In this document: positions 1 through 64,000 of the stretch, piece by piece
Layout of the letters: every line of letters begins with the position of its first letter
Position numbering within the stretch: the stretch's first letter is position 1
Source: Dehalococcoidia bacterium
GTDB lineage: Bacteria > Chloroflexota > Dehalococcoidia > Lucifugimonadales > Lucifugimonadaceae
DNA length: 64,000 nt
NCBI GenBank assembly: GCA_022451965.1
Contig: JAKUNJ010000004.1
Coordinates: 1 to 64,000, forward strand
Direction: 5' to 3'
The notes under the pieces: generated by a model
The model's database searches: none
Told to the model about the DNA's origin: nothing
Seen by the model: the letters and a program-made list of their open reading frames with translations, nothing else
Program-made: the position numbers and the translations under genes

Positions 1-933
1 CGATGTAGGATCCCAAAAGTAAGACTCAATTCTCGCAGATTCTTCATGTGATTCCACTTCATCAACTTTTATAACTGGATTGAATGATTCTCTTGCTTTT
101 TTTTCATCAATATTTGCATTTAAGTATTCTTTAGCCCATTCAGATAAATCAGATTCTCCTCTTAGGAATCCGCAATAATTAAACTTTTCGTCAAATATCT
201 TTACTTTTTGATTCCCCCAATCGCAAACGTAATAATAATTATTTTTATCTAGAGCTACATCTGAGGGTCTGAATAATTCTTCTTCGTTTGTACCACTTAC
301 ACCAAATTTATCCAAAAAATTTCCTTCTTTATCGAAAATTTGAATTCTATCATTTCTCCAATCAGCTACTATGACAGTTTCATCATAAATTTTTATTCCC
401 CATGGTTTGTCAAATTCACCATTACCTGAACCTTCTTTACCCCAAGAATGAATAAATTCTCCATCATTAGAAAAGATTTGAATTCTATCATTCATGTTAT
501 CGGTAATAAAAATTTGGTCTTTATCATCAATCGCAATACCAGAAGGAAAGTTTATTTCTCCTTCTTTTTTCCCTTTTACACCCCATCTATCTAAGTATTT
601 CCCATCTTTATCAAATATTGATATTAAATTTGTATATTCGTCTGTTACATAAACATTATCTTTTGAATCGAAAGCAACTGAGCAAGGCCAGTAAAGTTCA
701 CCAGGATTTTTACCAAATTTAGAAAATTCACCAAAGTAATTATTATTTATATCACAGATTGTAATTCTTAATCCTGCTGTATGAAATGCTCCACTTCTAC
801 TGACAACAAAAAGTTTATTTTCACTATTTAATGCAATATCTCTTGGGAGGTGGAAACCTCGACCTCCTACATCAGCCGTGAATCCTACGGTATGAGAGTA
901 ATTAATTTTAGTATTCTCAAATAATTCTTTCAT
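1..933 (-). CDS. NHL-repeat beta-propeller protein (partial, C-terminus off window)
   Basis: The reading frame is open from an ATG at 933 to the window edge, giving 311 visible residues, and the 3' end is missing. At least five repeats of about 45-50 residues share the NHL pattern: a GE.. .P.G/D.A turn, a short spacer, then a (V/I)(Y/F)(V/I)(T/V)D strand (for example WPCSVAFDSKDNVYVTD and FPSGIAIDDKDQIFITD). NHL repeats fold as a six-bladed propeller, usually for protein or ligand binding and sometimes with lyase or hydrolase activity. I see no signal peptide. The start lies one base past the DUF1800 stop, so the two genes are probably co-transcribed. Function beyond the fold is unknown. Confidence 0.85.
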   Translation of the reverse strand, partial: MKELFENTKINYSHTVGFTADVGGRGFHLPRDIALNSENKLFVVSRSGAFHTAGLRITICDINNNYFGEFSKFGKNPGELYWPCSVAFDSKDNVYVTDEYTNLISIFDKDGKYLDRWGVKGKKEGEINFPSGIAIDDKDQIFITDNMNDRIQIFSNDGEFIHSWGKEGSGNGEFDKPWGIKIYDETVIVADWRNDRIQIFDKEGNFLDKFGVSGTNEEELFRPSDVALDKNNYYYVCDWGNQKVKIFDEKFNYCGFLRGESDLSEWAKEYLNANIDEKKARESFNPVIKVDEVESHEESARIESYFWDPTS

Positions 934-934
934 T

Positions 935-2338
935 TTATACCATTTGATATTCTCTAGAAGATACTATGAGTTTGATTAGAATGCTAATAAATTCTTCGTT
1001 GATTTTAAATTCATCTTCTTGAATATAATCATTTAAAGCCTCTTTAGTAGATGAATGTAATTCTATATAACCTAATTCTTCGCAACAAATATTTAAAATA
1101 TTTTCTTTATCAGGAGTTTTATTGAAAATATTTTGCACAAGTGTTTTTGATGGATTTCCAAGTACATCAGAACAAAAATTTATTCTTTGAATTACTGAAC
1201 CTGTATTTATCCATTCTTCTCCACCTTGCCATCCTTCGACCGATGTTGGATTTAGAAGTGGCTGTCCCATTAAACCTGAACTAATTGTAGCTTGATAAAC
1301 TTCTTCTGAGGGGATATCAAATCCACCGGATAGTCTTACAGAATTTACAACTAATTCTGATGGACTTTTAATTCTCTTATTATAAATCTCTTCAGATCTA
1401 AAATATTCTGACTTAAATAAATCTCTTAATATTTCTTTTATGTTATACCCATTCTTAAAATAAGATTTTGTTATAAATTCGATCACACTTGGATCAATAG
1501 GTTCCTTATGTGGCCATTGAGGTACTGGAAGTTCATCTTTTATAAAAAAATGATAAATATGTCTGGCTAAAAAATTTGCAGTTGCTTTTTGCTTGCAAAT
1601 AATTCTTACTATATCTTCTCCATTAAAGTTACCTTTTTCACCTAAAAATTCTTTATCATCATAGTCATGATCATTTTCATCAAATTTAAATTGCCATGCA
1701 ACGTAACCATAAGGCCTTGCAGTATTATTTCTCATCTTGATAGCCATATATGGCATATTTTCCACTGTCCAGCCTGTAAAGGCTCTTGAGCATTCCTTAA
1801 TATCTTTTTCTGAGTAATTTCCAACTCCCATTGAAAATAGTTCTAATATCTCTCTTCCATAATTCTCATTTATATTTTCTTTATGATTATCTTGATTATC
1901 TAACCACATAATCATTGCAGGATCTTTTGATAGTTCTATCAGCAAATTTTCAAAAGAGCCTAATCCATGTTTTCTAAACATTTCAATTTGAGAAGTCATC
2001 ACCTTGCCCTGAATTAGTTTATTTTGCCCTGTAGCAAAAACTCTGTGCCAAAACAAAGCAACTTTTTCTTCAAAAGGAAACTTAGAGTGTGCCATTCGAT
2101 ACATCCAATATGAGCCAGAGCTGAATACCGTTCTAACATCAGATAGATCTATTTGATATCTTCTTAGAAGATCTACAGGCACAGGATTTTTATCTAAATT
2201 ATCTAACAGATAGTCAACTGAGTCTTCATATGATTTATCTAACAATGAATCTATTTCTTTTTTTGATCCCCCAAATCCAACTCTTCTAAATAAATGAGCG
2301 AGTTCTTTTTTACTTGTTCTTGTGTTTAGTGTGGTCAT
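935..2338 (-). CDS. DUF1800 family protein
   Basis: This 467-residue protein has the hallmarks of the DUF1800 family. The N-terminal motif LFRRVGFGG lies near residues 16-24. A central block with N-ENYGREILELFSMGVG, then Y-EKDIKECSRAFTGW, covers about residues 155-190. The GW-G-WI motif of the family appears near residue 370 (VEGWQGGEEWIN). DUF1800 proteins have no established biochemical role; they are usually encoded beside a DUF1501 protein, but here the partner downstream is an NHL propeller. No signal peptide is evident. The 73-residue membrane protein lies immediately upstream (2-nt gap), so a three-gene transcript is likely. Family assignment is secure, function unknown. Confidence 0.88.
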   Translation of the reverse strand: MTTLNTRTSKKELAHLFRRVGFGGSKKEIDSLLDKSYEDSVDYLLDNLDKNPVPVDLLRRYQIDLSDVRTVFSSGSYWMYRMAHSKFPFEEKVALFWHRVFATGQNKLIQGKVMTSQIEMFRKHGLGSFENLLIELSKDPAMIMWLDNQDNHKENINENYGREILELFSMGVGNYSEKDIKECSRAFTGWTVENMPYMAIKMRNNTARPYGYVAWQFKFDENDHDYDDKEFLGEKGNFNGEDIVRIICKQKATANFLARHIYHFFIKDELPVPQWPHKEPIDPSVIEFITKSYFKNGYNIKEILRDLFKSEYFRSEEIYNKRIKSPSELVVNSVRLSGGFDIPSEEVYQATISSGLMGQPLLNPTSVEGWQGGEEWINTGSVIQRINFCSDVLGNPSKTLVQNIFNKTPDKENILNICCEELGYIELHSSTKEALNDYIQEDEFKINEEFISILIKLIVSSREYQMV

Positions 2339-2340
2339 TA

Positions 2341-2562
2341 CTATTTTTCCAAATCTTTGCTCTTATTTTGATCTTCTTTAGCTAAAAATTTTTTTCTCAT
2401 TCTAAACCTAACTGTATAAACAATCAATAGCGCTGCGACAATAGGGAACCATCTTGAGAAATTTCCATCTTCAACACCATTGATACTAAGAATTAGTCTC
2501 AGGATGAAAGAAATAATTAACAAACCTGCTATTTCAAACATCATTAATCTTAATCTACTCAT
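2341..2562 (-). CDS. Small hypothetical membrane protein (73 aa)
   Basis: The predicted 73-residue protein has two hydrophobic segments (about residues 8-27 and 38-52). A strongly basic stretch (RFRMRKKF) follows and then a charged Lys/Glu-rich tail, suggesting two transmembrane helices with both termini on one side. AGGAGAGAAA precedes the ATG (AGGAG, four bases upstream), a good ribosome-binding site. It ends 2 nt before the DUF1800 start, suggesting co-transcription. I do not recognise a family. Confidence 0.6.
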   Translation of the reverse strand: MSRLRLMMFEIAGLLIISFILRLILSINGVEDGNFSRWFPIVAALLIVYTVRFRMRKKFLAKEDQNKSKDLEK

Positions 2563-2690
2563 TTTCTCTCCTAATCAAAATATTTTGAATAAATAACCCT
2601 CCATACTAGTTTATTTCATTATGCTTATTATTTATAACGTTTTCTGGAAAAGTTCTCTAATTTTTTTCATAGAATTATCATGATTGAAAA

Positions 2691-3422
2691 TTATATTAAA
2701 TTAAAAATCATCACTCCAGCCATTAATATCATCACTAAATTCTCTGCTATTGTTAGATTCGAAATCGGTACATCAAATGAAGATCCTAGACAAGCACAAA
2801 CAATAGTTTCTTTTTTTGATAGCTTTTGTCTTATTCCAATTATCTGAGGTATGAAAATTAAAATAGTGATTACATTAATAAAAAATATAAATAAATTACT
2901 CAAAAATAATACTCCTAAAATAAATTCTAAAAAAGGATATATTAAACCATATTTATAAAAGCGTTTAGTTATGGGGTCATATTTTTGAAATGTGTTAGCA
3001 AACAGTCTGATATTTTGTAGCTTCAAGAAAGAAAATATTATAAAAAAATAACCCATATAATAACGCATGAATTCAGAGATTTTTAAATCTCCATTTATTG
3101 ATGAGATTATTGCCAGAACAAAAACTATAAAAAGAGAAATAAAAATAGGCTTATAAATATCAAAGTAAGATAATACACCTGAGAAATAGTTTTTTTTATC
3201 AGATTCATCATTAAAGGTATATGATCCGATATTTTTGACTAAGTTATTAAGGTCTTGAGTAGAATAAATTTTATTAGATGATAAATTCATCTCAGTTGAG
3301 CTTAGGTTTATATTAACTTCTAATATATCTGATTCAAGTTCTAGTTTAGTTTTTATTGATTCAACACAGCCATCACAAGTCATTCCTGAAACTAAATATT
3401 TCTTTTGAAAATTGCTTATCAT
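2691..3422 (-). CDS. HMA metal-binding domain fused to MauE/DoxX-like membrane domain
   Basis: Residues 8-70 form a heavy-metal-associated (HMA) domain with the GMTCDGC metal motif (Cys16 and Cys19). Four or five hydrophobic helices follow (about residues 90-243). Near the C-terminus is CACLGSSFDVPIS, typical of MauE-type redox-associated membrane proteins. HMA domains bind soft metals such as Cu(I), Zn or Hg. MauE proteins are thought to pass reducing equivalents across the membrane. The fusion suggests a metal- or thiol-linked role in the cytoplasmic membrane, but the substrate cannot be told. The ATG overlaps the stop of the upstream acetyltransferase by one base, implying translational coupling. 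Confidence 0.78.
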   Translation of the reverse strand: MISNFQKKYLVSGMTCDGCVESIKTKLELESDILEVNINLSSTEMNLSSNKIYSTQDLNNLVKNIGSYTFNDESDKKNYFSGVLSYFDIYKPIFISLFIVFVLAIISSINGDLKISEFMRYYMGYFFIIFSFLKLQNIRLFANTFQKYDPITKRFYKYGLIYPFLEFILGVLFLSNLFIFFINVITILIFIPQIIGIRQKLSKKETIVCACLGSSFDVPISNLTIAENLVMILMAGVMIFNLI

Positions 3423-4711
3423 TAGAAATCTGTATTACACCAAGGTGTGTTTGTTACACTAAAAATTCTTGAGAATTCTTCCAATTTTTTTTGGTTTTCA
3501 CAAATAATATTATTTGATTTATACAATTCCATTGCCGTTATCCCTCCGAAATAACATGAGCTTAAATCAGAAGGCCTCATGGTAATATCAGGTTTTGAAT
3601 TTGATTCTTGAACTTTAGTATTTTTACCATCTGTTTCAAAAGAATATACTCCTTCAATGTCATTTTGATTTTGACCGGTTAGTTCAATACAAAAATTTCC
3701 TTCTGAATTATATATTCTTCCTTCCAAAAATTTTTTTGGATCTATAATTCTGACCCACAGTCCATCAATAGTATTTCTATTAAGCATTCTAGGATTTTCA
3801 AGAAGAAAGTATAAAGGATCATTAGATCCTCTTCTATTAATTGAAATTTTTTCAACTAACTCTACTCCGAAAATAAAGTTCCATAATGCTATATTTGATT
3901 CTGAATCTAAAGACACTAATTCTTGAACTACAAGTTCTCCTTTGTCATCTTCATGAGCAATTCCAGATTCTTTATTTATATTGTAAAAAACATAACCAAT
4001 TGGTTTTTTTTCTCTGTAAGCTACTACAAAAAATAATCCACTCATGCCTGATTTATTGTGTCTAGTTTCGGCATCTTCATAAAATAAATAATTAAAATAG
4101 CCCTGAGTCCTATCTGTAAAACCATTTTGTTTTTTTCTAGCCGCATCATAAATTTTAGGTATTTCAGAAAGGGCTTTATCTTTGTTTACAAATTCTAAAT
4201 CAATGTTTTTATCTGTATTTTTTAATAATTTCGTATTTTTTGTATTGATAGTCCAGTCTTCCCGTAAGGTACCTAGTCCGTATCCAAATCTAGAATAAAG
4301 TAAAGATTGAGACGCCCATAGACCTGCTAATGAATCCCCTCTATTCTTAGCTTGTAAATGAAGCTCATTCATCATCATTCTAAAAATACCTTTTCTTTTA
4401 TGAGTAGGGGCTGTTCCCATGTAAGCTATACCCGCCATACTTAATGAATTTCCGCCCGGAGTAGTAATTTTATATTTGTCGGCTCCACCAGTTCCTACAA
4501 TCGATTTAGATTTATAATCATAAGCAGCAATCAAACGATTCATATCTTGATTATTATTATTTTCTGTCCAATCATTTATTTGAATCATTAGTCTGTCTTT
4601 TACTAATCTTTCAACATCAGACTCTTTTGATATGTCTCCAAACACTCTTCTTACAGCATTTCTCCATTCGAAGACATTATTTTTATTTACAGAAACTATC
4701 TTTATTGTCAT
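3422..4711 (-). CDS. Eis-like GNAT N-acetyltransferase
   Basis: This 429-residue protein matches the Eis (enhanced intracellular survival) architecture: tandem GNAT folds followed by an SCP2-like C-terminal domain. The acetyl-CoA-binding loop is visible at about residues 95-115 (GIAYMGTAPTHKRKGIFR). It is followed by LWASQSLLYSRFGYG, a signature of the family. The protein ends in Phe; in Eis enzymes the C-terminal carboxylate is part of the active site. Family members acetylate amines of aminoglycosides, polyamines or peptides; the natural substrate here is unknown. It is co-transcribed with the HMA-MauE protein (one-base overlap) and lies just downstream of the sugar-acid dehydratase. Confidence 0.82.
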   Translation of the reverse strand: MTIKIVSVNKNNVFEWRNAVRRVFGDISKESDVERLVKDRLMIQINDWTENNNNQDMNRLIAAYDYKSKSIVGTGGADKYKITTPGGNSLSMAGIAYMGTAPTHKRKGIFRMMMNELHLQAKNRGDSLAGLWASQSLLYSRFGYGLGTLREDWTINTKNTKLLKNTDKNIDLEFVNKDKALSEIPKIYDAARKKQNGFTDRTQGYFNYLFYEDAETRHNKSGMSGLFFVVAYREKKPIGYVFYNINKESGIAHEDDKGELVVQELVSLDSESNIALWNFIFGVELVEKISINRRGSNDPLYFLLENPRMLNRNTIDGLWVRIIDPKKFLEGRIYNSEGNFCIELTGQNQNDIEGVYSFETDGKNTKVQESNSKPDITMRPSDLSSCYFGGITAMELYKSNNIICENQKKLEEFSRIFSVTNTPWCNTDF

Positions 4712-4712
4712 T

Positions 4713-6716
4713 TTATTTTTTCTTTAAAGCTTCTTTCCCTGCTTTTAATGTTTCAATGATTGCATCTACATCATAAACACATCCACCCCAAGTACCTCCA
4801 CTTACATCCTGCAGTGCCGCCCATAATCTTGTATCATCAGGTAATTTTTCATCTGGCTTGATTTCTAAAGATGCATTTCTTATAGATAATTCTTTACTTC
4901 CCCAGTCCGACCCATTATTATTTTTTCCTTCTCCTACTAAATTAATTGATCCTACCAGTTTTTTAGTATCAATCTCTATTTCAATAAGATCTGAATCTTT
5001 TAGCAAACCAATTGGCCCACCAGCTAGTGCCTCTGGGCCGATATGACCAATACAAGCACCTGTAGAAACACCTGAAAATCTAGCATCTGTTAATAGGGCA
5101 ATATATTTTCCGTAAGATAAATGTTTCAAAGCGGCAGTAATTTGATAAGTCTCTTCCATCCCTGTTCCCATAGGTCCTCCGCATATAATAACTAAAATTT
5201 CACCCTTTTTTAACTTGTCAGGTCCTGTTGATTTTATTGCTCTCATTGCTTCTTTTTCAGAGTTGAATACTCTCGCAAGTCCAGTATTTCTGTATACACC
5301 ATCTTTATCTATTACTTCAGGATCAATAGCCGTAGATTTTATTACAGATCCCTCAGGCGCAATATTTCCTTTTGGGAAAGTAACTGTAGATGTTAGTCCT
5401 CTAAGAGTTGCGTTAGCTTTATTCATAATTACATTTTCTGGATCTACACCATCATTTTCAAATAAATATTTTCTAACATATTTTCTTCTTTCAGACTCTT
5501 CCCACCACTCGAGATTTTCTCTTAATGTTTTTCCAGAAACTGTCAATTCATCTAAATTCAATAATCCAAGCCTTTTAAGATTAAGCATAACTTCAGGTAC
5601 TCCTCCTGCTGCATAAAATTGTGAAGTTGGGTGTCCAACAGGTCCATTTGGTAATACATCTACAAGTCTTGGTACGTAACTATTAATTCTTGACCAGTCA
5701 TCAACAGTCATTCTCTTTCTACCCACCGCATGAGCTATTGCAGGTAAATGAAGTAATAAGTTTGTTGAACCTCCACATGCAGCATGTACAACCATTGCGT
5801 TTTCAAATGCTTTATCAGTTAGTATTTTTTCAATATTTATTGAATCTTCTTCAAGATTCAGCAGTGCCTTTGCAGATCTTTTTGCATTATGAAACCATGC
5901 TGGAGTACCGCTAGGTGTACATGCAGTGTGTGTTAATGCTATGCCAAGAGACTCCGCTATTACTTGAGACGTTCCGGCAGTTCCAAGAAACTGACATCCG
6001 CCTCCAGGAGATGCACAAGCTTTGCACCCCATCTCTTGAGCGTAATCTAATGTTATTTCTCCCTGTGAAAATCGTGCACCAATTGATTGTATTTTCCCTG
6101 CATCTTCTCCATTTTCTGGGGCAAGTGTTGAACCACCAGGTACAATTATCGATGGCTTATCTTTCATTCCTGCAAGAGCCATCATCATTGCTGGCAAGCC
6201 TTTATCACATGAAGCTATTCCCATAACAGCTCTTGCTGTTGGTAAAGACCTTGCTAATCTACGTAAAACTTTTGCGGCATCATTTCTGTATGGTAAAGAA
6301 TCAAACATTCCTGTTGTACCTTGTGTTCTTCCATCACAAGGATCTGAACAAAATGCAGCAAAAGGAAGACCCCCCAGCTCTTTTATTGTATTTGCTGATT
6401 CTTCTACTAGATTTGAAAGTTCCCAGTGTCCAGTATGAAATCCTAAAGCTATAGGTTCACCATCACTATCTTTTATACCTCCGCAAGTAGATAAAATTAA
6501 GAATTGTTTTCTGAGTAATTCTTGAGGGTTCCAACCCATTCCAGCATTTTGAGTTAGACCGAAATGGTTACCACTTGGTTCGTTTATAAGAATCTCAGGC
6601 GTAAAAGGTATCTTGCCTTTAGGTCCTTCTGCATGCGTTTTAATAGTGTAATTAGCTTCAGAACCACCTTCAATTATATCTATAAAAGAAGGTTTGATTT
6701 TTTTTTGTGAAGTCAC
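4713..6716 (-). CDS. YjhG/YagF-type sugar-acid (D-xylonate-like) dehydratase, IlvD/Edd family
   Basis: The protein closely follows the E. coli YjhG/YagF xylonate dehydratases rather than IlvD. It shares TQNAGMGWNPQEL, PCDGRTQGTTGMFDS, ACASPGGGCQFLGTAG, WWEESERR and DARFSGVSTGACIGHIGPEA. These enzymes convert an aldonate to its 2-keto-3-deoxy acid using an Fe-S cluster; Cys residues in STCGG, DPCDG and ASCDKG are candidate ligands. The open frame continues upstream to an ATG at 6761, but I place the start at GTG 6716. AGGAG sits 6 nt before that codon, and the resulting 667 residues suit the family (655 in YjhG). The exact sugar acid is not determined. Confidence 0.88.
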   Translation of the reverse strand: MTSQKKIKPSFIDIIEGGSEANYTIKTHAEGPKGKIPFTPEILINEPSGNHFGLTQNAGMGWNPQELLRKQFLILSTCGGIKDSDGEPIALGFHTGHWELSNLVEESANTIKELGGLPFAAFCSDPCDGRTQGTTGMFDSLPYRNDAAKVLRRLARSLPTARAVMGIASCDKGLPAMMMALAGMKDKPSIIVPGGSTLAPENGEDAGKIQSIGARFSQGEITLDYAQEMGCKACASPGGGCQFLGTAGTSQVIAESLGIALTHTACTPSGTPAWFHNAKRSAKALLNLEEDSINIEKILTDKAFENAMVVHAACGGSTNLLLHLPAIAHAVGRKRMTVDDWSRINSYVPRLVDVLPNGPVGHPTSQFYAAGGVPEVMLNLKRLGLLNLDELTVSGKTLRENLEWWEESERRKYVRKYLFENDGVDPENVIMNKANATLRGLTSTVTFPKGNIAPEGSVIKSTAIDPEVIDKDGVYRNTGLARVFNSEKEAMRAIKSTGPDKLKKGEILVIICGGPMGTGMEETYQITAALKHLSYGKYIALLTDARFSGVSTGACIGHIGPEALAGGPIGLLKDSDLIEIEIDTKKLVGSINLVGEGKNNNGSDWGSKELSIRNASLEIKPDEKLPDDTRLWAALQDVSGGTWGGCVYDVDAIIETLKAGKEALKKK

Positions 6717-6781
6717 ATCTTCTCCTGTTTTGATGAATATATAACTTAGATAATAACACAAAGAATGAATTCAAAAATAAA

Positions 6782-9700
6782 CTAATTTACTGAAGAAATT
6801 GCTTGTTCAAATTTTTCTGAAATTTCTTTATCTATAATAATTAGTTTCTCTAGTAAAATTAGTAATTCTTTAAGAGTTTCTTGTTGATTTTCTGAAGAAA
6901 ATATCATTGTTTTTGTTTTTATTTCAATATTTGCTTCAATTTTATTCTCTAAAATATTTTTGATTCCAATTATAGGCTCATCGAATCTTATAAGTATTTT
7001 ATTTTCATCTCCTTTTATAGAGCTTATGTGCTTGTACTCATGGCATAAAATCTTAATTCTGTTAATCAAGAATAAATTTTTTAGTTCTTCTGGCACTTGC
7101 CCAAATCTATCCTTAATTTCCTTTTGTAATTCTAATAACTCTTTAACTTTTCTTAACTTTGATAATCTCATATAAATGTTTAACCTTACCTTGATATCTT
7201 CAATGTATTCTTCAGGAATTCTAGCGTTTATCTTAATATCTACAGTATTCATTAAGAAAAAATTTAAGTTACTTTCCTCTCCATTTTTTAATGACTCTAT
7301 TGCTGAAATAAGTAAAGAATTATAAAGTTCATACCCTATAGAACTTATATGACCACTTTGCTCTTTTCCTAAAATATTACCAGCCCCTCTAATTTCTAGA
7401 TCCCTCATTGCAATATCATATCCTGATCCAAACTCAGATGATGAAATTATAGCATTTAATCTTTCTTCAGAAATATCATTAATTCTTGAACTACTGGGAG
7501 TTAAAAAATATGCATAAGAAGTTTTTTCACTTCTTCCTATTCTTCCCTTCATTTGATAGAGCTGAGAAAGCCCAAATTTATGAGAATTATTAACTATAAG
7601 AGTATTTACATTTGGCATATCTATTCCGGATTCGATTATTGTTGTACAGACTAAAATATCAGTTTTCTTTGAACTGAAGTCCTTAATTATATTTTCAAGA
7701 TTATTCTTTTCCATTTGTCCATGAGCGATAGAAATTTTAGCTTCAGGAACAACTTTTCTTATTCTTTGAGCAAGAATTTCTATGTTATGAATTTCGTTAT
7801 TAACAAAAAATATCTGACCTTTACGATCCATCTCTCTTAGTATTACTTCTCTTATCAAGTCATCTGAAAAATTTGATACGTAAGTATTTACTGGAATTCG
7901 ATTCTCTGGTGGAGTGTTAATCATGCTTAGATCTCTTACTCCATTTAGCGCTAAACTTAGGGTTCTAGGGATTGGTGTTGCACTTAGACTTAATACATCT
8001 ATATCAATTTCTTTTTGCTTAATATTTTCTTTTTGATTAACTCCAAATTTATGCTCTTCATCAATAATTAATAGACCTAAGTTTTTAAAATTTATATTAT
8101 TTTGAATAAGTTTATGGGTGCCTATTAAAATATCTACTTTTCCTTCTGAAAGTTTTTTTAAGATATTTTTCTGCCCTAAGTTTGAAATAAATCTAGAAAT
8201 ATATTCTATCTCAATAGGGAAAGGATTTAATCTTTCTTTGAATGTTTCATAATGTTGTAAAGCAAGCACTGTCGTCGGAACTAATATAGCTACTTGAAAT
8301 CCATTTTCTACAACCTTAAATGCAGCCCTAATGGCTACTTCTGTCTTTCCAAATCCAACATCTCCACAAAGTAACCTATCCATTGGCTTTTTAGACTCAA
8401 GGTCGAAATTAATTTCATTTATAGCCTTTTCTTGATCAGGAGTTTCAATAAATTCAAAAGATTCCTCTAGTTCTTTATACCATTCTGATTTTTTTTTAAA
8501 ACTCTTTCCTTTGATTTTTTCTCTTGCAGCATATATTTGAATTAGCTCAACAGCTAATATTTCTATGGACTTTTGCACTTTATTTTTTGATTTTATCCAT
8601 CTTTGAGAGCCTAAAGTATCTAGTTTTGGATCCTCTTTTTGAAATGATTTATATAGTTGAATTCTGTCTATTTGTTCAGATGGGACATATAACTTATCAT
8701 CATTTTTGTAATTAATTACGATGAACTCTCTTTTAGTGGAATCAATTTGAGTCGTTCCTATAAATTTACCTACTCCATGATCAATATGAACTACAAAGTC
8801 ATCGATCTTAAAAGGTTCAGAAGAAATGGCTGAAGGTATATTATTTGAATATGATTTAATGGTTCTTTTTTTCTTCATCCCAAATAGTTCTTTATCTGTG
8901 AGTATGGTAAAGAAATTTTTTCCATCATTTATCTTAAACCCCTGACCAATATTTTTAGAAATAATATTATATTTATTTGCTGATATTTCTTGAATATCAT
9001 CAAAAATTTCAATTTTTGATATTTCTAAAATCTCCTTAACTCTCATAGGATAATCCGTAGAAATTATAACTTTTTCATTCTTTTCTTTATCATTTAGAAA
9101 TCTCTTAATTTTGTTTTCATTTAACTTTTGAATTTTAGGAGTTGAGATTTTCAATCTAAAATGGTTTTTATTTTCATAGGATCTTTGATTGATTTCCAAA
9201 AGCATTTTTTCTTTTTCCAAAAAAAATAAAGAATTAGCGTTATTATAGGGAGCTGGAAAATTTGAGTTTATTTCCTTATTATTTATCTTAGTTTTTAGAA
9301 TTGCATTTCTTCTATTCTTTGTATTTTCTAATTCATGATTAAGATTATAGTTTTCTAATTTAATTATTAAGTATTCATTTCTTAAGAAATTTAATATTGA
9401 TCCTTTATCAAAAAAACCTGAATAATAATTTATCAAATCTTCTGATTCTCCTTCAATAATCTTTGAAAGATTAGAAGTAGTAAAATCTATATCTTTATTT
9501 TCGGGATTTTCGAAGAATTTCTTATTCTGCTTCATCAAGTCATCAATATTTCTAGAAAGAGTATTTGTTTCAGATACTGGAGAAATAAAAATATCTTTTA
9601 CTGTTTTATATGTTGTCTGAGAAGATGATTCAAATATTTTTATTGACTCTATAGAATCATATAAAAAATTAATTCTTATTGGATCTTTCATATTCAAAGT

Positions 9701-10267
9701 AAATATATCTATAATATCTCCTCTGACTGCAAATTCTCCAACTGAATCTACTATAGAAGTATTTTTATAACCTGACAAGACTATTTTATTCACAAGTTCC
9801 CTTTGAGTAATCTTATCTGCTGTTCTCAAGTCTATAGATAATTTTGCGAATAAGTTTTTTGAAATTGTATTTGTAGTTAATGATTGAATAGAAGAACAGA
9901 CAATAGGTAATTTATTATTATATTGGCCCTTGTAAAGTGCTTCTAGGCATCTCATTCTTTCAATAGCATTTTTGTTATCTGGTTTATATTTTTCTAGAAA
10001 TATTTCATTCCGTTCGTTAAAATTTAAGTTAGTTGTTTTAGAACTCCAAAAATTCAGATTATCAACTAATTCTCTAGATTCTTCTGGGTTAGACGTCAGA
10101 ACTAATGTAGGTTTTTTTACTAATTGGACAATGGATGAAATAATAAATGGGTGAGCTTCTTTTGGAGAAAGTATTTTTGGACTATTTTTTGAGCGCAGTT
10201 CGGCAACTACATGCTTAAATGTAGGCTCATTATGAAGTAAACTGCTTAAACTTACCAAATTATTCAA
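6782..10267 (-). CDS. mfd: Transcription-repair coupling factor Mfd
   Basis: The 1161-residue product has the complete Mfd layout. A UvrB-like N-terminal part covers about residues 1-340. The RNA-polymerase-interacting domain begins near residue 485 (DDFVVHIDHGVGKFIG). The RecG-like translocase has Walker A GDVGFGKTEVA near residue 632, a DEEH motif II (DEEQ is common) and SATPIPRTL. The TRCF C-terminal domain begins near residue 1010. Mfd displaces RNA polymerase stalled at lesions and recruits UvrA. The gene stands alone on the minus strand, divergent from proB across 59 bp. Confidence 0.97.
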   Translation of the reverse strand: MNNLVSLSSLLHNEPTFKHVVAELRSKNSPKILSPKEAHPFIISSIVQLVKKPTLVLTSNPEESRELVDNLNFWSSKTTNLNFNERNEIFLEKYKPDNKNAIERMRCLEALYKGQYNNKLPIVCSSIQSLTTNTISKNLFAKLSIDLRTADKITQRELVNKIVLSGYKNTSIVDSVGEFAVRGDIIDIFTLNMKDPIRINFLYDSIESIKIFESSSQTTYKTVKDIFISPVSETNTLSRNIDDLMKQNKKFFENPENKDIDFTTSNLSKIIEGESEDLINYYSGFFDKGSILNFLRNEYLIIKLENYNLNHELENTKNRRNAILKTKINNKEINSNFPAPYNNANSLFFLEKEKMLLEINQRSYENKNHFRLKISTPKIQKLNENKIKRFLNDKEKNEKVIISTDYPMRVKEILEISKIEIFDDIQEISANKYNIISKNIGQGFKINDGKNFFTILTDKELFGMKKKRTIKSYSNNIPSAISSEPFKIDDFVVHIDHGVGKFIGTTQIDSTKREFIVINYKNDDKLYVPSEQIDRIQLYKSFQKEDPKLDTLGSQRWIKSKNKVQKSIEILAVELIQIYAAREKIKGKSFKKKSEWYKELEESFEFIETPDQEKAINEINFDLESKKPMDRLLCGDVGFGKTEVAIRAAFKVVENGFQVAILVPTTVLALQHYETFKERLNPFPIEIEYISRFISNLGQKNILKKLSEGKVDILIGTHKLIQNNINFKNLGLLIIDEEHKFGVNQKENIKQKEIDIDVLSLSATPIPRTLSLALNGVRDLSMINTPPENRIPVNTYVSNFSDDLIREVILREMDRKGQIFFVNNEIHNIEILAQRIRKVVPEAKISIAHGQMEKNNLENIIKDFSSKKTDILVCTTIIESGIDMPNVNTLIVNNSHKFGLSQLYQMKGRIGRSEKTSYAYFLTPSSSRINDISEERLNAIISSSEFGSGYDIAMRDLEIRGAGNILGKEQSGHISSIGYELYNSLLISAIESLKNGEESNLNFFLMNTVDIKINARIPEEYIEDIKVRLNIYMRLSKLRKVKELLELQKEIKDRFGQVPEELKNLFLINRIKILCHEYKHISSIKGDENKILIRFDEPIIGIKNILENKIEANIEIKTKTMIFSSENQQETLKELLILLEKLIIIDKEISEKFEQAISSVN

Positions 10268-10326
10268 AATCTTAATCCGATAAACTATATTTTATACGAA
10301 AGAAATAAAATTTTTATAAAAAAGTT

Positions 10327-11466
10327 ATGACAACAAAAAAGAAATTAAGAATAGTTATAAAAATTGGAAGTAATCTTATTACTGAAAACGGAAATATCCT
10401 AAATTATAAACTTATTGAAAACTTATGTGATCAAATTTCTGTTATTAGAAAGAGTCAACATCAGGTGATTATTGTTTCCTCAGGTGCAGTTGCAGCAGGT
10501 AATCAATATCTTTCTAAATATGAAAAAAATGTAAATATAAATAATAATTCAATAGTGCAAAAACAATTACTTGCTTCAATTGGTCAACCAATTTTAATGA
10601 ATGCATATGAAAAATTTTTTTCAGAAAGATCAATAATGATTTCCCAAGCTCTTCTATCAAGAAATGATTTTGAAAATAGGCTAGGTTATCTAAATATTAG
10701 AAATACTCTTAGTGAGCTATTAATGCTTGATATTATTCCAATAATTAATGAGAATGATGTAGTATCTACTGAAGAATTGACAGGGAATGTCTATGGGGAT
10801 AATGATCGTTTATCAGCAATGGTTTCCAATGCAATAGATGCAGACTTATTGATTTTATTAGGTACAATAGACGGTTTATATACCTCAGATCCAAATATTA
10901 CAAAAGATGCAAAAAAAATTAATATCGTTGAAGATATTACTGATGAAATCATCAATTTTGCTGAGGGATCAATTGATGGAATTGGTTCTGGAGGAATGAC
11001 TTCAAAAATCCAAGCTGCTAACATTTCTATTAATTCTGGTACTGAGATGTTTATTGCTTCAGGTTTGGAAAATGATGTCTTAACAAGAATCATTTCTGGA
11101 GAAATAATAGGTACTAAATTTTTATCCAAACAATCACTGAATGAATCTAGAAAGAGATGGCTTATAACAGGCTACTCTTCTTCTAAAGGTGATATTACTC
11201 TCGATGAAGGTGCTATAAAAGCAATTAAAAACAAAGGAAGTGTTCTTCCTCCCGGAATCAAAAATACCTCAGGTGATTTTGATAGAGGAGATATTATTGG
11301 AATAAAAAACTCAATTGACAAGGTAATTGGCTGGGGAATTTCTAATTATTCTTCAAAAGAAATTAGTAAAATAAAAGGTATTAATAGTTCAAAAATTATA
11401 GATATAGTAGAAAAAAATTATGGATCTGAAGTTATACACAGAAATAACTTAGTACTTACTCAATAG
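10327..11466 (+). CDS. proB: Glutamate 5-kinase ProB
   Basis: The 379-residue protein has an amino-acid-kinase domain with the N-terminal IKIGSNLIT phosphate loop, VSSGAVAAG near residue 57, and the NENDVVSTEEL and GDNDRLSAMVSNA substrate and nucleotide motifs. A C-terminal PUA domain covers about residues 280-370, as in full-length ProB. It phosphorylates L-glutamate, the first and normally feedback-regulated step of proline synthesis. It leads a plus-strand run proB-proA-thrB-lysC with gaps of 11 nt or less, so the four genes are probably one operon. Confidence 0.97.
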   Translation: MTTKKKLRIVIKIGSNLITENGNILNYKLIENLCDQISVIRKSQHQVIIVSSGAVAAGNQYLSKYEKNVNINNNSIVQKQLLASIGQPILMNAYEKFFSERSIMISQALLSRNDFENRLGYLNIRNTLSELLMLDIIPIINENDVVSTEELTGNVYGDNDRLSAMVSNAIDADLLILLGTIDGLYTSDPNITKDAKKINIVEDITDEIINFAEGSIDGIGSGGMTSKIQAANISINSGTEMFIASGLENDVLTRIISGEIIGTKFLSKQSLNESRKRWLITGYSSSKGDITLDEGAIKAIKNKGSVLPPGIKNTSGDFDRGDIIGIKNSIDKVIGWGISNYSSKEISKIKGINSSKIIDIVEKNYGSEVIHRNNLVLTQ

Positions 11467-11477
11467 AAAGTTAATTT

Positions 11478-12737
11478 ATGCTTAAAAATTTAGAGAAAAA
11501 CATTTCAAAAGTCTATGAAAGTTCCTTAAGTTTAAGTCTTGTTACAGCAGAACAAAGAAAGAGTTGCTTAAATATATTATCTAGAAAATTAGATTTATTC
11601 ATGAATGAGATAATAGAAATTAATGATAAAGAAATCTCTATAGCAACTGATAACGGCTTAGATAAACATGTGATAGATAGGATGAAACTTAGTAGAGAAT
11701 CAATCATAAGAATGATTAGTTCTTTAGTAAGTGTTAGAGATATGCCAGATACAGTTTCTGAAATCATAGAGACGAAAAAACGAGAAAATGGATTAGTAGT
11801 AAATAAGGTTAGAGTTCCATTAGGTGTTTTAGGGGTTATTTTTGAAAGTCGCCCAAATGTAGTTATAGAAATCGCTTCCTTGGCTATAAAGTCTGGAAAC
11901 GGCTTGGTCATGAGAGGTGGTAAAGATTGTATATTGACAAATTTATATTTGTTTAAGCTTGTAAGAGAATCCTTATCTGAATCTGGAATTAATGAAGATA
12001 GTATGTATTTTATTGATTTTACAGATCGTAAAGCTGTTGATTTAATTCTTTCTATGGATAGATATATTGACTTACTTATTCCTAGAGGCTCAGCTTCATT
12101 AGTGGATTTAGTAAATAAAAATGCCAAAATGCCTTCGATAACAGGTGGTATTGGTGTTTGCCATACATATGTAGATAAAGAAGCTGATATCGAACAAGCA
12201 ATTAATATACTTAATAATGCAAAAACTCAAAACCCTTCAGTTTGTAATGCAATGGATACGGTAATAGTCCATAAAGAAATTTTGAAGAATCTTCTAGATC
12301 CTCTATCAAAAGTATATTTAGAGAAAAATGTAAAAATAAAGGCTGATCAAGAAGCTTATAAAATAATTGGTTCTAATAAAGGTGTTAGCCATGCAACAGA
12401 AGAAGATTTTGGATATGAATTCTTAGATCTTGTAGTAAGTATAAAAACAGTAAAAAATATTGATTTGGCAATAAGTCACATAACTAAATATGGTTCTAAA
12501 CACTCTGAAGCCATAATAACTAATGACGAAATAAATGCAAAATATTTTCTTGATAAAGTAGATGCATCTGCAGTTTTTCATAATACATCTACTAGATTCA
12601 ATGATGGTTTTGAGTTAGGATTAGGAGCTGAAGTTGCTGTTTCTACTGACAAGCTTCATGCAAGGGGTCCAATGGGTATAAATGATCTAATGACTTATAA
12701 GTGGGTAGTTTTAGGGCAAGGGCAAGTTAGAACTTAA
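11478..12737 (+). CDS. proA: Glutamate-5-semialdehyde dehydrogenase ProA
   Basis: The 419-residue protein carries ProA landmarks: VPLGVLGVIFESRPNV near residue 115, LVMRGGKD near residue 140, LIPRGSASLVDLV near residue 200, the catalytic-cysteine region NPSVCNAMDT near residue 258, and the C-terminal FELGLGAEVAVSTDKLHARGPMG. It reduces gamma-glutamyl phosphate to glutamate semialdehyde using NADPH. It follows proB by 11 nt, and together they supply proline apart from the final ProC step, which is not in this window. Confidence 0.97.
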   Translation: MLKNLEKNISKVYESSLSLSLVTAEQRKSCLNILSRKLDLFMNEIIEINDKEISIATDNGLDKHVIDRMKLSRESIIRMISSLVSVRDMPDTVSEIIETKKRENGLVVNKVRVPLGVLGVIFESRPNVVIEIASLAIKSGNGLVMRGGKDCILTNLYLFKLVRESLSESGINEDSMYFIDFTDRKAVDLILSMDRYIDLLIPRGSASLVDLVNKNAKMPSITGGIGVCHTYVDKEADIEQAINILNNAKTQNPSVCNAMDTVIVHKEILKNLLDPLSKVYLEKNVKIKADQEAYKIIGSNKGVSHATEEDFGYEFLDLVVSIKTVKNIDLAISHITKYGSKHSEAIITNDEINAKYFLDKVDASAVFHNTSTRFNDGFELGLGAEVAVSTDKLHARGPMGINDLMTYKWVVLGQGQVRT

Positions 12738-12741
12738 GAAA

Positions 12742-13644
12742 ATGACAAAAAAATTTAAATTAAGAGTTCCTGCTTCATCTGCGAACTTAGGATCTGGGTT
12801 CGATTCTATAGGTGCATGCTTAGATATTTGGAATGAAATAAAGTTTTTTGAAGGTGAATTTCAAATTACAAATAAAGGATTTGGTGAAAAATCTTTTCCT
12901 AGAGACAAAAAAAACTTAATCTATAAATCTTATCTTCAAACTATTCAAATTCTGGGTAAATCTGAAAAAGAATTAACTATAAATTGTGATAATAATATCC
13001 CAAATTCCGGAGGTTTAGGAAGTAGCTCAGCAGCAGTGATCTCAGGAATTATGATAGCTTATGCAATAAATAATATTGATATGGAAAAAGATGAGGTCTA
13101 TCAAATAGCATCAGCAATAGAAGGTCACCCTGATAATGTTGGCCCTGCTATTTTTGGTGGAATAACAATAGGTTACAAAGATTATGATGAATGGCTCATA
13201 AGTTCGGTTAAGTTCAATAAAAACCTAAAAATAATATCTTTTGTGTCTGACCAGAAAATATCAACTCAAGAATCAAGGAAGAATCTTCCTGATGAAGTAT
13301 CTAGAAATGATTCAATTTATAACATATCTAGAGCTGCTTTACTTATAAATTCTTTGGCTAATGATAATTTTCAAAACTTGAAGTATGCCTTTCAAGATAA
13401 AATTCATGAACAATATAGAACCCCAATGATTAAAGGATTTTCAACTATATCCAATTCAGCAATTTCTGCGGGTGCATTGGCTACTTATCTTTCAGGATCA
13501 GGACCTACTATTTCAGCTATAGCTGAATCTAAAGAACTTACAATTAATTATGAAATGCTGGATGCAGCAAATAAACTTGGAATAAATGGTAATGGAATAA
13601 TTTGTAAAATATCAGAAATTGGAGCAAATTTAGTTGAAGAATAA
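12742..13644 (+). CDS. thrB: Homoserine kinase ThrB
   Basis: This is a 300-residue GHMP-superfamily kinase with the N-terminal VPASSANLGSGFDS motif, the ATP-binding loop NSGGLGSSSAAVISG near residue 90, EGHPDNVGPAIFGG near residue 130, and the C-terminal AYLSGSGPT-like motif (ATYLSGSGPT). It phosphorylates homoserine on the way to threonine. The gene begins 4 nt after proA and overlaps lysC by 11 nt, coupling aspartate-family and proline genes in one transcript. Homoserine dehydrogenase and threonine synthase are not in this window. Confidence 0.95.
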   Translation: MTKKFKLRVPASSANLGSGFDSIGACLDIWNEIKFFEGEFQITNKGFGEKSFPRDKKNLIYKSYLQTIQILGKSEKELTINCDNNIPNSGGLGSSSAAVISGIMIAYAINNIDMEKDEVYQIASAIEGHPDNVGPAIFGGITIGYKDYDEWLISSVKFNKNLKIISFVSDQKISTQESRKNLPDEVSRNDSIYNISRAALLINSLANDNFQNLKYAFQDKIHEQYRTPMIKGFSTISNSAISAGALATYLSGSGPTISAIAESKELTINYEMLDAANKLGINGNGIICKISEIGANLVEE

Positions 13645-14857
13645 AATCGTAGTTCAAAAGTACGGAGGTACTTCAATAGGAGATGTTGAAAAGCTTAAGT
13701 TAATAGCAAAAAAAATTTCTGACAAAAAGATTGAAGGCTATTCTCCAGTGGTTGTAGTTTCTGCTATGGGTAAAACAACTGATGATCTTGTAAATATGTC
13801 TGAGGAAGTTACTTTTAATAATAAAAAACCAGACCTTAGAGAAAAAGATACTTTGCTTTCTACTGGAGAATTAGTTTCTTCAACTCTTTTAGCAATATCT
13901 ATAAAGTCATTAGATAATGAAGTCATTAGTTTATCTGGCTTACAAGCTGGAATTACGACTGATAATATTCATGGTTCTGCAAGAATTTCAGATATTAACA
14001 CCTCTAGAATTATTGAAGAAATTCATCAAGGCAAAATAATAATTATTGCAGGTTTTCAAGGGGTTAATAATGAAGGTGATATCACTACTCTTGGTAGGGG
14101 AGGTTCAGATACAACGGCTGTAGCAATAGCTGCAGCTCTTGAGGCAGATTTATGTGAAATATATACTGATGTTGAAGGCATCTATACTACTGATCCAAGA
14201 GTTGTTTCAAAAGCAAAGAAATTAGATAAGATAAATTATGAAGATATGCTTGAAATGGCAGTTTTAGGTGCTAAGATGCATCCTAGATCAATTGAATTAG
14301 CGTCTATTTATAACGTCCCTGTATATGTAGCAGGTACATTTTCAGATAAAAGAGGTACACTTATAACCAAGGAAGGTGATATGGAAAATACAAAAACAGT
14401 TACTGGTATAGCTATTGAAAAAAAGGTTTCAAAAATTACAGTTAAAAAGATTAAGAATTTACCCGGTGTTGCTGCTTCAATTTTAAAGCCCCTTTCAGAC
14501 CAATCTATTAGTATAGATGTTATTGTTCAAAATACTCCATCTGATGGTTATATTGATTTCTCGTTCTCTCTTTCTGAAGAAGATCTTGGTAAAGCTTATG
14601 ACATTTTGATGAAAAATAATAATTTGAATTTCGAAGAAATAATAATGGGAAAAGGTTTTGCTAAAGTCAGCTTAGTTGGAACTGGCATGCAAAATGCCCC
14701 TGGCTATGCAACAGATATGTTTAATGCCCTTGGTACAAATAATATAACAATTGAAATGATAACTACATCTGAAATCAGAATAACCTGTTTGATTAATCAA
14801 AAAGACTTAGATTTAGCAGTTAACTCTCTTCATGATGTGTTTGAACTAGATAAGTAA
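13634..14857 (+). CDS. lysC: Aspartate kinase LysC
   Basis: The 407-residue monofunctional aspartokinase has the VVQKYGGTS start motif, LSTGELVSS near residue 76, GRGGSDTTAVA near residue 154 and VEGIYTTDPR near residue 180. Two ACT regulatory modules occupy about residues 265-405. It catalyses the first step to lysine, threonine and methionine and is usually controlled by end-product binding at the ACT domains. Translation begins at TTG 13634, inside the end of thrB; starting there leaves the KYGGTS motif close to the N-terminus, as in homologues. The next gene, recF, is convergent with only one intervening base. Confidence 0.95.
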   Translation: MKNKIVVQKYGGTSIGDVEKLKLIAKKISDKKIEGYSPVVVVSAMGKTTDDLVNMSEEVTFNNKKPDLREKDTLLSTGELVSSTLLAISIKSLDNEVISLSGLQAGITTDNIHGSARISDINTSRIIEEIHQGKIIIIAGFQGVNNEGDITTLGRGGSDTTAVAIAAALEADLCEIYTDVEGIYTTDPRVVSKAKKLDKINYEDMLEMAVLGAKMHPRSIELASIYNVPVYVAGTFSDKRGTLITKEGDMENTKTVTGIAIEKKVSKITVKKIKNLPGVAASILKPLSDQSISIDVIVQNTPSDGYIDFSFSLSEEDLGKAYDILMKNNNLNFEEIIMGKGFAKVSLVGTGMQNAPGYATDMFNALGTNNITIEMITTSEIRITCLINQKDLDLAVNSLHDVFELDK

Positions 14858-14858
14858 A

Positions 14859-16013
14859 TTAACCTTGCTTTATTGAACCATTTTTTATAGAAAAAAATTT
14901 TGCTTTATTTATTTTATTTCTATCTATTAGCGCTAAATCAGCGGTAGATAATAAGATTTGATCAAACCCCGTTATTTCATCTAATACTTTTTCTCTCATG
15001 ATTTCATCTAGCTCTGAAAAAATATCATCTAGTATTAGTATTGGCTTTGCTTTGACTATATTTTTAATTTCTTCTGCTTCTGATAATTTTAATGAAAGTG
15101 AAATTATTCTAGCCTGACCTCTTGAAGCAGTTATTGATGCAGGTGAATCATTAAAGAAAATTCCAAAATCATCTCTATGGGGGCCTAGAGTTGTATTTCT
15201 TTGATCAATATCCCTAGATCTACTTTTATTCAAAGAAATAGAAAAGAATGATTTAATTTTTTCTGGTGAATTATATTCTTGAAAAAAATTATCATTTTCT
15301 ACTCTCCCTATTTTAGGAAGGTACTTTATATCTAGTCTAATGTTTTTATTGAAACCCAATGCAAAATTTCTGGAATTCTCTCTTATTTTTAGGAGTATTT
15401 TATTTCTTTCATAAAAAATATTTGATGCTTCTTCGGCTAATCTATCATCCCAAAAATCTAACTCATTTTCATTACTTCTTCCATCCTTAATGTTTTTTAG
15501 TAAACTATTCCTTTGAAATATGACTTTTTGATATCTTTGTAAATTTTTTACATGCTCATTATTTATTTGGCTTAGCAATATATTTATATATTTTCTTCTA
15601 ACTAAGGGAGGCCCCGAAATTATAGCTATATCATCTGTGTCAAAGAAAACTGAGTTTATATTTCCAACAAATTCTTGAGTTGTTACGATCACACCATTTA
15701 TTCTAAATGTTTTATCTAGGTCTTTAGCCTGAGAAATATTGTAATCAACTTGAGCTTTTATATTATGGTTATTTTCTTCAGCTATACCTAAAATTTGTGC
15801 ATGTCCACCATTTTCAAGTAAATTATTATTTATTAAGAATTTATCGTTAGAAACTCTTGAGGATTTTGCTATCGAAAGTAAATATATTCCTTCAAATAAG
15901 TTACTTTTGCCTTGCCCATTATCGCCATAGAATACATTGAAACCTTCTTCTAAATCCATTGTAGAACTTATATGATTTCTATAATTAGATAGTGCTAAAC
16001 TCTTAATTTTAAT
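14859..16013 (-). CDS. recF: DNA replication/repair protein RecF (probable ATT start)
   Basis: The ORF from the first ATG (15959) gives 366 residues: a Walker A loop GDNGQGKS close to the start, the ABC-like signature region LSLKLSEAEE, and Walker B ILILDDIFSELDE near the C-terminus. RecF loads RecA at gaps through RecOR. Homologues begin with a beta strand and a LxLxNYRN segment before that ATG. The same frame reads exactly this upstream (IKIKSLALSNYRNH) and then meets a stop. The only codon giving a complete N-terminus is ATT at 16013, giving 384 residues. A conservative alternative is ATG 15959 with a truncated N-terminus. Confidence 0.88.
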   Translation of the reverse strand: MKIKSLALSNYRNHISSTMDLEEGFNVFYGDNGQGKSNLFEGIYLLSIAKSSRVSNDKFLINNNLLENGGHAQILGIAEENNHNIKAQVDYNISQAKDLDKTFRINGVIVTTQEFVGNINSVFFDTDDIAIISGPPLVRRKYINILLSQINNEHVKNLQRYQKVIFQRNSLLKNIKDGRSNENELDFWDDRLAEEASNIFYERNKILLKIRENSRNFALGFNKNIRLDIKYLPKIGRVENDNFFQEYNSPEKIKSFFSISLNKSRSRDIDQRNTTLGPHRDDFGIFFNDSPASITASRGQARIISLSLKLSEAEEIKNIVKAKPILILDDIFSELDEIMREKVLDEITGFDQILLSTADLALIDRNKINKAKFFSIKNGSIKQG

Positions 16014-16090
16014 ATTTTAGTCCGATCTATAGTTTTAATATATATGATAGATTTTTATCTTGAGTAAGTATCTTTTTTTTGAGGTAATTT

Positions 16091-16846
16091 ATGAATAAAT
16101 TAGTAACATTAGATCTTTGGCAAACTATCATGGGAGAATCAGATTTTTCTTCATTTTCACCTGATAGAAGAAAATTGAAATGTGAATCAATATATTTATA
16201 TCTAAAGAAATTTAATAAAAATTTGAAATATCAAGAAGTTCAAGATTCTCATGATAAGATTGTTTCTTTAATTGCTAGATATTCTAGATTTCATTCCGAT
16301 CTTTTGTTTGATGATTGGCTAATTATGCTAATTAGAATGATAGATAAAAAGAACAAATTTCAGCTAAATAATAAGCAAATTACAAATTTAGGTGAAATTA
16401 TTGATGAAATTTTTCTCACTTATCCTCCAGATATATTTGAGGGAACTTCAGACTTTTTAGATTATTTAATAAAAAATAAGTTTAAAATTGGAATAATTTC
16501 AAATACAGGATTTAACTCACCAAATGCTTATAAAAAATTACTGAGAAAAAATAACATTTACTATGATGTTTTATCCTTGTCTAATGAAATAGGTATTGCA
16601 AAGCCTAATTATAAGATCTTCAAATTAACACTAGAAAAAGTAAAAATAGAACCAAGTATTTCTATCCATATTGGTGATAATCCTGTTGCAGATATATTAG
16701 GAGCAACAAATTTTGGTATGGATGCAATATTGATTTCTAAATCTGGAAGAACTAAACCAGTAAATAATAATGTTCATCAAGTGATTGATAATATAGGATT
16801 GGCCAAAGAATCAATCTTATCTTGGGTAGATAAGCTTTCTAATTGA
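16091..16846 (+). CDS. HAD-superfamily hydrolase
   Basis: This 251-residue protein has the four HAD motifs. Motif I is LDLWQT, with the nucleophile Asp8 but Trp at the +2 position where Asp or Thr is usual. Motif II is ISNTG near residue 140, the Lys motif is AKPNYKIF near residue 170, and motif IV is HIGDNPVADILGA near residue 197. An alpha-helical cap lies between motifs I and II. Family members are phosphatases or dehalogenases; the Asp-X-Trp form is unusual for phosphatases, so activity is uncertain. The 3' end overlaps the convergent DUF1461 gene by 30 bp. Confidence 0.82.
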   Translation: MNKLVTLDLWQTIMGESDFSSFSPDRRKLKCESIYLYLKKFNKNLKYQEVQDSHDKIVSLIARYSRFHSDLLFDDWLIMLIRMIDKKNKFQLNNKQITNLGEIIDEIFLTYPPDIFEGTSDFLDYLIKNKFKIGIISNTGFNSPNAYKKLLRKNNIYYDVLSLSNEIGIAKPNYKIFKLTLEKVKIEPSISIHIGDNPVADILGATNFGMDAILISKSGRTKPVNNNVHQVIDNIGLAKESILSWVDKLSN

Positions 16847-17512
16847 ATAAAATGATAAGAATATTATTAAGTTTATTAGAATAAATAAAATAATTATTGC
16901 TGCACTAATTTCAAGAAAAAACCTTTGAGGATAAATCATAATCAAGAAATCTGAATTAGGGTCAAGAATCCATAGATCATTAGTAAACATTATTTTATGA
17001 AAGAGAGTAAAGGTGTAATTAAAATCTACAATCATCCCAAAAACGATCAAAAATAAAAGAATACTCCAAATTAAAAATGATACTAACATTATTCTTTTGA
17101 GATTTTCATAAAAAGATATATATCCTTCCCTAAATAAATAAAACACAAAGAAAATAATTAATAATATCAATCCTGCCCTTTCAAATAAAATAGTTGTTTT
17201 TATTAAATTTTTCACATCAACCATGTGATCTATTTCTTTTTGATTAAATAAATTTAGAACTTCTTTCCCTGGCTGTTGTAACAAGACTTCTAGTTTTACC
17301 TGGTCATCTCTGAAATAATCTTTTATTTGGTCAGATACTTGATTTAGTTGGTCTATTTTTATTCCTGTATTTTGGGATATTTGGTTTCTTGTCCAATTAT
17401 ATTCATAAACCCAGTCTGAGAATGTAATTATCTCTAAACTAATACATAATGTAACAGGAACCCATAAAATAGATGAGAAAATCTTAATAGATGTAGAGAT
17501 TTTTTTATTCAT
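16817..17512 (-). CDS. DUF1461/TIGR01906 membrane protein, Lit-like
   Basis: This 231-residue protein has four hydrophobic helices (about residues 8-28, 108-127, 140-162, 203-222) and a hydrophilic loop (30-100). Two conserved elements mark the TIGR01906/DUF1461 family: QKEIDHMVDVKNLI near residue 91-104, and FHKIMFTNDLW with NPxxDFLIMIYPQRFF near 171-199. In characterised Lit lipoprotein intramolecular transacylases, two histidines about 72 residues apart are essential. Here His96 and His172 occupy equivalent places. A role in lipoprotein remodelling is an inference; substrates cannot be told. The C-terminal coding end overlaps the convergent HAD gene. Confidence 0.75.
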   Translation of the reverse strand: MNKKISTSIKIFSSILWVPVTLCISLEIITFSDWVYEYNWTRNQISQNTGIKIDQLNQVSDQIKDYFRDDQVKLEVLLQQPGKEVLNLFNQKEIDHMVDVKNLIKTTILFERAGLILLIIFFVFYLFREGYISFYENLKRIMLVSFLIWSILLFLIVFGMIVDFNYTFTLFHKIMFTNDLWILDPNSDFLIMIYPQRFFLEISAAIIILFILINLIIFLSFYSIRKLIYPR

Positions 17513-17536
17513 ACAACATTATAACTTTTTAAAATT

Positions 17537-18214
17537 ATGAAAATAAATAAAATAATAAATTTAGTAAATATAATTTCAAAACTAAGATCTAAAGACGGAT
17601 GTCCTTGGGATAAAGAATTAGATCTAAAATCTCTATCTAAGCTTACTCTAGAGGAATGCTATGAATTAATAGACTCGATTGAAGAAAATGACCCGACTAA
17701 AATAGTAGATGAATTATCTGATTTATTAACTCATTTATTATTTTATGTAAATATTGGAGAATCGAATAAAATGTTTGATATTGATGATGTTATTGATAAT
17801 GCTCATAAAAAATTAATTTCAAGGCATCCACATGTCTTTGATAAAGAAAATTTTGGAATATTAGGATCTGCTGAAGAAGTAAAAGATAATTGGGATTCTA
17901 TAAAAAATAAAGAAGTTAGTGAATCCTTGTTAGATAATTTTGATTTTTTTGCTCCATCTTCTATCTTAGCAACTAGAATAATAAAGAAATTGATAGCCAA
18001 GAAAATAATATTAGAAGATAAACCCTTAGATATAAATTTTGATATTTTCAAATTTTATTATTTACTTATACAAAACGAAAAAGATCCAGAAAGTCTTCTT
18101 AGAAAAAAATTAGTAAAAATCAAGAAAAAAATTATTCTTGAAGAAAAAAGACTTGGTACTAACTTAGAAAATTTTGATAAAGAAAAAATTATAAATATAT
18201 TATTTGAGTATTAG
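17537..18214 (+). CDS. mazG: MazG-like nucleoside triphosphate pyrophosphohydrolase
   Basis: The N-terminal half is a clear MazG domain: LRSKDGCPWDKELDLKSL near residue 16, EECYELIDSI near residue 40, and VDELSDLLTHLLFY near residue 55, together forming the EExxE-(x)n-ExxD Mg-binding motif. GxRHPHVF appears as ISRHPHVFD near residue 92. E. coli MazG carries a second complete MazG domain, but here the remainder (about 130-225) is short and lacks a full second metal motif. MazG hydrolyses non-canonical or excess NTPs. The gene starts 24 bp from the divergent DUF1461 gene. Confidence 0.88.
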   Translation: MKINKIINLVNIISKLRSKDGCPWDKELDLKSLSKLTLEECYELIDSIEENDPTKIVDELSDLLTHLLFYVNIGESNKMFDIDDVIDNAHKKLISRHPHVFDKENFGILGSAEEVKDNWDSIKNKEVSESLLDNFDFFAPSSILATRIIKKLIAKKIILEDKPLDINFDIFKFYYLLIQNEKDPESLLRKKLVKIKKKIILEEKRLGTNLENFDKEKIINILFEY

Positions 18215-18334
18215 GATCTTTATTTATTGGCTCAAGTTATGTATAAATTGTTTTTTTAATTTCTAAAAGTATAGAATTTAATTATGAATTTTATAGTATT
18301 CAATTATCATAAATTTTAAATCTTTAGGTATTGT

Positions 18335-19663
18335 ATGAAAAATAAAACTTTTAATGGATCTGAGTTATTTCCTAATAACTCATTTGTAAATGATAAGAAT
18401 AACATTTCAATTAATGGTGTAGATCTTAAGGATCTAGCTGAGGAGTATGGTACTCCACTATATGTTTATGACGAAGAAACAATTATTGGAACAATTAAGG
18501 ATTTTCAAGATTCATTTACGAATGAAATTGAAGATAGTATTATTTCATATTCAACTAAGGCTTTTTCTAATCCTTATATTTTGAATTTGTTAAATAATCA
18601 AAATATGAGTATTGATGTTGTAACTGGTGGTGAATTAGCAGTTGCTAAACATGTAAAATTTGATCCAAAAAGAATAAACTTTCACGGTAATAATAAATCT
18701 ATTTTAGAACTTTCTGAAGCGGTTGACTATGGCATTAATCATATTACTATTGACTCATTTAATGAGATAGATAACCTGAAAAATATAGCTGAAGACAAAT
18801 CTATTATTCAAGATATAATGTTAAGGGTTTCACCTTCGATTGATCCTCATACACATCTTCTAACAACTACAGGTATTTTAGACTCGAAATTTGGGTTTTC
18901 TATTGAAACTGGTGATGCTGAAAAAGCAATTGAACAGATTATGAAAATAAAATCTCTAAATTTGCTAGGATTACATTTTCATTTAGGCTCACCAATATTT
19001 GAACTTGAACCATATTCTGAGGCTATAGATTATGTTTATAAATTTGCATCTGATATGAAAAAAAAGTATGAATTTGAAATGCTTGAGTTTAGCCCAGGAG
19101 GAGGTTTTGCAATAGGTTATCTTCCTCAAAAAAAACCTTTGTCTATTCATGAATATGCAAAAACTATTTGTAATTCAATTAAGGAATCTTGTGATAAATA
19201 TGGATTTGATATACCTAAAATAACATTAGAACCAGGTAGAGCATTAATCGGAAGGGCTGGTGTCAGTATCTACAGAGTAGGTTCTATAAAAAAAATTCCT
19301 AGTGTTAGAAATTATATATCTGTTGATGGAGGGATGGGTGATAATATAAGACCTGCATTGTATGGATCAGAATATTCTGTTTTTTCAATTACAAAAGTCA
19401 ATCAGAAGGATAATTTATTAAAATCTACTGTTTCAGGAAAATTTTGTGAATCCGGAGATATTTTGGCGAAGGATGTCATGCTTCCCAATCCTCAAATAAA
19501 TGATCTTTTAGCCCTTCCTGCTTCTGGAGCGTATAATCTAGCAATGGCTAGTAATTACAATATGCAAACTAGACCAGCTGTTGTGGTAATTAAGGATAAA
19601 AAACCATTATTAATTAGAAGAAGAGAAACATATGAAGATTTATTGTCTACTTCTCTGTTATGA
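18335..19663 (+). CDS. lysA: Diaminopimelate decarboxylase LysA
   Basis: The 442-residue protein is a fold-III PLP decarboxylase. Visible motifs include SYSTKAFSNP near residue 70 (Lys binding PLP), FHLGSPIFE near residue 213, SPGGGFAIGY near residue 249, EPGRALIGRAG near residue 297, CESGDILAKDVMLP near residue 370 and the GAYNLAMASNYN tail motif near residue 395. It decarboxylates meso-diaminopimelate to lysine. A 120-bp AT-rich gap upstream likely contains its promoter. Its final bases overlap holB (4 nt), starting a tightly packed run of plus-strand genes to plsC. Confidence 0.96.
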   Translation: MKNKTFNGSELFPNNSFVNDKNNISINGVDLKDLAEEYGTPLYVYDEETIIGTIKDFQDSFTNEIEDSIISYSTKAFSNPYILNLLNNQNMSIDVVTGGELAVAKHVKFDPKRINFHGNNKSILELSEAVDYGINHITIDSFNEIDNLKNIAEDKSIIQDIMLRVSPSIDPHTHLLTTTGILDSKFGFSIETGDAEKAIEQIMKIKSLNLLGLHFHLGSPIFELEPYSEAIDYVYKFASDMKKKYEFEMLEFSPGGGFAIGYLPQKKPLSIHEYAKTICNSIKESCDKYGFDIPKITLEPGRALIGRAGVSIYRVGSIKKIPSVRNYISVDGGMGDNIRPALYGSEYSVFSITKVNQKDNLLKSTVSGKFCESGDILAKDVMLPNPQINDLLALPASGAYNLAMASNYNMQTRPAVVVIKDKKPLLIRRRETYEDLLSTSLL

Positions 19664-20670
19664 CTAATATTGTAAAAAATAAAGTTTTTGATCGACTTCA
19701 TCAATCAGTAAAAAAAAATAATTTCTCCCATTTTTATATATTTTATGGTCCTAAGAATATAGGGAAAAAAAGACTAGCTCTTGATTTTTCAAAATCTATT
19801 TTATGTGATTCTATTGGAGAAAATAATTCTTGTAATGAATGTCATAACTGTAAGAAAATTTCTAATAAAAACCACTATGATCTAATTAATATTGATACAA
19901 AAACTCCTATTGAAGGATCTAATGAAACTAAATCTGATCAAATTAGAATAGGTCATATTCATGAAATAATAAGAAATTCTAATTTGGGCCCTTTTATGGC
20001 AAAGTATAAAATCTTTATACTAAATGAAGCCGAAAAATTAAATAATGAAGCTTCTAATGCATTCTTGAAACTATTAGAAGAACCTCCGAAAACTTCTATT
20101 TTCATTTTTTTAGTAGATGATATTTCTCTTGTCTATCCTACTATTATTTCTAGGGCGCAAAAAATTAGCCTTAGTCAAAATACAGATAAAGAGATAATGC
20201 TTCATCTTGGTAAAAATTTTAATCTAGAATCTGAATTACAAGAAATTATAACTCAATTATCTTCAGGAAAAATTGAACTAGCTGAATCTTTTGCTTCTAA
20301 TATTTCTTTAATTGATGATTATCTTGAAGCTTATGAAAGATTTTATGATTTTTGTGAAGGCGATCTTAGTTACAGGATAAATATATCTCAGAAATTATCA
20401 TCTAGTTTTAGAACCGATAGAAACTTAATTTATGAAGAAATTGATTTATGGATTAAGTTTTGCAAAATTATAATAAAGAAAAAATATGATGAACATATAA
20501 CACTAAAGCTAAGAAATAATCTTGAAAATATTTATGACATATATCAAATAAACGAAATAATATTAATTTTATTAAGAACTCAAAATTATTTGAAAATTAA
20601 CGCTAATCCTAGACTTGTTTTTGATGTTATGAGTATAAATTTCCCTAAAAATAAGAATAATGATAAATAA
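19660..20670 (+). CDS. holB: DNA polymerase III delta' subunit (HolB)
   Basis: The 336-residue product has the clamp-loader ATPase fold. The nucleotide loop is GPKNIGKKRLA near residue 30, a degenerate Walker A as expected for delta', which does not hydrolyse ATP. A zinc site uses CDSI-CNECHNCKKI near residues 48-65. AEKLNNEASNAFLKLLEEPP lies near residue 124, the highly conserved SRC-adjacent helix, and YPTIISRAQ is the SRC region with Cys replaced by Ala. It works with HolA and DnaX to load the beta clamp. It overlaps lysA by 4 nt and cmk by 11 nt. Confidence 0.9.
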   Translation: MTNIVKNKVFDRLHQSVKKNNFSHFYIFYGPKNIGKKRLALDFSKSILCDSIGENNSCNECHNCKKISNKNHYDLINIDTKTPIEGSNETKSDQIRIGHIHEIIRNSNLGPFMAKYKIFILNEAEKLNNEASNAFLKLLEEPPKTSIFIFLVDDISLVYPTIISRAQKISLSQNTDKEIMLHLGKNFNLESELQEIITQLSSGKIELAESFASNISLIDDYLEAYERFYDFCEGDLSYRINISQKLSSSFRTDRNLIYEEIDLWIKFCKIIIKKKYDEHITLKLRNNLENIYDIYQINEIILILLRTQNYLKINANPRLVFDVMSINFPKNKNNDK

Positions 20671-21307
20671 TTTAAAATCAATTGCCATCGATGGTCCTGC
20701 TGCTTCAGGTAAGTCTGCAGTTGGGAAGAAACTTTCTGAATTATTAAATTATGATTTTCTAGATACTGGAATTATGTACAGAGCAGTTACGTATATTTCT
20801 ATTTCAGAGCTATTAGATCCAGTTTTAGTTTCAGCTTATTTTGCAAAGAGTTTACTTAAGGTAAAGCTCAAGGGTGAAAAAAATAAAATATACTATAAAA
20901 ATAAGGATATAACCAGCTTTTTGTTTTCAGATTCTGTAGATAAAAATGTTTCTGATATTTCAAAAATAACTAGAGTTAGAAAAAATTTAGTTAAGGAGCA
21001 AATAAATATATCCAAAATCAATAATATAGTTATGGTAGGTAGAGACATAGGTACAATAGTACTTCCTAACTCAAATCTAAAAATATATTTAGATGCATCC
21101 ATAGATATTCGAGCAAAACGAAGATCAAAAGAACTTGGATTAAATTCTTTTGATGTTGAGAAAAAAATAAAATTAAGAGATGTTGTTGATTCTAATAGAA
21201 AAAATTCACCATTGACTATAGATAAAGATGCTCACTTAATTAATACAGATTTACTGAACATAGATGAGGTTGTTATAAAGATTAAAGAATTATTAGAAGA
21301 TGACTAA
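20660..21307 (+). CDS. cmk: Cytidylate kinase Cmk
   Basis: A 215-residue kinase begins with the P-loop IDGPAASGKSAVGKKL near residue 9. It has the CMP-binding LDTGIMYRAVTY near residue 33, GRDIGTIVLPN near residue 130, and a lid RAKRRSKEL near residue 155. It converts CMP and dCMP to diphosphates. The start at 20660 falls inside the end of holB. The 3' end overlaps plsC by 8 nt, so the set lysA-holB-cmk-plsC reads as one operon; a cmk-plsC neighbour pair is common in bacteria. Confidence 0.95.
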   Translation: MINNLKSIAIDGPAASGKSAVGKKLSELLNYDFLDTGIMYRAVTYISISELLDPVLVSAYFAKSLLKVKLKGEKNKIYYKNKDITSFLFSDSVDKNVSDISKITRVRKNLVKEQINISKINNIVMVGRDIGTIVLPNSNLKIYLDASIDIRAKRRSKELGLNSFDVEKKIKLRDVVDSNRKNSPLTIDKDAHLINTDLLNIDEVVIKIKELLEDD

Positions 21308-21974
21308 GTTATTTAAGTTCTGTGAAGCAGGTCTCAATTTTACTTTTAAGATTTCAGGATCTTTAGAAATAAATGGTCGTCACAATGTACCATCTGATAA
21401 ATCTGTAATTTCTGTTTCGAATCATTTGTCTATAATTGATCCGGCATTGTGTGCGACAGCAGTTTCTAAGGAGCCTAGATTTTTAGCTAAAAAAGAATTA
21501 TTTAGATTTCCTGTAAGTATATTTTTGAAATTTTATGGAGCCTTCCCATTAAATAGAGGCAGGGTAGATATATCAGCATTTCAGTGGGCTAAAAATCAAT
21601 TATCATCTAAAAATAATTCTTTACTAATTTTCCCTGAAGGCACAAGAAGTAAGGATCAAAGAATTAAGCGTGGTTATAATGGGGCAACACTTCTAGCAAT
21701 TGATACAGAATCTATAATTCTTCCAATGGGAATATATGGAACTGAAAGAATTACAAATTATTTTCAATTTTTATTTCCAAATAAAAAAGTTACAGTAAAC
21801 ATTGGAGAACCCTTTAGGGTAGCTAATTTACCTCAAAAAAAGAATAAGAAAATCTATGATTTAGTAACTATAGAAATTATGAAAAGAATTTCAAATTTGC
21901 TACCAGAAAACTACAGAGATCTAGAATTTGAAAGTTCAGAAAAAAAATTTCTTTATACTGAAACTTTAACTTAG
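21300..21974 (+). CDS. plsC: 1-acyl-sn-glycerol-3-phosphate acyltransferase PlsC
   Basis: The 224-residue protein has the acyltransferase block I SVSNHLSIIDPAL near residue 38 (the HX4D catalytic motif) and block III FPEGTRSKDQR near residue 119. A proline-rich block VILPMGIYG follows near residue 143. It transfers the second acyl chain in phosphatidic acid synthesis at the membrane. The N-terminus is only weakly hydrophobic. The gene overlaps cmk by 8 nt. It is followed by a 355-bp region without a confident gene. Confidence 0.93.
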   Translation: MTKLFKFCEAGLNFTFKISGSLEINGRHNVPSDKSVISVSNHLSIIDPALCATAVSKEPRFLAKKELFRFPVSIFLKFYGAFPLNRGRVDISAFQWAKNQLSSKNNSLLIFPEGTRSKDQRIKRGYNGATLLAIDTESIILPMGIYGTERITNYFQFLFPNKKVTVNIGEPFRVANLPQKKNKKIYDLVTIEIMKRISNLLPENYRDLEFESSEKKFLYTETLT

Positions 21975-22329
21975 ATTTATGGGTATAAATTATGTTTCAA
22001 ATAATTTTATAGTAGAGTTTCTCATTTAATTAATACCAAGAAAATATTGAGGAACTACCTCTTGAACAAGATATCCTGGACATTATAAATAAAGAAATAT
22101 ATATTTCAGTTTATATTTGGAATGATAGATCATTATGCTATGAGATTAGCAGAAAAAATCTCTCCAAGTACTTAAAAAAATAATTCTAAAAAACATATAA
22201 TCTATATATTTTTTAGACTTTTATATTAATGCCATAATAATGTCGTAAAGTTTACAAAAAGTTTACCCATTTTGATTAATATCAATGTAGACTAGGTAAA
22301 AGAATTTTAGGCATTTTAAGGTTAAGAAT
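21975..22329. other. 355-bp gap with a possible gene remnant and the dnaG promoter region
   Basis: This is the longest gap between confident genes. Its first half contains two short frames on the plus strand. ATG 21979 reads MGINYVSNNFIVEFLI to a stop at 22029. A second frame (22034-22183) encodes 49 residues with no start codon, including KEIYISVYIWNDRSLCYE. Together they look like a small gene broken by a frameshift, or chance coding. The second half is AT-rich and contains a direct repeat GTTTACaaaaaGTTTACC around 22250-22267 and an inverted repeat TTGAT-TAAT-ATCAA at 22272-22285. It presumably holds the dnaG-rpoD promoter. Confidence 0.4.
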
Positions 22330-24195
22330 ATGGCACAAGAATACAAAGAGAGAATAAGAGAAAATATTGATCTCAAAGAATTCTTGGCTAGCAAGGGGAT
22401 AGTCTGGTCAGACAAAGGTTCAGTCCCTAAGACCTTGTGTATGTTTCATGATGAAAAAACACCTTCTTTTACTCTTAGTAGAGACTTAAAAAGATATAGA
22501 TGTTTTGGATGTAACGAAAGTGGCGATGTTTTTGATTTTTTAATGTCATACGAAAAATTGAGCTTTCCTGAATCAATAAAACAATTATCGAATTATCTTT
22601 CTTGGGATTATGATGAAACATCTTATATTGATGATTCAGAAAGAAGAAAAAAGTCTAATATAATTGCGAGCGAAGTTTTTGAGGTCAATAAGTTAGCTCA
22701 AAGTTATTTTTATAAGCAACTTACTGATCAAAGATCTGAGAGCTCAAAAAAGGTCATAGATTATCTTGCAAAAAGAGATATATCACTTTCTACCATAAGT
22801 AAGCACTATATTGGATATTGTCCTGATGGAAATTTAGGAAGTTTATTTAGTTATTTCCAATTGAATAAAATAAATAAACGAGGAGTTATGAAATCTAATT
22901 TATTACTTAAAAAAGATGATGATAATGACTGGGTAGATTTTTTTCGAAATAGAATAACAATTGCTATTCTAGATGAAAAATCAAATATAGTTGGTTTTTC
23001 AGGAAGATCTATTAATGAAACACAAAAAAGTAAGTATATAAACTCAAAAGACAGTGATGTATTTAATAAATCTCAAATACTTTATGGATTAGATAGAGCT
23101 TCCGAAACTATTAAGCTCAAATCACAAGCTATAGTTGTTGAAGGCTATTTTGATTGTATCTCTGGTTATGAAAAAGGATACTTAAATCTCGTAGCTGCAA
23201 TGGGAACTCAGCTCAGTTCTGAAAACTTTGATAAGTTGAAAAAACTTGTCACTTATTCATCAGATACGGGTGAAATAGTGTTTTGCTTTGATAATGATAG
23301 TGCAGGTCACAAAGCAGCGTTAGATACTATACTGAAACTAAGGGAAAATATAGCAATAAGCTTTAAAAAAGCAGATAAAAAAATTAGTGTTAAGGTTTGT
23401 TTCCCCTCAAAGGGAAAAGATCCTGACGAAATTTTTAGAAGTAATCCACTTGAATGGGATGATATGATAAGTCAGTCTAAAAATTTTATTGAATTTCTAA
23501 TCGAATTTTATTCAAAAGAGTTTCTTACAGGAAGTAATAAAGATACTTATAAATTTTTAGATACTATACTTCCATTTGTGGTTGAATCTTGTGATGAAAA
23601 TCAGCAATCTTTTTATCTTAGAAAAATTTCTAAATTGACTGATTTGGATTATGACTTACTTAATATTGAAGCTAAGACCTCTATGAAATCTAAATTTAGA
23701 CAAAATAACAAAAGAACAAATAATGATCAAATAATTAAAAGAGTCATATTTAATCCGGAAAAGTCTCAGGAAAAACATTTTTTAGCTCTTTTATTACAAA
23801 ACTCTGAATTGTTTGATTATGTGAAAGATATGGAAGAATTTTATTTCTCGGATTTACATTTTAGATCGGTATTCAATTATTGGAAAAAAGAAAATAAAGT
23901 GATAAATAGAGATGATATTAATGATGACTTGATTTTTATTTATGAAGAACTTGAAAGTTATCTTGATGAAGGTTTTGTATCTGACCCAGATCTAAGCTTT
24001 GAAATTGAGCTTGAGAATGTTAAGACTAGATTAGCTTTAGATTATCAAAAAAGAAAGTTAAATGAAACGGCCGTAAGGCTTAAAGAAGAAGAAGAACATA
24101 CTGACAAAGATAAAAATATAATAGCTTCCCTAATGCTTGAAATAGTTGAGATTACAGAAAATATTAAAAATTTAGAAAGGAGTGAAGTAAATTGA
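22330..24195 (+). CDS. dnaG: DNA primase DnaG
   Basis: The 621-residue primase has an N-terminal CHC2 zinc finger ([11 protein letters not shown] near residue 37 and [11 protein letters not shown] near residue 57). The catalytic core with TOPRIM motifs [12 protein letters not shown] near residue 269 and [13 protein letters not shown] near residue 313 follows, then an acidic C-terminal helical region for DnaB binding. It synthesises RNA primers at the fork. AAGG lies about 8 nt before the ATG. The stop overlaps the rpoD TTG start by 4 nt, a dnaG-rpoD pairing common across bacteria. Confidence 0.96.
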
Positions 24196-25682
24196 GCGAA
24201 ACAACAAATGATAACGAAAATCTTTATATAGAAGATGTAAATGATAATAATAATGTTGATACTGTCATTGTTCCTGGTGGATCTAACTTGGAGGATGAGG
24301 AAGATTTGTCATCAGTTTCTACTTCGATAGATTCTTATGAAAAAAATGATGATTTGATGAATATTCTTTCAAAAGGCAAAAAAATCATAAAAGATACATA
24401 TGAAGATCCTATAAGAATGTACTTAAAAGAAATAGGAGATGTCAAGTTATTATCTCGAAAAGATGAAGAAATTTTAGCTAGAACTATAGACTTGAAGTTT
24501 AAGTATAAAAATATTTTTTCTGAGTTAGAAGAATCTAGCTCTAATTTGATAAATTCAGTTGATGTATTCAGAGAAGTTTTAATTGCTATATTAGATCTTG
24601 AGAAGATAATTAAATCAATCGGAAAGTTCTATGGAAAAAATAGTAAAGAAATTATGACTTTAGAATATTTCATTTCAGAAGAATCTTCTCTTTCAAATAT
24701 TCATGGTGTTTATTCAGAAGATTTGATTTCTTATGTTGCAGATGTAAATAATATCTCTACAGATGAAGCGACTACTAAGATTAAGCAAATATCAGATCTT
24801 TTAGGATTGATTCCTCAAGATATATCAAAATTGTTAGATAAAGATTTAAATGACTTGAATCTAAAAAAGCTTATTGTAGATAAAAATTTTAATGATCAAT
24901 TAAAGATTTATAAAATGATTATAGATAGGCATTATGATCAAATTATTTCTAGATCTGAACTTGCTCAAAATCATCTTGCTGAAGCAAATCTAAGATTAGT
25001 TGTTTCTATAGCAAAAAAATATATAGGTAGGGGATTAACATTATTAGATTTAGTTCAAGAAGGTAACATAGGTCTTATCAGAGCTGTTGAGAAATTTGAT
25101 TATAGAAAAGGATTTAAGTTCTCAACTTATGCAACTTGGTGGATAAGACAGTCAATAACTAGAGCCGTAGCTGATCAGTCTAGAACTATAAGAATTCCAG
25201 TTCATATGGTTGAACAAATAAATAAGATTCTTAGGGTCTCCAGAAGATTGGTTCAAGAAAAAGGAACAGAACCTACTTCAGAAGATATAGCTAAAGAGCT
25301 TGATATGGATCCAGATAAAGTTAATGAAATATTAAAAGCATCCCAGGATCCTATTTCTTTAGAAGCTCCAATTGGAGAAGAGCAAGACTTAAATTTAGCA
25401 GATTTGATAGAAGATCAAAATGCTGAATCTCCTCAAAACTCCGCTTCAAAGAACTTATTAAAATCACAAATTACAGAAGTTTTAGAAACATTATCTCCAA
25501 GAGAAAGACAAGTTATTGAGTATAGATTCGGTATAAACGATAGTCGACCAAGAACCCTTGAAGAAGTTGGGCAAACCTTTGGAGTGACAAGAGAAAGAAT
25601 AAGGCAGATTGAAGCAAAAGCACTAAGAAAGCTAAGGCACCCCACCCGGTCCCTAACCCTTAGAGATTATCTAGATTTTTGA
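24192..25682 (+). CDS. rpoD: RNA polymerase primary sigma factor RpoD
   Basis: The 496-residue protein has sigma-70 regions in order. Region 1.2 is [16 protein letters not shown] near residue 75. Region 2 includes [17 protein letters not shown] near residue 265 and [16 protein letters not shown] near residue 310. Region 3 follows, and region 4.2 has [22 protein letters not shown] near residue 457. The acidic N-terminal stretch of about 70 residues is consistent with region 1.1. Start is TTG at 24192 with AGGAG about 10 nt upstream, inside dnaG. As the main sigma factor it would recognise -35/-10 promoters. Confidence 0.97.
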
Positions 25683-25688
25683 GAGTGA

Positions 25689-25722
25689 TTGGTTATTAAC
25701 CAAATGGTATTCAATATTGAAT
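25689..25722. repeat. Two adjacent short palindromes after rpoD
   Basis: Just past the rpoD stop lie TTGGTTA-T-TAACCAA (25689-25703), a 7-bp inverted repeat around a single base, and ATTCAATATTGAAT (25709-25722), a perfect 14-bp palindrome. The first has too small a loop for an ordinary terminator hairpin, and no T-run follows directly, so operators or cruciform-prone sites are as likely as a terminator. This is visible in sequence; function is inference. Confidence 0.35.
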
Positions 25723-25779
25723 TTATCCTTGTAATTGTGTATATTTAAACATAATAAGTGAAAATGTATAAGGTTTTTT

Positions 25780-26022
25780 TTGAATATTTCTGAATTGATA
25801 GACTACTTAACTGTTGCTTTCCTATTAATATTCTCATTTATGGGCATATTGTTTTCCATTGCTCTAATAGTTTTTATTAGAAATGTTAATAAAATTAAAA
25901 CCCAGTTTGATACAGCTAATGAAAAAATTGACTCTTTTAAAGAATCAATAACAACAATAAATAAATCAGTTGAAATATTCAAGTCTTTATTTGGTTTTTC
26001 ATCTAAAAAATCAAATAATTAA
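25780..26022 (+). CDS. Small membrane protein with coiled-coil tail (DUF948-like)
   Basis: This 80-residue protein begins at TTG 25780 with AAGG about 7 nt upstream. One strong transmembrane helix covers about residues 10-33. The rest is a charged helix of repeating hydrophobic positions (VNKIKTQFDTANEKIDSFKES), suggesting a coiled coil. The layout resembles the small DUF948 proteins that often precede YtxH proteins in Gram-positive bacteria, but I cannot confirm the family at this length. It lies 19 bp before the YtxH gene. Confidence 0.6.
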   Translation: MNISELIDYLTVAFLLIFSFMGILFSIALIVFIRNVNKIKTQFDTANEKIDSFKESITTINKSVEIFKSLFGFSSKKSNN

Positions 26023-26041
26023 TATTATTTAGGAGGTAAAC

Positions 26042-26284
26042 ATGTCTGACGGAGATTCTTTTTATAAAGGCTTTTTCTATGGAGCTACTCTTGGTTTTGT
26101 AGCAGGTGTAATTTTTGCTCCTAAGCCTGGTGATGAAACTAGGGTTCAATTGTCTGAGAATATTAAGGATTGGAAAATTAAAGCAAATGACTTAGTTGAT
26201 TCTGCAAAAGAAAGATTAAATAATGCCGTTCAGGAAGGAAATGAGGTGTCTAAAAGGTCAAGAACTGATTTATATGATGACTAA
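26042..26284 (+). CDS. YtxH domain protein
   Basis: This 80-residue protein has an N-terminal segment FFYGATLGFVAGVIFAPKPGDETR (split: FFYGATLGFVAGVIFAP then KPGDETR) typical of YtxH proteins. It is followed by an amphipathic helix rich in Lys, Glu and Ala. YtxH proteins are membrane-associated and general-stress related in Bacilli, with no defined biochemical role. AGGAGG lies 5 nt before the ATG, a consensus ribosome-binding site. It forms a likely pair with the upstream coiled-coil membrane protein. The 3' end lies 4 bp from the convergent pheA end. Confidence 0.72.
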   Translation: MSDGDSFYKGFFYGATLGFVAGVIFAPKPGDETRVQLSENIKDWKIKANDLVDSAKERLNNAVQEGNEVSKRSRTDLYDD

Positions 26285-26288
26285 ATAA

Positions 26289-27125
26289 TTATTTAGTATA
26301 TGAGTAAGAACCTAGTACCCTAAGAAATGAAGTTGTTTTTGATAATTCGCTTAGAGCTTCCGTAATTTTTTTATCATTAACATGTCCATCAAAATCTATA
26401 ATAAATATGTAGTCGCCTATTTGAGTGCCCTTCGGTCTACTTTCAATTTTTTGTAAATTTATATCCCTTTTCGAAAAACATTGAAGAGCAGTAAAAAGAA
26501 GACCAGCTTTATCTGAAATCTTGAAATCAAATGCGATCGTAGTTTTATCTTTTCCTGTAGGCTTATTTTGTTTTTTTGAAATTACTACAAATTTAGTAGT
26601 ATTATTTTTATAATCTTGGATGCCTTTTTCAATAATGTGGTTTTTATTTATTATTGCAGATCTTTCTGGACCTATAGCTGCTACATAATCTGGTAATCCT
26701 TTGAGGCTCTCAACAGCTTCAGCGGTTGAAGGATAGCCTTTTATAACTATATCTTTTCTTAATCTTTCTGATATCCATTGGTTACATTGACCAATTGCTT
26801 CAGGCTTACTGATAATCTCTTTTATTTCATTTAGTTTAGTTGTTTTTTTCTTTGATATTAAACAAGCCTCTATAGGTAATAACAATTCATGATTTATGTA
26901 AAGGGATTTAGATTTTATAAGATAGTCTATTACTTCAATTATTGTACCTATTCTCGAGTTTTCAATTGGTAATATACCTTCATCATATAATTCATTTTCA
27001 ATACCTGAAAGAACTTCAGTAATATTTGCTTCAGGAATCAATGTGTGTTCATCTTTTTTATACATTAATGCAGCAGTTTCTGAATAAGTTCCTACAGGTC
27101 CTAAAAAGCTCAGTTTCATACTCAT
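26289..27125 (-). CDS. pheA: Prephenate dehydratase PheA
   Basis: The 278-residue monofunctional enzyme has the periplasmic-binding-like dehydratase domain: FLGPVGTYSETAA near residue 6, PIENSRIGTIIEVIDYL near residue 57 and the TTKFVVISK region near residue 168. A C-terminal ACT domain for phenylalanine binding (about 190-275) carries ESRPKGTQIGDYIFIIDFDG. It converts prephenate to phenylpyruvate. The first two ATGs are two codons apart, so the exact start is ambiguous. It follows the potassium-transport genes by 11 nt and is probably read in the same transcript. Confidence 0.94.
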   Translation of the reverse strand: MSMKLSFLGPVGTYSETAALMYKKDEHTLIPEANITEVLSGIENELYDEGILPIENSRIGTIIEVIDYLIKSKSLYINHELLLPIEACLISKKKTTKLNEIKEIISKPEAIGQCNQWISERLRKDIVIKGYPSTAEAVESLKGLPDYVAAIGPERSAIINKNHIIEKGIQDYKNNTTKFVVISKKQNKPTGKDKTTIAFDFKISDKAGLLFTALQCFSKRDINLQKIESRPKGTQIGDYIFIIDFDGHVNDKKITEALSELSKTTSFLRVLGSYSYTK

Positions 27126-27136
27126 TTTTTTTCTTA

Positions 27137-27763
27137 CTAATTATTTATGGGTACTTGATATATTATCTTATCAAGCGAGTTAATGGTATTACTGAAATTA
27201 TGGCTAATATTTCCTGATGATGATATTATTGCGATAACTTTTGAGTTATTTGGTAGTTTTATCTCACTAACTGACTTACCAATTATTTCGGAATCTAGTC
27301 CTGCTGTTATTATTCGTATTTCTGTGAAATTATCATTGTCTATAAAAATGCTCAAATTTGAATAATCAGATATAAAAGTATTGATAGAATTGCTCAATAT
27401 TTCATCATTATCTACTATAAAATCAAAATCCTCATTAAGAAAGATTTCTCTATTTTTTTTAGAGTTAATAATTGAGATTGTCTTAATATCTGGGTTGATA
27501 AATTTTGATAATTGACAGGAGACTAAGTTATTTTCATCTTCGGATTGAGCGGCTATAAAGTAATTAGCTCTATCAATGCCTGATTCTAATAAAGTTTGCT
27601 TATTATATGAGTTTCCAAGTATAGTCAGAAATCCTAAGTTTTCTTCTATAAAGCTAACATTATGTTGATTTGAGTCAATAAAAGTAACTTCATTTCCTTG
27701 AGCTATAAAGTTTTCTCCAAGTTGATAACTTACTCTATTTATTCCAGAAATAATAATATACAT
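27137..27763 (-). CDS. Divergent TrkA/RCK-like protein
   Basis: This 208-residue protein has a RCK N-domain layout: beta strand IIISG, then ILGNSYNKQTLLESGI and a FIAAQSEDENNLVSCQLSK helix near residue 80. A TrkA-C-like region (about 140-208) includes IIGKSVSEIKLPNNSKVIAI. The usual Gly-x-Gly-x-x-Gly nucleotide motif is replaced by GINRVS, so NAD(H)/ATP binding may be altered. It is the fifth gene of the potassium operon and may be a regulatory subunit acting with the RCK protein at 28582-29241. Confidence 0.72.
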   Translation of the reverse strand: MYIIISGINRVSYQLGENFIAQGNEVTFIDSNQHNVSFIEENLGFLTILGNSYNKQTLLESGIDRANYFIAAQSEDENNLVSCQLSKFINPDIKTISIINSKKNREIFLNEDFDFIVDNDEILSNSINTFISDYSNLSIFIDNDNFTEIRIITAGLDSEIIGKSVSEIKLPNNSKVIAIISSSGNISHNFSNTINSLDKIIYQVPINN

Positions 27764-27766
27764 GTA

Positions 27767-28165
27767 TTAGCTCCTGATAATACTAATTAGTTCATTTTTG
27801 TTAGGATCTAAAGAATTGATTACAGAATAATTTTTATCTTTATACATACCATAAAGATCTTTATTAGAAATTATCATTTGAATTCTATTTTTATCAAAAT
27901 CATTTATAATTTTTTGATAAAAATAGGAGTTTAGAATATCTGAATTACTAGCAAGAAAAATATAATCAGCGTTATTTTTTAAGATTTCAAAATTATTTCT
28001 TAAGTTATTCTCGATATTGATTTTTATTTTTCTTTTATCTGTTTGCTCATTAGTAAAATCATAGTCTACAATAAAATCAAAAATTTCTATTTCATCGCAA
28101 AAATTTTCTATTGATTCGACAATTAGCCTTGTTTTATTTGATATACCAAATATTGAAGTTTTCAT
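27767..28165 (-). CDS. Small hypothetical protein, possibly degenerate RCK domain
   Basis: This 132-residue protein lies between the two TrkA-like and universal-stress genes of a potassium operon, overlapping the USP gene by 4 nt and followed after one base by the divergent RCK gene. It starts with a beta strand (KTSIFGISNKTR) where RCK domains have a Rossmann loop. A strand-helix pattern (ADYIFLASNSDILNSYF) resembles the NAD-binding half. It has no C-terminal RCK domain and no intact GxGxxG. I cannot assign it with confidence; a half-RCK regulatory protein is a reasonable guess. Confidence 0.6.
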   Translation of the reverse strand: MKTSIFGISNKTRLIVESIENFCDEIEIFDFIVDYDFTNEQTDKRKIKINIENNLRNNFEILKNNADYIFLASNSDILNSYFYQKIINDFDKNRIQMIISNKDLYGMYKDKNYSVINSLDPNKNELISIIRS

Positions 28166-28581
28166 AATTTTTTATTTGTTATTTCTATTAAATTTATTTT
28201 AGAGTACTTTTTAATATAAGAATATTTATAATCATTATTTTCATTATTTTTTGAAAAAATAATTAGATCACAACCTATTCTTTCAGACTCTTTAATTGTT
28301 GCTACTCCAGCATTTCTTGATTGAACTAGAATAAAACTATCAGAATTTATATCATACTCTAATTTATTTCTTGATAGAAAGTCATTAGCTTCCTTAAGTA
28401 TATTTTCTCCTACACTTATTTGATTGCCAATTTCATAATCTATTGGATATTTGTGAGGAGTTTCAATTACATAAATGAAAAATAATTTAGAGTTATTATT
28501 TTTGGCCAAAGAAATAGATAAATTTAAGATAGATTCATTATTTATTGAATCAAGTAATACTAAAATTCTTTCTGAATTCAT
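28162..28581 (-). CDS. Universal stress protein (UspA) family protein
   Basis: This 139-residue protein has the USP fold: an N-terminal strand RILVLLDSINNESILNLSISLAKNN near the start, and a central ATIKESERIGCDLIIFSKN that corresponds to the USP segment before the nucleotide loop. The classical ATP motif G-2x-G-9x-G(S/T) at the C-terminus is not evident (NENNDYKYSYIKKYSKINLIEI), suggesting a non-ATP-binding type. USP domains often partner with transporters. Its place between TrkA and RCK-like genes suggests regulation of potassium uptake. Confidence 0.7.
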   Translation of the reverse strand: MNSERILVLLDSINNESILNLSISLAKNNNSKLFFIYVIETPHKYPIDYEIGNQISVGENILKEANDFLSRNKLEYDINSDSFILVQSRNAGVATIKESERIGCDLIIFSKNNENNDYKYSYIKKYSKINLIEITNKKL

Positions 28582-29241
28582 TTATAAAAGTTTATCTATA
28601 TTGTTATTATTTCCAATAATTGTAAGTTCATCATTTTCTCTTATTACTTCATCATTGGACGGATAAAGCATAAGTGAATCACCTCTTAATATAGAGACTA
28701 CTGTTAGTTTTTGAGGTCCAGGTTTATTTAAAAATCCAGCTTCTCCCAAAGTCATACCTATAATCCTGTCAGGAACCATTAATTTACTAATTCCAATATT
28801 TAATGAAAGTTCTAAGTAATCGTCAACATTTGGAGTAAAAATTGTACTTGCTAACCTTTCTCCCATTTCTTCTTCAGCAAAAATAACTTTATTACACCCT
28901 AATCTCTTAAGAGTACTCTCATGAAGAGTAGACGATGCTCGTGCCATAACGGTATTGATGTTCAAGGTTTTAAATAAAACAGTAACCATAACTGAAACTT
29001 CTACATTCGAGCCAATAGCTACCACTCCTACATCAAAATCTTGAACACCTAATTCTCTGAGTGCTGTTTCTGACGAAGCATCAGCTGTTACAGGGTAAGT
29101 TACTTGCCCTATCATAGATTGAACTTTATCTTCATCTTTATCAATTGCCATAACGTCATAGCCTAATTGATACATTTTACTTGCAAAACTAGTACCGAAC
29201 CTTCCAAGTCCTACAACTACAACTTGTGGTTTTATTTTCAT
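28582..29241 (-). CDS. Potassium channel/transporter regulatory protein TrkA/KtrA (RCK)
   Basis: The 219-residue protein has a canonical RCK N-domain with VVVVGLGRFGTSFA near residue 8 (GxGxxG) and Asp ending the second strand (AIDKDEDKV). ADASSETALRELGV follows near residue 55, and a RCK-C domain covers about 135-215 (IIGMTLGEAGFLNKPG and DELTIIGNN). Such proteins bind NAD(H) or ATP and gate the TrkH/KtrB pore. It begins 2 nt after the trkH stop, and its own stop abuts the USP start. Confidence 0.92.
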   Translation of the reverse strand: MKIKPQVVVVGLGRFGTSFASKMYQLGYDVMAIDKDEDKVQSMIGQVTYPVTADASSETALRELGVQDFDVGVVAIGSNVEVSVMVTVLFKTLNINTVMARASSTLHESTLKRLGCNKVIFAEEEMGERLASTIFTPNVDDYLELSLNIGISKLMVPDRIIGMTLGEAGFLNKPGPQKLTVVSILRGDSLMLYPSNDEVIRENDELTIIGNNNNIDKLL

Positions 29242-29243
29242 TT

Positions 29244-30728
29244 CTATCCCAATCTTACAACTTCATAAGCTGGCTTTGCTTTAGTTTCGATTTTTTTTCC
29301 TACAAACATTAGTGCTAACAAAAGTGGACCAAATCTTCCAATAATCATTAGTAATGCAATAAATATTTTTGATGAATTATTAATTTTTTCAGTTATTCCT
29401 GTGGTAAGTCCCACGTTTCCAAATGCACTTACACATTCAAATAGTAATTCTCTAAATATACTATCAGGTTCAAATGAAGAAATAACAATAAACGAAAATA
29501 AAATTAAAAAAATAGAAAATATAAATATTATTAGAGCCCTTCTTGTAATATCTCTTGTAACAGTTCTCTTAAAAATTGTAATTTCATCTTTACCCATTAT
29601 TGTTGATATTAATGCTGCAAGAATAATAGTTACTGTTCCTACTTTTATACCTCCTGCTACTGAAAGAGATCCACCTCCTATAAACATTAATGCCATTGTC
29701 ATTACAGATGTACTATTATGAATTTGATTGTAATCAACTATAGAAAATCCCGCAGTTCGTGTTATTGAATGAAAAATTGAAAATATTATCTTTTCTTTTG
29801 TACTTTCAGCTCCTATTGTAAAAGGATTTGACCACTCTGCGAATAAGAACTGCGAAGCACCAATAATTAATATAATTGAAGAACTCAAGACTACAACCTT
29901 AAAATTTAATGTTATAAATATCTGTTTATATTTCGATTGAAAAAATAAGATAATATTTTCAAAAAATTCTATTATGATTGGGTAACCTATACTTCCTAAA
30001 AAAATAAGTACCATCGTTATTGTTAATACATTTATATTTGGAGTTATTGATCCGATACTTCCTCCATTTTCATCTGGTAATATATCAAACCCCGCTCCAT
30101 TAAATGATGATATTGATTGAAAAATTGAATTAAAAATTATGCTATGTTCATTTTTGATATCCCCTTCATACCAAAAAAAATAAAATAAAATAGCTCCTAT
30201 GATTTGTAGGATTATGGAAATATAAAAAATATTTAGTACTACTCTAATTGAACTACTTGCAACATATTTTGAAGGTGTACTGTCACTCAAACTTTCATTT
30301 ATAAGCATTTTCTGCTCTAAATTGATTTTTTTACCAAATAATATATATATTAAAAATCCAGCTCCAATCATGAATCCCAAGCCTCCAATAAAAGAAAGAA
30401 TTAATATTATTGTAAGACCAAATATACTCCAAGTAACCTCTGATTGAACTGGAGTCAATCCTGTAACCGTAACAGCTGAAGTTGATACAAAAAAACTATC
30501 AACTAAACTTATATCTTGTCCAGAATTTACTGATATGGGTAAAAATAAACCGATTGTTCCAAAGATAATTAAGGCAATTAAACCATAAAATAGTACAAGA
30601 GGAGAATTTAATCCTCTTTTTGAACTTTTTTTACTTTCTAATTTTATGATCTCAGGTTGTAATTCCAAAGATCTTCTTATTCGATGGAGCTTATCTCCAT
30701 TTAGTGAATTTATTTTTTCATTTGCCAT
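29244..30728 (-). CDS. TrkH/KtrB-family potassium transporter pore protein
   Basis: The 494-residue protein has about ten hydrophobic segments and the four pore loops of the Trk/Ktr family: TSAVTVTGLTPV near residue 83, SSFNGAGFD near residue 205, SITRTAGFSIVDY near residue 325 and SAFGNVGLTTG near residue 440. Each central Gly lines the potassium filter. It imports K+ with help from its RCK partner downstream. Gene order and size fit a KtrB-like subunit. It heads the operon TrkH-TrkA-USP-hypothetical-RCK-pheA and is divergent from the MTHFR-like gene across 93 bp. Confidence 0.93.
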   Translation of the reverse strand: MANEKINSLNGDKLHRIRRSLELQPEIIKLESKKSSKRGLNSPLVLFYGLIALIIFGTIGLFLPISVNSGQDISLVDSFFVSTSAVTVTGLTPVQSEVTWSIFGLTIILILSFIGGLGFMIGAGFLIYILFGKKINLEQKMLINESLSDSTPSKYVASSSIRVVLNIFYISIILQIIGAILFYFFWYEGDIKNEHSIIFNSIFQSISSFNGAGFDILPDENGGSIGSITPNINVLTITMVLIFLGSIGYPIIIEFFENIILFFQSKYKQIFITLNFKVVVLSSSIILIIGASQFLFAEWSNPFTIGAESTKEKIIFSIFHSITRTAGFSIVDYNQIHNSTSVMTMALMFIGGGSLSVAGGIKVGTVTIILAALISTIMGKDEITIFKRTVTRDITRRALIIFIFSIFLILFSFIVISSFEPDSIFRELLFECVSAFGNVGLTTGITEKINNSSKIFIALLMIIGRFGPLLLALMFVGKKIETKAKPAYEVVRLG

Positions 30729-30821
30729 TGAAAATTGCCAAATAGCTATAGTTTTAATTTATTTATTTTTATATATAGATTATACTTATTTATAGTGTTT
30801 TAAGCCTCTTCAAAATAATAT

Positions 30822-31625
30822 ATGACTACATACTCACTTGAAATAGTTCCAAAACAAATTGAACGTTTAAAAATTTTACCAAAAGAAATGTTCAATGAAG
30901 TATATGTGGCCTTTATACCTGGTGATTCGATTTCAAACATTATTGAAGCATCTAGAAATCTAAAATCTCAAGGATTTTCACCAATACCTCATTGTCCAGC
31001 TAGAAGTATCAAAGATGAAGATCAACTGGATTTTTTTCTATCCGGTTTGGCAAAAGAAAATATAAAAAAGGTTCTAGCAATTGGAGGCAGTCCTAAGAAT
31101 AAAGCAGGTATTTTCGATAAAACGATGGATATTTTTGAAACAGGTTTATTTGAAAAATATGAGTTCAATCAAATTAATATAGCTGGCCATCCAGAAGGAA
31201 ATCCAGACGATGATAATTCTGAAAATAATTTATCTATTAAGTGTGATTGGCTTATGAAAAAAGGCTTTAATTCTTCTATAGTAACGCAATGGACATTGAA
31301 TATTGATGAAACAAATAATTGGGTAAAAAAAGTAGAAAAAGATATCATAAGTAAAAATTCAGGGAAAATAGATATTAATCTTGGCATTGCGGGTCCAGCA
31401 AAACTAACAACACTAATAAATTATGCGAAAATTTGTGGAGTTAGTGCAACAACTTTGATTATTAGAAGTAAAAAATTTGGTCTTACTAAATTAGTTAAGC
31501 ATAATCCTTTAGAAATAATAAACGGATTAGATAATATCAATAAACTTCATTTTTTCCCTTTCGGAGGAATTAAGGAGTTATCGCTGTGGGCTGACAGCAA
31601 CATATTGCAGGTTAATAATGAATGA
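30822..31625 (+). CDS. Methylenetetrahydrofolate reductase-like (MetF family) protein
   Basis: This 267-residue TIM-barrel protein has MetF-family motifs. SLEIVPK lies at residue 4-10, the region of the catalytic Glu. AIGGSP appears near residue 87 and NIAGHPEGNP near residue 120. A VTQWTLN segment lies near residue 154, where MetF has TQ-FF. MetF reduces 5,10-methylene-THF to 5-methyl-THF using FAD. It is shorter than E. coli MetF (296) and divergent. It overlaps the next gene, a pterin methyltransferase, by 8 nt, so the two probably act on the same folate methyl group. Confidence 0.75.
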   Translation: MTTYSLEIVPKQIERLKILPKEMFNEVYVAFIPGDSISNIIEASRNLKSQGFSPIPHCPARSIKDEDQLDFFLSGLAKENIKKVLAIGGSPKNKAGIFDKTMDIFETGLFEKYEFNQINIAGHPEGNPDDDNSENNLSIKCDWLMKKGFNSSIVTQWTLNIDETNNWVKKVEKDIISKNSGKIDINLGIAGPAKLTTLINYAKICGVSATTLIIRSKKFGLTKLVKHNPLEIINGLDNINKLHFFPFGGIKELSLWADSNILQVNNE

Positions 31626-32616
31626 GTTTATCATAATCGGTGAAAATATCCATACAACAAGATCTGTAAAATTAGATGGTATTAGAACTTTTGATTTAGA
31701 TGGAGAGAAAGTTATTACCTTCAGAAAAAAAGGGGATGATTTTTCAATACTGAATATTCCTGATCATTTTAAGGATACCCAACCATATAAACAGGGGCAA
31801 CTTAAACATTTTATGATAGCAATATGGCAGGGAATGAATGGAGATAAGGAAAAAGGTATTGATTATATTAGATGGGAAATTGAAAGACAAACAAAATTTG
31901 GTGCTGCATTTTTAGATATAAATGTTGACGAATATAGTTACAGACTTGAAGACCAAATAGAAGCTATGAAGTGGTTAGTGAATGTAATTAAAGAATTTTC
32001 CCAGATTCCAATATCTATTGATTCCTCAAATCCTGACATAATAAAATCAGGCTTAGAAGAATATGGTAATCATATGAGACCTTTAGTTAACTCTCTTTCG
32101 CTTGAAAGGATAGACTTAATTGATACGATTATGGAATATGATGCACAGGCAGTTGTTAGTGCAGCTAGTGAGAGTAGTATGCCAGACAGTTCAGAAGAGA
32201 GAATGGACAATTTAAGTGATGTTATTAAAGTTTGCTATACCAAAGGCTTACTAGATGAAGATATTTTTGTTGATCCCTTGATATTTCCAATATCTGTTTC
32301 ATCAAATTACGGTAAAGATGCACTCGATGCTATAAATAAAATAAAGGACAAATGGACCAATATAAATATTACGGGAGGTATGAGTAATGTTTCTTTTGGT
32401 CTTCCAAAAAGGAGACTAGTTAACGATGTGTTTATTAGTCTTGCAATCGAAAAAGGTGCAAATTCAGGAATAATAAACCCAATTGAATCAAAATTAGAAA
32501 GAATAAAAAATATAGATAAAACTACAGAAGCTTATGAGATCACAAGATCAATGCTAGAAGGTAATGATGAATTTTGTGTAAATTACTTAAAAGCTTTCAG
32601 AGAAAAGAGAATCTAA
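31618..32616 (+). CDS. Pterin-binding (methyltetrahydrofolate:corrinoid-like) methyltransferase
   Basis: The 332-residue protein is a pterin-binding TIM barrel of the dihydropteroate synthase/MeTr superfamily. It has GENIHTTR near residue 8, GAAFLDINVDEY near residue 98, ISIDSSNPDIIKSGLE near residue 138, NSLSLER near residue 160, and the MeTr signature GGMSNVSFGLPKRRLVND near residue 255. MeTr enzymes move methyl between tetrahydrofolate and a corrinoid protein. Its pairing with the MetF-like protein by overlap suggests one-carbon transfer. No corrinoid protein is encoded nearby, so the methyl acceptor is unknown. Confidence 0.75.
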   Translation: MNEFIIIGENIHTTRSVKLDGIRTFDLDGEKVITFRKKGDDFSILNIPDHFKDTQPYKQGQLKHFMIAIWQGMNGDKEKGIDYIRWEIERQTKFGAAFLDINVDEYSYRLEDQIEAMKWLVNVIKEFSQIPISIDSSNPDIIKSGLEEYGNHMRPLVNSLSLERIDLIDTIMEYDAQAVVSAASESSMPDSSEERMDNLSDVIKVCYTKGLLDEDIFVDPLIFPISVSSNYGKDALDAINKIKDKWTNINITGGMSNVSFGLPKRRLVNDVFISLAIEKGANSGIINPIESKLERIKNIDKTTEAYEITRSMLEGNDEFCVNYLKAFREKRI

Positions 32617-32617
32617 A

Positions 32618-33529
32618 ATGTTCTTAGTACGTTTTGTACTGTGGTTTCTAAGATTTACTGGGGATATAACCAATGAATTTATTGAAAAAAATGTTCCTTT
32701 TATGTGTGCATCTATATCTTTTTATGCTTTTTTTTCACTATTTCCTTTACTACTTGGATTAATAATGATTTTCTCAATTTTCTTAGGAATTCAAGGATTT
32801 GAGCAAACTCTAATTGATTCTTTGAAAAATGTTATTCCAATTTTTGACGAACAAGATGATGAATTCTTAAAATCTTTTTTTGATAGCCTTACATCAAATA
32901 GATTAGCTACAAGTACTCTTGCTGGAATAGGTCTACTTTTTGCTTCTAGTGCAGTTTTTGGGACAATTAGAAAAAGTATTAATTTTATTTGGGAAATCGA
33001 TAAAAAGAGAACTTTTTTTCAAGAAAGAAGAATAGATTTTTCTATGTTATTTATTGCTTCTTTTTTATTGATTAGCTCTTTTGTATTAACCACAGGCCTA
33101 AGTTTTTTGAGTGAACTGGTTTCTATCACATTCCCAGACTCTCCTCTGATTGATCAAAATATTTGGAATAGATTAGCTTTATTAGTTCCTCCTTTATTAA
33201 CATTTTTAGTTTTTATTATTTGTTATTGGTGGCTTCCTAATATCGAATTATCATTTTTTTCTGTCTTTCCTGCTGCAATTCTTGCTACTTTAGCTGAAGA
33301 AATTAATAAAATGATTTTTATTTTATATCTTAGAAATTTTAGTGGGATTTCAGGTTCTATCTATGGAGGGGTAAGTGCAATTATAGTTTTGATGGCATTT
33401 ATATATTTATCTTCAATTATTCTTCTTATTGGTGCTCAAATATCTGCAAGAAATACAGTTTATCTTAATATAAGAAAGCAAAATATACAGAACAAAAAGT
33501 TAGAATCAAGTATAGAAAGACTTTCCTAA
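32618..33529 (+). CDS. YihY/UPF0761 family membrane protein
   Basis: A 303-residue protein with about six hydrophobic segments, matching the YihY (formerly annotated BrkB/RNase BN) family. Visible family features are ASISFYAFFSLFPLL near residue 31 and WEIDKKRTF near residue 124. IFILYLRNFSGISGSIYGG lies near residue 232 and the FIYLSSIILLIGAQI helix near residue 264. The function of YihY proteins is not settled; the RNase BN annotation is known to be wrong. It starts 2 nt after the methyltransferase gene, and its 3' end overlaps ileS by 4 bp. Confidence 0.88.
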   Translation: MFLVRFVLWFLRFTGDITNEFIEKNVPFMCASISFYAFFSLFPLLLGLIMIFSIFLGIQGFEQTLIDSLKNVIPIFDEQDDEFLKSFFDSLTSNRLATSTLAGIGLLFASSAVFGTIRKSINFIWEIDKKRTFFQERRIDFSMLFIASFLLISSFVLTTGLSFLSELVSITFPDSPLIDQNIWNRLALLVPPLLTFLVFIICYWWLPNIELSFFSVFPAAILATLAEEINKMIFILYLRNFSGISGSIYGGVSAIIVLMAFIYLSSIILLIGAQISARNTVYLNIRKQNIQNKKLESSIERLS

Positions 33530-36500
33530 ACCTTAATTATATAGAGAAAAATTTCATTATTATCTGAAATCTTAATTTTTTCGCTTTGATCATTATCTTT
33601 AAAAATTATATCTTTTGCTAATGAGTTAGTTGCAATATATTCTTTATAGAACTCGACACTTTTATTTATTTTAGATTCTCCAAAAATATTAATTGTAATC
33701 ATATCTGATATATCAAGATCCATATCTTTTCTTTTATTTTGAACTGCTCTTAGAATATCTCTAGCTATACCCTCAATTTCTAATTTCTCATCTATATTTA
33801 TATTCAAAGAAACTATTATATTACCACTATCAATATCTCTTGTTTCAGTTCCAGGTAGGGATTCTTTTTCAAGAATATATTCATCCTCTAAAAATGTTTT
33901 ATCTAAAATAGTTATAGATTTATTTTCATTCATTATCCATTCATCATTATTTGCTGCTTGCATAAATTTACCTACATCTTTTCCAAGCTTAGGGCCTAGC
34001 TTTCTTAGATTAATCTTAATTTTGTTTTTGTATAAAGAATCAGAGCTATCAGTAATCTTAATTCTTTTAATATTGACCTCATCAGTAATATAATTTTCAA
34101 AATCTTTTATCCATTCTGAATTATCTCCAACTATTGTTAGTTCATGTAATGGTTGCCTAACTCTTATATTATTAGATTTTCTTATTGCTAGTCCTGCAGA
34201 AGAAATTTCTCTTACTATGTCCATTTTTTTGAGAAATTCCTTATCATTTGGAAAGAGTTCTATAGAAGGCCAATCACTAAGATGAACACTTTTTAGTTTA
34301 GTAAGCTTGGTATATATTTCTTCAGCTATGAGTGGAATTAGGGGAGAAAGCGCTTTAGTCACGTTTAGAAGTACAGTATACAAAGTGTCATAGGCATTTT
34401 TAGAATCATTATCATCAGCATGTTTCCAAAATCTTGGCCTACTTCTTCTGATATACCAATTATTTATCGCATCTATAAATTCAGGAACAGATTGGCAAGC
34501 TGAAGTAATATCATAGTTAGATAAATTAGAATCAATCTTTTCAATCAGTTCTTTAGTTTTCAATAATGCATATCTATCCAAAGAATTTTGAGACGAATAA
34601 TTTTCTTTTGCTTTTATATTTTCTGCATTTGCATAAAGGGTAAAAAAGTAAAAAGCATTCCACAAAGGTGTAATAATTTGTCTTTGTGCATCTGCTATTC
34701 CCTTCCCTTCCATATCTATCTGTAAGTTTTGCCCTTTAAGTATAGGAGAAGAGGAAAAGAACCATCTAAGAGAGTCAGCTCCATATTTTTTCCAAATCAT
34801 TTCTGGTTCAGGATAATTTCTTAATTTCTTTGAAAGTTTTACACCTTTTGTATCAAGAACTATTCCATGACTGATTGAATTCTTGAAAGGAGGTTTGTCA
34901 AAAATTGCTGTACTTAATACCATCATTGTATAAAACCAGCCTCTAGTTTGACCAATGTACTCCACAATAAAATCAGCAGGAAAATGTGATTCAAACCAAT
35001 CTTTATTTTCAAAAGGATAATGAACTTGAGCAAATGGCATTGAACCTGATTCAAACCAACAATCAAAAACTTCTGGAACTCTCTTCATTAGGCTTTTTCC
35101 TGTTGGATCATCAGGATTAGGTCTTGTCAAATTATCTATAAAAGGCCTATGTAGATTTTCAGGCCTAACTCCAAAATCATTTTCTATTTCATCTAAGCTT
35201 CCATAAACATCTGTTCTTGGATAATTAGGATCATCAGATTTCCAAACTGGAATTGGAGAGCCCCAAAACCTATTTCTGCTTATAGACCAATCTCTAGCAC
35301 CTGCTAACCATTTTCCAAACGTACCTTCTTTTATATGACTAGGGATCCAGTTTATTTCTTGATTTAATTCAACCATCCTATTTTTGAATGACGAAACATT
35401 TACATACCAAGAATTAACTGATTTATATATTAATGGTTCATCTGTTCTCCAGCTATGAGGATAGTTATGCAGATATGATTCTTTTTTTATTAATAATTTT
35501 TTTTGTTTAAGCTCTTGAATTATTTTTTCATTAGCTTCAAATACTTGTAGTCCTTCATAATCTGGAACTTCCTGTGTAAATTTTCCTTGATCATCGACTG
35601 GACAAACTAATTTAATTCCATTAGCTTCGCATACTGTTTGGTCATCTTCTCCAAAGCCAGGTGCCATATGAACAATTCCTGTGCCTTCTTCGGTATTAAC
35701 AAACTCTGCTTCTAGAACTCTAAATGAATTATTATTATTCTTAAAATAAGGAAATAAAGGTTTGTAAGTCAATCCTATTAATTCTGATCCTAATATATGT
35801 TTAATAATTTTATTTCCATCTAACTCTTTTTCATAGTTCTCTAGAACAGATTTTGCTATCACATAATTTTCATTATTCAAAGATATTATGCAGTATTCAA
35901 TATCTTTTCCTACAGCACAAGCTAAATTGGAAGGAAGCGTCCAAGGAGTAGTAGTCCATGCAATTAGAAAGGTTTTATTATTATTTAGTTTTAGTTTGAA
36001 ATCTAAAATCTCGAACTTTACAGTTACTGCAGGATCCTTTCTTTCTCTATATGAATCATCCAAACGGGTCTCAAAATTAGAAAGTGGAGTTTCTGCTTTC
36101 CAAGAATATGGCATGACTCTATCTTTTTCATAAACTAATCCTTTATCCCAAAGTTGCTTAAATGCCCAAATAACAGATTCCATATAGCTAAGATCCATTG
36201 TTTTATAGTCATTTTCAAAATCAACCCATCTAGCTTGCCTTCCAACAGTTCCTTCCCATTCTTTTGTATAACGCATCACTGAGGTTCTGCAATGATCATT
36301 AAAATTTTCAACTCCAAAATCTTGGATTTGTTTTCTTCCAGAAATACCTAATTCTTTTTCAGATTCCATTTCTGCTGGTAGACCGTGGCAATCCCAGCCA
36401 AATCTTCTATCTACCTTGTTACCTTTCATAGTTTGATATCTTGGGATAATATCTTTTACAAATCCTGTAAGTAGATGGCCATAATGGGGAAGACCGTTAG

Positions 36501-36669
36501 CAAAAGGAGGTCCGTCATAAAATACAAACTCATTAGATTTTTTTCTTAACTCCAAAGATTCAGAAAAAGTGTTTTCTTTTTTCCATTTATTCAATATTTT
36601 TTCCTCAATTTCAGGTAAAGAAATAGAGGAATTAATTTCTGGATAGTATTTTTTATTTTCTATAGTCAT
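33526..36669 (-). CDS. ileS: Isoleucyl-tRNA synthetase (IleS2-like)
   Basis: The 1047-residue class I synthetase has the FYDGPPFANGLPHYGH HIGH-type motif near residue 50. An editing CP1 domain lies at about 200-420 (AWTTTPWTLPSNLA), EYIGQTRGWFYTM is near residue 575, and KLSKKLRNYPEP is the KMSKS loop near residue 614. The HYGH/KLSKxLRNYP combination marks the eukaryote-like type 2 IleS, which also lacks the C-terminal zinc finger; type 2 enzymes are generally less sensitive to mupirocin. It charges tRNA-Ile. It stands alone on the minus strand. Confidence 0.96.
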   Translation of the reverse strand: MTIENKKYYPEINSSISLPEIEEKILNKWKKENTFSESLELRKKSNEFVFYDGPPFANGLPHYGHLLTGFVKDIIPRYQTMKGNKVDRRFGWDCHGLPAEMESEKELGISGRKQIQDFGVENFNDHCRTSVMRYTKEWEGTVGRQARWVDFENDYKTMDLSYMESVIWAFKQLWDKGLVYEKDRVMPYSWKAETPLSNFETRLDDSYRERKDPAVTVKFEILDFKLKLNNNKTFLIAWTTTPWTLPSNLACAVGKDIEYCIISLNNENYVIAKSVLENYEKELDGNKIIKHILGSELIGLTYKPLFPYFKNNNNSFRVLEAEFVNTEEGTGIVHMAPGFGEDDQTVCEANGIKLVCPVDDQGKFTQEVPDYEGLQVFEANEKIIQELKQKKLLIKKESYLHNYPHSWRTDEPLIYKSVNSWYVNVSSFKNRMVELNQEINWIPSHIKEGTFGKWLAGARDWSISRNRFWGSPIPVWKSDDPNYPRTDVYGSLDEIENDFGVRPENLHRPFIDNLTRPNPDDPTGKSLMKRVPEVFDCWFESGSMPFAQVHYPFENKDWFESHFPADFIVEYIGQTRGWFYTMMVLSTAIFDKPPFKNSISHGIVLDTKGVKLSKKLRNYPEPEMIWKKYGADSLRWFFSSSPILKGQNLQIDMEGKGIADAQRQIITPLWNAFYFFTLYANAENIKAKENYSSQNSLDRYALLKTKELIEKIDSNLSNYDITSACQSVPEFIDAINNWYIRRSRPRFWKHADDNDSKNAYDTLYTVLLNVTKALSPLIPLIAEEIYTKLTKLKSVHLSDWPSIELFPNDKEFLKKMDIVREISSAGLAIRKSNNIRVRQPLHELTIVGDNSEWIKDFENYITDEVNIKRIKITDSSDSLYKNKIKINLRKLGPKLGKDVGKFMQAANNDEWIMNENKSITILDKTFLEDEYILEKESLPGTETRDIDSGNIIVSLNINIDEKLEIEGIARDILRAVQNKRKDMDLDISDMITINIFGESKINKSVEFYKEYIATNSLAKDIIFKDNDQSEKIKISDNNEIFLYIIKV

Positions 36670-36707
36670 TTATAAATCAATTTTACCTTTTGAATTAGTC
36701 TTAAGTA

Positions 36708-37529
36708 TTATAAATTGAATACTGATATTGGATTATAAGATAGAATATGTTTTTTTTCGGTATCAGATAAGTCACTCAGCCCTGAAAGGCATCTTGAGAA
36801 ATTTATTAATGGAAAATCTGAAGCAAAAAGAATTTTATTTATATTTGAACATAAAATAGAAGTTTTATATACCTTTCTGCTATAAAGAAAAGGTTGAGCT
36901 GCAGAATCGTAATAAACATTTTTTAATACTTCTTTTACTTCAGGCATCTGTTCGTAAAAAACTAAACCTCCTCCAAAATGTGAGAAAATAAATTTATTTT
37001 CTGGATTTTGTTTTGCTAAAGAATATAACTTTTCCGGAACATTTGTCCCTTTGCCTGAGTATGAGTGACCTAGTGGTTCAGATGCATGAACAATGGTAGG
37101 TAGATTATATTCTAGTGCAATCCTCAGAGTATTTTTAAGTACTTTGTTTTCTTCTATTTCTTCATCATAATTAAAGTGTAATTCACCAATTCCTTTTGCT
37201 CCTCTGTTAATATAATTTAAGATTTTAGATTCAGTGTTTTTTGAGTAAATATTTACAGAACATATTGGGATTATTTCTTCAAATTTACTGGCTGATTCTA
37301 TTATGTAGTCATTACATAATTTTGTAATTTCATCACTTGTCCAACCAAAACCACCAACTACTGCTTTATTTATTTCACAATCTTTTAGTTTATTTACCAA
37401 GTTATCAGCGTCTGATATTTTAGTTTTTTCATTGAAAAGCTCTTTGAATTTTTGATCTAGTTTTTGAAACTTAGAAATTTCTGAAGAAATTTCCTTAGGT
37501 AAAATATGTGTGAGTGAATCTATATTCAT
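36708..37529 (-). CDS. Amidohydrolase-2 family TIM-barrel protein with altered metal motif
   Basis: The 273-residue protein has the fold markers of the amidohydrolase-2 family: PTIVHASEP near residue 144, FIFSHFGGGLVFYEQMPEV near residue 180, and KILFASDFPLINF near residue 238 (the Asp ligand). The normal N-terminal ID-x-H-x-H metal motif reads IDSLTH, so the first His is Leu (codon CTC, one base from His CAC). The enzyme may bind metal differently or be inactive. It is divergent from the DUF362 gene across 29 bp. The substrate is unknown. Confidence 0.75.
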   Translation of the reverse strand: MNIDSLTHILPKEISSEISKFQKLDQKFKELFNEKTKISDADNLVNKLKDCEINKAVVGGFGWTSDEITKLCNDYIIESASKFEEIIPICSVNIYSKNTESKILNYINRGAKGIGELHFNYDEEIEENKVLKNTLRIALEYNLPTIVHASEPLGHSYSGKGTNVPEKLYSLAKQNPENKFIFSHFGGGLVFYEQMPEVKEVLKNVYYDSAAQPFLYSRKVYKTSILCSNINKILFASDFPLINFSRCLSGLSDLSDTEKKHILSYNPISVFNL

Positions 37530-37558
37530 TTCTATTTTTTTTCTATAATTTAAATATT

Positions 37559-38677
37559 ATGACAAATAAAAAAATTGATAGAAGAGAATTTGGTAAAGTT
37601 TTTATATCAAAAACATCTCCAAATTTTGTAATAGGTGATTATGCTAAATTATTGGCAGATACTAAAATTCAAAATTTTATAGATGATAAATTAAAAACAT
37701 TAATTAAAGCTAATATTTCATGGCAACATTATTTTCCAGCTTGTTCAACAGCACCTTGGCAGCTTGATGGAGTTATAAGAGGCCTGAGAAGTTTAGGAAT
37801 TTCTAACTTAGAGGTAGCACACAATGGAACAGTTGTTGTAAATGCTAGGGAAGGCCAAGAAAATAATGGATTCTTAAAAATAGAAAAAGATTTATCTATT
37901 AAAAGTACTGTATTAGATGATCCTGGCCAAGAGTGGATTAATTATGTTCCTAAAAATAAAATGATTGTCTTAAATAAGATCTACCCTGAAGGAATAATGA
38001 TCCCTCGAAAACTTTTAGAAACAAATATTATCCATCTTCCTACAGTTAAAACACATGTTTTCACTACAATTACTGGTGCTATGAAAAATGCATTTGGGGG
38101 CTTGCTTCATAAAAATAGGCATTGGGCTCATGCGGATATTCATAATACACTAGTTGATTTACTCACTATTCAGTATGAGATTCATAATAATGTATTTGCA
38201 GTTATGGATGGAACATTTGCAGGAGACGGACCTGGCCCTAGGGCAATGAACTTTAAGACTAAAAATATGATATTCGCATCTTATGACCAAGTTGCAATTG
38301 ATTCTATTTCTGCAAAGCTGATGGGTTTTGATCCTTTGAAAATACCAAAACTTAGAATTGCTCATGAAAAGGGCCTTGGTATAGCTAATCCAAATGAAAT
38401 TAAGGTGATTGGAGAAAACATTAATAAGATAAATTGGAATTTTTCTAAAAATAAAAATACATTTGCTAGTAAAATTCAAAAGTATATTTATTGGGGGCCT
38501 TTGAAACCTTTTGAAAAACTATTATTGAGAACTCCAATGGTAAACGTAGCATACTTGGCTTCAAATCTTTATCACAACACTTTTTGGCTTAGATTTATAG
38601 GAAAAAGTAGAATAAAAAAAGCATTTAAAACCCAATGGGGTAACTTATTAGTTAATTATAAAATTTCGAAACCCTAA
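37559..38677 (+). CDS. DUF362 domain protein
   Basis: The frame extends to ATG 37514, inside the divergent amidohydrolase. The better start is ATG 37559 (MTNKKIDRREFGK), giving 372 residues. Residues 55-300 match DUF362: an N-terminal Cys-containing segment (HYFPACSTAPWQLDGVI), IIHLPTVKTHVFTTITGAMKN near residue 155, an FAVMDGTFAGDGPGPR loop near residue 212, and SYDQVAIDSISAKLMGFDP near residue 242. DUF362 proteins are uncharacterised; some carry an extra ferredoxin domain, which this one lacks. The 3' end abuts the convergent thioredoxin-reductase-like gene. Confidence 0.82.
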   Translation: MTNKKIDRREFGKVFISKTSPNFVIGDYAKLLADTKIQNFIDDKLKTLIKANISWQHYFPACSTAPWQLDGVIRGLRSLGISNLEVAHNGTVVVNAREGQENNGFLKIEKDLSIKSTVLDDPGQEWINYVPKNKMIVLNKIYPEGIMIPRKLLETNIIHLPTVKTHVFTTITGAMKNAFGGLLHKNRHWAHADIHNTLVDLLTIQYEIHNNVFAVMDGTFAGDGPGPRAMNFKTKNMIFASYDQVAIDSISAKLMGFDPLKIPKLRIAHEKGLGIANPNEIKVIGENINKINWNFSKNKNTFASKIQKYIYWGPLKPFEKLLLRTPMVNVAYLASNLYHNTFWLRFIGKSRIKKAFKTQWGNLLVNYKISKP

Positions 38678-38678
38678 T

Positions 38679-39623
38679 TCACTTATTTTCTAGGCAGTAA
38701 TTATATGCACTAAGTGCAGAAATAGCTCCTTGTGAAGCAGCTGTTATAGTTTGCTTTAAATTAGAACCATTAGTGATATCTCCAGCTGCGAATATTCCAG
38801 ATACATTTGTCTTTTGATCTTTGTCAACAGCTACTTCGTTTGTTTCATCATCTAGATTTATTCCTAGTGATATAGGGATTTCTACTCTTGGATCTGCTCC
38901 AGCCTCAATCATTAAACCATCGATTTTAAATCTATTTTGGTTATTGTATTTATTTTCTAATTCTATTTCTTCTAATCCACCAAAATCTGATCCTATAAGT
39001 TTAGTTACATTATTCTTTAACAGAACATCTACATTATCAGTTTTTTCTAAAGTATCCAAAAGTATAGGTTCTGGTCTCCAAAGCTTTTCTCCTCTGTAAA
39101 CCAGAAAAACTTTTTTAGCATATTTTGCAATAAGAATAGCACCTTCTACCGCAGCATTTCCGCCTCCCACTACAACAGCTAATTCTTTATTTCTATAAAG
39201 AGGAGCATCACAAGTTGAACAGTAAGAAATACCTTTACCAGTCCACTTCTCTTCGTTTTCAAGCTCTAGTTTTCTTCTTTCCCTGCCTATCGCTAATATA
39301 ATTGTTTTAGCCTCGATTGTTGAGCCATCATATAACTGGCATAAAAAAGATTTATTCTTTTTAGTAATTGATTTTAGGTTTTGTTCAATTATAGGGACAT
39401 CTAAATTTGTTACTTGATTTTTAAATTCAAGCATCAAGTCAAATCCATCAATATCGTTATTACCAGGATAATTTTCTATTAATCCTCCTATTGCTGTTTC
39501 TCCACCAAACTCTTCACCAATAATAGCAGTACTCATTTGATATCTAGCTGCATATAAACCAGCTGAAAAGCCTGCTGCTCCTTGACCAGCTATTAATAAA
39601 TCGACTTTATTTAATATACTCAT
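38679..39623 (-). CDS. Thioredoxin reductase family flavoprotein
   Basis: The 314-residue protein has the FAD motif GQGAAGFSAGLYAAR near residue 13, the redox-active pair in YCSTCDAPLY near residue 133 (Cys-x-x-Cys), the NAD(P) motif VVGGGNAAVEGA near residue 151, and the second FAD motif FAAGDITNG near residue 280. This is the low-molecular-weight thioredoxin reductase pattern, so NAD(P)H reduction of thioredoxin or a related thiol is likely. The cofactor-phosphate loop (VYRGEKLWRPE) departs from the usual HRR-type motif, so the pyridine nucleotide preference is not certain. The gene is divergent from argJ. Confidence 0.88.
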   Translation of the reverse strand: MSILNKVDLLIAGQGAAGFSAGLYAARYQMSTAIIGEEFGGETAIGGLIENYPGNNDIDGFDLMLEFKNQVTNLDVPIIEQNLKSITKKNKSFLCQLYDGSTIEAKTIILAIGRERRKLELENEEKWTGKGISYCSTCDAPLYRNKELAVVVGGGNAAVEGAILIAKYAKKVFLVYRGEKLWRPEPILLDTLEKTDNVDVLLKNNVTKLIGSDFGGLEEIELENKYNNQNRFKIDGLMIEAGADPRVEIPISLGINLDDETNEVAVDKDQKTNVSGIFAAGDITNGSNLKQTITAASQGAISALSAYNYCLENK

Positions 39624-39680
39624 TGTAATTTTTTCATTTATTAAACTTCAAAAAAATAATAAATCCAATTTTTTATTTTT

Positions 39681-39709
39681 TTGAATATTTCTAAGGTTGT
39701 ATCTATAGA
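39681..39709 (+). promoter_or_regulatory. Candidate sigma-70 promoter of the arginine operon
   Basis: TTGAAT (39681-39686) and TATAGA (39704-39709) are separated by 17 bp, a close match to a -35/-10 pair. They lie about 60 bp before the argJ ribosome-binding site AGGAGAGAGAG. The 146-bp gap is the only large upstream space for the five-gene arg operon. Visible by eye in an AT-rich gap, so a chance match is possible. Confidence 0.35.
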
Positions 39710-39769
39710 TATTATTATATGATTAGGGTAAATAACAGTAAAAAAATAATTTTTTTCTAGGAGAGAGAG

Positions 39770-40984
39770 ATGGAATCTAAAATTAGGATAAACGATGTAG
39801 GAGATATATGCTCTCCAAAAGGATTTTTATCTGGTTCTATATTTTCTGGAATTAAATCTCCTGGCCAGGATAAAAGGGACATAGGAATTATATTTTCCGA
39901 AACTGAATGTGTTAGTGCAGGTACATTTACTCAAAATTCAGTGGTTTCTCCATCTGTAACTTGGACTAAAGAAATTAATTCAGATGGAAATATAAGAGCT
40001 ATTGTAGCAAATTCAGGCTGTGCTAATTGCGCTGTTGGTGAACAAGGGTTAATAGATGCCAAAGAAATGGCTTCTATAACCTCTAATGCGTTGGATATAA
40101 ATGAAAATCAAGTAGCAGTAGCTTCAACTGGAATAATTGGAGTAGAACTGCCAATGGCTTTGATGAGAAAATTCATACCTCAAATAAAATTAGATAAAAA
40201 TGATGGTAATGGATTTGCTAGGTCAATACTTACTACTGACACAAAAACTAAAGAAATTTCTGTTTCCTTTCAAATCGATGGTATGGAAATTAATGTAGCT
40301 GGGGTAGCTAAAGGATCTGGTATGATACATCCAAATATGGCTACTATGCTGGCATTTATAACAACTGATGCTAATATTGAAAAAAAAATATTACAAAATT
40401 CCCTCAACAATTCTGTTGCAAAATCTTTTAATCAAATAAGTGTTGATGGGGATCAATCAACTAACGATACAGTATTAGTGTTAGCTAATGGTCTTGCCAA
40501 GAATAAAAAGATTATATCTTCTAATGATTCAAAAAAGTTCTCTGAAGCCTTAGATATTGTTTGTGTATTTCTAGCAAAAGAAATAGCCAAAGATGGAGAA
40601 GGTAATACAAGGCTAATAGAGGCTACAGTTTCAGGAGCAAAAACAACTGAAGATGCAAGACTTGCTGCAAGATATGTCGTAAATTCAAATTTAGTAAAAA
40701 CTGCTGTTTACGGTAGAGATCCTAATTGGGGAAGAATAATCATGGCAGTAGGAGCTTCTCAGATTCCAATTGATGAATCAAAGATAGAAATTTTTGTTAA
40801 TGATATTCAAATAGTTTCTGAAGGAATTGCAATTTCTTATAATCACCAAAGTATTGTAATTGCTATGAGTGAAGAAATAATCAGGTTTAATATTAACCTG
40901 AATATTGGCTCTAATTCTGGAGTAGCTTGGGGTAGTGAATTGACAGAAGAATACGTAGTTTTTAATTCAGCTTATACAACATAA
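39770..40984 (+). CDS. argJ: Glutamate N-acetyltransferase/amino-acid acetyltransferase ArgJ
   Basis: The 404-residue protein is ArgJ. GVAKGSGMIHPNMATMLAFITTDA near residue 182 (split as AKGSGMIHPN and MATMLAFITTDA) contains the self-cleavage site before the nucleophilic Thr. SVDGDQSTNDTV lies near residue 225, RYVVNSNLVKTAVYGRDPNWGRII near residue 300 (RYVVNSNLV; GRDPNWGR), and GIAISY-type C-terminal motifs follow. It transfers the acetyl group from acetylornithine to glutamate, making the pathway cyclic. It has a strong AGGAGAGAGAG ribosome-binding site and leads argJ-B-D-G-H. Confidence 0.96.
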   Translation: MESKIRINDVGDICSPKGFLSGSIFSGIKSPGQDKRDIGIIFSETECVSAGTFTQNSVVSPSVTWTKEINSDGNIRAIVANSGCANCAVGEQGLIDAKEMASITSNALDINENQVAVASTGIIGVELPMALMRKFIPQIKLDKNDGNGFARSILTTDTKTKEISVSFQIDGMEINVAGVAKGSGMIHPNMATMLAFITTDANIEKKILQNSLNNSVAKSFNQISVDGDQSTNDTVLVLANGLAKNKKIISSNDSKKFSEALDIVCVFLAKEIAKDGEGNTRLIEATVSGAKTTEDARLAARYVVNSNLVKTAVYGRDPNWGRIIMAVGASQIPIDESKIEIFVNDIQIVSEGIAISYNHQSIVIAMSEEIIRFNINLNIGSNSGVAWGSELTEEYVVFNSAYTT

Positions 40985-40991
40985 TTTTGCT

Positions 40992-41765
40992 ATGAAAAAT
41001 TCAAAAAATGTTTCAGTAATAAAAATAGGAGGATCAACTCTAGGTGAAACTGATAGTACTTTTGAAGACATAATTACTTTGTATAAAAAAGGATGGAAAA
41101 TAGTTTTAGTTCATGGTGGAGGAAAAGAAATTTCTAACTGGATTAATAAGCAAGGTATAGAGCCTCTATTTGTAGATGGTCTTAGAGTCACAGATAAGCA
41201 AACTCTAGATGTAGCCTTAGCTGTTCTTTCAGGAAAAATAAACTCTGAAATAGTCTCAGAGTTTCAAAACCGAGGAGCTAATGCTGTGGGTTTATCAGGT
41301 TCTTCAGGTATTCTAAATGCGGAAAAACTGAATCAGAAACTAGGATTTGTGGGTAAAATTGTTAGTTGTAATACAGATTTGTTAAATAATCTTTTAGATA
41401 ATGGATACCTTCCTGTTGTTTCACCAATGGCATTATCAATTGATTCAAAAAATCAAATTTATAATACAAACGCAGATACTGCTGCAGGAGTCATAGCTAG
41501 AGAACTTGGTGCGGACAATATTATATTTCAAACTGATGTTCCAGGAGTTTTTGATACAAATAAAAGAGTAATACCTCAAATGACAAAAAAACAGGCACTG
41601 GACTTAATTGATTCTGGAATTGTTCAAGGAGGTATGATACCTAAAATAAAATCTTGCATAGAAGCTTTATCAGCAGTAAATGTAGGAAGAATTATTGATG
41701 GAAGAAACTCTGGAGCGCTGTTAACTGCATTCACTAATGGCGATATTGGTACTAGAATAGTTTAA
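40992..41765 (+). CDS. argB: Acetylglutamate kinase ArgB
   Basis: The 257-residue amino-acid kinase has IKIGGSTLGE near residue 10, VLVHGGGKEISNWI near residue 36, FVDGLRVTD near residue 58 and NTNADTAAGVIARELGAD near residue 160. GIVQGGMIPKIKSCIEAL near residue 213 is the C-terminal nucleotide-site region. It phosphorylates N-acetylglutamate. The protein lacks the long N-terminal helix of arginine-sensitive hexameric ArgB forms, so it may be insensitive to arginine; that is inference from length. The gene starts 7 nt after argJ. Confidence 0.95.
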   Translation: MKNSKNVSVIKIGGSTLGETDSTFEDIITLYKKGWKIVLVHGGGKEISNWINKQGIEPLFVDGLRVTDKQTLDVALAVLSGKINSEIVSEFQNRGANAVGLSGSSGILNAEKLNQKLGFVGKIVSCNTDLLNNLLDNGYLPVVSPMALSIDSKNQIYNTNADTAAGVIARELGADNIIFQTDVPGVFDTNKRVIPQMTKKQALDLIDSGIVQGGMIPKIKSCIEALSAVNVGRIIDGRNSGALLTAFTNGDIGTRIV

Positions 41766-41803
41766 GAGGGTAATTTTAAAATATATATATATTGGAGAAA
41801 TAA

Positions 41804-42997
41804 ATGAAATCGACCAAAGAATACAAAGATCTCGAAAAAAAATATTATATGCAAGTTGTTAATAGAATGCCTCCAGTTCTTGTAAGCGGGAAGGGAACCG
41901 TAGTAACTGATAATGATGGAAATGAATACTTGGACTTTACTGCTGGTTGGGCTGTATTAAACTTAGGGCATTCTCATGATTCAGTTACAGAAGCAATTAA
42001 GGATCAAGCTGGTAAGATACTCCAAATGAGCAATTTATATTATACAACTCCACAGCTTTCCTTGGCTCAAACTATAGTTGATAACTCTGCGTTAGACAGG
42101 GTTTTCTTTTGTAACTCAGGCGCAGAAGCAAATGAAGGAGCAGCTAAACTAGCTAGAAAATGGGGTAAGAAAAATCTTAATGGTGCATTTGACATAATTA
42201 CTACATTAAATTCATTTCATGGAAGAACTCAAGCAATGATGGCAGCAACAGGACAGCCTCACTATCAAGATAATTGGAGGCCTTTGATGCCGGGTTTTGT
42301 AAATGTAGAATATAATAATTTGCAGCATATAGTGGATGCTTATACAGACAACACTTGTGCAGTTATGATTGAACCTGTTCAAGGGGAAGGTGGTGTAAAT
42401 GTACCAGATCCTGACTATCTAAGATCTGTTCAAGAATTCTGTAAATCTAAAAACATACTCTTTATTTTGGATGAAGTTCAAACAGGAATGGGCAGATTAG
42501 GAACTTTATTTGGTTATCAAAGATTTCAAGGCGTTGAACCTGATGTAATGACATTAGCTAAAGCTTTAGGTTCAGGAGCTCCACTAGGAGCATTTTGTTC
42601 CAAAGAATTTTGTTCTGTGCTAGAACCAGGAGATCATGGATCAACTTTTGGAGGAAATGCATTAACTACTTCAGCAGGAGCTGCTGCAGCAGAATTTATG
42701 GTTAAGAATAACATTCCTGAAACTGCTCTTGAGTCTGGAAAATATATGATGGATAAACTTAGTGTCTTAATGAAAAAATTTGATTTCATTTCTGAAATTA
42801 GAGGTATGGGACTACTCATAGGTATAGAAATGAATCAAGATGTCTCTGGGGAGATAGTTGGTAAGGCACTTGAAAAGGGTCTGCTAATAAATGCTGTAAG
42901 GCCTAATATGATAAGATTTATGCCCCCTTTGAATGTTTCAATAGAAGAAATAGATCAAGCCATTGAAGTTATAAGTGAAATATTAGAGGATTACTAG
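41804..42997 (+). CDS. argD: Acetylornithine aminotransferase ArgD
   Basis: The 397-residue class III aminotransferase has LDFTAGWAVLNLGHSH near residue 43, FCNSGAEANEGAAKLARKW near residue 102, SFHGRTQAMMAATG near residue 132, LDEVQTGMGRLGTLF near residue 221, and the PLP-binding Lys in MTLAKALGSGAPLGAF near residue 250. It makes N-acetylornithine from the semialdehyde. argC (reductase) and argF (carbamoyltransferase) are absent from this operon and must lie elsewhere. A 38-nt gap separates it from argB; AAGGAG-like sequence (TTGGAG) precedes the ATG. Confidence 0.93.
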   Translation: MKSTKEYKDLEKKYYMQVVNRMPPVLVSGKGTVVTDNDGNEYLDFTAGWAVLNLGHSHDSVTEAIKDQAGKILQMSNLYYTTPQLSLAQTIVDNSALDRVFFCNSGAEANEGAAKLARKWGKKNLNGAFDIITTLNSFHGRTQAMMAATGQPHYQDNWRPLMPGFVNVEYNNLQHIVDAYTDNTCAVMIEPVQGEGGVNVPDPDYLRSVQEFCKSKNILFILDEVQTGMGRLGTLFGYQRFQGVEPDVMTLAKALGSGAPLGAFCSKEFCSVLEPGDHGSTFGGNALTTSAGAAAAEFMVKNNIPETALESGKYMMDKLSVLMKKFDFISEIRGMGLLIGIEMNQDVSGEIVGKALEKGLLINAVRPNMIRFMPPLNVSIEEIDQAIEVISEILEDY

Positions 42998-42999
42998 TA

Positions 43000-44220
43000 A
43001 TGTCTAAAGGAAAATGTGTTTTGGCATACTCTGGAGGAATGGATTCAACAATTTCTGTAGTATGGATAAAAGAAAAATATGATTTAGATGTTATTACTCT
43101 AACAGTTGATCTAGGAGCCGGTCCTGAGATTGAAGGAGTTAAAGAAAAGTCTAAAAATGCTGGAGCAATAGATTCTGTTGTTCTGGATGTTAAAGAAGAA
43201 TTTGTTAATGAATATGTATTTCCTGCACTAAAAGCAGGTGGTATGTATGAAGATGTTTATGCTTTATCGACGGCATTAGCAAGGCCATTAATGTCAAAAA
43301 AACTAGTTGAGATAGCTAGAAAATATGGAGCAGAATATGTTTCCCATGGCTGTACTGGTAAAGGAAATGATCAAGTTAGATTTGATGCCTCCATAATGAC
43401 TCTTTCTGGAGATGGAGATTCTATAAAGATTATTGCTCCAGCTAGAGAATGGGGAATGACAAGAGATGAAGAAAAGGAATATGCTGCAAAAGCTGGACTT
43501 GAATTAAGAGAAGTTGGTGATAATAATAGGGTCTACTCCATAGATAGGAATTTATGGGGCTTAGCAATTGAAGGAGAAGACCTGGAAGATACTTGGATAG
43601 AACCTCCTGAAGATGCCTTTTCGTGGACATCAAGTGTTGAGAATGCTCCTGATAAACCTGAAATATTAGAATTAGGTTTTGATAAAGGTATACCTGTATC
43701 TTTAGATGGGAAAAAATTAGATGGTGTTACTCTTATTGAAAATTTAAACTTAATAGCTGGAAAACATGGTATCGGAAGAGTTGATCATCTTGAGAATAGA
43801 TTAGTTGGAATTAAGAGTAGAGAAGTTTATGAAACTCCTGCAGCTATTATTTTATACAATGCGATAAGTGCATTAGAAACGGCTACTTTATCAAGAGAAC
43901 AACAAAGAATAAAATCTAATCTTTCAAAAATTTACTCGGATCTCGTTTATGATGGTAGATGGTTTACTTTACTCAGGGAAAATATAGAATCATTTATGAA
44001 CAGTGTTCAAAAATTTTCATCAGGTGAAGTTAAGCTAAAGCTCTACAAAGGAAATGTAACTGTTATTGGAAGAAAATCAAAGTTTTCTCTTTATGACTAT
44101 GATATGTCTACATACTCTACTACAGATACTTTTAACCATCAATCTGCTGAAGGATTTATTGATATTTACTCTTTGCCTGCAAGAATTCAGGCAAAAAAAC
44201 AAAAATTTAACGATTTATAA
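43000..44220 (+). CDS. argG: Argininosuccinate synthase ArgG
   Basis: The 406-residue enzyme opens with the PP-loop VLAYSGGMDSTISVVWI near residue 6. It continues with VDLGAG, YALSTALARPLMSKKLVEIA near residue 87, VSHGCTGKGNDQVRFD near residue 113 and PAREWGMTRDEE near residue 147. GRVDHLENRLVGIKSREVYE lies near residue 259. It joins citrulline to aspartate with ATP. It begins 2 nt after argD and is followed after 3 nt by argH. Confidence 0.97.
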   Translation: MSKGKCVLAYSGGMDSTISVVWIKEKYDLDVITLTVDLGAGPEIEGVKEKSKNAGAIDSVVLDVKEEFVNEYVFPALKAGGMYEDVYALSTALARPLMSKKLVEIARKYGAEYVSHGCTGKGNDQVRFDASIMTLSGDGDSIKIIAPAREWGMTRDEEKEYAAKAGLELREVGDNNRVYSIDRNLWGLAIEGEDLEDTWIEPPEDAFSWTSSVENAPDKPEILELGFDKGIPVSLDGKKLDGVTLIENLNLIAGKHGIGRVDHLENRLVGIKSREVYETPAAIILYNAISALETATLSREQQRIKSNLSKIYSDLVYDGRWFTLLRENIESFMNSVQKFSSGEVKLKLYKGNVTVIGRKSKFSLYDYDMSTYSTTDTFNHQSAEGFIDIYSLPARIQAKKQKFNDL

Positions 44221-44223
44221 ATT

Positions 44224-45609
44224 TTGACAAAGAATATAAATAATAAAACATCTTCCGTTCAAGGAGGTAAAATATATGGTGATTTTACTAGTTCTTTTCA
44301 TTCTGACATAAGGATGTATTCTGAAGATATTGATGTATCAATAGCTTATTCTAAAATGCTAAAAAAAATTGGAATATTATCTTCTCAAGAAAGTGAATTA
44401 ATTAAGAACTCTTTAGAAGAAATTAGGAAAGAAATAAAAGATAACAAATTTGATTGGGATGACACTCTAGAAGACATTCACTTAAATATTGAGAATTCAA
44501 TGTATAAAAAAATAGGTGAAGTTGCTGGTAAGCTTCATTATGGAAGGTCCAGGAACGATCAAGTAGCAACAGATTCTCGATTATATTTCCTAAGGAATGT
44601 GGATTTAATTATATCTTCTATAATTAAATTTTTAGAAGTTCTTATTAAGCTTTCAGAAAAAAATATTGAACTTTTATTGCCTGGTTATACACATCTACAA
44701 AAAGGCCAACCAATCCTAATTTCTCATAATTTGATGTCATACTTTTCTATGATTTCTAGAGATCTTAGTCGTTTCCAGAATACTAGATTCAATTTAGATA
44801 ACATGCCACTCGGTTCTGGTGCGTTTGCTGGTGTCACAATTCCCTTAGATAGAGATTTATTAGCTGATGAATTAGGATTTTCTAGAGTTTCATCAAATTC
44901 TATTGACTCCGTATCATCAAGAGATCATATTACTGATTTGCTTTATTCCTGTTCGTCTATCATGATAAATTTATCTAGAATTTCTGAAGAATTAATAATT
45001 TGGAATACAGAAGAGTTTAATTTTATTAATATTCCAGATGAGTTTACTACTGGTTCAAGTATTATGCCCCAAAAAAGAAATCCTGATTATTTTGAATTAA
45101 TAAGAGGTAAATCAGGGATTCCTATAGGCCACTTAGTATCACTTTTAACTTCACTAAAAGGACTTACTTTCACATATAATAGAGATTTGCAAGAAGATAG
45201 AAAAGGAGCAATGGACTCAATTGAAATTGTTTCTCAATCCCTTGAAGTTTTCTCAAATTTATTTTCTAATCTGACATTTAATCAAAAAATAATGCTAGAT
45301 TCTGCTCATAATTCTAATATTTTAGCTACTGACTTTGCTGATTATTTAGCAAATAAAAAAATGCCTTATAGAGAAGCTTATGAAATAGTAAAAACTATAT
45401 CCTCATCATTAGAAGGTAAATATATACATCAAATTTCATTAAACGAATTAAGAAAATTTTCCAAACTTTTTGAAGAAGATGTACTTGATATTTCATTAAG
45501 AAATTCTATTGAAAGAAGAAATTCTTTTGGAGGAACATCTACTGATTCCGTAAAAAATCAAATAAAAGAAGCTAAGATTTTTCTATCAAAAATCAAAAAT
45601 GAAAAATAA
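44224..45609 (+). CDS. argH: Argininosuccinate lyase ArgH
   Basis: The 461-residue protein is a fumarase-superfamily lyase: EDIHLNIENSMYKKIG near residue 81, LHYGRSRNDQVATDSRLY near residue 104, PGYTHLQKGQPI near residue 159 and the signature GSSIMPQKRNPDYFELIRGK near residue 278. It splits argininosuccinate to arginine and fumarate. Translation starts at TTG 44224, four bases after the argG stop. The 3' end overlaps rpe by 11 nt, so rpe is probably co-transcribed with the arginine genes. Confidence 0.96.
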   Translation: MTKNINNKTSSVQGGKIYGDFTSSFHSDIRMYSEDIDVSIAYSKMLKKIGILSSQESELIKNSLEEIRKEIKDNKFDWDDTLEDIHLNIENSMYKKIGEVAGKLHYGRSRNDQVATDSRLYFLRNVDLIISSIIKFLEVLIKLSEKNIELLLPGYTHLQKGQPILISHNLMSYFSMISRDLSRFQNTRFNLDNMPLGSGAFAGVTIPLDRDLLADELGFSRVSSNSIDSVSSRDHITDLLYSCSSIMINLSRISEELIIWNTEEFNFINIPDEFTTGSSIMPQKRNPDYFELIRGKSGIPIGHLVSLLTSLKGLTFTYNRDLQEDRKGAMDSIEIVSQSLEVFSNLFSNLTFNQKIMLDSAHNSNILATDFADYLANKKMPYREAYEIVKTISSSLEGKYIHQISLNELRKFSKLFEEDVLDISLRNSIERRNSFGGTSTDSVKNQIKEAKIFLSKIKNEK

Positions 45610-46267
45610 AGACATATTCTTAAGCGCATCGATTCTATCTTCAGATTTTAAGAACTTAGAAAATGAAATAACAGCCTTGAATCAATCTGGTATTGATGAA
45701 TTTCATTTGGATGTAATGGATGGTAATTTTGTTGAATCCATATCATTTGGTGATCCTATAATTAAGACAGTTAGGTCACTAACATCAATACCTATAGAAG
45801 CTCATCTAATGGTAGACAAACCTAATAATTTTGTAGAAAATTTTGCTAAACTCGGGGTTGATATATTTACCTTTCATATTGAAAGTAAATCTGATATTTT
45901 AAAGACAATTTCTAATATAAAGAATAATGGAATGAAGGTTGGAATTGCATTAAATCCAGATACTCCTATTGAAATAATCGAGCCATATCTACAACAAATT
46001 GATCGAATTTTATTTATGACTGTATACCCTGGTAAAGGTGGTCAAAAATATATAGAAGATATAAATAATAAAATTTTAGAATTTTCAAATAATAAAAGTA
46101 TAAGTCAGAACTTATTGATCGCAATAGATGGAGGAGTCAAGCCAGAAACTGTTTTAGGTGGATATAATTCTGGAGCCAAACTATTTGTGTCTGGAACAGG
46201 TATTTTGAATAGCAATTTAGGTTTTAGAGGAGCTGTGAATGAATTTAGAAAAGTTATTTTAGAATAA
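45599..46267 (+). CDS. rpe: Ribulose-phosphate 3-epimerase Rpe
   Basis: A 222-residue TIM-barrel enzyme with the family motifs ASILSSDFKNLENEI near residue 10, FHLDVMDGNFVESISFG near residue 36 (metal-binding His and Asp), PIEAHLMVDKP near residue 65, GIALNPDTP near residue 112, FMTVYPGKGGQKYI near residue 138 and IAIDGGVKPETV near residue 173. It interconverts ribulose- and xylulose-5-phosphate. It overlaps argH by 11 nt and the convergent rpmB end by 14 nt. Confidence 0.95.
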   Translation: MKNKDIFLSASILSSDFKNLENEITALNQSGIDEFHLDVMDGNFVESISFGDPIIKTVRSLTSIPIEAHLMVDKPNNFVENFAKLGVDIFTFHIESKSDILKTISNIKNNGMKVGIALNPDTPIEIIEPYLQQIDRILFMTVYPGKGGQKYIEDINNKILEFSNNKSISQNLLIAIDGGVKPETVLGGYNSGAKLFVSGTGILNSNLGFRGAVNEFRKVILE

Positions 46268-46466
46268 CACCTTTTTTGTCTAGAGTTCTAATTTCTCTAG
46301 CAGTAAGCTTTACAACGTATTCCTTGTCATTTATTTTTATTTTTCTCTTTTGAATATTGGGTTTAGAAATCTTTTGTGTAGCGTTTAGTGCATGAGACCT
46401 GTTGTGACCGAATAAAGGTTTTTTTATTGGTCCTAAACCTAGATGTTTTCTTGGATCAACTGGCAT
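46254..46466 (-). CDS. rpmB: Large ribosomal subunit protein bL28
   Basis: The 70-residue basic protein matches bL28, with GHNRSHALNATQK near residue 20-33 (typical G-xxxSHA-xxTxR) and an ending TAREIRTLDKKGVILK that matches the C-terminal VS-R-L-(R)T-(K)KGI family pattern. No zinc CxxC pair is visible, so this is the C-minus form. It sits divergent to the fakA-degV-recG run, an arrangement familiar in Firmicutes and Chloroflexota. It overlaps the end of rpe by 14 bp. Confidence 0.92.
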   Translation of the reverse strand: MPVDPRKHLGLGPIKKPLFGHNRSHALNATQKISKPNIQKRKIKINDKEYVVKLTAREIRTLDKKGVILK

Positions 46467-46557
46467 TTTTTACTCTCAGTTATTTTAGTTACTTAAAATA
46501 TATATTTTTTTATATGATTAGTTTATCATCCAAATCTATAATCGGAAATAATTTTCT

Positions 46558-48189
46558 ATGAATTTAAATAAAGAGATCTCTTTAAGTGAAATTTCTCAAG
46601 CTATTAAGACATTTATATATAGCTTAGAGTTATATAAGGAAAAAATTAATAATCTAAATGTATTTCCTGTGCCTGATGGTGATACTGGAACTAATATGTT
46701 ACTTACAATAAAGAATGTTGATCAAGATCTTGATTCAAAGTCAGATATGCATTCTTTATTAACTCACTTACGGCAAGCTTCACTAATGGAAGCAAGAGGA
46801 AACTCAGGAGTTATTCTTTCACAATTTTTTCAAGGTCTACTAACTTCTTACGAAAGTAACAAATGTTTTACGATTTCATCTTTAGTTACTTCATTTACTA
46901 TTGCAGCTGAAAATACTAGAAAATCTTTACCTAATCCTGTAGATGGAACTATGATGACTGTATATGAAGAAATAGCCAGAGCGGCAAGTAAAGGGCTAAG
47001 TAAATCTGAAAACTTAGAAGATTTACTAGAAATAATTGCTAAAGGAGCAGTTTTATCTGTAAAAAACACTCCTAATAAATTAAAGATCCTTAGAGAAGCA
47101 GGAGTAGTGGATTCAGGTGGCTTAGGTTTAGCTATTATGATGAATGCTTGGTATTTATCAATAATTCAAAAAGAAATAGAAAAAGATTTAGATATTGTTT
47201 ATTTAGAAATGATATCAGGTCTTTCAGATAAAGTTTCTGAAAATTTTATAAATTCTAGTGATGAACTAGAGTGGGGTAACTGTACAGTTTTTACTATAAA
47301 AGGTGAAAATTTTGATATTGACTATCAAAGAAAACAAATTGCTAAATTTGGTAAATCACCTGTTATTACTGGAGATTCAAACCTAATTAAAGTGCATATT
47401 CATGTTTTGGATGAAAATGAAGTAATTAATTATTCTAAAAAAATAGGAACTGTTGAAAATATTTTTGTTCAAAATATGGATGATCAAACTAAGATTTTTT
47501 CATCAAGAAAAAGAAATTATGATCTTATCAAAACTTCAGTAATTTCAATTTGTGAAGGCAATGGCATAGTTGAAGCTTTTTTTGAAGCTGCTGGTGATGG
47601 GATGCACATTGTTGAGGGAGGTTCGAAAAATAATCCTAGCATAAAAATAATAATGAATGAAATAGATAAGATTAAGTCAGATAATATTATTATTCTTCCA
47701 AATAATTCAAATATTTCAACAACTGTAAAACAATTAATTGACCTCAATAATAATAAAAAAATACATATGATACCCACTCGTTCGATTCAACAAGGCATAG
47801 CTTCAATTTTTTCATATGATTCATCAAAAAATTTTGATATTAATCTAAAAAATATGAATGACTCTCTCAAAGTGATTGAAGAGGCATTTGTAACTATTTC
47901 AACCAGAGATGTTGTTTTTGATGGGAAGCAAATAAAGAAAAATAATTTCTTTGCCACATTGAACAACAAAATTTATGACTCTTACGACTCTGCCGATTTA
48001 GGACTAATTAGTATTTCAAGGGAATTATTAAGAAGAAATGAAATATTAACCATTTTTGTTGGTCATGATTCTATTATGGATAATTATGATTACTTAGAAA
48101 GTCAAATTTTACAAAACTATAGTGATAAAGAAGTTGTCATTGTGAATGGTAATCAATCATACTATAATTATCTATTATTAGCAGAATAA
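46558..48189 (+). CDS. fakA: Fatty acid kinase catalytic subunit (FakA/YloV, DAK2 family)
   Basis: The 543-residue protein has an N-terminal DAK2 kinase domain with LNVFPVPDGDTGTNMLLT near residue 34 and ARGNSGVILSQFFQGL near residue 79. GTMMTVYEEIARAA follows near residue 129. A DAK1/DegV-like C-terminal half follows. FakA binds ATP and phosphorylates fatty acids delivered by FakB (DegV) proteins; the acyl phosphate is then used for phospholipid synthesis. A DegV gene follows after 9 nt, supporting this role. Confidence 0.92.
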   Translation: MNLNKEISLSEISQAIKTFIYSLELYKEKINNLNVFPVPDGDTGTNMLLTIKNVDQDLDSKSDMHSLLTHLRQASLMEARGNSGVILSQFFQGLLTSYESNKCFTISSLVTSFTIAAENTRKSLPNPVDGTMMTVYEEIARAASKGLSKSENLEDLLEIIAKGAVLSVKNTPNKLKILREAGVVDSGGLGLAIMMNAWYLSIIQKEIEKDLDIVYLEMISGLSDKVSENFINSSDELEWGNCTVFTIKGENFDIDYQRKQIAKFGKSPVITGDSNLIKVHIHVLDENEVINYSKKIGTVENIFVQNMDDQTKIFSSRKRNYDLIKTSVISICEGNGIVEAFFEAAGDGMHIVEGGSKNNPSIKIIMNEIDKIKSDNIIILPNNSNISTTVKQLIDLNNNKKIHMIPTRSIQQGIASIFSYDSSKNFDINLKNMNDSLKVIEEAFVTISTRDVVFDGKQIKKNNFFATLNNKIYDSYDSADLGLISISRELLRRNEILTIFVGHDSIMDNYDYLESQILQNYSDKEVVIVNGNQSYYNYLLLAE

Positions 48190-48198
48190 GAGGGAAAA

Positions 48199-49041
48199 AT
48201 GTCAAAAATAGCTTTAGTAACAGATAGTACATCAGATCTACCAAAGAAAGTAGCAGAAAAACAAGGAATATTTGTTGTTCCACTTAATTTACATTTTGGA
48301 GATGAAACATTTATTGATGGAATAGATATAACTTCTTCTGAGTTTTATCCTAAATTGATTGATTCTGAGTTTCATCCCAGTACATCTCAACCTTCAGTTG
48401 GTAAATTTATAAAAACATATGAAGAAATACTTCAGTCATACGATAGTATAATATCGATTCATATGTCTTCTAAGCTAAGTGCTACTCATTCTTCTGCTGT
48501 GCAAGCTAAAGAACAGATTTCAAACGATAATATAAGAATTATTGATAGTAAAAATGGCACATTAGGTTTGGGGTCTTTGGTTTATTCTGTTTCTAAGTTA
48601 ATGAAAAAAGAAAATAATTTAGATAATTTAGTAACTGAAACTGAAAGTCTTGTTGATAAATCACAATTCTATGGATTATGTGCAACTTTAGAATATTTGG
48701 CAAAAGGAGGAAGAATAGGTAAGGCTCAAGAATTTGTTGGCTCTTTGCTTAAGCTAAAACCAATACTTTCTACTAGGGGATTTGATGGTGAAATAGGTTC
48801 AGTAGCTAAGGTTAGAACTTTTTCTAAAGGTATGGATTACTTGGTTAATATTGTTGAGAATAATAAAATTGAAGACTTATTTGTAGTACATGGTGGAAAT
48901 TTTGAAAGTGCTGAAAAATTAATCGAAAAATTAGAAAAAGTAATAGATAAGAAGAAAATTATCGTCTCAGAATTTGGTCCAGTTGTAGGTACTCATTTAG
49001 GACCAGGTTCATTCGGAATTGGATTTGTTGGTTCGGAGTAA
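48199..49041 (+). CDS. DegV/FakB fatty-acid-binding protein
   Basis: The 280-residue protein has DegV features: ALVTDSTSDLPKKVAE near residue 4, PLNLHFGDETFIDG near residue 28, STSQPSVGKF near residue 61 and LEYLAKGGRIGKAQEFVGSLLKLKPIL near residue 156 (split KGGRIGK; LKPIL). The C-terminal GTHLGPGSFGIGF is also typical. It holds a fatty acid for phosphorylation by FakA and may pass acyl phosphate on. It lies directly after fakA and 6 nt before recG. The recG ribosome-binding site (CGGAG) overlaps its stop. Confidence 0.93.
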   Translation: MSKIALVTDSTSDLPKKVAEKQGIFVVPLNLHFGDETFIDGIDITSSEFYPKLIDSEFHPSTSQPSVGKFIKTYEEILQSYDSIISIHMSSKLSATHSSAVQAKEQISNDNIRIIDSKNGTLGLGSLVYSVSKLMKKENNLDNLVTETESLVDKSQFYGLCATLEYLAKGGRIGKAQEFVGSLLKLKPILSTRGFDGEIGSVAKVRTFSKGMDYLVNIVENNKIEDLFVVHGGNFESAEKLIEKLEKVIDKKKIIVSEFGPVVGTHLGPGSFGIGFVGSE

Positions 49042-49047
49042 AAATTA

Positions 49048-51423
49048 GTGATAGAAAAGAAAGTAGATAGACTTAAGCGACTAGTTTCTATTCTTTCTCA
49101 AGAATATCATCTTGGACTAAATGATCAATCTGTTGAATTAGGATTAGATCACTATATCAGGAATAATTTTTTTGATGTTGATTGGATTATGAATACATAT
49201 CCTATGAATCAAAGATCTTATAAAAATTTAGGAATTGGTGAGAGGCATATTTGGATAAAAAATCTAATTTCAAAAATTACTTACGAATTAAAGGTATTTG
49301 AGGCAAATATAAGTAAAGAGTTATTATTAAGAAATTTGCCCCTAGAAACTCCAGTTGATCAAATACCCTTCATAAACAAAAGAATCACATCGAAATTTTC
49401 AAATATAGGAATTTATAATCTTAGAGATTTAATTCTACATTTCCCTTTTAGATATGAAGACTATACAAATATTCAAAATATAAAATTTCTTTTAGAAAAT
49501 CAGAATGCAACAGTTATAGGGAAAATATCTAAAAAAATTCTAATTAAGAGAATGAATGCACCACAAATAATAGTTGAAGATTCAACAGGTTCAATCACTG
49601 TAACATTTTTTAATATGTCCTATCTTATTAGAGAACTAAAAGTTGGTCAAAATATTGCAATTGCAGGACAGGTAAAAAAATTTAGAAATTCATTACAATT
49701 TACTAATCCTGAATATGAGGTTTTCAAAGATAGTCCTAAAAGATTTCAATATCTACAACCGATTTATCATTCTACGGAAAGACTATCTCAAGAAATGATA
49801 AAAACTAGAATATCTGCAGCTATTAAGTCAAACGCAATAGAAAAAATTGATGAATTCATTCCTGAAGAAATCCTGAAAAAAAATAATCTTTATTCCCTTC
49901 AATCATCAATAAAAAGATTACATTTTTCAAAAAGTATAGATGAAAAAAATAAAGCCTCAAAAAGTTTTGCTTTTCATGAAGTTTTTGAAAATCAAATTTC
50001 AGTGAAATATAGAAAAAAACAAAGAGAAAAAAATATAACTTCATATGCATTTACTTCATTTAATGAAAATTATAAATTCATCAGTAAATATCTACCTTTT
50101 GAATTAACCAAAGATCAAAAAAATACAATTTTTCAAATAGGAAATGATTTATCAGATAGATTGCCTATGGCTCGATTGTTACAAGGTGAAGTTGGATCAG
50201 GGAAAACTATAGTAGCTTTGATAGCTCTTATATGTACAGCCATGGAAGATCAGCAAGGAATTTTGCTTGCTCCAACAGAAGTTCTTGCAGAACAACACTT
50301 TTTGAATTTATCAGAATTAGTTGAAGGATCACTACAATTTGGGAATGAAGAAAATATAAGAATATTTAGTATAAATAAAAAGAAGAAGATAGCTTTATTA
50401 ACTGGATCTTTAAATCAAAAAATAAAAGATAAAACTAGATCAATGATTGTTAATAAAGAGATTGATATTATCGTGGGAACCCATGCATTACTTCAAGAAG
50501 AAATATCGAAAAATTTATCTGGATTAATAGTTATTGATGAGCAACAAAGGTTTGGTGTAGAACAGAGAAATTTATTACTAAAAAGACAACCTATTCCAAA
50601 TATGCTAGCTATGTCAGCAACACCTATTCCTAGAACACTTAATATGACTTTATATGGAGATTTATCAATATCTGTAATAAAGACAATGCCAAATAGAAAA
50701 AGAGATGTTAAGACGATTTGGATGAGAAATAGTCAATTTGACGAAGTAATATCTAACATCGAGGATGAGTTGAAAAAAGGTTCTCAAATATTTTACGTTT
50801 CACCTCATATAGATTCATCTGAAAAAATTGAAGTATCTTCAGTAATCCGAGAATATGAGAAATTATCTCTAAGTAAACTCTCAAAATATAAAATAGATCT
50901 TTTGCACGGAAGAATGAAGATAGAAAAAAAGCAAAAAATTATGGAAAACTTAAGGAAGGGAAAAATTGATATTTTGGTTAGTACTCCATTGATTGAAGTT
51001 GGAGTAGATATTCCAAATGCTACATTAATTGTTATTAATTCAGCAGAAAGATTTGGTATTTCTCAGCTTCATCAATTAAGAGGAAGGGTTGGTAGAGGAG
51101 ATAAAGAATCAAAGTGTATTATAGTTTCTTCAGACGAAATAACAGAAATTACTGAACAAAGATTAAATGCAATAGTAAAAAGTAATGATGGATTCAAGCT
51201 TTCTGAGGAAGATCTTAAGATTAGAGGTCCCGGTGAAATAGATAAAACTAAACAAAGTGGATTCCCCCACTATAAAATAGCAGACCCTTTAGATTTTGAA
51301 ATGATAAAGGATGTAAATGAAATTGCAACAAATATCATTGAACAAGATCCTGATCTAAATAATAATGAAAGGATTAAGAAAATTATAAAAAAGGTTAATT
51401 CTAGCAATATAAGTTTAGGATAA
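49048..51423 (+). CDS. recG: ATP-dependent DNA helicase RecG
   Basis: The 791-residue helicase has an N-terminal wedge (OB) domain (NIGIYNLRDLILHFPFRYEDY near residue 125). The helicase core shows Walker A LQGEVGSGKTIVA near residue 375, motif II VIDEQQRFGVEQR near residue 495 (DEQH is usual), SATPIPRTL near residue 527, and QLRGRVGRGDKES near residue 675. RGPGEIDKTKQSGFPHYKIAD lies near residue 735. It regresses stalled replication forks. The start is GTG 49048, with CGGAG 7 nt upstream. An N-terminal extension of about 110 residues precedes the wedge, as in many Chloroflexota and Firmicutes. Confidence 0.95.
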   Translation: MIEKKVDRLKRLVSILSQEYHLGLNDQSVELGLDHYIRNNFFDVDWIMNTYPMNQRSYKNLGIGERHIWIKNLISKITYELKVFEANISKELLLRNLPLETPVDQIPFINKRITSKFSNIGIYNLRDLILHFPFRYEDYTNIQNIKFLLENQNATVIGKISKKILIKRMNAPQIIVEDSTGSITVTFFNMSYLIRELKVGQNIAIAGQVKKFRNSLQFTNPEYEVFKDSPKRFQYLQPIYHSTERLSQEMIKTRISAAIKSNAIEKIDEFIPEEILKKNNLYSLQSSIKRLHFSKSIDEKNKASKSFAFHEVFENQISVKYRKKQREKNITSYAFTSFNENYKFISKYLPFELTKDQKNTIFQIGNDLSDRLPMARLLQGEVGSGKTIVALIALICTAMEDQQGILLAPTEVLAEQHFLNLSELVEGSLQFGNEENIRIFSINKKKKIALLTGSLNQKIKDKTRSMIVNKEIDIIVGTHALLQEEISKNLSGLIVIDEQQRFGVEQRNLLLKRQPIPNMLAMSATPIPRTLNMTLYGDLSISVIKTMPNRKRDVKTIWMRNSQFDEVISNIEDELKKGSQIFYVSPHIDSSEKIEVSSVIREYEKLSLSKLSKYKIDLLHGRMKIEKKQKIMENLRKGKIDILVSTPLIEVGVDIPNATLIVINSAERFGISQLHQLRGRVGRGDKESKCIIVSSDEITEITEQRLNAIVKSNDGFKLSEEDLKIRGPGEIDKTKQSGFPHYKIADPLDFEMIKDVNEIATNIIEQDPDLNNNERIKKIIKKVNSSNISLG

Positions 51424-51425
51424 AG

Positions 51426-53864
51426 TTACTTAATAACTAAGTTATATAGCTTATCTTGAACATATATTTCTTTTACTATTTCTTTATTAGAAATATATTT
51501 CAAAACTTTTTCTGAGTTCAAAACTGAATTCTTAATATCTTGTTCTGATAATCCTTTCTTCATCTCTATTTGGTCTCGAAGTTTACCATTTATTTGTACT
51601 ATTAAAGTAAAAGTATCTTTTTCAATTAATTTTTCTTCAAAAGTAGGATTATTTTGTAGATGAATTGAGCTCTTATTCCCTAGAATAAGCCAGATTTCTT
51701 CTGTTATATGAGGACAGATTGGAGATAAGTGAATCAATAGTCTTTTGCAAGCATCTTGCCAGTCTGAGTTTGAGATAGAACCTTGTTTTTTTATTTTAGA
51801 AAGATAGTTAGTGTATTCCATAAGAGAAGCTATCGAAGTATTAAACTTAAAATTACTCATATCATTAAGAACATTTTTCGTAGTCTGGTTTGATATTTGG
51901 ATTGTTTTTTTTGTTTCTTCTTCAGATATTTTATTTTCTTTATATTTTATTATCATCATATCCCATACTCGATTTAACCATCGGTAAACTCCGTTAATTC
52001 CTGAATCCGACCAATCTCCACCTCTATCCCAAGGGCCTAAAAACATTAGGTAAGCCCTAACTGAATCAGTTCCATATTTTTTAACTAATGGTTCAGGATT
52101 TAAGGGATTATTTCTTTTTGAAATTTTCATATGCCTTGCTAACATGACACCTTGATTAAAGAGTCTTTTGTAAGGTTCATCAAAATCTAGATAGCCTAAG
52201 TCTCTAAGAACCTTATTGAAAAATCTTGCATATAATAAATGCATTACTGCATGTTCTGCTCCCCCCATATATTGATCGACTGGACTCCATAGATCTATTT
52301 TTTCCTTTTCAAAAGGAAGATCTAGTATTCCTGGACTAGCAAATTTTAAGTGATACCATGAAGAATCCATAAAAGTATCCATAGTGTCTGTTTCTCTTCT
52401 TAATTTTCCATATTTAGGATGATCAAAATAAAGAAACTCTTTATCCAGAGTTAATGGTGACTGACCTGTAGGCATAAATTCTTTTGCATCAGGAAGAATT
52501 ACAGGTAAATATTCATCTTCGACAGGAATAATTTCATTATTATTATCGTATAACATTGGAATAGGAGTTCCCCAATATCTTTGTCTAGATATTAGCCAAT
52601 CTCTTAAGTGATATGTAATTGTCTTTTTACCAAATCCTTTGTCTGATACTAAGTCTGCAATTTTCTTTTTTCCATCATTGTTACTTATTCCATTGAATTC
52701 TCCTGAGTTTATTTGAATTCCGTTACCTGTAAAAGCATCATTTAATTCAATATCATTTGATCCATCAGGTGAAATAACAACTTTAATTGGAAGTTCATAT
52801 TTTTTAGCAAAAATAAAATCTCTTTCATCATGCGCTGGTACTCCCATAACGGCTCCAGTACCATATGATGCGAGAACATAATCTCCAATAAAAACTGGTA
52901 GCTTTTCATTTGTTACGGGATTTATACAAAAAATATCTGTTTTTACTCCAGTTTTTTCTCTTATTGTGGATGTTCTATCAATTTCTGACATTTTTTGAGA
53001 CCGTCTTATATAGGATTGAACACTTTTATTTTTATCTAATGAAAGAGATTTAATAAGAGGATGTTCAGGGGCTAGAACTACAAATGTGACTCCATAAATA
53101 GTATCAATCCTTGTTGTAAATGTACTAATCTTTTCATTATGATTTTCTACACTGAAATTTATAGTTACTCCTTCAGATTTACCTATCCAATTTCTTTGCA
53201 TTTGTTTTATTTTTTCAGGCCATTCAAGTGTACTCATATCTAATAACTCTTCAGCATAATCAGTAATTTTGAAATACCATTGAGGCATTAGTTTCTTAAC
53301 AACTTCAGCTCCAGATCTTTCAGATTTTCCATCAACTACTTGCTCGTTTGCTAGTGTTGTTTGATCAATAGGATCCCACCATACAGGTCCATTTTTTCTG
53401 TAAGCCAGACCTTTTTTATACATTTCTATAAAAAACTTTTGATTCCATTTATAATACTCCGGAGTACAAGTGATAAGTTTTCTATTCCAGTCATAAGAAT
53501 TACCCATCATATCAAATTGCTTTTCCATGTTATTTATGTTGTCAAAAGTCCATTTTTTGGGATTTATGTTTCTTTTAATTGCAGCATTTTCTGCAGGAAG
53601 ACCAAAAGCATCAAATCCTTGAGGGTGCATTACATTATAACCTTCTAATCTTTTAAATCTTGCATGCGCATCAGCTGGTGTGAAAGCAAACCAATGGCCT
53701 ATATGTAGATCACCGGAAGGATAAGGAAACATTGATAATGCGTACCAATTTTTTTTTGATGGAATTTTATCTGAAGTCTTGTATATTTCAGAATTCTTCC
53801 ATATTTTTTGCCACTTTGATTCTACTTTAGATGGTATATAAGCTTCAGTATCAGGTTTCAGCAT
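51426..53864 (-). CDS. leuS: Leucyl-tRNA synthetase
   Basis: The 812-residue class I synthetase has MFPYPSGDLHIGHWFAF near residue 46 (HIGH), an editing domain at about 225-410 (FTTRIDTIYGVTFVVLAPEH), YHLRDWLISRQRYWGTPIP near residue 415, GGAEHAVMHLLYARFF near residue 530, and an anticodon-binding C-terminal half. The KMSKS-equivalent loop is HMKISKRNNPLNPE near residue 580, with Met->Ile and the last Ser->Arg, unusual for bacterial LeuS. It attaches leucine to tRNA-Leu. The 3' end lies 2 nt from recG. Confidence 0.95.
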   Translation of the reverse strand: MLKPDTEAYIPSKVESKWQKIWKNSEIYKTSDKIPSKKNWYALSMFPYPSGDLHIGHWFAFTPADAHARFKRLEGYNVMHPQGFDAFGLPAENAAIKRNINPKKWTFDNINNMEKQFDMMGNSYDWNRKLITCTPEYYKWNQKFFIEMYKKGLAYRKNGPVWWDPIDQTTLANEQVVDGKSERSGAEVVKKLMPQWYFKITDYAEELLDMSTLEWPEKIKQMQRNWIGKSEGVTINFSVENHNEKISTFTTRIDTIYGVTFVVLAPEHPLIKSLSLDKNKSVQSYIRRSQKMSEIDRTSTIREKTGVKTDIFCINPVTNEKLPVFIGDYVLASYGTGAVMGVPAHDERDFIFAKKYELPIKVVISPDGSNDIELNDAFTGNGIQINSGEFNGISNNDGKKKIADLVSDKGFGKKTITYHLRDWLISRQRYWGTPIPMLYDNNNEIIPVEDEYLPVILPDAKEFMPTGQSPLTLDKEFLYFDHPKYGKLRRETDTMDTFMDSSWYHLKFASPGILDLPFEKEKIDLWSPVDQYMGGAEHAVMHLLYARFFNKVLRDLGYLDFDEPYKRLFNQGVMLARHMKISKRNNPLNPEPLVKKYGTDSVRAYLMFLGPWDRGGDWSDSGINGVYRWLNRVWDMMIIKYKENKISEEETKKTIQISNQTTKNVLNDMSNFKFNTSIASLMEYTNYLSKIKKQGSISNSDWQDACKRLLIHLSPICPHITEEIWLILGNKSSIHLQNNPTFEEKLIEKDTFTLIVQINGKLRDQIEMKKGLSEQDIKNSVLNSEKVLKYISNKEIVKEIYVQDKLYNLVIK

Positions 53865-53937
53865 TATTTATTATTGTTTTTTTCTTATGTAATATAGTAT
53901 AAATGATTATTTTATAAAATTATTTTAGGTGAGAAGT

Positions 53938-55521
53938 GTGTTTGATTTAATTATTAAAAATGGAAATATTATTGATGGTACAGGTAGTAAACCAAGAGTA
54001 GAAGATATTGGAATTAATGGTGATAAAATAATTTCCATTGGCAACCTAAGTAATCTAGATGCAAAAAAAACTATTGATGCAGAAGGTCTATGTGTATCTC
54101 CAGGTTTTATAGATACTCATTCTCATGCGGATTTTGATATATTACGGGATCCTCAACATATCTATGGGATTTCTCAGGGTGTTACAACTGAAATCCTTTC
54201 TCCTGATGGAATCGGAATAGTTCCTTTAGATAAATCAAAATCGAAGGAACATATAAACTATTTAGCAGGTATTTTAGGGCACCCTCCGGAAGACTTTGAT
54301 GGTACATCTTTTGAATCTGCAAAAAAGTTTTATCATAAAAAAAGTAAATGCAATGTTGCTGTATTTGCAGGTCATGGTCCTATCAGAGTTAATATCACAG
54401 GAATGGATGATATTCCACTAGAGGGAGAATTATTAAAAAAAGCAAAATACAAACTAGAGGAATCACTTGAGCAAGGAGCAGCGGGCTTTTCAACAGGTTT
54501 AGATTATTATCCTCAAACCTTTTCCTCTACTGATGAGTTGATTGAACTTTGTAAAATTGCTAAATCTAAAGAGAGAGTCTACTCTGTCCATTTAAGAAGT
54601 CATGAGAAACACAGAGCCTTTGCTAATGGAGGAATACTAGAGGCAATTGAAATTGCCAGAAAGTCAGAAGTATCATTAGTGGTAGAACATTATAGAACTG
54701 TTGAACAAAATGCAGGTCAAATAGATGTTTTATTAGAACCTGTAGACAAAGCAAAAAAAGAAGGTATAGACATAACTATGGAGACATATTCATATCCAGT
54801 AGGTTGCACTATTCCTCTTATATTTTTTCCTGGTAAATTTCATCTTGGAGGAATTGATAATATTATGTCAATTTTATCCGATCAAGAACAGAGAAATTAT
54901 TGGGAAAAAGAATTATTGAAAAATGCCCCAAGGCATGACATTGAAGGTGCAATGTGGACTTCTATTGGTAGAGATGATATGCATGAGTATGCAGGATTAA
55001 GTGTCGTTGATGGGGCTAAGAAGGATAACTTATCTCCAATACAACATGTTTTAGACATAATGTATAGAACAAAATTAAATTGTGGTTTTAGGGTTATTCC
55101 TCCTGCAAGTATTTCAACTTGGAGACAAGTTGAAGAAGATATAATGAATCTACTTCAAAGGCCTGATTATTTTGTTGGTTCTGACTCTGTACCAACAGGC
55201 CAAACTATCCACCCAAGAGCTTATGGATGTTTTACCAGAATATTAGGTAGATTGAGAAGAAGATTTAATATACCTATAGAATTATTAATTAATAGAATGA
55301 CCAAGTTTCCTGCTGATAAGATTGGGATCAAAAATAGAGGAGAAATAAAAGAGAATAATTTTGCGGATCTGGTCGTATTTAATTCTGATGAAATTAATGA
55401 TTTAGCAACATTTGAAGATCCTGAAGTGTTATCTGCAGGAATAATTCATGTGTTTGTAAACGGTAAGCTAGCTTTTGAAAAAGGAAAAGAAGTAACCGAA
55501 TTAAATGGATATTTTGTCTAG
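53938..55521 (+). CDS. D-aminoacylase / N-acyl-D-amino-acid deacylase family
   Basis: This amidohydrolase-superfamily protein has IIKNGNIIDGTGSKPR at the start, SPGFIDTHSHADFDIL near residue 60 (HxH metal ligands), and EQGAAGFSTGLDYYPQ near residue 182. LRSHEKHRAFANGG lies near residue 220 and PRAYGCFTRILGRL near residue 423. The C-terminal FADLVVFNSDEI strand returns to the small beta domain. Such enzymes remove acyl groups from D-amino acids or cleave related amides. The frame extends to GTG 53929, but AGGTGAG 7 nt before GTG 53938 fits better (527 residues). It is divergent from leuS and opens the catabolic island. Confidence 0.85.
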   Translation: MFDLIIKNGNIIDGTGSKPRVEDIGINGDKIISIGNLSNLDAKKTIDAEGLCVSPGFIDTHSHADFDILRDPQHIYGISQGVTTEILSPDGIGIVPLDKSKSKEHINYLAGILGHPPEDFDGTSFESAKKFYHKKSKCNVAVFAGHGPIRVNITGMDDIPLEGELLKKAKYKLEESLEQGAAGFSTGLDYYPQTFSSTDELIELCKIAKSKERVYSVHLRSHEKHRAFANGGILEAIEIARKSEVSLVVEHYRTVEQNAGQIDVLLEPVDKAKKEGIDITMETYSYPVGCTIPLIFFPGKFHLGGIDNIMSILSDQEQRNYWEKELLKNAPRHDIEGAMWTSIGRDDMHEYAGLSVVDGAKKDNLSPIQHVLDIMYRTKLNCGFRVIPPASISTWRQVEEDIMNLLQRPDYFVGSDSVPTGQTIHPRAYGCFTRILGRLRRRFNIPIELLINRMTKFPADKIGIKNRGEIKENNFADLVVFNSDEINDLATFEDPEVLSAGIIHVFVNGKLAFEKGKEVTELNGYFV

Positions 55522-56816
55522 GGCTTTACTATCGATCCATCAGCTCTTCTAACTGTATCCCAAGCTCCACCATATTCTCTTTCTTTAAATGGAAATTTTT
55601 TGGCTAATTTCTCATCAATATCAATTCCTAATCCAGGTTTATTGTTTGACCACATCATTCCCTGTTTTACTTCTGGACATCCAGGGAAAATTTCTTTAGT
55701 ATTTTCTCCAAAGATAGAATATTCTTGAATTCCAAAGTTATAGCAGCTCAAGTCTAGAGCTAAATTTGCAGCATGTCCAACTGGTGATGTATCTCCTGGA
55801 CCATGCCAAGCTGTTCTAACACCAAGAAGCTCTCCCATTGCAGCTATTTTCTTTGCAGGAGTTAAACCTCCTATATCAGAAATATGAATTCTTATAAAAT
55901 CAATTAATCTATCTTTTATCATTGGAATTATTTCATGAGGAGAACTATAAAGTTCTCCCATTGCTATTGGTGTAGAAGATTGAGCTCTTACCATTTTGAA
56001 GTATTCATTATCCTCAGGACTAAATAAATCTTCTAGAAAGAAAAGCTGGTATTTTTCAACTTCTTTTGCAAACCATACTCCTAGGATAGGAGGAATTCGT
56101 TCGTGAACATCATGTAAAATTTCTACACCATAACCAAATCTATCTCTAATATATTCAAATAAAGATAAAGCAGATCTCATGTAAGGTTTAGGTTCAAAAA
56201 CTCCTCCTGGATGTGCATATAATTTGCCATCATCATAATTCTTAATTCTTTTGGTAATAGGTATTGGGCCTAACTTTGGATCATTATTTAATAAAGTTTG
56301 CTCTCCCGCTTTTGCAGACTTATTACCATATGTAGAGTATCCAGGTGTTGATACCTGCACTCTTATATGATGGAAACCTTCTTCAATAAAAGCCTCCATC
56401 TTGTCTCCTACTTCTTCATTTGTATCACCTGATGAATGAACATAAACTGCAGCGGCTTCTCTAGTTTTTCCACCAAATAAATCATAAAGAGGCATATTAG
56501 CAATTTTACCTTTAATGTCCCAAAGAGCTTGATCAACACCTGAAAGTGCATTATTTAGTACAGGCCCATTTCTCCAATATGATGAAACATAAGATGACTG
56601 CCAAATATCTTCAATGTTATTAACTTCTTTGCCTATAAGAAATGGTTTTAGGTAATCTTCAATTGCATACTTTACGGGGTTAGGTCTTTGTGTGAAAGTC
56701 GCACACCCTAATCCATATAACCCATCTTGATCAGTTAAGATCTTTACTATAATCAACCTAATATCATCAGGTTCAGTAAATATAACTTTTATATCCTTAA
56801 TTATTGGGCTTTTCAT
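55518..56816 (-). CDS. Enolase-superfamily sugar-acid dehydratase (ManD-like)
   Basis: The 432-residue protein has a mannonate-dehydratase-like layout: an N-terminal capping domain (WRNGPVLNNALSGVDQALWDIKG near residue 77), then a barrel with LHDVHERIPP near residue 236 (metal Asp and catalytic His), FFLEDLFSPED near residue 260, MGELYSSP near residue 287 and AWHGPGDTSPVGHAAN near residue 335. ManD enzymes dehydrate D-mannonate or D-gluconate to 2-keto-3-deoxygluconate; the true substrate here cannot be read from sequence. Its ribosome-binding site is AAGGA before ATG 56816. It follows the FKBP gene by 9 nt on the same strand. Confidence 0.88.
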   Translation of the reverse strand: MKSPIIKDIKVIFTEPDDIRLIIVKILTDQDGLYGLGCATFTQRPNPVKYAIEDYLKPFLIGKEVNNIEDIWQSSYVSSYWRNGPVLNNALSGVDQALWDIKGKIANMPLYDLFGGKTREAAAVYVHSSGDTNEEVGDKMEAFIEEGFHHIRVQVSTPGYSTYGNKSAKAGEQTLLNNDPKLGPIPITKRIKNYDDGKLYAHPGGVFEPKPYMRSALSLFEYIRDRFGYGVEILHDVHERIPPILGVWFAKEVEKYQLFFLEDLFSPEDNEYFKMVRAQSSTPIAMGELYSSPHEIIPMIKDRLIDFIRIHISDIGGLTPAKKIAAMGELLGVRTAWHGPGDTSPVGHAANLALDLSCYNFGIQEYSIFGENTKEIFPGCPEVKQGMMWSNNKPGLGIDIDEKLAKKFPFKEREYGGAWDTVRRADGSIVKP

Positions 56817-56825
56817 ACATGTCCT

Positions 56826-57395
56826 TTATTGTGAAGTAGCATCCCCTTTTTCTTGAGACTCTACATAGCTTTCAATTGTTTGAATATCACTAAGTTCTAC
56901 ATAAAAATAAAGAGTACTATTTCCTGGTATTCTAGGGGGAGCACCTTGAACTCCATATCCTAATTCAGGAGGTATCTTAATCAATATTTTCCCCTCTTTT
57001 CCTATTTTACTAAGGCCTATTTGCCATCCTTGGATTACACGAGCCAAAGGGAATACAGAATCAGCATTTCTAGTATAGGATGAGTCAAATACACATCCAT
57101 TTTCAAGCCATCCTGTATATTTTGCAGTTACAAGATATTCTAAATTTGGCTTCTCTTCATTTCCTTCTTGAAATATGAAATACTCAATACCTGATTCATC
57201 CAAAGTCAATTCATTAGATCTTAGCTCATCTAATTGAGGATAAGATTCAACAAAGTCATATTGTTTTTGACAATACATATCTGAAGGAGTAGGCTCAATA
57301 ATCGGTATAGTTACCTGATTTGAAGGATTAGCTCCCCCACCCCTACATGATATAAAAATAAGAAAAACAAATGCCAATATAAAATATTTGCGCAA
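56826..57395 (-). CDS. FKBP-type peptidyl-prolyl isomerase lipoprotein
   Basis: The 189-residue protein begins MRKYFILAFVFLIFISC, a lipoprotein signal peptide with lipobox FISC (Cys at about residue 17). An FKBP domain follows (about 85-175), with YTGWLENGCVFDSSY, RVIQGWQIGLSKIGKEGK and LIKIPPELGYGVQGAPPRIPGNSTLYF (split: IPPELGYG; IPGNSTLYF). It is probably a membrane-anchored foldase. Start is TTG 57395 with GGAGAAAG overlapping the stop of the upstream aldolase. It lies in a minus-strand run of catabolic genes, but its role in that pathway is unclear. Confidence 0.87.
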   Translation of the reverse strand: MRKYFILAFVFLIFISCRGGGANPSNQVTIPIIEPTPSDMYCQKQYDFVESYPQLDELRSNELTLDESGIEYFIFQEGNEEKPNLEYLVTAKYTGWLENGCVFDSSYTRNADSVFPLARVIQGWQIGLSKIGKEGKILIKIPPELGYGVQGAPPRIPGNSTLYFYVELSDIQTIESYVESQEKGDATSQ

Positions 57396-57397
57396 AA

Positions 57398-58150
57398 TTA
57401 ACTTTCTCCAGCATCTACAAACTGCTTAGCACCATTAGCCATCCATTCTCCTGTACCTGCGAAAAGAAATTGTACACCCATCCTTGCAAACTTATTAGTA
57501 TTTGACAAATTACACATTGTACCAGCAGTTTTGCCTGAATCTATTATTTTTTTCAATGCATTATCAATAGTAGAAGTAACCTCTTTGTTACTCTGGTCAT
57601 TGATATATCCCATTGATTGTGCAAAATCACCTGGAGCTACGAAGAATACATCTATATCATCAACTTCTAAAATAGAATCAAGATTGTTATAAGCTACAAT
57701 ATCTTCAATAAGGATGACTAATAAACTTTTATCATTTGCAATTTTGTAATAATTTGGAACTCCATACCCTTGCCTCGAAGTAGTCATACCTCTTTGTCCT
57801 ATGGGTGCGAATTTACCACCAGCAACCACATTTTCTGCTTCTTCCTTTGTGTTGACGTGAGGAACAACTATACCTTGGGCTCCTAGATCTAAAGTTCTAT
57901 ATATTTGGCCTTGTGAATTTTCATTTATTCTTACTACTGATGTGAGTCCCCAAATATCACATGCTCTTGTTAGATCACCAATATTATTTGGACCTACTAA
58001 GCCATGTTCTCCTTCTAACCATATACCATCTATACCTGCTTCAATTGCAGCATTGCCAAAAGCGTCAATATCACTTGCATGAGCATTTCCTGCAGCTACA
58101 TATGCTCTTTCACCATTTTGTAGTTTTTCCTTAACTCTATTTGTTCTCAT
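57398..58150 (-). CDS. HpcH/HpaI aldolase family protein (first copy)
   Basis: The product has the class II aldolase pattern of HpaI: IDGIWLEGEHG near residue 40 (metal Glu), RTLDLGAQGIVVPHVNTKEEA near residue 85, and VILIEDIVAYNNLDSIL near residue 145. FFVAPGDFAQSMG lies near residue 170. HpaI-type enzymes split or form 2-keto acids with pyruvate as enolate donor. The frame extends to ATG 58156, but GGTGAG lies only 2 nt from it and 8 nt from ATG 58150, which I prefer (250 residues). It lies 23 nt after the galactonate-dehydratase-like gene. Confidence 0.86.
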   Translation of the reverse strand: MRTNRVKEKLQNGERAYVAAGNAHASDIDAFGNAAIEAGIDGIWLEGEHGLVGPNNIGDLTRACDIWGLTSVVRINENSQGQIYRTLDLGAQGIVVPHVNTKEEAENVVAGGKFAPIGQRGMTTSRQGYGVPNYYKIANDKSLLVILIEDIVAYNNLDSILEVDDIDVFFVAPGDFAQSMGYINDQSNKEVTSTIDNALKKIIDSGKTAGTMCNLSNTNKFARMGVQFLFAGTGEWMANGAKQFVDAGES

Positions 58151-58173
58151 TTCCATTTCTCACCTTAAATTTA

Positions 58174-59451
58174 CTAGTTTTCATTATCAAATGCATGCTT
58201 GCTATTTGTATATCCTGGGCCTTTTCCTTTTTGCCAAGCATGATTTCTTAATACCTTTGTATCAATATTAACACCCCAACCTGGTCCTTCAGGTATATCT
58301 ACAACTCCATTTTTTATATTTAATGGACCACCTATCATTTCATCCTTCCATGGAACATCATCAATATCTATTTCCATTATTCTTACATTAGGAATATTTG
58401 CACATAGATTTAGAGATATCATTGTTGATAAATGCGAGTAATAGTTATGAGGCGCAACATTAATTTGATGGCTTGCAGCTAAAGCTGCTACCTCTTTAGA
58501 ATTTATGAAACCTTGCCATGGAATATCTATCATAGCAACATCCATTGATCTTTTTTCAAAATATGGTCTGTAATCAGTTATTCCAAGAAGATTTTCCCCT
58601 GATGTTATTGGTACATCAGTAGAGTCAGTTATTTCTCTTAGTCCATCTGGATCATACATATCAATTTCAACCCACATCATATTATATTTTTCTAGAACTT
58701 TACAAATCTTTTTTACAGCTTGTGGCTTAAAGTTAAAATTCAAGTCTAACCCAATAGTAACTTTTCCTTCAGAGCCTTCTTGGAGAGCGCTAATATGATC
58801 TTCAATAACATCAAGAAGTTCATAATTTATAAATGTTTGTCCTTCGGAGGTATATTCTAATCCTTGATCAGTTGTACCAAAACCACCACCAAAACCACCA
58901 AAAAAAACATATGTACTTTCAGGGGTATTACTCAATGGAGAATCAGGCCTAACTATTATGTTTGTTTTTAGTGATGTATATCCTTTATTCATCACTTCTT
59001 TGCCTAAGTTTATAATATCTTTTCTCGAATTTAGAGGAGCTACGCCTAATTGTTCAAAACTTCTCGCTCTTGATGTTCCACAATGAGACCAATAAATTTT
59101 TTGTTTATTCCTTACCTTTCCTCCAAATAAATCATATACTGGAACACCATGATGTTTACCTTTTATATCCCAAAGTGCTAGCTCAATTCCAGCAATTGCT
59201 TTTAATGCAATTCCTCCCTTAGATTGAATTGCCATTCTTTGTAAATCCCAATAAATTGCCTGTATATTTAGCGGATCTCTTCCAATTAATAATGGCTTAA
59301 AATCTTCAACCGTTCCAACTATTCCCCATGGATTTCTTCCATCAGACATCTCTCCATAACCAGTTATGCCTGAATCCGTTATAATTTCGGTAAATTGCCA
59401 AGGTCGCCAACCAGCATCTACAACGTATGTGTTTATAGATTCAATTTTCAT
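58174..59451 (-). CDS. Enolase-superfamily dehydratase (galactonate dehydratase-like)
   Basis: The barrel has YTSLKTNIIVRPD near residue 150 (Lys-x-x-Asn motif position), TIGLDLNFNFKP near residue 230 (metal Asp), WVEIDMYDPDGL near residue 258, ITSGENLLGITDYRPYF near residue 280 and NVAPHNYYSHLSTMISLN near residue 330. The capping domain is at the N-terminus (WDLQRMA and IELALWDIKGK). The layout resembles D-galactonate dehydratase and related enzymes. The frame extends to 59490, but GGGAG before ATG 59451 marks the better start (425 residues). It is divergent from the FGE gene. Confidence 0.84.
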   Translation of the reverse strand: MKIESINTYVVDAGWRPWQFTEIITDSGITGYGEMSDGRNPWGIVGTVEDFKPLLIGRDPLNIQAIYWDLQRMAIQSKGGIALKAIAGIELALWDIKGKHHGVPVYDLFGGKVRNKQKIYWSHCGTSRARSFEQLGVAPLNSRKDIINLGKEVMNKGYTSLKTNIIVRPDSPLSNTPESTYVFFGGFGGGFGTTDQGLEYTSEGQTFINYELLDVIEDHISALQEGSEGKVTIGLDLNFNFKPQAVKKICKVLEKYNMMWVEIDMYDPDGLREITDSTDVPITSGENLLGITDYRPYFEKRSMDVAMIDIPWQGFINSKEVAALAASHQINVAPHNYYSHLSTMISLNLCANIPNVRIMEIDIDDVPWKDEMIGGPLNIKNGVVDIPEGPGWGVNIDTKVLRNHAWQKGKGPGYTNSKHAFDNEN

Positions 59452-59530
59452 GTCTTTACTCCCTCTTAGTGATATATGTAATATAGACATAAATCAATTT
59501 AAAGTAAATAACAAAAAAGAAATAAATAAC

Positions 59531-60484
59531 ATGTCAGAAAAAAATTGCTGTTCGCCTAAAAGCGAGAGGCAAGAATTAATAAATATTAATGAATCTCTTG
59601 TCAAAAAAAATAATATAACGGATTTTTATAATATGAGATTTATTGAATCTGGTAAATTCTTGATGGGAACCAATTATGATTTAGGGTTTATATCTGATGG
59701 AGAAGGACCAATTAGAGAAATTGAACTAGATGAATTTTATATGGATAAATTTCCAGTAACAAATTTAGAGTTCGAAAAATTTTGCTCAACTACAAATTAT
59801 AAAACTGAGGCTGAAAGCTATGGTTGGTCTTTTGTTTTTTATCAATTAGTTTCTGAAAAAATAAAAAAAGAAGTTAGAGAATCTGTATCTAATGCACCGT
59901 GGTGGTGGAAAATAGACGGTGCAAATTGGCGAAATCCTTATGGAAAAGATTCGAGTTTAGATGGGTTGGAAAATCATCCAGTTGTGCATGTTTCATGGAA
60001 TGATGCAAATGCATATTCAAATTGGGTAGGTAAAGATTTGCCTACTGAAGCAGAATGGGAATACGCTGCAAGAGGAGGGTTGGAGCAAAAATTATATTCA
60101 TGGGGTGATGATGCTTCAGAAATTTACAATAAATGTAATATTTGGGATGGTAATTTCCCTAATCAAAATACATTAGATGATGGATGGCTAGGCACTTCTC
60201 CTGTAGACTTTTTTAAACCAAATAATTTTGATATTTATGACACATCAGGTAATGTTTGGGAGTGGTGTAGTGATTGGTTTTCTTCTTCTTATCACTCTAA
60301 TGATAGAAAAGAAACTAGGCTAAATCCTTCAGGACCAAAATTTGGAACGAGTAAGGTTATGAAAGGTGGATCATATTTGTGTAATGATTCATACTGTAAT
60401 AGATATAGAGTTGCGGCTAGAACCGAAAATTCACCTGATTCCTCGACAGGTAATTTAGGATTTAGATTGATTTACAGGAAATAG
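59531..60484 (+). CDS. Formylglycine-generating enzyme (FGE/SUMF1 family)
   Basis: The 317-residue protein has an N-terminal Cys pair (NCCSPKSERQ) followed by the FGE-sulfatase fold: FYMDKFPVTNLEFEKFC near residue 75, HPVVHVSWNDANAYSNWV near residue 150, LPTEAEWEYAARGG near residue 172 and GNVWEWCSDWF near residue 238. Near the C-terminus, GGSYLCNDSYCNRYRVAAR retains both copper-binding cysteines of true FGE; they are absent from non-catalytic SUMF1 homologues. The enzyme oxidises a Cys in sulfatases to formylglycine. I start at ATG 59531; the longer frame runs back across the divergent enolase gene and its promoter gap. Confidence 0.9.
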   Translation: MSEKNCCSPKSERQELININESLVKKNNITDFYNMRFIESGKFLMGTNYDLGFISDGEGPIREIELDEFYMDKFPVTNLEFEKFCSTTNYKTEAESYGWSFVFYQLVSEKIKKEVRESVSNAPWWWKIDGANWRNPYGKDSSLDGLENHPVVHVSWNDANAYSNWVGKDLPTEAEWEYAARGGLEQKLYSWGDDASEIYNKCNIWDGNFPNQNTLDDGWLGTSPVDFFKPNNFDIYDTSGNVWEWCSDWFSSSYHSNDRKETRLNPSGPKFGTSKVMKGGSYLCNDSYCNRYRVAARTENSPDSSTGNLGFRLIYRK

Positions 60485-60503
60485 TATAAAAGGAGAGAAT
60501 AAG

Positions 60504-61607
60504 ATGTTAGATAGATTTAAGGTTCCAGATGAAGATAAGATTTATGTTCCAGTTGAAAAAATAACTGAAGTTACTCAAAATATATTAAAAGCTTCTGGTG
60601 TTAGTGATGAAGGAGCTAAAAACTCTACTTCGGTTCTTATAGGTAATGACCTTAGAGGAGTTGAAACTCATGGAGTATCAAACGGGTTAAGGCTATATGT
60701 TGAAAATTATGCTTCTGGAAACTATAACTCAAAACCAAATATAAAAATTGTCAGAGAATCTGCAACTACTGCAAATATAGATGGAGATGGAGGATTAGGA
60801 GCTGAAATAGGTCCGATTGCTATGGAAATGGCAATAGAAAAAGCGGAAAAATATGGAATGGGAGCAGTTGTGGTTAGTAATACTGGTCATTTAGCTGGAT
60901 GTGGATACTATCCACTTCAAGCTGTTGAAAAAGATATGATTGGGCAAGCGATGACCTCAGGCGGAGCAGGATTAACTGTACCTACATGGGGATCTGAACC
61001 AATATTAGGAACGAATCCTGTAGCATGGGCAGCTCCAACAAAAGAAATGCCTCCTTTTTTATTTGATATTGCAACAACTCAAATAGCATCAAATAAAATT
61101 GGCTTAGCAAGAAGAACTGGTGCCAAGCTTCTTCCTGGATGGATAACAGATAAAAATGGTGATCCAATTTTAGATGAAGTCGAAGCTCCTGAAAGACATG
61201 GAAGACACGGAGAATCAAATTACCATTTACTTCCATTTGGTGGTACTAGAGAAAATGGTTCTCACAAAGGTTTTGGCCTTGGAATGGTAGTTGAAATTAT
61301 GACTAATGAACTATCTGGAATGGGACCAGCTCCTTTATTAAAACATGAAGGATCAGATTTTTTTGCAGCCTATTCAATCGATGCTTTTACTGATACCAAT
61401 AAATTTAAAGAGGATATGGACGAACTCCTAAAAAGAATTATAGAATCCAAACCTGCTTCTGGTTATGAAAGAGTTGTTTATGCAGGATTTTTAGAAAATG
61501 AAGAATATCTAAAGAGATCTGAAGAGGGAATACCTTATCATAAGGAAGTAATAGAATGGTTTGAAAATCATTGTAATGAAATTGGTATTGATTGTGAGTT
61601 AAGATAA
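60504..61607 (+). CDS. Malate/lactate/ureidoglycolate dehydrogenase family (Ldh2/YlbC type), copy 1
   Basis: The 367-residue protein belongs to the NAD(P)-dependent Ldh2 fold: VETHGVSNGLRLY near residue 54 (catalytic His region), GLGAEIGPIAMEMAIEKAEKYG near residue 96 (split GLGAEIGPIA; AIEKAEKYG), VVSNTGHLAGCGYYPL near residue 122, GTNPVAWAAPTKEMPPFLFDIATTQ near residue 170 (split GTNPVAWAAP; PFLFDIATTQ) and GSHKGFGLGMVVE near residue 253. Family members oxidise 2-hydroxy acids such as malate, lactate, ureidoglycolate or sulfolactate. AAAGGAGAG precedes the ATG. Its stop overlaps the start of copy 2 by one base. Confidence 0.87.
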   Translation: MLDRFKVPDEDKIYVPVEKITEVTQNILKASGVSDEGAKNSTSVLIGNDLRGVETHGVSNGLRLYVENYASGNYNSKPNIKIVRESATTANIDGDGGLGAEIGPIAMEMAIEKAEKYGMGAVVVSNTGHLAGCGYYPLQAVEKDMIGQAMTSGGAGLTVPTWGSEPILGTNPVAWAAPTKEMPPFLFDIATTQIASNKIGLARRTGAKLLPGWITDKNGDPILDEVEAPERHGRHGESNYHLLPFGGTRENGSHKGFGLGMVVEIMTNELSGMGPAPLLKHEGSDFFAAYSIDAFTDTNKFKEDMDELLKRIIESKPASGYERVVYAGFLENEEYLKRSEEGIPYHKEVIEWFENHCNEIGIDCELR

Positions 61608-62692
61608 TGCTAGAAAGATTCAAGGTTCCTGATAAAGATAAAATTTTTATTTCTGAATCTAAAATATATGATCTGACAAAAAGAGTCTTATTGGCTTCTG
61701 GAGTTTCAGAAAAGGGAGCAAATAATACAGCTTCAGTTCTTATAGGGAATGATATGAGAGGTATTGAAAGTCATGGCATTTCAAACGGGCTTAGACTTTA
61801 CCTAAATAGATATAATTCAGGAGAAAATAATCCAACCCCTAAAATTAAAATTGTCAAAGAATCGCCCACTACTGCAAAAATTGATGGGGATGGAGCATTA
61901 GGTACAGAAATAGGACCTATGGCTATGGATATGGCAATAGAAAAGGCAAAAAAATATGGCATGGGATCTGTTTCTGTTATAAATACAGGTCACTTAGCTG
62001 GTTGTGGATATTATCCATTACAAGCTGTTAATGAAGATATGATTGGGCACTGTTTTACTGGTAGTCCTCCCAAACAAACTCTACCAACTTGGGGCTCCGA
62101 ACCAATCTTAGGAACAAATCCTGTAGCTTGGGCTGCTCCTGCCAAAGAAATGCCTCCTTTTCTTTTTGATATTGCAACTTCTCAAGTTGCTGGGAATAAG
62201 ATAGAACTTACTAGAAGAACAGGTGCAAAATTATTACCTTCATGGATTGCTGATCAAAATGGAGTGCCTATTATGGAAGAAATTGAAACCCCAGATAGGG
62301 GCCGATACCATTTGCTACCCTTCGGAGGAACAAGAGAAAATGGTTCACATAAAGGATTTGGATTAGGATTTGTAGGAGAAATGATGACTAATATATTATC
62401 CGGTGCAGGGCCAGGTATATTTAACGATCATCAAGGCTCTGATTTTTTTGTTGCATACTCTATTGATGCCTTTACTGATGTAGCAAAGTTTAAGGCTGAT
62501 ATGGATTCACTTTTAAAAAGGATTATTGAATCTAAACCAGCTACTGGATATGAAAGAGTTGTTTATGCTGGATATTTAGAAAATGAAGAATACGATAAAA
62601 GATCAAAAGATGGAATTCCATACCATTTTGAAGTTATAGAATGGTTTGAAAATTACTGTTTAAAAAATAAGATTGAATGTGATTTAAGGTAG
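61607..62692 (+). CDS. Malate/lactate dehydrogenase family (Ldh2/YlbC type), copy 2
   Basis: This 361-residue protein is a close paralogue of the preceding one, sharing the same motif order. The N-terminus (FKVPD), the block TWGSEPILGTNPVAWAAP, the HLLPFGGTRENGSHKGFG region and the C-terminal GYERVVYAG tail are nearly identical. Differences cluster around residues 145-155 (GSPPKQT versus GGAGLTV), at the SGAGPG region near residue 265, and at a six-residue insertion in copy 1 (HGRHGE). The two copies may have different substrates or form a heteromer; neither is shown by the sequence. The gene overlaps copy 1 by a base (TAATG). Confidence 0.87.
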   Translation: MLERFKVPDKDKIFISESKIYDLTKRVLLASGVSEKGANNTASVLIGNDMRGIESHGISNGLRLYLNRYNSGENNPTPKIKIVKESPTTAKIDGDGALGTEIGPMAMDMAIEKAKKYGMGSVSVINTGHLAGCGYYPLQAVNEDMIGHCFTGSPPKQTLPTWGSEPILGTNPVAWAAPAKEMPPFLFDIATSQVAGNKIELTRRTGAKLLPSWIADQNGVPIMEEIETPDRGRYHLLPFGGTRENGSHKGFGLGFVGEMMTNILSGAGPGIFNDHQGSDFFVAYSIDAFTDVAKFKADMDSLLKRIIESKPATGYERVVYAGYLENEEYDKRSKDGIPYHFEVIEWFENYCLKNKIECDLR

Positions 62693-62694
62693 AC

Positions 62695-63588
62695 TTAAAT
62701 TTCCATTTTTCTATTAGTGTAATTTCTACCAATTTTTGCTGCTTCTTCACTTTGACCAGCTATGACTCGTGCGCCTGAATCAATAACATCTTTTATATTT
62801 TCTGGAGTCCCCTCGCTTAGGAATTTTATATTATTTTTTTTACAGGCTTCTTTAACTCTTTCAGATGCATCAATAATTCTTTGATCGGGATTAGATCCTT
62901 TTACTCTATTTATTTTCATAGACATAGACATATCTCCAGGTCCCATTTCTGCAAAACCTATACCAGGTACGCTTAGTATTTGCTCACAATTATTTAATCC
63001 TTCCAATGTTTCAATCTTTAGGCCTAATAATAGCTCCCCATTAGGATTTAGTGGCCAAGGGTCAGCTTTTTCCATATATTCGTTATTATCTTCTAATCCC
63101 CACTTTAATTTAGCCATAAATTCTGATCCTACACCTCTTGTTCCATCCTTTAGTCCGAATCCTACGCCTCGATCATTTAGTTTATATCTACACGATTCTA
63201 CAAAAGCTGATACTGCTTCAGGAGATGAAGCTTCACATAATAAAATACCATGAACTCCTCTAGCTAAAATTTGTCTAATTTGCCAAGCATTGTATCTGAT
63301 AATTTCACCACTTTCACCCTGAACAGGTAATTCTATAATTACTGCTGGAGTAACATGACCGGAAGGAGTTGGCCCACCATCAACTAGACCTTGCATGTAG
63401 GATTCTAAACCTCCCATATCAAAAGGTCCATGCTCCATTCCAATATTTATATAATCTGCCCAAATTTTTGCATCTTTTTTCCCTTGTTCGTAAGTCAAGA
63501 AGTCTTTGGAAAATGAATGAAGACCGGTGTAGTATATGGGCTGATCATTTTCAAGCAATTCTATAGCTCTGTTAATTCTATTAGGCAT
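62695..63588 (-). CDS. HpcH/HpaI aldolase family protein (second copy)
   Basis: The 297-residue product has GVHGILLCEASSPEAVSAF near residue 112, LLLGLKIETLEGLNNCEQIL near residue 187 and VPGIGFAEMGPGDMSMSM near residue 208. This is the aldolase pattern with metal-binding Glu and Asp. It is more distant from the first aldolase than the two dehydrogenases are from each other, and longer by about 45 residues at the N-terminal half. AGGAG lies 7 nt before ATG 63588. Its 3' end is 2 nt from the dehydrogenase copy 2 stop. A 2-keto-3-deoxy acid aldolase role is the best guess. Confidence 0.83.
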   Translation of the reverse strand: MPNRINRAIELLENDQPIYYTGLHSFSKDFLTYEQGKKDAKIWADYINIGMEHGPFDMGGLESYMQGLVDGGPTPSGHVTPAVIIELPVQGESGEIIRYNAWQIRQILARGVHGILLCEASSPEAVSAFVESCRYKLNDRGVGFGLKDGTRGVGSEFMAKLKWGLEDNNEYMEKADPWPLNPNGELLLGLKIETLEGLNNCEQILSVPGIGFAEMGPGDMSMSMKINRVKGSNPDQRIIDASERVKEACKKNNIKFLSEGTPENIKDVIDSGARVIAGQSEEAAKIGRNYTNRKMEI

Positions 63589-63669
63589 AATTAAACTCCT
63601 CTGAAAAAGTTTTCGTTTTTTTGATATTTATGAAAATATAATACTATCTTTTAAAATAAAATAGTAAGT

Positions 63670-64000
63670 ATGAACAAATATATTAATTTTTTCCTCTTGA
63701 TAAGTCTTTTGACATTTATTAGTTGTCATATTCCTCCTTCACGTGAAATTCAAAATAAAGATTTTATAGAAATATCTTCTTTAATTGAATCTTCAGATAG
63801 AATATTAAATCTTTCTTTTGAAGGTGAAAAAATAGAATATCAAATTCAAGATGAAATGTATGTAAGTCTAGAGTTTATTGTTCAAGAAAAATTTATTGGA
63901 TCTTCAAAAAAAGGTGAAAAAATATTTGTCACATTACATAAAAATTACTACGATAATCTTGTAAATAATAATGAAGATAAATTTGAATTCGAAATTAAGA
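63670..64000 (+). CDS. Lipoprotein of unknown function (partial)
   Basis: A frame opens at ATG 63670 and stays open to the window end, giving about 110 residues. It starts MNKYINFFLLISLLTFISC, a lipoprotein signal peptide with lipobox FISC (Cys at residue 19), followed by a Lys/Glu-rich mature region with beta-like stretches (EMYVSLEFIVQEKF). I do not recognise a family in the visible part. It is divergent from the second aldolase across 81 bp. The remainder is beyond the window. Confidence 0.72.
   Translation, partial: MNKYINFFLLISLLTFISCHIPPSREIQNKDFIEISSLIESSDRILNLSFEGEKIEYQIQDEMYVSLEFIVQEKFIGSSKKGEKIFVTLHKNYYDNLVNNNEDKFEFEIK

Follow-up and report, generated by a model that had tools for sequence, protein, structure and literature searches.

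AUU as the predicted initiation codon of recF in a SAR202-type marine Chloroflexota, and AUH starts of recF across its family

The gene for translation initiation factor IF3, infC, starts with AUU in Escherichia coli, with AUC in Streptomyces and with AUA in Staphylococcus aureus. To our knowledge, very few bacterial genes have established AUU, AUA or AUC starts (together AUH, or ATH in DNA: ATT, ATA and ATC). One of them is pcnB of E. coli, whose AUU start is described as limiting the gene translationally (Binns and Masters 2002, as cited in PMC13009471). The conserved AUH starts of ccpN (AUA) and cvfC1 (AUU) in S. aureus have about 10% of AUG activity, the level given for AUA and AUU starts in this organism (PMC13009471). 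IF3 represses non-canonical starts, and the GTC start of sigR in Streptomyces sets the protein dosage through IF3 (PMC5472188).

The recF gene studied here lies in the window, a stretch of 64,000 nucleotides that was analysed as a whole. It comes from a SAR202-type marine Chloroflexota genome of 1.25 Mb and 30% GC, available as a draft assembly of 14 contigs (G000). It is near certain that recF is initiated at ATT 16013-16011, because of the position of this codon, its conservation, the Shine-Dalgarno spacing and its replacement by ATG in one relative (G017). The locus is laid out as follows.

14859..16013, minus strand: recF coding sequence, 384 aa when read from ATT (translation, TIGR00611 and PDB matches)
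16011..16013, minus strand: predicted ATT initiation codon of recF (start-column comparison and an entropy of 0.14 bits)
16017..16019, minus strand: in-frame TAA stop, two codons 5' of the recF ATT (sequence)
15957..15959, minus strand: internal ATG, residue 19 counted from the ATT and not the recF start (genus alignment)
16021..16024, minus strand: weak Shine-Dalgarno-like CGGA, 7 nt before the ATT, a 3-nt match in G000 (read from sequence)
16042..16049, minus strand: TATCATAT, a -10-like box about 30-40 nt 5' of the recF start (upstream sequences of all nine genus members)
16091..16846, plus strand: divergent HAD-like gene, so that recF is the first gene of its unit (ORF list)

A lysC-like aspartokinase gene (13634-14857), which overlaps the end of a homoserine kinase gene, is called from TTG, a common start in this genome.

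The minus strand reads TAA(16019-16017) AAT ATT(16013-16011) AAA ATT AAG AGT TTA GCA CTA TCT AAT TAT AGA AAT CAT. The translation around the ATT is *N-I-K-I-K-S-L-A-L-S-N-Y-R-N-H, followed by a complete RecF down to 14859. The product scores 264.2 bits against TIGR00611 (cut-off 172) with profile positions 1-335 matched, i.e. from position 1, and its best matches in the PDB comparison are RecF structures. The Walker A motif GDNGQGKS and the ABC-type DD/ELD motif ILILDDIFSELD both align with solved RecF. The earliest in-frame ATG, GTG or TTG is the ATG at 15959-15957, 18 codons 3' of the ATT. The first-pass annotation had stated that no standard start follows the upstream stop before the conserved segment is reached, which is true in G000 and also in all nine genomes of the genus. 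It had also placed the sole ATG, 15959, past the conserved N-terminal strand of RecF; this is correct, and a start there would remove the first strand. An N-terminally shortened RecF made from this ATG would have the merit of using the first standard in-frame start, but the residues 5' of Met 15959 are conserved, and the shortened protein would lack a segment present in solved RecF, which aligns from residue 4 in 5z67/5z69 and from residue 2 in 2o5v. Furthermore, the Met codon is missing in six of the nine genus members, where ATA, TTG, TTA or CTG is found instead; ATG occurs there only in G000, G001 and G006. Initiation at Met 15959 is thus refuted by the comparative data, most relatives having no Met at this place, and its probability is close to nil.

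For the start column we compared nine species of the genus, including the MAGs Chloroflexi bacterium TMED70 and SAR202 cluster bacterium OSU_BB06, and a family sample of 50 members from 12 genera with G000 included; one genome (G124) and two phylum rows (G245 and G254) gave no usable motif. All nine genus members carry ATH, namely ATT in G000, ATC in G004 and ATA in the other seven. The family as a whole shows ATC in 23, ATT in 15, ATA in 11 and ATG in one, so that apart from G000 an ATH start is found in 48 of the 49 family species examined. The single ATG, in G017, stands in exactly the same column. The ATH of G031 and G069 comes straight after a stop codon. The third base broadly tracks composition, with ATC in GC-rich genera and ATT or ATA in AT-rich ones, and ATH is also found in GC-rich family genomes of 2-4 Mb. 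Beyond the family, the 39 relatives compared from the class have TTG (10), GTG (10), ATG (9) or ATH (10), and the other Chloroflexota classes have ATG (17), GTG (6) or TTG (3). Only initiation-type codons are found in this column, except in two rows from other classes (G269 and G224), which show another codon and are probably misaligned there. No RecF match above the cut-off was obtained in genomes of family f19 of the same class that are single-contig and 99% complete, and recF seems to be absent from them.

Chance as the origin of the ATT column is excluded by the presence of ATH in 9/9 genus and 49/50 family members together with ATG, GTG or TTG in most outside relatives. By this comparison, AUH initiation of recF is predicted to be fixed throughout the family. 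The earlier proposal that recF opens at a non-standard ATT is borne out by the relatives, and the alignment of homologues that it called for gave no ATG in the start column of any family member other than G017. Its further remark that AUU would be unusual in recF holds for the literature that we found and fails inside the family, where AUH is the rule. A draft assembly of 14 contigs could contain a sequence or assembly error that made ATT from ATG, yet ATH stands in eight other genus assemblies and in 40 further family genomes with differing third bases. A sequencing error as the source of the ATT is refuted by these related genomes, and we give it virtually no weight.

The sequence around the column carries the signatures of an initiation site. 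In the 50 sequences from the family, amino-acid entropy drops from 2.9-4.0 bits over the twelve upstream columns to 0.14 at the start codon, and it is 0-2.5 further downstream. Each of the upstream columns contains in-frame stops, and the columns from the start codon onward contain none. In 42 of the 50 members, the 20 nt 5' of the start include a Shine-Dalgarno match of 4 nt or more, compared with 6 of 50 for a control window, and the spacing is 7-8 nt in 27 of those 42. Since recF has no standard in-frame start, its true start could also be sought upstream in another frame, joined to recF by frameshifting or other recoding. However, the upstream codons are unconserved and contain stops, the Shine-Dalgarno is spaced correctly for the ATH codon, and one species (G017) has ATG in the very same column, all of which make such recoding very unlikely. 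For most of the family loci that have flanks, the gene nearest upstream of recF is divergent, and coupling of recF to an upstream cistron is therefore unlikely. The -10-like box, if it serves recF, would give it a short leader.

Other genes of the genus were screened for similar starts by pairing 1.13 Mb of G000 with 1.24 Mb of G008 after removal of overlapping ORFs. Of the 898 ortholog pairs, 663 have ATG/ATG and 86 have TTG/TTG as their first shared start column. Pairs whose conserved N-terminus lacks a standard start in the two genomes alike are only a handful: infC, recF, a MerR-family regulator, a multihaem cytochrome c, a Na/Ca exchanger and a Methyltransf_28 protein. The infC gene (G000 C6:116684, plus strand; loci L127-L155) has a conserved ATA start in the family, e.g. 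ATA GCN ... TAT AGR GTT AAT, with an apparent TTG instead in G018 and G019, and serves as a positive control. The MerR-family regulator (G000 C5:116438, plus strand; L307-L328) has ATT or ATA in the genus, and in further genera of the family this column holds ATG or GTG. In the genus members read, the multihaem cytochrome c (G000 C5:101443-102189, minus strand; L337-L345), perhaps a subunit of alternative complex III, probably starts at ATC, ATT or ATA, usually preceded by a GGAGA- or AGG-like site. For the Na/Ca exchanger (G000 C4:100833-101834, plus strand; L346-L354), six members of the genus have ATA and three have ATG, so that a single genus alternates between AUA and AUG at this start. 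Predicted AUH starts are hence rare in the genus, yet not unique to recF, and those of recF and infC are seen family-wide.

Some further observations come from the same genomes. Genes named uvrB and sulfatase from sequence motifs only seem to be ATT-started in G008 (C8 and C6) and ATG-started in G000, where their partners are G000_C3_+_223411 and G000_C9_+_13787. The folD and Methyltransf_28 genes are further AUH candidates. In G008, several ABC-transporter matches occur twice with identical scores on contigs C6 and C14, which suggests redundant sequence in the assembly.

The initiation machinery looks ordinary. A change in the initiator tRNA was looked for in four family genomes and none was found, the anticodon arm being standard. 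IF3 of the family aligns over its full length with solved IF3s, and its discrimination residues seem ordinary as judged from alignments only. With a standard initiator tRNA arm and a full-length IF3, nothing suggests recoded machinery. A generally permissive machinery is possible, given the use of AUH by other genes of the genus.

What would such a start do? It is plausible that the AUH start throttles recF expression. The ordinary initiator tRNA would decode the AUU as fMet, initiation at an AUH codon would be about tenfold weaker than at AUG and limited by IF3, and the weak codon would keep the RecF copy number low. As infC itself is AUA-started in the family, production of RecF would come under the same IF3-sensitive regulation. 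E. coli normally contains about 50 RecF molecules, and a roughly 14-fold excess is toxic, an effect attributed to destabilisation of the replisome (PMC10287930). The toxicity of excess RecF lends support to a low-dosage reading, with the toxicity data coming from E. coli. Taken together, we consider it likely that recF is AUU-initiated within a family-fixed AUH pattern and that a weak, IF3-limited start would hold RecF at a low copy number.

The main rival to the dosage reading is drift in a permissive lineage: the AUU start would be real and have no regulatory role, being inherited by descent in slow-growing bacteria that tolerate poor starts. This fits the further AUH-started genes of the genus, the alternation of ATA and ATG in the Na/Ca exchanger and the common TTG starts, with 86 of 898 pairs TTG/TTG. 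However, AUH is kept at recF in 49 of 50 family members including the GC-rich genomes of 2-4 Mb, weak recF starts recur in the class (10 GTG, 10 TTG and 10 ATH of 39), and the changes of the recF codon seldom arrive at ATG. In particular, the RecF tree implies 11 or more changes of the start codon in the family, only one of them to ATG, a rough count only, since the tree contains N-terminal pieces for many rows. ATG is one base change from each ATH codon. One change to G among at least 11 corresponds to p ~0.08 if a third are expected to go to G (simple binomial), so that selection against ATG in recF is suggestive only and not decisive. On balance we regard drift without a role as improbable beside a dosage-limiting start. 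A dosage-limiting start could in turn belong to a wider arrangement, which we mention as a speculative and rather doubtful extension: the AUH starts of infC, recF, the MerR-family regulator, the multihaem cytochrome c and a few others would form a small regulon set by IF3 in SAR202-type Chloroflexota. If this were true, RecF dosage would be coupled to the state of translation initiation in the cell.

In the open-access literature that was searched, we found no earlier report of a recF with a non-AUG start or of SAR202 start codons. A start that is family-fixed and recurrent in the class turns recF into a replicated natural experiment on selection for weak initiation of translation. It also connects with the known toxicity of excess RecF, and the model of IF3-set dosage is directly testable. 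For annotation, standard gene callers will tend to mis-start recF and several other genes in these ocean bacteria.

To the known AUH-start genes (infC, pcnB, ccpN and cvfC1), recF seems to add a new case that extends over a whole family. Like recF, infC has AUH starts kept over a clade. infC is autoregulated by its own product, whereas RecF is no translation factor, which points to dosage or IF3 dependence and not to feedback. pcnB shares the AUU codon, but it is a single E. coli example in the account cited above, whereas recF keeps its AUH start throughout a family that belongs to another phylum. ccpN and cvfC1 have an extended and strong Shine-Dalgarno in S. aureus, while that of recF here is modest or weak, and recF, unlike them, is a DNA-repair gene. 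Finally, sigR and recF both have non-canonical starts, but the GUC of sigR is not an AUH codon and the gene encodes a sigma factor.
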